Virus record (IMG/VR): IMGVR_UViG_3300002242_000765
Location: 1-20,426 of that record
Strand: one strand, 5' to 3'
DNA from: a virus
Length of the DNA stretch: 20,426 nucleotides
Below, piece after piece: positions 1 to 20,426 of this stretch (position 1 is the first letter of the stretch; every line of letters starts with the position of its first letter). A program made the translations under genes and the position numbers. The notes under the pieces are model-generated. The model was not told where the DNA came from. It searched no databases and saw only the letters and a program-made list of their open reading frames with translations.

Positions 1-1
1 T

Positions 2-1648
2 CCAAATCCAACTGCTCGTATGAACTGGACAATGATTAATGAAATCTATAACGCAGGGTGGGGATTATATAATCACGGTGCGAATGAACTTGTGTCACCT
101 GCATTTGATGGCTTGACCCAACCCCAGATTGATGCTTTAATTGCTGTGGAGATTGATGACGCTGAGGTTGCAATTCGTGCAAATACGGGAGTTAGAGCAA
201 AGAACTTCACAGCCCCATCAAATGATAATAACTATGACCCTCTCACAATAACAAGAGCAAATAGCGGAGATTTAAAGATTGTTAACAATATTAGAAGTCC
301 CCAGACTGATGCATATTTAAGAGCATATCAGTTTTGGTACACTACTGCGGGTGGTAGAATTGATGGAATCGGTGCTGATTATGATTTTAATAATGTTACA
401 GAAGGTGCTAATTTGCAATTGGATTCTACTGATTTAGATTTCATATCTACCGCAATTGCGGGACTTTCTGGTGGAGAAAACTCTTGGTTTGCCAGTGGTA
501 TTCACCGTTGTGCATTTGGGGATGCTGAAACTCCTGACGCTGTAAGTTTAAAGTTTACAGAAATGAGGGATTTCTTTGAGAGATTGGATAACACTTATGG
601 GAAGAATGGGACTGATGTTCTTTGGTTTGCCCCTCAAAACGAAATATACGAGTATCAGTTCACAAGTGAACTCTCAGTATTAAGTACTGTAATAGATGGT
701 AATACTGTGACTGTTACGTGTAATTTTGCAAATGTTCCCTCTGAGTTTAGAGAACATGCACTATCATTACTTATTGATTCTGATGTCAATATTACAAATG
801 TTACATATGAGAACTTTGATGTATCTTCAGATAATATTGGTTATTCAGGAGATAATACAACTGCTCTTGTTAATGTTTCATATAATCCTGCTTACGAAGC
901 TGCTGTTTTACAAAGAGGTAGAGCAGAAGTTCTTGTGACTGAAGCTGAAAATACACAACAACAAAGTGATTTCGATGCAGCGCAATCGTTTGTTAATACT
1001 CTTTCAAATGGTTCGTATAAAGATGCATTACAAGCTAGATTAGATGCTATTACTGTTGTTCCAAATTCTACAGTAATAAACGTTGATTTTGGTAGCAGTA
1101 ACGTTGGTTCTGATACATCGGGTAACTGGAACAACATGACCGACTCACAAGGGTTAACTACTGCTTCTTCTGGTCTAACTAGTTTGATTAGTTCTACTGG
1201 TAGTATCACCAGTATAAACTTGGAAGTAAGTGCTGATTTTGATTTGGTTCAAACTAACTCAAGAGCATCAGTTTCTCAAGTTAATAATCCATTTCCATAC
1301 TCTTCTCTTAGAGATAGTTGGGAAACAACTCCTACATCAACTGGTGCTGTTAAGTTTACTAACTTAGACCCTACGAAAGTCTATGACTTTGTATTTTGTG
1401 CCTCTCGTGGTTTCACTGACCAAGATACTATATATACGGTAATTGGTGCAACTACTCAAGCGGTGTTCTTAACAACTAAGAATAATGGTGCTGACGATAT
1501 TTGGGAAACAGTATCAATAACTTCTGGTATTGTACCAGATATTAGTAACGAAATTGAAGTAACCGTTGAAGGTTCTGTTGGTCTTGTTCCTAACACAAGT
1601 CATCAAGGTTTCTTAGGTGTAATTCAAATAGTAGAAAGAAATCCATAA
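2..1648 (+). CDS. Tail fibre/adhesin with polysaccharide-deacetylase-like domain (5' end cut by window)
   Basis: The reading frame is open from base 2, so the true start lies upstream; the first visible Met (base 20) sits inside the domain. Numbering from that Met, residues 1-215 resemble the NodB-type polysaccharide deacetylase fold: a NHG motif (H19) fits the metal-binding His of motif 2, FTAPSN (63-68) fits the motif 3 proline loop, and SGIHR (H162) fits the late HisX motif, followed by a segment ending NEIYEY. The Asp pair of motif 1 would be upstream and cannot be checked. Residues about 350-542 form a separate beta-rich domain starting INVDFGSS, resembling galactose-binding-like jelly-roll modules of secreted Bacteroidota proteins. 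The likely role is binding and trimming host surface polysaccharide. The stop overlaps the start of the amidase gene (TAATG). The deacetylase call is by motif recognition only; catalytic activity is unproven. Confidence 0.62.
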   Translation, partial: PNPTARMNWTMINEIYNAGWGLYNHGANELVSPAFDGLTQPQIDALIAVEIDDAEVAIRANTGVRAKNFTAPSNDNNYDPLTITRANSGDLKIVNNIRSPQTDAYLRAYQFWYTTAGGRIDGIGADYDFNNVTEGANLQLDSTDLDFISTAIAGLSGGENSWFASGIHRCAFGDAETPDAVSLKFTEMRDFFERLDNTYGKNGTDVLWFAPQNEIYEYQFTSELSVLSTVIDGNTVTVTCNFANVPSEFREHALSLLIDSDVNITNVTYENFDVSSDNIGYSGDNTTALVNVSYNPAYEAAVLQRGRAEVLVTEAENTQQQSDFDAAQSFVNTLSNGSYKDALQARLDAITVVPNSTVINVDFGSSNVGSDTSGNWNNMTDSQGLTTASSGLTSLISSTGSITSINLEVSADFDLVQTNSRASVSQVNNPFPYSSLRDSWETTPTSTGAVKFTNLDPTKVYDFVFCASRGFTDQDTIYTVIGATTQAVFLTTKNNGADDIWETVSITSGIVPDISNEIEVTVEGSVGLVPNTSHQGFLGVIQIVERNP

Positions 1649-2277
1649 TGATTAAAAACGTAATACTTGATTTTGGACATGGTGGTCTCGACGCGAACGG
1701 GAATTATACCACATCACCTAATAAAATGCATACATTTCCTGATGGAGTTGTTGCATATGAGGGAGTACTTAATAGACAAATAGGTGGTCACATTTATACT
1801 TGTCTTCGTTCTCATACTGATTTGAACGTTGTTTGTACGGTAAAGGAAGATGACCCTAGAGACCTATCTTTAGGGTATAGAGTCCGCGTAGCCAACTCAT
1901 TTGACCCAAAAAGTACTATCTTTGTATCCGTGCATTGTAATGCATCTCCCAACCATAATGCGCAGGGAAAGGAGATTTTCACAACAAAGGGATTCACCCA
2001 AAGTGATGTACTAGCGGAACATATAGCCGATGCAGCAGAGTCTGCTCTAGGTCGTTTCAATATGAAACTTCGATATGATTTTTCCGATGGTGACAAAGAC
2101 AAAGAGGCTGACTTCTATGTATTGAGAAAAACCAAATGTCCTGCTGTATTGATTGAGTGTGGCTTTTTTGATTTCAGACCAGAATTTGATAAACTAAGCG
2201 ACCCTCTCTTTCAGGGAGATTACGGTAGCATGGTTTATACTGGAATCATAAACTACATCAATGAAGATAAACAATAA
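1648..2277 (+). CDS. N-acetylmuramoyl-L-alanine amidase (Amidase_3 family endolysin)
   Basis: This 209-residue protein is a zinc-dependent amidase that cuts the bond between N-acetylmuramic acid and the first L-Ala of the peptidoglycan stem. Family landmarks are in order: LDFGHGG with zinc ligand H11, YEGVLNR with E38, VSVHCNAS with H96, and LIECGFFD with the catalytic Glu E170. The length matches a single catalytic domain without a cell-wall-binding domain. No signal peptide is visible, so export would need a holin or a pinholin-type route, and no clear holin is in the window. The start is fixed by the TAATG overlap with the upstream fibre gene. Its place between two fibre genes also leaves open a virion-associated lysin that acts during entry rather than a release endolysin. 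Confidence 0.93.
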   Translation: MIKNVILDFGHGGLDANGNYTTSPNKMHTFPDGVVAYEGVLNRQIGGHIYTCLRSHTDLNVVCTVKEDDPRDLSLGYRVRVANSFDPKSTIFVSVHCNASPNHNAQGKEIFTTKGFTQSDVLAEHIADAAESALGRFNMKLRYDFSDGDKDKEADFYVLRKTKCPAVLIECGFFDFRPEFDKLSDPLFQGDYGSMVYTGIINYINEDKQ

Positions 2278-5200
2278 AGATGCGTATTCGATTGACAACC
2301 AACTAAGTCTGGATGACTTTCTCATTGGTTCAGATGCGGATAATGCAGATAAGACTCGAAATTACCTTTTACGTGGTATCTTTTCAACGTTTAAGACTAG
2401 TCTCAATTTAACTAGTATTGAGTTTACCTTCTCGGCAGGTACTGACCCTGACATTGACCATACAGACCAAGGGTTCTTTACAACAAATTCTAACCAAACT
2501 TCATTTGGGGCGATTACAAGCGTTCTAATCAACAAACTCGACCTTAATGGTATCGACATATCATCTGTAATAGATGTAATCTCTCAGAACACCTCTAGCT
2601 TTACTGTGAGGTTCTCGAAACCATCTTCAACTGGTCAAGTGTTCTATTTTGCAATAAACTCCATTGTTGATTCAGGAACACACTACATTTTAAACGTAAC
2701 ACCGTTTGTAGGGGGTACTGCCCTTGTTGACGAAACAACATATGGTCTGAATTTTGATTTATCAGGTGTGCCATCCATACTTACAGAATCAGACCCAATC
2801 TTTAGTGCATCTCCTGCGGGTTCAATTACAAACACCAACGTTAGTCAATGGAACTCAGCATTCGGTTGGGGTGACCATGCAAGTGTAGGTTATTTGACAT
2901 CTGTTGCAATTGGTGATGTTACTGGATTTACTGACAATAGTAGTAATTGGAATACTGCTTTTGGATGGGGAAATCACGCTGATGTGGGTTATCTCACTTC
3001 ATTTTCAGAATCAGACCCTGTTTATTCATCATCTCCTGCTTCTGGAATAACAAGTATTCTCATAGGTCAATGGAATTTGGCATATTCATGGGGCGACCAC
3101 TCCACAGCAGGTTATATCGTAGGAGAATCAGACCCAGTATTCTTGGCTTCTGTTGCTGCATCAATCACATCAGCACAAGTCAATAATTGGAACGCTGCAT
3201 ATTCATGGGGCGACCACGGTGTTGTGGGTTATTTGACATCTGAATCAGACCCAGTATTTTCAGCTTCTGTTGCTGCGGGAATAATAACTTCGGATATTAC
3301 AAACTGGAACTCAGCATTCGGTTGGGGCGACCACGGTGTTGTGGGTTATGAACTTCAATCAAACAAAGGTATTGCAAACGGATATGCTCCACTTAATGGT
3401 TCTGGGGTTATTGATTCTCAATATCTCCCTGCTTTTGTGGATGATGTACTTGAGTTTGCAAACCTTGCATCATTCCCAGTAACTGGTGAAACTGGAAAAT
3501 TATACATTGCTCTTGATTCCAACTTTACTTATCGTTGGTCAGGTTCTACTTATATTCAAGTAGGTGGTGGTGGAGCAGGTGCTGTTGATTCTGTGTTTGG
3601 TAGAGTAGGTGGTGTTGTGGCTCAAGTAGGAGATTATTCGTCATTTTATGTTCAAAAGACGGGAGATACCATGACAGGTAATCTTACCATAAATTCAACA
3701 TCCTTTCTTCTTGATAGCGGTACTACTTATGGACAAATAGTTCAAAGAAGAGAAGTGTCTGCTGTTGACTATGAATCTGCACTAGCCATTAATGGTGGAA
3801 GCGGTGCAGGTCTATGGACATGGAATGGTGGTGCAGGAACAGCTACATATTTAGAACAAGCATCTACAGGACTTAGATATTATAACGGAAGTTCTTATGT
3901 ATTTGAAGTAGGTACTGATGGGGGTATAGATACTAGTGGTCAGACTTTATCAATGAATTATGGTAATAAAAGTAGAATTGATTTTCTAAACCTTACTAAT
4001 GCTGACCAATCTGTAAGACTAGAATATGAAGCGTCAGATGGCAACCTCATATCTGGTGGGTACGCTTTGAGAATTGTATCTCAAAATGCAATACCACAAT
4101 CATTAGCTTCTCTTGAAGTTGAAGGTAGAATAGGTACTTTGGGTGGTTTTATATCAGCAACAAGAGCAGGTGGAGAATCAGACACATACAGGGCATTATT
4201 TGGTAATTCAGGAACAACTAATAACTTTTTGTTTGGTGGTTCAACAACTGGGTCTGCAACTGCTATGGACACTTTTCTTAGAGTAAGAACAGTAGCAGCA
4301 GGGGATTTATTGTTTCAAGAGGATGGAAACAGCCACACCATTTGGCACTCTGGTAATGATGGTGATGGTTCTGCTCTTGATGCTGATTTATATAAAGGTT
4401 TAGATTTAGGAGCTAGTGGTGCTTGGTGGAATGCTATGACCCGAATCCAATCCAATGGTGTAATGGAAGTTGGTAGATATATTGATTTTCATAGGTCAAA
4501 TACAGGTACTACCGATTACGATGCTAGGTTAGATAATGTAGCTGTGGGGCATCTTAGACTTACCTCAACAAATACTTCTCAAATAATAGAGGCGTATAAT
4601 AGTTCTACTGAATTTGCTCAACTACAGGCTAATGCTTCTGGTGGGGCTTTAATTCTATCAGATGACACTTTAACGAATACTATTTTAAGAGGATATGGTG
4701 ACTCTGAGTTTTATGGTGGTGGGGTAGAGGTTTATAATGGTCAGTTACTTACAGGAAATACTAGTGGTGGTTTTAATGGTCAACTAACAGTCGCTAAGAA
4801 TGATGGTGGTTCAATGGTTTTGACCCATGAAGACGATTATTTGAGATGGAGACGTTCTGGTGGGGGTACTATTCTAGGATGGAGATGGGATAGTTTTGAT
4901 ACTACCGTCATGACATTAACCAGTAGTACTGGATTGACGGTAGTAGGTGATATTTTTGCCAATGGTACTAAATATGAAGGAGATAATAAAGAAATTATTA
5001 GATTTTCAGATGCTTGGTTAAGATTAAACCCTGCTAATGAATTTACTTCAGGTATTTACATGGCATCATCTATTGCTCGAACAGATAACCAATTCCAAGT
5101 AGGTTCGGGTGGTTCGGCTTTTTATGCTAATAGTTCAGGTGACGTAAGAGTATCTGGTGCTTATATGAGAAATAATCACAATACTGGATATCTTGAGGGT

Positions 5201-5755
5201 TCTTATAATAACGTTGGAGCAAACAATAATAATACCAATCCCATTTATGTAATTGGTTCATCTTATGTACCTACTACTACTGCTCTAAGTAATATGTATG
5301 GTATTGGGTATAGTAATGGCTCTGCAACGTTTTTGAATTCAACTGACTTGGGTACTAATCCTGCGGGTTGGGGAATGTATGTGGCAGCAGATGGTAACGC
5401 TCGTATTTTCCTTAATGCAACTAATGGACACATTTATGCAGGGGGTAACATGTATGCTGATAACTTTATTCTATCATCCGATATTACAAAGAAAACCAAC
5501 ATAGAGAATATTGAAGAGACTTTCGATGTTCGTTGGAGAAGCTTTGAAATGAAGAAGGAGTTGGGCGAAATCAGATACGGTGTTATTGCTCAAGAGTTGC
5601 AAGAAACTCACCCACAGTTTGTACATGACGATGGTACAGGGAATCTATCTGTGCGATACATTGACTTATTGGTAGCTAAAATGGCTGAGAAGGACAAGCA
5701 GATTGATAACCTTGAGGAACGAATCGAAAGATTAGAAAAAGCAATACTAGGATAA
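2261..5755 (+). CDS. Tail fibre with WGDH-type repeats and C-terminal S74 intramolecular chaperone
   Basis: This 1164-residue receptor-binding fibre candidate starts inside the amidase gene (17-base overlap); no other in-frame Met lies near, so ATG 2261 is chosen. The N-terminus (LDDFLIGSDADNADKTRNYL) resembles the particle-attachment end of flavobacterial phage fibres. Residues about 176-366 hold five repeats with the pattern ESDPVF...NWN.A..WGDH..GYL. Then come motifs common in phage fibres: VFGRVGGVVAQVGDY, KTGDTMTGNL and IWHSGNDGDGSALDADL. The C-terminus is a Peptidase_S74 chaperone: LSSDITKKTNI gives the Ser-Lys dyad S1073/K1078, followed by RYGVIAQELQE and a terminal coiled coil (about 1138-1164). 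In this family the chaperone trimerises the fibre and then cuts itself off just before the Ser. The stop overlaps the next start (TAATG). Confidence 0.9.
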   Translation: MKINNKDAYSIDNQLSLDDFLIGSDADNADKTRNYLLRGIFSTFKTSLNLTSIEFTFSAGTDPDIDHTDQGFFTTNSNQTSFGAITSVLINKLDLNGIDISSVIDVISQNTSSFTVRFSKPSSTGQVFYFAINSIVDSGTHYILNVTPFVGGTALVDETTYGLNFDLSGVPSILTESDPIFSASPAGSITNTNVSQWNSAFGWGDHASVGYLTSVAIGDVTGFTDNSSNWNTAFGWGNHADVGYLTSFSESDPVYSSSPASGITSILIGQWNLAYSWGDHSTAGYIVGESDPVFLASVAASITSAQVNNWNAAYSWGDHGVVGYLTSESDPVFSASVAAGIITSDITNWNSAFGWGDHGVVGYELQSNKGIANGYAPLNGSGVIDSQYLPAFVDDVLEFANLASFPVTGETGKLYIALDSNFTYRWSGSTYIQVGGGGAGAVDSVFGRVGGVVAQVGDYSSFYVQKTGDTMTGNLTINSTSFLLDSGTTYGQIVQRREVSAVDYESALAINGGSGAGLWTWNGGAGTATYLEQASTGLRYYNGSSYVFEVGTDGGIDTSGQTLSMNYGNKSRIDFLNLTNADQSVRLEYEASDGNLISGGYALRIVSQNAIPQSLASLEVEGRIGTLGGFISATRAGGESDTYRALFGNSGTTNNFLFGGSTTGSATAMDTFLRVRTVAAGDLLFQEDGNSHTIWHSGNDGDGSALDADLYKGLDLGASGAWWNAMTRIQSNGVMEVGRYIDFHRSNTGTTDYDARLDNVAVGHLRLTSTNTSQIIEAYNSSTEFAQLQANASGGALILSDDTLTNTILRGYGDSEFYGGGVEVYNGQLLTGNTSGGFNGQLTVAKNDGGSMVLTHEDDYLRWRRSGGGTILGWRWDSFDTTVMTLTSSTGLTVVGDIFANGTKYEGDNKEIIRFSDAWLRLNPANEFTSGIYMASSIARTDNQFQVGSGGSAFYANSSGDVRVSGAYMRNNHNTGYLEGSYNNVGANNNNTNPIYVIGSSYVPTTTALSNMYGIGYSNGSATFLNSTDLGTNPAGWGMYVAADGNARIFLNATNGHIYAGGNMYADNFILSSDITKKTNIENIEETFDVRWRSFEMKKELGEIRYGVIAQELQETHPQFVHDDGTGNLSVRYIDLLVAKMAEKDKQIDNLEERIERLEKAILG
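2786..3358 (+). repeat. Five coding repeats in the tail fibre (about 117 bases each)
   Basis: The seed GAATCAGACCC recurs at 2786, 3008, 3125 and 3242. The last three are spaced exactly 117 bases (39 codons) apart. Between 2786 and 3008 lies a degenerate fifth unit of about 35 codons that keeps NWNTAFGWGNH but lost the ESDP start. DNA identity is patchy: units 1 and 5 share TCAGCATTCGGTTGGGG, units 3 and 4 share GCATATTCATGGGGCGACCA, and units 4 and 5 share GGGGCGACCACGGTGTTGTG. This mosaic suggests recombination between units. It is protein-coding and not a CRISPR array. Confidence 0.9.
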
Positions 5756-6225
5756 TGCCAGTACCAAACACAACAACATTTACACTTGCTAATGTCTGCG
5801 ATGAAATCGGATTGATTGGTTCTGCTCGAACATTAAGTAATTGTTTTGCAAGTGCAAATTCTTCTGGTTTTAATCTCACCTATGGAAATATCAATGATGA
5901 TGACCTATTGGCATTTCGTGATTATGACCACTCTGGTGGTGGAATAACCCCATCATTGACAATAAGTCCAACTTCCTTAACACCATCTGCAAATGCAGGA
6001 TTTAATTCATTTTCTGTTACTTCCAACACAACTTGGAATGTTACATATAGTCAGTCATGGGTTAGTGGTACAAATAGTGGAAGCGGTAATGGCACTGTAA
6101 GTTTTTTCTATGATTCTAATGGTACAGGTTCTCCAAGGTCTGCCACAATTATAGTAACGACAACATCAGGTTCACCTTCAGTAAGTAGAACTTATTCAAT
6201 AACCCAAGCATCAGGATTCGAGTAA
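5755..6225 (+). CDS. BACON-domain protein, probable tail/adhesin accessory
   Basis: This 156-residue protein starts at the TAATG overlap with the long fibre gene. Residues 8-60 (TFTLANV, LSNCFASAN, LLAFRDYDH) look like a short module found at the front of Bacteroidota phage and surface proteins. Residues about 66-154 match the BACON pattern (Bacteroidetes-associated carbohydrate-binding often N-terminal): LTISPTSL, then SNTTWNVTYSQSWVSG with the two conserved Trp, GNGTVSFFYD, a basic SPRSATIIV strand, and the closing YSITQASG. BACON domains are immunoglobulin-like and are thought to bind carbohydrate or mucin; a BACON protein is a known feature of crAssphage. No signal peptide is seen. It is likely a virion surface protein assembled with the fibre. 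The domain call is by eye; ligand and position in the virion are unknown. Confidence 0.75.
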   Translation: MPVPNTTTFTLANVCDEIGLIGSARTLSNCFASANSSGFNLTYGNINDDDLLAFRDYDHSGGGITPSLTISPTSLTPSANAGFNSFSVTSNTTWNVTYSQSWVSGTNSGSGNGTVSFFYDSNGTGSPRSATIIVTTTSGSPSVSRTYSITQASGFE

Positions 6226-6244
6226 TATCAGGTTATTTGATATT
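6224..6244 (+). promoter_or_regulatory. AT-rich inverted repeat between the tail-fibre operon and the next promoter
   Basis: AATATCA (6224-6230) and TGATATT (6238-6244) are perfect 7-base inverted arms around a 7-base loop. The left arm overlaps the stop codon of the BACON gene, and the right arm ends 6 bases before the TATATTTG element. No T-tract follows directly, so it is a poor intrinsic terminator. It could be a weak terminator or an operator for a DNA-binding regulator. Confidence 0.4.
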
Positions 6245-6250
6245 TATTCG

Positions 6251-6258
6251 TATATTTG
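6251..6258 (+). promoter_or_regulatory. Bacteroidota -7 promoter element TATATTTG
   Basis: TATATTTGCA fits the TAnnTTTG consensus recognised by the Bacteroidota primary sigma factor and lies 36 bases before the ATG at 6295. The only nearby TTTG (6236-6239) is too close to serve as a standard -33 element, so the upstream half is not convincing. Confidence 0.5.
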
Positions 6259-6294
6259 CAACTGAAACTATTAATAATTAAATACTTTTTAGAA

Positions 6295-6612
6295 ATGGCG
6301 AAAGCAAAGAAACCACAAGTTGACCCTCAAGTTGAAGCACAAGCTGAAATGCAAGCAAGGGTAGACAAATTGAACAAACTGAGTAAAGTTGTTCGTTACG
6401 CAGGTCTTAACCTGACCCCACAAATCCTTAGTCTTATTTTGGATGGTAACGTTGTTACCTTGGTGAACAAAATCAATGATGAACTTGAAGCAAATGATGG
6501 AAACCTTGATTTGGATTCTGTTGATGCTATCATCGCTGAGATTGATAAAGCTGCACAAGCAGAGCAGGAAGCTCAAGAAGCTCCCAAACCTACCAAGTTA
6601 GACAAGGTATAA
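6295..6612 (+). CDS. Small acidic helical protein, function unknown
   Basis: This gene encodes 105 residues from the ATG at 6295 (MAKAKK). A TTG start at 6256 is in frame but lies inside the -7 promoter element, so it is rejected. The N-terminus is lysine-rich, followed by a Gln/Ala/Glu helix (PQVEAQAEMQARVDKLNKL, about 11-29). A central hydrophobic part (LTPQILSLILDGNVVTLVNKI) reads as two short amphipathic helices, and the tail is acidic and Ala/Gln-rich. No membrane segment or signal peptide is convincing. It is first in a unit from the 6251 promoter and is joined by TAATG to the membrane protein downstream, so a link to lysis or the envelope is possible but not shown. I do not recognise the family. 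Confidence 0.7.
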   Translation: MAKAKKPQVDPQVEAQAEMQARVDKLNKLSKVVRYAGLNLTPQILSLILDGNVVTLVNKINDELEANDGNLDLDSVDAIIAEIDKAAQAEQEAQEAPKPTKLDKV

Positions 6613-7205
6613 TGAAAACTTGGCAAAGATATGGCTTAGTAGCACTCATCGCTTTTGTGGTGGGTGCTTTGGCTTTCCAACCAAGTAAGCAAAAGCCAGA
6701 GGTTAAGATTGAGACTGTGACCAAGATTGATACGGTCACCGTGGTCAAGCGTGATAGTGTACCGTTCATCCCAGTAATAAAGGATAAAACCGTTACAAAA
6801 GAGGACGTTACAATTACAGTACCTACCGAGCAAGAGCCTGATGGTACTCAGGTAAAAACTAAACTGTACAAGGGTACAAAAGTGTTTGATGATGTAAAAG
6901 CCAAATTGGAATATGAGATATTTGCAGATTCCTTACATGCTACATCATTTAATTTAGAAGTTGAAGAACAAACTGTTATAAAAGAAGTTGTCACCACAAT
7001 AGAAAAGACTCTGCCACCTAAATCAGCGTTATTTATCGGTGGTGGTGTTGACTTCGGAGAAGGTATTCAGGCTGCTGAGATAGGGTTAATGTACAACCGT
7101 AGACAAAAGTGGCAAGCAGGAATTGTCGTAAATCAAGACCTTACTGGAAATCTCCCACAGAACATGAGAACTACCGTTGGTGGTAGGGTGTACATCAAAC
7201 TCTAA
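6612..7205 (+). CDS. Membrane-anchored protein with beta-rich C-terminus; spanin-like candidate
   Basis: This 197-residue protein is translationally coupled (TAATG) to the small protein before it. Residues 8-22 (GLVALIAFVVGALAF) form one N-terminal membrane segment after a short positive start, with no lipobox Cys. Residues about 28-135 are a charged stretch of repeated Thr/Val/Lys/Asp strands (KIETVTKIDTVTVVKRD) ending in a likely helix. Residues about 139-197 alternate hydrophobic and polar residues with Gly turns (SALFIGGGVDFGEG, KWQAGIVVNQDL, GGRVYIKL), like a few outer-membrane beta strands. An inner-membrane anchor, a periplasmic span and an outer-membrane-seeking end would suit a single-protein spanin that disrupts the outer membrane. 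The family is not recognised with certainty; a virion or envelope role is also possible. Confidence 0.72.
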   Translation: MKTWQRYGLVALIAFVVGALAFQPSKQKPEVKIETVTKIDTVTVVKRDSVPFIPVIKDKTVTKEDVTITVPTEQEPDGTQVKTKLYKGTKVFDDVKAKLEYEIFADSLHATSFNLEVEEQTVIKEVVTTIEKTLPPKSALFIGGGVDFGEGIQAAEIGLMYNRRQKWQAGIVVNQDLTGNLPQNMRTTVGGRVYIKL

Positions 7206-7213
7206 ACTTTTCG

Positions 7214-7221
7214 TATCTTTG
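7214..7221 (+). promoter_or_regulatory. Bacteroidota -7 promoter element TATCTTTG
   Basis: TATCTTTGTA fits TAnnTTTG and lies 20 bases before the ATG at 7242, in the only gap (36 bases) between the membrane protein and the 70-residue gene. No TTTG is found at the expected -33 position. It would drive the small protein, co-chaperonin-like gene, terminase and portal. Confidence 0.6.
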
Positions 7222-7241
7222 TATCCTAATACAATAGAATT

Positions 7242-7454
7242 ATGATACGTAAGATTTCAATAGGCGTTGACTACAAGAACGCCATGCATTATACTGTCGG
7301 ACAACCGTTCGGACGGTTAACAGTAAAAGAGATTAAGTCTGAGGATGATGGTTATCATCTTTATGTTACTGATGAATACGGTGACTTCGTCGAATGGAAG
7401 TACTGGAACAATGCTGTACCAGTTCATGTTGAATTCGACATTGAAGCATTTTAA
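7242..7454 (+). CDS. Conserved-looking 70-residue protein, function unknown
   Basis: This compact protein begins MIRKISIGVDYKNAMHYTVG, followed by a beta-rich middle (RLTVKEIKS, YHLYVTDEYGDFVEWKYW) and a hydrophobic acidic end (VPVHVEFDIEAF). No membrane segment or cysteine is present. It is the first gene after the 7214 promoter and overlaps the co-chaperonin-like gene by TAATG, so the two are probably made together. The opening resembles small proteins I associate with Bacteroidota phages, but I cannot name a family or activity. The coding call is supported by the promoter, the start/stop coupling and the neat fit between neighbours. Confidence 0.72.
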   Translation: MIRKISIGVDYKNAMHYTVGQPFGRLTVKEIKSEDDGYHLYVTDEYGDFVEWKYWNNAVPVHVEFDIEAF

Positions 7455-7999
7455 TGAGAAGTCCTCATAGCTTCATAGTGACCCCAAAGAATAAGAGGTA
7501 CAAGACCAAGACCATTGCAGGAATTGAGATTGATACCTCTACTTCTATTGAGAATGCCAAGGATGTATCCAAGAAAGCCATTGTTGTGGCTCTACCTCTT
7601 GTGTACAATGGTGAACGTAAGGTCGGTGACGAGGTCTTGATTCACCACAATATCTTTCGTGATTATTATAATCAGAAAGGTAAACTTAAGCATTCGAGAG
7701 CTTTCCTATATGATGACAAATTTACCGCAATTCCCGAAGAGGTGTTCCTCTACAAGAAAGACGGTGAGTGGATTCCACACATGGATTTCTGCTTTGTGAA
7801 ACCTATATTCGATGACCAGTTCTCCGAATTATATCAAGGACAGCTACAGCACACAGGTACTATCTTTCTTTCAAACGAACATCCCATTGGTGAAGATATC
7901 GGCTTCACTCCTGAATCGGAGTATGAAGTTGAGGTCGACGGTGATGTGTATTATCGAATGAAGGATAAAGATATTTGCCTGTATGAAAGGTTTAAGTAG
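7454..7999 (+). CDS. GroES-like co-chaperonin candidate with an internal insertion
   Basis: This 181-residue protein sits directly before the terminase gene, overlapping it by 17 bases. Two separated parts resemble GroES. Residues about 6-66 read as its front half: a beta start, KTKTIAGIEI (17-26) in the place of the mobile loop with a hydrophobic I-E-I that could act like the GroEL-binding tripeptide, then AIVVALPLV and KVGDEVLIHHNIF, matching the strand that ends GDxV. Residues about 155-178 (SEYEVEVDGDVYYRMKDKDI) closely follow the GroES ending, where a DG turn and a DI near the end are typical. About 85 residues lie between, more than in host GroES (about 95-97 aa in all). The expected role is to cap host GroEL to fold capsid protein, as phage T4 gp31 does. 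The call is by motif only and needs structure comparison. Confidence 0.55.
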   Translation: MRSPHSFIVTPKNKRYKTKTIAGIEIDTSTSIENAKDVSKKAIVVALPLVYNGERKVGDEVLIHHNIFRDYYNQKGKLKHSRAFLYDDKFTAIPEEVFLYKKDGEWIPHMDFCFVKPIFDDQFSELYQGQLQHTGTIFLSNEHPIGEDIGFTPESEYEVEVDGDVYYRMKDKDICLYERFK

Positions 8000-10625
8000 T
8001 GACATAGAACTTGCCGTAAAGACTATCCTTGAGGGATTGGCTTATGACATCAACATCGACGTTGTAGAAGATGATAAGATGAGACAGGCTATGGACGCTA
8101 AAGTCTCATCTTTTAAATATGCAAAAGAAGTACTTGACAAGTGGCAAAATAGCCCCAACGCTCCCAATACTGATACGTTAAAAGCTTATGTAGAGCAATT
8201 GGTAATTGCAGGTGATGATTCCATAATGGAACTCCGTGATGCCTTGAGAAAGGACATCGATTATGAGAAATTGGAAGCAACCAAAGTAGCCAATGCTGTT
8301 AAAGCCAAATCCACGATATTACAATATATTCAACAACTTGACTCCAATCTTATGGAGTTGCGTCTTCAGTTAGATGCTGATAAGTTCCAACTAGGAGAAA
8401 GAGAGTTCAAACTTGGATTCCCTGAGAGATTTGCTCGTGGGGATTTCTACGCTCCTGATAACTACTATCCAGAGTGGTACAATGCTGATGAAGACGCTGT
8501 GATGATTGACCCAAATGGAACTAAAGGTGATGTTGTCAATGTTGGTGGATTGAACATTCAGCTACCTAAAAAGCCTAAGAAATCAGAGATTCTGTTCTCT
8601 GACCTTCCCAAGAAAGAACAATACTGGCGAAGACAAGAAATGCCCAAAGGTTTGAACCCAGAAAGTGAAGAAGCGTTTGCTGAGTACATTCTGGAAGAGT
8701 TCAGACGTAGACGAGAGGGTATTTGGTTCATGAACAATGGAAAAGCTGAATACCTTACTGGTAATATGTACTTTGCTCTACAATGGGGAAAGATGCAGGA
8801 TAAAGGTGGTATTTATATGGATTTTAGATATGCTCAACGCGATATGTTCTATTTCGCTGAAGCTTGTCTTTTAGACCCTCGTTGTCTGGGTGAGATATTC
8901 GTAAAATCAAGACGTACTGGTTTCACCTACGTGAGTTTAGCCATCATGCTCAACGATGCCACCTCACAGCAAAATGCCGTGTATGGTCTGACATCACAGA
9001 ACGACGACGATGCGAAACGTACATTTAAGAAGTTTGCGTACATGTTCCGAAACTTACCTTTCTTCTTTAGACCAGTTGTTAAGGGAGCGGTGGACTCAGA
9101 GAAGATATTAGAGTTTGGTCTTCCTTCGGACAAGTCCAAAGCAGCAAAGCTCTCTCGTAAGAACAAAAGCAAGGATTACCTCAACACCAAAATGGATTAT
9201 GAAGCAACTAAAGATGGTGCTTATGATGGTCAATGGTTGAAGATATATCTTGGTGATGAAGCATCAAAATGGAAGAAACCTGCCAATTATCTAAACCATT
9301 GGGGTAGGGTATCACCAACAATGGACGAAGGTGGTGAAATCGTAGGTAAAGCCCTTATTGGTTCAACTGTGAACCCAATGAAACAAGGTGGTGAGGAATT
9401 CAAGAAATTGGTACTACAATCCAAATTGGAAGGTAGAGATGATGTCACACAACGTACTGTGTCGGGTCTATATGTCTATTTCCTACCCGCTCACAAGAAC
9501 ATGACAAAGTTCACGGACAAGTATGGTGTATGTCATGAATCCAAACCAGAGAAACCTACATTTAATGTAAATGGTAAGTTAATCAAAACAGGTTCTATTG
9601 ATTTCTTGGAAGCAAGACGTAAAGCAAAGCGTAAGAAGTCGGAGATTTCATATAATGAGGAATTACGAGCCTTTCCAATGAGATTGGCAGAAGCGTTACG
9701 TGATGACGCTAAGAAGTCCGTATTCTCAATCGAGAAGATTAATGAACAAATAGAATATCTTGATAACGTAGCCAACGTCCCAATGCATGTTACAACTGGT
9801 AACTTCATGTGGGAAAATGGTGTGAAGGACACTAAAGTTGTTTGGTATCCAGACCCTAATGGTAGATTCAAGATTACATGGTTGCCGAATAAAGGCATGA
9901 GAAACAATGTTCGAACAATCAGAGGTCAAAAAGAACCAATGAATGGACATTTTGGTTGTTTTGGTTGTGACTCTTATGACATTTCGGGTACTGTATCTGG
10001 AAAAGGCTCTAAGGGTTCTTTACATGGGGTTACTGGACTCACAATGGAGAACGCACCTTCAAATACATTCTTCCTTGAATACATCAATCGTACAGGACTT
10101 GCAGAGCAATTCTATGAAGATGTATTGATGGCTTGTGTATTTTATGGAATGCCCATTCTTGTGGAAAACAACAAACCTCGTATACTTTATCACTTTAAGA
10201 ACCGTGGATATCGTAAGTTCTGTTTGAACAGACCAGACAAAGCAGCAAACAGATTATCCAAGTCAGAGAAGGAGCTTGGGGGTATTCCGTCAGCTTCAGC
10301 AGACGTTATTACAACCCATGCCTCGTTCATTGAGAATTTTATTGTTAACTTTGTAGGCGTGTACGATGAGGAAGACGAAACTCAAAGGGTACGAGAGTAC
10401 GCTTCAATAGGGAACTTCTATTTCATGGAAACACTTCAGGATTGGTTGTCATTTGACATTACAAACAGGGAGAAACACGATGCCTCGATTAGTTCAGGAT
10501 ACGCCCTAATGGGTTTGAACAGAGCGCAATTGACCCCTACCCCAGAAGTTAAGAAGATAAACATGGGCTTCGGAACGTACCAACAAAAAGGCATGCATAG
10601 CGAATTAAACACAAAAGATGACTAA
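7983..10625 (+). CDS. terL: Terminase large subunit (packaging ATPase and nuclease)
   Basis: This 880-residue motor pumps DNA into the procapsid through the portal and cuts it. The ATPase shows a Walker A of the deviant type, KSRRTGFTY (308-316), in which Lys comes first and the usual GK lysine is Phe, much like the KSARVGYS form of phage lambda; Walker B is KIYLGDEA with D425/E426. The C-terminal RNase H-like nuclease has candidate metal ligands D663 (GCDSYDI), E728 (ILVENN) and D774 (SADVI). Before Walker A are about 300 residues, longer than in many phages but in line with crAss-like terminases; the stretch FMNNGKAEYLTGNMYFALQW is typical of that group. The start overlaps the upstream gene by 17 bases and the end overlaps portal by 8. 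No small terminase is recognised in the window. Confidence 0.93.
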   Translation: MKGLSSDIELAVKTILEGLAYDINIDVVEDDKMRQAMDAKVSSFKYAKEVLDKWQNSPNAPNTDTLKAYVEQLVIAGDDSIMELRDALRKDIDYEKLEATKVANAVKAKSTILQYIQQLDSNLMELRLQLDADKFQLGEREFKLGFPERFARGDFYAPDNYYPEWYNADEDAVMIDPNGTKGDVVNVGGLNIQLPKKPKKSEILFSDLPKKEQYWRRQEMPKGLNPESEEAFAEYILEEFRRRREGIWFMNNGKAEYLTGNMYFALQWGKMQDKGGIYMDFRYAQRDMFYFAEACLLDPRCLGEIFVKSRRTGFTYVSLAIMLNDATSQQNAVYGLTSQNDDDAKRTFKKFAYMFRNLPFFFRPVVKGAVDSEKILEFGLPSDKSKAAKLSRKNKSKDYLNTKMDYEATKDGAYDGQWLKIYLGDEASKWKKPANYLNHWGRVSPTMDEGGEIVGKALIGSTVNPMKQGGEEFKKLVLQSKLEGRDDVTQRTVSGLYVYFLPAHKNMTKFTDKYGVCHESKPEKPTFNVNGKLIKTGSIDFLEARRKAKRKKSEISYNEELRAFPMRLAEALRDDAKKSVFSIEKINEQIEYLDNVANVPMHVTTGNFMWENGVKDTKVVWYPDPNGRFKITWLPNKGMRNNVRTIRGQKEPMNGHFGCFGCDSYDISGTVSGKGSKGSLHGVTGLTMENAPSNTFFLEYINRTGLAEQFYEDVLMACVFYGMPILVENNKPRILYHFKNRGYRKFCLNRPDKAANRLSKSEKELGGIPSASADVITTHASFIENFIVNFVGVYDEEDETQRVREYASIGNFYFMETLQDWLSFDITNREKHDASISSGYALMGLNRAQLTPTPEVKKINMGFGTYQQKGMHSELNTKDD

Positions 10626-13029
10626 TACTCAAGAATTAGGCGGTAAGTTACTGTCGACCAAAGGTTTTCCTAATCCACTTGACCCAATGAAATCCTCATC
10701 AGAGTTTGGACTCAAGGTGGGTAAAGCCATTGAAAACGAATGGTTCAGAAGACATAGAAATAGCGATTGTCGATACTACGATAATCAGTTCAGATATCAT
10801 AGACTTCGTCTATATGCCCGTGCTGAACAATCAATCGGGAAATACAAAAACGAATTAGCTGTGGATGGTGATTTGTCCTACCTTAACTTGGATTGGACTC
10901 CTATTGCCATTTTACCAAAGTTTGTTGACATTGTTGTGAACGGTATCTCAAACCGTTTATTCTCTGTTAAAGCAAACGCTATTGATAAGATTTCAACCGA
11001 CCGTAAATCCAAGTACATCATTGAGATGGAAAAGGATATGGTTGCTAGGGAAATGCTAATGGAAGCTCAACAAAGCTTCGGAGTGAATGGTTTCGCCAGC
11101 TCCCCCACAGACATTCCCGAAACTAGTGAAGAGTTGCAAATTCATATGCAGCTTAACTACAAACAAGCTATTGAGATTGCAGCAGAAGAAGCTGTTGACT
11201 ACATGTTCAAAAAGAACGAATTCTTGGAAATCAAGAAAAGGTTCGATTATGATGTTACTACTATCGGTATTGGTGCAATGAAGCACTCCTATAATACATC
11301 CGATGGTGTAACTATGGATTATGTTGACCCTGCTTATTTAGTGCATTCATATACTGAAGACCCATACAGACAAGATTGTTACTACTTTGGTGAGGTTAAG
11401 AAGATTCCACTTACGGAGCTTCAAAAGATTAAACCTGATATTACCAAAGAGGAAATGATACAAGCTCAGAGTAGCTCATCTGATTGGGATTTATATCACC
11501 GATTGAAAGACAATCTTCGTAGTGAGTTCGATGAACACACAACTAATGTATTGTACTTCAGTTACAAAACAACCCGTGAAAAGGTATACAAGAAAAAGAC
11601 CCTTGCCAATGGTAAGGTTAAAATGATTCGTAAGGAAGAAGGATGGAATCCACCTGCTGAGGTTATGGCAGAACGTGGGTTTGAGAAAGTATCCAAATTT
11701 GAAGATGTTTGGTACGAAGGTGTATTGGTACTTGGTACTAATATGTTGTTGAAGTGGGAATTGGCTCAAGATATGATTCGTGAGTCCGCTACCAACGACC
11801 CAGTTGCTCCTTATGTAGTCGTAGCACCTAGAACATACGATGACCGTGCTGAATCATTGATTGGTAGATGTATTTCATTTGCTGACCAAATTCAATTGGC
11901 ACACTTGAAAATCCAACAGGTATCCTCTAGGGTAGTTCCTGATGGTGTATACGTGGATGCAGATGGTCTCAACGAGATTGACCTCGGTGATGGCAAAGCA
12001 TACACACCTAAGAAAGCATTGCAGTTATTCTTCCAGACAGGTTCTGTGATTGGTCGTTCCCTTACTTCAATGGGGGAGTTCAACCATGGTTCAGTACCTA
12101 TTAAGGAAATCAACAACAATTCAGGACGTTCGAAGTTACAAGCTCTGTTTGAGATGTACAACTTCAACATGCAGATGATTAGGGATGCTACTGGTCTTAA
12201 CGAGGCTGCTGATGGTTCATTACCAGATTCTCGCACATTGGTAGGTGTTCAAAAGCTCGCTGCATTAAATTCCAACACAGCCACTAAGCACATCATGGAA
12301 GCGGGAGTATACGCTACCAAAAAGATGGCTCAGGCAATGTGTCTGCGTGTTTCTGATATCATTAAGTATTCAGATACCGAAGAAGAATTAATCGACGCTA
12401 TAGGGGCTTCAAATGTAGCCATTCTTAACGAAATCAAAAATCTTCCATTGCACCGTTTTGGTATCTTCATTGAGGTTGAACCAGACGCGCAAGAGAAAGA
12501 GTATTTGGAGCAAAACTTACAAGCAGCTATCAATGGTGGTCTTATCTACCCAGAAACTGCATCCGAGATTCGAGACATTAAGAACATCAAGCTTGCAAAT
12601 CAAGTATTGAAGGTTCGTCGTGAGCAAAAGGAAAAGATTGCCCAAGAGCGTGAATTGGAGAAACTTAGAGTTCAATCTGAGGAACAAACCAAAACTGTAC
12701 AAGCTAAATCCCAAGGAAAGGTTGTTGAAGAGCAAGCTAGAGCTAATGCTGAGATTGCTATTGAAACTACCAAGGCTGATTTACTAGATAGAAACCAAGA
12801 ACGAGAAATGGAGCGTAAGGAATACCTAATGGGTGTTGAGTTGGAACACAACTTACAACTAAGAGGTGTTGAAGCGAACATTGCTCGTAGACAATCAAAC
12901 CGTGAAGCCACACAGAACTCAGCTATTGAGGGACAAAAGGCTGAGACGGGTAGTAATGCACCACTCAACTTTGAATCAGAGGAAGACTCACTTGATGGGT
13001 TTAACCTTGGTCAATTTGACCCCAGATAG
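10618..13029 (+). CDS. Portal protein, crAss-like type
   Basis: This 803-residue protein forms the ring at the unique vertex through which DNA enters and leaves and to which the neck binds. Evidence is the position directly after terminase, the size, and features of crAss-like portals: LDWTPIAILPKFVDIVVNGI (about 98-117) and later helices with DATGLNEAADGSLPDSRTL in the wing/stem region. From about residue 665 to 765 it is a long, highly charged coiled coil (REQKEKIAQERELEKL onward), which could extend into the capsid as a barrel or contact scaffold. The last 35 residues are acidic and probably disordered. The start ATG lies 8 bases before the terminase stop. No sign of frame disruption is seen; the run of seven G at 13032 falls after the stop. 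Confidence 0.88.
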   Translation: MTNTQELGGKLLSTKGFPNPLDPMKSSSEFGLKVGKAIENEWFRRHRNSDCRYYDNQFRYHRLRLYARAEQSIGKYKNELAVDGDLSYLNLDWTPIAILPKFVDIVVNGISNRLFSVKANAIDKISTDRKSKYIIEMEKDMVAREMLMEAQQSFGVNGFASSPTDIPETSEELQIHMQLNYKQAIEIAAEEAVDYMFKKNEFLEIKKRFDYDVTTIGIGAMKHSYNTSDGVTMDYVDPAYLVHSYTEDPYRQDCYYFGEVKKIPLTELQKIKPDITKEEMIQAQSSSSDWDLYHRLKDNLRSEFDEHTTNVLYFSYKTTREKVYKKKTLANGKVKMIRKEEGWNPPAEVMAERGFEKVSKFEDVWYEGVLVLGTNMLLKWELAQDMIRESATNDPVAPYVVVAPRTYDDRAESLIGRCISFADQIQLAHLKIQQVSSRVVPDGVYVDADGLNEIDLGDGKAYTPKKALQLFFQTGSVIGRSLTSMGEFNHGSVPIKEINNNSGRSKLQALFEMYNFNMQMIRDATGLNEAADGSLPDSRTLVGVQKLAALNSNTATKHIMEAGVYATKKMAQAMCLRVSDIIKYSDTEEELIDAIGASNVAILNEIKNLPLHRFGIFIEVEPDAQEKEYLEQNLQAAINGGLIYPETASEIRDIKNIKLANQVLKVRREQKEKIAQERELEKLRVQSEEQTKTVQAKSQGKVVEEQARANAEIAIETTKADLLDRNQEREMERKEYLMGVELEHNLQLRGVEANIARRQSNREATQNSAIEGQKAETGSNAPLNFESEEDSLDGFNLGQFDPR

Positions 13030-13049
13030 AAGGGGGGGTGTAACATAAT

Positions 13050-13064
13050 ATAACATTTTGTTAT
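13050..13064 (+). promoter_or_regulatory. Palindrome overlapping the scaffold-gene promoter
   Basis: ATAACA (13050-13055), TTT, TGTTAT (13059-13064) is a perfect 6-base inverted repeat whose right arm overlaps the first bases of the TATCTTTG element. A further TAACAT lies at 13041-13046. Overlap of palindrome and promoter suits an operator, but no regulator is known here. Confidence 0.4.
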
Positions 13065-13069
13065 CTTTG
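13062..13069 (+). promoter_or_regulatory. Bacteroidota -7 promoter element TATCTTTG
   Basis: TATCTTTGCA fits TAnnTTTG and lies 28 bases before the scaffold ATG, in the 68-base gap after portal. It probably drives the scaffold and capsid genes at high level. No clear TTTG is found at -33. Confidence 0.62.
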
Positions 13070-13083
13070 CAAAGTAATTACAA

Positions 13084-13102
13084 TTAAATCTATACAAATG
13101 GC
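13084..13102 (+). promoter_or_regulatory. Conserved AT-rich translation leader before the scaffold gene
   Basis: TTAAATCTATACAAATGGC here and TTAAATCTTATACAAATGGC before the 277-residue gene (15722-15741) differ by one inserted T; the capsid gene has the shorter match ACAAATGGC. None has a Shine-Dalgarno sequence. This suggests a leader tuned for strong initiation in a host that relies on A-rich start contexts. Confidence 0.45.
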
Positions 13103-14288
13103 TGAACAAGAGCAAGAAGAAAAGAAACCTTTCTCATTTAAGCCTGTGGACGTAGAGTTCAACAACTTAGAAGGTACATATGCCGTAAAGGATGTTGAAA
13201 CGCCAGAGGAAGAGGAAGAAGAAACTGAAGAGGAAGAATCTCAAGAAGAGGAAACTCAAGAGGAAGAATCTCAAGAAGAGGAAAGTGATGATGAAGATGC
13301 TGACGATTCTGATGATTCTGACGATGATGAATCTGATACTGATGATAGTGTCGGTGAATCGAACGAAGACGAAGACGAGGATGATAACCTCGAAGAAGAC
13401 GAAGATGAAGACGAAGAGGAAGAAGATGCTGTAGAGTATTCAGACCTTCCTGAGTCAGTCCAGAAGTACCTAGATTTCCTTGAGGAAACAAACGGTAGTA
13501 TGGAAGACTTCATCAAAGTCAATAGAGATATTAGTGGCATGTCGGAAGACCAAATCATTTCCGAATACATGACATCGCTTTATCCAGAGTTAGACGCTGA
13601 GGATATTGCACACGAAATAGATGCTCAGTTTGGCATAGTTGAAGATGACAGCGCAGCCGAACAACGAGCTAAAAAGATTGCTAAGAAGAAGTTCTTGGGT
13701 AACGCCAAGAAGTCGCTTAAAGAGCAAGCAGATAAATGGAAGGTTGAACTTGGGTCAAGCGCAACCCTATCTGCTGAGGCTAAAGAAGCGATTGAGTTCA
13801 AACAGAACTTTGAAAAGCAAAATGCTCAATCTGCCAAATCAGAAAAGGCAGCAAGAGTGAGGCGTAGTTCTTTCGTTAAAGAGACGAACAAAGTGTTTGG
13901 AAAAGACTTTAAAGGTTTTGAAGTCGAAGTTGGAGATAGTAAATTATCTTACAAACCAGAGGATGTCAAAAAGATGAAGGAGCAGAACCTTAACGTTAAC
14001 AACCTATTAGGTAAATTTACCGACAAGGAAGGAAACGTTACTGACGTAGCAGGTTACCATAAAGCGTTAACTTTTGCGTCAGACCCCGATGCAGTTGCAG
14101 CACACTTCTACGAGTTAGGAAAAGCTGCTGCCATCGAAGAGGAAGCTGCGGATTCCAAGAACATAAGTTCAAAGAAACCACGGAAGACACAAAATAAACC
14201 CAAAGCTCAAAACTCACCTAAGTTCAAATTTGTGGACTTGGATGGTAAGAAAAAGGGCAATGGAAGGATTAAATTAAAGAATTATTAA
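13098..14288 (+). CDS. Acidic scaffold-like protein
   Basis: This 396-residue protein lies between portal and major capsid protein, the usual place of a scaffolding protein. Residues 34-110 are almost only Glu, Asp, Ser and Thr, without one Lys or Arg, and partly made of a duplicated EEESQEEETQ unit. Residues about 113-180 form helices (YSDLPESVQKYLDFLEETNG, DEDIAHEI-like turns), followed by a Lys-rich helical middle (SAAEQRAKKIAKKKF) and a Lys-rich, probably disordered end (about 359-396, closing GNGRIKLKNY). A basic C-terminus that binds capsid protein is common in phage scaffolds. The acidic block may keep DNA out of the procapsid or add solubility; this is inference. It has its own promoter and leader. 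Alternatives are an internal head protein or a portal-bound cargo. Confidence 0.7.
   Translation: MAEQEQEEKKPFSFKPVDVEFNNLEGTYAVKDVETPEEEEEETEEEESQEEETQEEESQEEESDDEDADDSDDSDDDESDTDDSVGESNEDEDEDDNLEEDEDEDEEEEDAVEYSDLPESVQKYLDFLEETNGSMEDFIKVNRDISGMSEDQIISEYMTSLYPELDAEDIAHEIDAQFGIVEDDSAAEQRAKKIAKKKFLGNAKKSLKEQADKWKVELGSSATLSAEAKEAIEFKQNFEKQNAQSAKSEKAARVRRSSFVKETNKVFGKDFKGFEVEVGDSKLSYKPEDVKKMKEQNLNVNNLLGKFTDKEGNVTDVAGYHKALTFASDPDAVAAHFYELGKAAAIEEEAADSKNISSKKPRKTQNKPKAQNSPKFKFVDLDGKKKGNGRIKLKNY
13230..13284 (+). repeat. Tandem 30-base repeat in the acidic segment
   Basis: Bases 13230-13259 are repeated from 13260, with the first 25 bases of each copy identical (starting GAGGAAGAATCTCAAGAAGA). The copies are in frame and encode the EEESQEEE units. 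The repeat is the kind that can expand or shrink by slippage without breaking the gene. Confidence 0.85.
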
Positions 14289-14309
14289 CGTAACTTAAAC
14301 TTTTAACAA

Positions 14310-15650
14310 ATGGCTTTAGCGAGTTCACCAACATTTAGCTTGACCCCTGCGCCAACACCGCAAACATTGTCAACTAACTACATCGGTACTTTCGACTTCT
14401 CTGATGTTGAATTACCAGAAACTTATAGCGAGCAGTTCGAGATTTACGGGAACAGAAGTGTTGCCTCTTTCTTACGTGCTGCATCTGCTGAATTCCCATG
14501 TGCTTCCGACCTTATCAAATGGTCAGAAGAGGGAAGACTTCACACAGTATATACTGATGTGACAAGAACAGCCAAGGTATTCACAAAGACTGCTCACGCT
14601 TTCCGTGTTCGTCAAACTGTGATTATCTCTGATGGCTCTGTTGTAGAGAAAGGAATTATCTCTGCAAAAACAGCTAACACTTTTACAGTTGAACCTTTTA
14701 AAGCTGCGGGCTTCACAATCGGTACAACTGCTCTTACTGTATATGTATACGGTTCTGAGTTCCAAAAAGGTGTAACTGGGATGGAAGGTTCTTTGGAAGC
14801 TGCAAAGACTATCAAAGAAACTAACCCAATCATCATCCGTGACCTTTACGAAGTAAATGGTTCTGACATGGCTCAAATCGGATGGGTTGAGGTTTCAACT
14901 GAAAACGGTGGTTCAGGATACCTATGGTACTTGAAATCAGAACACGAAACAAGAATCCGTTATGAGGATTACTTGGAGATGTCCATGATTGAAGGTGAAC
15001 CTGCTGAGGGTGGTTCTGATGCTGCAACTGTTGCAGGTGCTAACGGTACTAAAGGTCTTTTCTACGAGATTGGACAAGGTGGTAACGTATTCAACGGTGT
15101 TATGTCTGCTCAGGCTGACTTCGACAACGTATTGAAGCGTCTTGACAAGCAAGGTTCTATCATGGAGAACATGTTCTTCGCGAATAGAGACCAAAACCTA
15201 GCTATCGATGATTTCTTAGCTTCTAAGAACTCTTACGGTGCAGGTGGTACTTCTTACGGAGCGTTTGACAACTCTGAGAAGATGGCATTGAACTTAGGCT
15301 TCTATGGCTTCCACAGAGGTTCTTACGAGTTCTACAAAACTGATTGGAAATACCTTAACGATGCTACCACTCGTGGTGCTATCGAAGGTACTGGTAAAAT
15401 CCATGGTGTTATCGTTCCTTCTGGAACAAAGACTGTGTACGACCAAGTACTAGGTAAGAAAATCAGAGAGCCTTTCTTACACGTTAAATACCGTAAGTCG
15501 GCAACTGAAGATAGAAAGTACAAATCTTGGATTCTAGGTAGTGCAGGTGGTGCTTCTAACTCTAGCTTGGACGCGATGCAAGTCGAGTTCTTGTCTGAAA
15601 GAGCTTTAGTTGTAATCGGTGCTAACAACTACGTTCTTATCCAAGACTAA
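14310..15650 (+). CDS. Major capsid protein, crAss-like HK97 fold
   Basis: This 446-residue protein builds the icosahedral shell. The C-terminal half carries the pattern I know from crAss-like capsid proteins: FYKTDWKYLNDATTRG (341-356), IVPSGTKTVYDQVLG, EPFLHVKYRKS (387-397), DRKYKSWILGSAGG and LSERALVVIGANNYVL (428-443). YEDYLEMSMIEGEP is a further landmark in the middle. Residues about 85-155 look like an inserted beta domain (HAFRVRQTVIISDGS through LTVYVYGSE). No N-terminal prohead protease site is obvious. The gene starts 21 bases after the scaffold gene with the context ACAAATGGC and no promoter of its own, so it is likely transcribed with the scaffold. Codons ending in C (AAC, TTC, TAC) appear favoured, as expected for a highly expressed gene. 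Confidence 0.9.
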   Translation: MALASSPTFSLTPAPTPQTLSTNYIGTFDFSDVELPETYSEQFEIYGNRSVASFLRAASAEFPCASDLIKWSEEGRLHTVYTDVTRTAKVFTKTAHAFRVRQTVIISDGSVVEKGIISAKTANTFTVEPFKAAGFTIGTTALTVYVYGSEFQKGVTGMEGSLEAAKTIKETNPIIIRDLYEVNGSDMAQIGWVEVSTENGGSGYLWYLKSEHETRIRYEDYLEMSMIEGEPAEGGSDAATVAGANGTKGLFYEIGQGGNVFNGVMSAQADFDNVLKRLDKQGSIMENMFFANRDQNLAIDDFLASKNSYGAGGTSYGAFDNSEKMALNLGFYGFHRGSYEFYKTDWKYLNDATTRGAIEGTGKIHGVIVPSGTKTVYDQVLGKKIREPFLHVKYRKSATEDRKYKSWILGSAGGASNSSLDAMQVEFLSERALVVIGANNYVLIQD

Positions 15651-15671
15651 GAACGTCAACATATAGTAGAA

Positions 15672-15693
15672 AGGGGAGTCGCCAAGCTCCCCT
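15672..15693 (+). terminator. Hairpin after the capsid gene, probable partial terminator
   Basis: AGGGGAG (15672-15678) pairs with CTCCCCT (15687-15693) around an 8-base loop, giving a 7-base GC-rich stem 21 bases after the capsid stop. It is followed by CTCTTCTTT, a pyrimidine stretch rather than a clean T-tract. It may stop part of the transcripts, or protect the 3' end of the capsid message, so the capsid is made in excess over downstream proteins. Confidence 0.65.
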
Positions 15694-15721
15694 CTCTTCT
15701 TTAAATAACAATTTCATTAAC

Positions 15722-15741
15722 TTTAAATCTTATACAAATGG
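15722..15741 (+). promoter_or_regulatory. Second copy of the AT-rich translation leader
   Basis: TTAAATCTTATACAAATGGC is nearly the same as the scaffold-gene leader at 13084-13102 (one extra T). Directly upstream, TAACTTTA at 15718-15725 resembles but does not match the TAnnTTTG promoter element, so whether a promoter exists here is unclear. Confidence 0.4.
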
Positions 15742-16571
15742 CAACACAAAAACGACCTATGAAAAGGTCTACAAGAAAAGCTGCATCTTTCAACGGACAG
15801 CTAGAAGACGAAGCGGTATTACTACCTGACTTCGAAGTAAAGGACAGAACTTACGTCCTTAAAAGACACACAGATTCTTTATCATTTCAATTAAGGTCTA
15901 GGCACACAAAGCATAGAAACCTTACTTACTTTGATGAAAACTTGAAGATTCCACGTGCATTGCGTTACGTTACGAATCAGACAACTTTCTTTGAAGATGA
16001 GCAAATTGAACCATATGTACTTGGTGCGATTACGTTCGAAGATGGAGAATTAAAGGTTAATAGAACCGAAACTGTATTGCAGAAGTTCTTAGCCGTTCAC
16101 CCAGACAATGTAGCCAATGGTGGTTCATTGTTTGAAGAGTTTGACCCTACAGTTGCTGCTGAGAAAGCAATCGCTCAAGAACTTGAAGAGTACGAAGCTA
16201 TCAACATTATCCTTCAGATGAAACTTGAGGATTTGGAAGCTATCGGAAGGTTATACTTCCACTCTGCTGTGGATTCTATGCCAACTGCGGTATTGAAGAG
16301 AGACCTTATTCTTGAAGCCAAGTTGAACCCTAAGAAGTTGTTGAAGATTGCGAACGACCCTAACACCAAATTAAGAAACGTTGCACAACGTGCTATTGAT
16401 TTAGGAATCCTTAGACTAGGTGAAGATAATGTCACCGTCAAGTGGGGTGATACAGGGGTTGAATTGATGAGAGTACCTTTCGGTGAAAACACAATCTATG
16501 CCTTAGCCAAGTTCTTTAGAACGGATGAGGGAATGGATGCTGTAGAAGCAATCGGTACAAAACTAGCGTAA
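15738..16571 (+). CDS. Conserved morphogenesis-block protein after the capsid gene, function unknown
   Basis: This 277-residue protein lies between the capsid and ring-protein genes. The first 20 residues are basic (KRPMKRSTRKA). Residues about 38-106 have a beta-rich pattern with LSFQLRSRHTKHRNLTYFDE and ALRYVTNQTTFFEDEQ (74-89), then LQKFLAVHPDN (114-124). The rest is helical (EEYEAINIILQMKLEDLEAI, LILEAKLNPKKLLKIANDP) and ends in a small mixed domain. I recall similar proteins in capsid/neck blocks of Bacteroidota phages, usually without a function. Capsid decoration, head completion and an internal head protein are all possible. It is flanked by a hairpin before and a strong terminator after, so it may be expressed separately from its neighbours. 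Confidence 0.75.
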   Translation: MATQKRPMKRSTRKAASFNGQLEDEAVLLPDFEVKDRTYVLKRHTDSLSFQLRSRHTKHRNLTYFDENLKIPRALRYVTNQTTFFEDEQIEPYVLGAITFEDGELKVNRTETVLQKFLAVHPDNVANGGSLFEEFDPTVAAEKAIAQELEEYEAINIILQMKLEDLEAIGRLYFHSAVDSMPTAVLKRDLILEAKLNPKKLLKIANDPNTKLRNVAQRAIDLGILRLGEDNVTVKWGDTGVELMRVPFGENTIYALAKFFRTDEGMDAVEAIGTKLA

Positions 16572-16594
16572 ACTTACCTTTTTAATTGATATAT

Positions 16595-16625
16595 AGAGAG
16601 CAATCAGCAATGGTTGCTCTTTTTT
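16595..16625 (+). terminator. Rho-independent terminator
   Basis: AGAGCAATC (16597-16605) pairs with GGTTGCTCT (16612-16620) through nine pairs including one G-T, with loop AGCAAT, followed directly by five more T (16621-16625). It lies 25 bases after the stop of the 277-residue gene and ends just before the next promoter. It should close the capsid transcription unit. Confidence 0.85.
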
Positions 16626-16628
16626 CAT

Positions 16629-16636
16629 TATCTTTG
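16629..16636 (+). promoter_or_regulatory. Bacteroidota -7 promoter element TATCTTTG
   Basis: TATCTTTGTA fits TAnnTTTG, begins 3 bases after the terminator T-tract and lies 16 bases before the ATG at 16653. It should start a separate transcript for the ring and muzzle genes. The -33 half would fall inside the terminator stem and does not match TTTG. Confidence 0.62.
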
Positions 16637-16652
16637 TACAAAACATTGAGTA

Positions 16653-17369
16653 ATGATTAATTCCGTAAGGGACACGGTACACGACTTTCTGGAAAAGAAC
16701 AATAGGGGTTGGCTGAAACCAGAGCGTTTCAACAACTATGCCTATTTAGCCCAAATGGAGATATTCGAGTCTTATTTCTACGATTACAATCGTTGGTTAG
16801 CTGCCCAGACAATGCGTCAATCACACAGCCATTTTGCCAACATTCCTAAGAATATTCGTGAGAAGCTCGAAACCTTCCTCAAGGTTAATCAGGCTGTGAC
16901 TGCGACAAGTGCAAGCAGTTTCGGAATGCCTGATGATTTCTACAGGTTGATGGATGTGTACTACCAAAACAACTTTGTAGACGAAGTTAACCAACGTAGG
17001 TTGGTATTATTGAATCGAAGCAATCACACAGCCCCTTCAACGACCTTTCCTGTGTACGTCATGTCAGAGAACGCAAATGATGAGTTTCCATTGATAACGG
17101 TGTATCCCATTTCCATAACAACGGGAGTGACCGTAGATTACGTAAGGATGCCAAAAACACCAAATTGGACATACAATAATGTAGGTGGTAATCCATCCTT
17201 CGACCCTAGCATAAGTGACTACCAAGACTTTGAAATACATCCCTCGGATGAGCATCGTCTGGTTCAAAAGATATTAGGCTTCGCAGGTGTATCGATTCGT
17301 GAGAACGATATTATCCAGTATGCGGAGATGCAAGAGCAACAAAAGAAACAAACTGAAAGTAGACAATAA
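16653..17369 (+). CDS. Neck/ring protein, crAss-like type
   Basis: This 238-residue protein is the first gene of the neck unit. The N-terminal helices (INSVRDTVHDFLEKNNRGWL, then FNNYAYLAQMEIFESYFYDYNRWL, about 26-49) resemble a conserved opening of proteins next to the head-tail adaptor in flavobacterial and crAss-like phages. A beta-rich middle follows (MPDDFYRLMDVYY, FPVYVMSEN, FPLITVYPISI, VDYVRMPKTPNW), then DFEIHPSDEHRLVQKILGFA (192-211) and a Gln-rich helix. The last pattern, a segment before a helix that ends near AGVSIRE, is typical of ring proteins that stack under the portal. It probably forms part of the neck with the following gene, to which it is joined by TAATG. The exact ring position cannot be assigned from sequence. 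Confidence 0.7.
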   Translation: MINSVRDTVHDFLEKNNRGWLKPERFNNYAYLAQMEIFESYFYDYNRWLAAQTMRQSHSHFANIPKNIREKLETFLKVNQAVTATSASSFGMPDDFYRLMDVYYQNNFVDEVNQRRLVLLNRSNHTAPSTTFPVYVMSENANDEFPLITVYPISITTGVTVDYVRMPKTPNWTYNNVGGNPSFDPSISDYQDFEIHPSDEHRLVQKILGFAGVSIRENDIIQYAEMQEQQKKQTESRQ

Positions 17370-18295
17370 TGGCAGCATTACCGACAGGAGTAACACAAGA
17401 ACAGTTTTACGGAGATGCATCTTCTGGTAACAGAGAAGACCTGCAAGGTGGCTACCAATACGTTACTTTAGCAGATATCATCAATAATTTCATCCTTATG
17501 AATACTGGGGATGATTCTTTGATTCCTGCAACCATCTCTAGGGACAAAATTATCTTCCACGCCAAAAGAGGACTTCAGGAGCTTAATTATGACGCTTTGA
17601 GGGAAATCCTTTCCATTGAGCTAGAAATGAACCCAGACACGCTTACGTTGCTTCTACCAGAGGATTATGTCAATTTTGTTAAGGTATCATGGATTGATGA
17701 TGCAGGATTCTTCCATCCATTGGTAAGAAACGATGAAACAATCATTGCTCAAGCATACTTACAGGACAATTTGTACAATTACCTATATGATGGTGACGGT
17801 AATATTCTGAAAGCTGCACAAAATAGCTATGACCAAACCGAGATAGCACCCAATATTCTTAACTACGTTTACATGAACGATAGTTTCTATGGAGCTAACT
17901 ACGACCATTTCTATGAGGATAACCTTACTGGTAGGTTTGGAATGGAAACAAGTAAAGCAAACTTCAACGGTTGGTTCACAATTGACAAGAGAAGTGGGGT
18001 CATGAAGTTCTCAAGCAATGTAGGTTCTCAGACGATTGTACTTGAGTACATCTCTGATGGTCTCGAAAGTGGCGATATGGCAGACATTAAGATTCACAAG
18101 TTTGCTGAGGATGCTCTATATCGTTATATTGAGTGGATGATTCTTGATAACAAATATGGTATTCAAGAATACGTAATCAGAAGAAAGCGCAAAGAGTACG
18201 ATGTAGCCAGACGAAAAGCCAAAATGAGATTGAACGGTCTCACATATGAAGACATCTTGCAAGCAATGCGAGGTAAAGATAAACGAATCAAGTAA
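17369..18295 (+). CDS. Head-tail adaptor / tail tubular-like ring protein (P22 gp4-like)
   Basis: This 308-residue protein likely binds directly below the portal and closes the DNA channel. Residues 33-73 are helical with RDKIIFHAKRGLQEL (59-72), followed by the strand pair LTLLLPEDYVNFVKVSWID (92-110), the pattern of the crAss-like tail tubular/adaptor family related to P22 gp4. The middle is rich in Tyr and Asn (about 130-190, LYNYLYDGDG, YVYMNDSFYGANYDHF) and probably forms an inserted domain. Residues 228-245 lead into a long basic helix (RRKRKEYDVARRKAKMRLNG) that may face the channel or the portal. The gene is coupled by TAATG on both sides to the other neck genes, which suggests matched amounts. 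Confidence 0.75.
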   Translation: MAALPTGVTQEQFYGDASSGNREDLQGGYQYVTLADIINNFILMNTGDDSLIPATISRDKIIFHAKRGLQELNYDALREILSIELEMNPDTLTLLLPEDYVNFVKVSWIDDAGFFHPLVRNDETIIAQAYLQDNLYNYLYDGDGNILKAAQNSYDQTEIAPNILNYVYMNDSFYGANYDHFYEDNLTGRFGMETSKANFNGWFTIDKRSGVMKFSSNVGSQTIVLEYISDGLESGDMADIKIHKFAEDALYRYIEWMILDNKYGIQEYVIRRKRKEYDVARRKAKMRLNGLTYEDILQAMRGKDKRIK

Positions 18296-20426
18296 TGAAG
18301 TTATTTAACGCTTTCTTTGAGGGCGTGATGAACAAAGATGTCGAAGTTCGTCTACTCCCTAAAAACATATACCTAGACGCTCGTAACGTTAGGATTGTTG
18401 CTAATGATAGCTCCAATTCACGTTCTGTCAAGCCGTTGTTGGGTACTACCCTATTGACAAATGTCACAATGTCGGGAACTACTCCCACAGCCATAGGTCA
18501 TTGCGTTGACAACTTCAGGGACAAGATTTACTGGGCAGTTCGTACTTCTACGTCAAGTTACGTAATTGAATACGATGTAGCTACAGATACTGAAGAATTG
18601 GTCTTGTCCGATTCCAGAGGTATTACTACAAATCTTCTTAACTTCCCAGAGAATGGGTACATTGAAATGCGAGTTCTTAATGACAACGAGAACGGAAGAA
18701 ACTTCATTCTTCTTACAGATGGTGTCAATGAACCAAAGTATTTCGATATTGAATTAGCGAAAAACTTATCAGCTTCTGCATTCACATTTACTGATGTGTC
18801 TTTAATCAAAGCTGCTCCTGCTACCGCTCCAACTGTGACGTTGGTACAAACCCCATCTCAACAAGAAAACAACTTAGAGGCAAAGTTCTTGTCTTTTGCA
18901 TACAGGTATCAATATCAAAACGGTGAATGGTCAGCACTTTCTCCATTCTCTGAATTTGCATTCATGCCGTCTACATTCTCTTACAATTATCGAGAAGGTA
19001 CGAACAATTCCATGTTCAATAACTTCTCAAGAGCGGATTTAGGAATCAATGCAGGTGAGTCAAATGTGACTGATATACAAGTCATAGTTAAAGAATCTGG
19101 CTCTAATGCAGCATTTATCATACAGAATGACAACAAATCAGCTGAGAGTTGTGCAAACAATTCTACCCAAACTATCAGTTTTGATAACAGCAGAACTTAC
19201 CAAGCGTTGGATTCAAATCAATTATCCCGCTTGTACGATAACGTACCTATTGATGCTGCCACATTAGAAATCATTGGAAACCGTGTAGTGTTCGGTAATT
19301 ATACTGAAAACTATGACCTTGTTTATAGTGGTAGCGATATCAATTTGGTATTCAACTTGGATTATGTAGCCACTACAGGTACATTGGGGAATCCTCACAA
19401 ACAAGTTAAGACAAATCGTAATTATGAAATTGCGATGGCTTATACTGATGGTAAGGGTCGTATGACTACACCACTTGTTTCTGATGGGAATACTGAGTAT
19501 ATTCCATATAGTGACGCTAACAAATTAAATCAACTTAGGGTAACCATCGATAGTAACTCACGCCCACCTGAATGGGCTACGGGTTACCGTTTCTTTATCA
19601 AGCAATCTGAAGTCGACTATGATGTACTAGCTCCTGTAATCTTTTACAGAGATGGTATTTACGCATGGTTAAAGCTTGAAGGTAATGACACACAAAAAGT
19701 AGCTGAAGGTGATTTCATCTATGTTAAGTCCGACACATCTGGTCTCAAGGGAACAACAATTAGAACAAAGGTTCTGGAAATCAAATCCCAAGATGAGAAC
19801 TTCTTGTTGAACGATACACCAGACCCATACGTTGTAGTTAACGAATCAGGTACTTACATGAGATTACAAGTTGAGGATTTTGCTCTTTCAGAAGAGGCTA
19901 TTCTTACTTATGAATACATTTCATATTCGTTCCGTTCAGATTCTACTGCGAACAATATTACGGACATTGCAAACGCATATGCCGAAGATGTATACTTCCA
20001 AGGTTCTGGAAAAGAGGAATTGACCCTCACAGCCCCTAACGCATTGTATACTTCTCCACAAGACAGACGATTTGAGATTGAGATTACTGGTAACGCCACA
20101 CCTAATACTTTCCGTTGGAGAGAGTACAACGTTACTACTGCCACACAAGGTACTTGGTCTTCAGATATCAATATGACAGGTTCATCACAATCTTTAGGTA
20201 GTGGTGGTGTTGACCAACAGATACAAGTTACATTTGATGGTACTACAGGATATACTGTGGGTGACCGTTGGTTCATTTCCGTAAAAGCCGTAAGTCGTGT
20301 AGATGATTGGGATAGAGGTGGTGATGTATCATCTATTCGTCGTTCAGCTATCGTTGCCATGGAAAGTAAAGATGGTTCTGATGATACGATTAAAGCAGGT
20401 GCTACAATCACCATTACATACGATGA
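18295..20426 (+). CDS. Muzzle / tail stabilisation protein, crAss-like (3' end cut by window)
   Basis: The frame from the TAATG start at 18295 is open to the right edge: 710 complete codons and no stop, checked codon by codon. The start (MKLFNAFFEGVMNKDVEVRL, then IYLDARNVRI) is typical of crAss-like stabilisation or muzzle proteins, which form the distal tail nozzle. Residues about 70-180 show beta-propeller-like strands (GHCVDNFRDKIYWAV, YVIEYDVATD, RNFILLTDGVNEPKYFDI). Later landmarks are FAYRYQYQNGEWSALSPFSE, EIIGNRVVFGNYTENYDLV, PPEWATGYRFFIKQSEVDYD (425-444) and AWLKLEGNDTQKVAEGDFIY (457-476), patterns I associate with this family. The remainder is beta-rich. It ends the chain ring-adaptor-muzzle, consistent with a short-tailed virion. 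The total length cannot be given. Confidence 0.8.
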   Translation, partial: MKLFNAFFEGVMNKDVEVRLLPKNIYLDARNVRIVANDSSNSRSVKPLLGTTLLTNVTMSGTTPTAIGHCVDNFRDKIYWAVRTSTSSYVIEYDVATDTEELVLSDSRGITTNLLNFPENGYIEMRVLNDNENGRNFILLTDGVNEPKYFDIELAKNLSASAFTFTDVSLIKAAPATAPTVTLVQTPSQQENNLEAKFLSFAYRYQYQNGEWSALSPFSEFAFMPSTFSYNYREGTNNSMFNNFSRADLGINAGESNVTDIQVIVKESGSNAAFIIQNDNKSAESCANNSTQTISFDNSRTYQALDSNQLSRLYDNVPIDAATLEIIGNRVVFGNYTENYDLVYSGSDINLVFNLDYVATTGTLGNPHKQVKTNRNYEIAMAYTDGKGRMTTPLVSDGNTEYIPYSDANKLNQLRVTIDSNSRPPEWATGYRFFIKQSEVDYDVLAPVIFYRDGIYAWLKLEGNDTQKVAEGDFIYVKSDTSGLKGTTIRTKVLEIKSQDENFLLNDTPDPYVVVNESGTYMRLQVEDFALSEEAILTYEYISYSFRSDSTANNITDIANAYAEDVYFQGSGKEELTLTAPNALYTSPQDRRFEIEITGNATPNTFRWREYNVTTATQGTWSSDINMTGSSQSLGSGGVDQQIQVTFDGTTGYTVGDRWFISVKAVSRVDDWDRGGDVSSIRRSAIVAMESKDGSDDTIKAGATITITYD

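Follow-up and report, generated by a model that had tools for sequence, protein, structure and literature searches.

A putative tandem Cpn10 co-chaperonin encoded directly before the terminase gene in a widespread group of phages

The co-chaperonin gene and its neighbours

The window analysed in this work, that is, the whole stretch of 20,426 nucleotides taken from a 27-kb viral record (IMGVR_UViG_3300002242_000765), includes an open reading frame (ORF) of 181 amino acids placed between a small conserved gene and terL, the gene of the large terminase subunit (Table 1). The ORF contains the segments KTKTIAGIEI, KVGDEVLIHHN and EVEVDGDVYYRMKDKDI, from which a preliminary description of this DNA recognised a phage-encoded GroES-like co-chaperonin directly before the terminase; this assignment is now backed by PHROG, by the predicted fold and by synteny. 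The 3' end of the ORF and the 5' end of the terL ORF share 17 bases, and a TerL match was found at most 1.2 kb downstream of the co-chaperonin gene in 108 of the 110 related loci with room for it. Of the 106 loci with room for the 70-aa gene, 105 have it directly upstream of the co-chaperonin gene. Its stop codon overlaps the start of the co-chaperonin gene by 1 base in 77 of 110 loci; the window shows this overlap. No significant match for the product of this upstream gene was obtained in Pfam or PHROG.

Table 1. Coordinates of the features described at the co-chaperonin locus of the window
Feature	Position	Strand	Remarks
Small conserved gene, 70 aa, MIRKISIG..AMHY..GQ..WK..E	7242..7454	+	upstream neighbour of the co-chaperonin gene
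Predicted tandem Cpn10 (double GroES) co-chaperonin gene	7454..7999	+	ATG start, 181 aa plus stop
Predicted N-terminal Cpn10-like barrel D1, about residues 1-106	7454..7771	+	VIA-align; profile versus shuffles
D1 mobile-loop region, about residues 12-40 (KTKTIAGIEIDTSTS)	7487..7573	+	putative GroEL contact
Predicted C-terminal Cpn10 barrel D2, about residues 107-181 (GFTPESEYEVEVDGDVYYRMKDKDI)	7772..7996	+	hhalign; Pfam Cpn10
D2 loop, residues 119-133	7808..7852	+	degenerate in the clade of the window; putative role
Terminase large subunit, next gene downstream	7983..10625	+	PHROG 6681, E 1.3e-160

In the clade of the window, as well as in Elemovirus and in Cellulophaga phage phi38:1, TerL is extended by about 160 aa at its N-terminus; in the window this part comprises residues 1-166 (positions 7983-8480). 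In most other relatives the TerL match is shorter and begins 0.3-0.5 kb further on, and in ctfjg026 a separate ORF of 94 aa lies between the co-chaperonin gene and the shorter TerL match. The extension is possibly a fused small-terminase-like part; by BLASTP, no similarity to it was detected in the pre-terL ORF of about 95 aa of other clades (one tested). Further upstream in the window, positions 2261-5755 encode a large tail-fibre-like protein with SESDPVF...SWGDH repeats and, as judged by eye, an endosialidase-chaperone-like C-terminus; its positional counterpart in phi38:1 is annotated as 'chaperone of endosialidase'.

A widely conserved GroES-like family

PHROG 13932, named 'co-chaperonin GroES', matches residues 1-174 of the window protein with an E value of 1.3e-18. 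Pfam Cpn10 aligns with residues 145-175 only and scores 14.4 bits, under its gathering cut-off of 21.1; the phi38:1 member of the family reaches 28.2 bits, above the gathering score. Relatives occupy at least 582 places in IMG/VR viral contigs, and 26 loci with the gene were found in bacterial and archaeal genome bins, many of which are probably phage contigs binned with their hosts. We conclude that the window ORF encodes a real, widely conserved co-chaperonin of the GroES/Cpn10 type. A chance resemblance to GroES was also considered; it is ruled out by the PHROG E value, by the hundreds of relatives and by the shuffle control of the N-terminal half given below.

The nearest relative found is encoded on a 78.9-kb contig from a Lacinutrix bin (67% identity to the window protein), and that of Maribacter phage Panino shows 63% identity; the values are 40% for ctfjg026, 32% for the Flavobacterium phages of the genus Elemovirus, and 28-29% for the Cellulophaga phages phi38:1 and Calle. 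The nearest named or classified relatives are Panino, Elemovirus (for which no family is given), Pervagoviridae and Pachyviridae, none of them placed under Crassvirales, so that the term crAss-like, which had been given to this structural block, is a loose label. Many phages of the group probably infect Flavobacteria. Among solved structures, phmmer returned no match for the window protein, and the Cpn10 matches of the family profile were weak and non-significant.

A conserved C-terminal tail with the motif YNPSW occurs, among the members listed, in L015, L044, L062, L074, L080 and L084, and is missing from the window protein. In one case (L097, CP070801.1) the cassette is found within a record titled as a 1.05-Mb chromosome from an Aenigmatarchaeota bin, for which misassembly or contamination seems more likely than an archaeal host.

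Two predicted barrels in one chain

AlphaFold was used to model the window protein from an alignment of 69 rows (pLDDT 82.8, pTM 0.76) and, in addition, L033, a distant family member (pLDDT 90.4); the two models are not fully independent, given that their alignments have most rows in common. For both, the best full-length match was 7ekq_R, a chain from Chlamydomonas named 'Cpn20 co-chaperonin subunit', with a VIA-align Z of 10.0 over 154 residues at 4.2 A for the window model (Foldseek E 5e-5) and of 10.1 over 158 residues for L033. Ranks 2-16 were occupied exclusively by single Cpn10s, gp31 of phage T4 among them, and unrelated folds began at Z <=5.7 for the window model and at Z <=4.8 for L033. 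When the halves were compared separately, D1 of the window model (residues 1-102) matched GroES (8wuc_a, Z 7.6, 81 aligned residues, 3.1 A) and T4 gp31 (1g31, Z 6.7), D2 of the same model (residues 106-180) matched the single Cpn10 1p3h (Z 7.4), and D2 of the L033 model (residues 107-187) matched single Cpn10s with Z up to 9.5. D1 and D2 alike resemble the GroES-type beta barrel of Cpn10, with scores above those of unrelated folds, and follow each other head to tail in one polypeptide. The nearest predicted viral structures in BFVD, e.g. the 'Chaperonin cpn10' of phi18:3 (200 aa), align along the whole chain. According to these models, the window protein is predicted to consist of two Cpn10 barrels arranged head to tail.

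The match to Cpn10 profiles was clear for D2 and weak for D1. By hhalign, D2 reached 95% against host GroES and 97.2% (E 3.6e-11) against host plus phage Cpn10; D1 alone gave just 22% against Cpn10, yet its score against the profile (23.6) was above all of the column shuffles (60/60, the best of them with 16.1), and the aligned part covers the mobile loop and the VGD strand. In phi18:3 and phi19:3, the profile of the phage single Cpn10s recognises two separate stretches within one ORF, an N-terminal one that is weak (E 0.009) and a C-terminal one (E 5e-6). A direct hhalign comparison of D1 with D2 detected no similarity (2.9% and 4.2% in two runs), so the evidence for an internal repeat is structural and comes also from the relation of each half to Cpn10. 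Z values of 7-8 are by themselves modest, and the tandem architecture draws its weight from the top ranks being all Cpn10, from the fact that both models agree, and from the sequence evidence.

The preliminary description had proposed a single gp31-like GroES barrel split by about 85 extra residues, an insertion that could enlarge the folding chamber or add a substrate lid. It is true that the two strongest sequence landmarks are far apart and that recognition by Pfam is limited to a C-terminal stretch; however, in the models these segments belong to different barrels, KTKTIAGIEI being the mobile loop and KVGDEVLIHHN a mid-barrel strand of barrel 1, and the terminal segment the C-terminal strand region of barrel 2. 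What had been taken for extra residues comprises the last part of barrel 1 and the first part of barrel 2. Moreover, D1 (1-102) and D2 (106-187) each match Cpn10 structurally, and the whole chain matches the tandem Cpn20. Given the two models and the separate matches of each half, a single barrel with an insertion can largely be rejected, and we consider it extremely improbable; the protein is better described as a predicted tandem Cpn10, similar to Cpn20. Another viral protein in BFVD, A0A516L046 (304 aa), aligns to the tandem model with a TM of 0.69 by query length, and may include a third barrel or some other additional domain.

The mobile loops

The mobile loop of D1 was compared with that of E. 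coli GroES (TKSAGGIVLTGSA). The motif reads KTIAGIEI in the window protein and TESGLEL in phi18:3, and the family consensus is K.IGG..F(I/V). Judged from its sequence, D1 is strongly diverged, yet it has kept a recognisable GroES-like mobile-loop motif. In D2, residues 122-127 of the loop have a pLDDT under 50 in the window model.

These observations bear on the idea that the barrels have been repurposed and would work as a head-assembly or packaging factor, for instance a scaffold of the terminase or the portal, with no chaperonin action. A degenerate D2 loop and the highly conserved position before terL would suit such a role, as would the weak match of the Cpn10-like protein gp15 of crAss001 to PHROG 931 'head morphogenesis'. 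Nonetheless, the D1 motif is kept family-wide and in phi18:3, the tandem gene co-occurs with GroEL, and in phi18:3 it is the portal that is marked as found by MS/MS, the GroES gene being annotated by similarity only. We regard a repurposed packaging factor as rather improbable.

GroEL and a single Cpn10 in the relatives

A Cpn60 search revealed a GroEL in 12 of the 13 larger records that carry the tandem gene, the lone exception (L004) having just 1.75 kb upstream of this gene; among 48 further records, most of them short, GroEL was found in 11. Among the 22 records for which the upstream span was computed, the upstream part of those devoid of GroEL is shorter than 8 kb, except in L003 (14.1 kb). 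All of the tested records with both GroEL and the tandem gene (17/17) also carry a separate single Cpn10 of about 83-91 aa, at a distance of up to 549 bp from GroEL in 16 of them and of 3.3 kb in the remaining one. Panino and the 78.9-kb contig from the Lacinutrix bin each encode GroEL, single Cpn10 and the tandem protein, in the latter case all on one contig. Among the named phage genomes, which are a small and related sample, the pairing of tandem and single Cpn10 is stricter than that of either with GroEL: single plus tandem Cpn10 are present in phi18:3 and phi19:3 of the Pachyviridae, where GroEL was not found, and in Gundel_1 none of the three was found.

Neither GroEL nor single Cpn10 was detected in the 27-kb record of the window itself, which includes 7.4 kb upstream of the tandem gene and ends short of the place where GroEL is expected. 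Since the record has neither gene, the three-part system of this phage is inferred from its relatives, and the window phage itself would presumably encode both.

The preliminary description held that the phage retunes host GroEL. In the strictest form of this idea, the protein would be a gp31-like replacement lid for host GroEL only, with host GroES displaced and phage GroEL not involved. Such an action is possible in view of the two Pachyviridae phages, and the record of the window points in the same direction; but where sufficient sequence is available, nearly all relatives have a GroEL and a single Cpn10 of their own, among them the nearest near-complete ones, Panino and the Lacinutrix-bin contig, where GroEL is located about 16 kb and about 14 kb upstream of the tandem gene, respectively, beyond the span covered by the window. 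A lid that serves host GroEL only is thus unlikely, and the retuning of host GroEL is probably an incomplete account of the tandem protein.

In an alignment with the E. coli and host proteins, the phage GroELs show 32-40% identity to E. coli GroEL. The ATPase positions T30, G32, K51, D52, D87, T89, D398 and D495 are invariant across the phage GroELs. Positions 234, 259, 263 and 264, which belong to the binding groove for GroES and substrate, are altered in most sequences, L234 being mostly E, Q or D; N265 is kept, and F204 nearly always. The ring-ring positions 452, 461, 463 and 464 are not conserved. These residues would fit a phage GroEL that is active as an ATPase, that contacts its lid differently and whose ring pairing is perhaps weaker. 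The methylated phage GroEL of phi38:1 (gp054) has been listed in virocells and in free virions in a proteomic study of 2026 (PMC13288928).

Proposed function and comparison with known systems

The reading that we favour, with a probability of about 0.68, is that the tandem Cpn10 acts as a lid subunit of a group I chaperonin, whose chamber it would close over late phage proteins; the GroEL encoded by the phage itself would be the likeliest partner, and the separate single-barrel Cpn10 would probably contribute to the same lid. Contact with the chamber would be established through the mobile loop or loops, and the clients may be capsid, portal or terminase proteins, which are candidates by gene position alone. 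Several observations count against this reading, namely the sub-threshold match of Pfam Cpn10, the 22% of D1 by hhalign, the degenerate D2 loop in the clade of the window, the presence of both co-chaperonins without GroEL in phi18:3 and phi19:3, and the 27-kb record without GroEL or single Cpn10.

By analogy, the arrangement is best read as a larger phage-encoded three-part chaperonin that would resemble the chloroplast Cpn60/Cpn10/Cpn20. The Cpn20 proteins of chloroplasts and apicoplasts (Chlamydomonas CPN20 and CPN23, Arabidopsis Cpn20) likewise have two Cpn10 barrels per chain, head to tail, and in chloroplasts a single-barrel Cpn10 is present alongside, as in the phage relatives. It has been reviewed that lids with seven GroES-like domains are formed jointly by CrCPN20/23 and the single Cpn10 (PMC5780408); the chloroplast entry 7ekq includes one Cpn11, two Cpn20 and one Cpn23 chains, i.e. 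seven barrels. The occurrence of one tandem and one single Cpn10 per phage suggests a similar seven-barrel solution, possibly three tandem chains plus one single chain. In contrast to Cpn20, the phage gene sits before terL and its first barrel is highly diverged, and identity over the structural alignments is 11-14%. A putative independent duplication is more plausible than common descent with plastid Cpn20; the sequences are too diverged for a reliable tree. A fuller proposal, in which an altered-groove GroEL and a mixed seven-barrel lid form a dedicated three-part chaperonin, convergent with that of the chloroplast and specialised for late virion proteins, is tentative, and we give it less than even odds.

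T4 gp31 is likewise a phage-encoded lid of Cpn10 fold for late protein folding, and its structure matches each of the phage barrels with Z 6.1-7.5. It has a single barrel, forms homoheptamers and serves host GroEL (PMC6318259); the 181-aa protein, with two predicted barrels, falls outside a family with one Cpn10 barrel per chain, and the phages described here usually have a GroEL of their own plus a second co-chaperonin. The chaperonin gp146 of Pseudomonas phage EL is of the GroEL type and phage-encoded, as in the present relatives, which differ in having two co-chaperonins besides GroEL. The EL protein was reported not to interact with E. coli GroES, and an encapsulation-free action was proposed (PMC7185714).

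Chaperonins were reported in just 7 of 2,429 reference viral genomes, and GroEL homologues of group 2 phages (phi38:1 included) in 36 environmental genomes in 2017 (PMC5332604); for Panino, homologues of GroEL and GroES have been noted (PMC11590407), and tandem Cpn10 lids have been reviewed as chloroplast-only (PMC5780408). The family name was already in the databases: PHROG 13932 and the RefSeq entries 'co-chaperonin GroES' of Elemovirus, Panino and phi38:1 represent the same protein family as the window protein, and RefSeq gives this name to both Elemovirus genes, tandem and single. These entries provide the name only and mention neither a tandem architecture nor the co-occurrence with a single Cpn10. 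No description of a phage tandem Cpn10 or of the three-part arrangement was found in the literature consulted, in which virioplankton chaperonins were incompletely covered.

The tandem lids of chloroplasts posed a symmetry problem, given that an even number of barrels has to fit a chamber of seven-fold symmetry. If the phages do represent another case, apparently of independent origin and likewise accompanied by a single-barrel partner, they would offer a natural test of the reasons for which tandem lids evolve and of whether this problem is solved by mixed lids. It also suggests that a widespread phage group has a complete folding machine of its own, not the host's.

In Crassvirales, a profile search of crAss001 and phi14:2 detected no tandem protein; phi14:2 carries a GroEL. 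The 136-aa gp15 of crAss001 (L197 2412-2822), annotated as 'putative 10kDa chaperonin', is encoded four genes before terL, and phi14:2 has a GroES-like gene of 129 aa (L198 22264-22653) a short distance upstream of terL, with few genes in between. Among the podoviruses of Bacteroidetes, the location of a co-chaperonin gene in the vicinity of terL may therefore be ancient.
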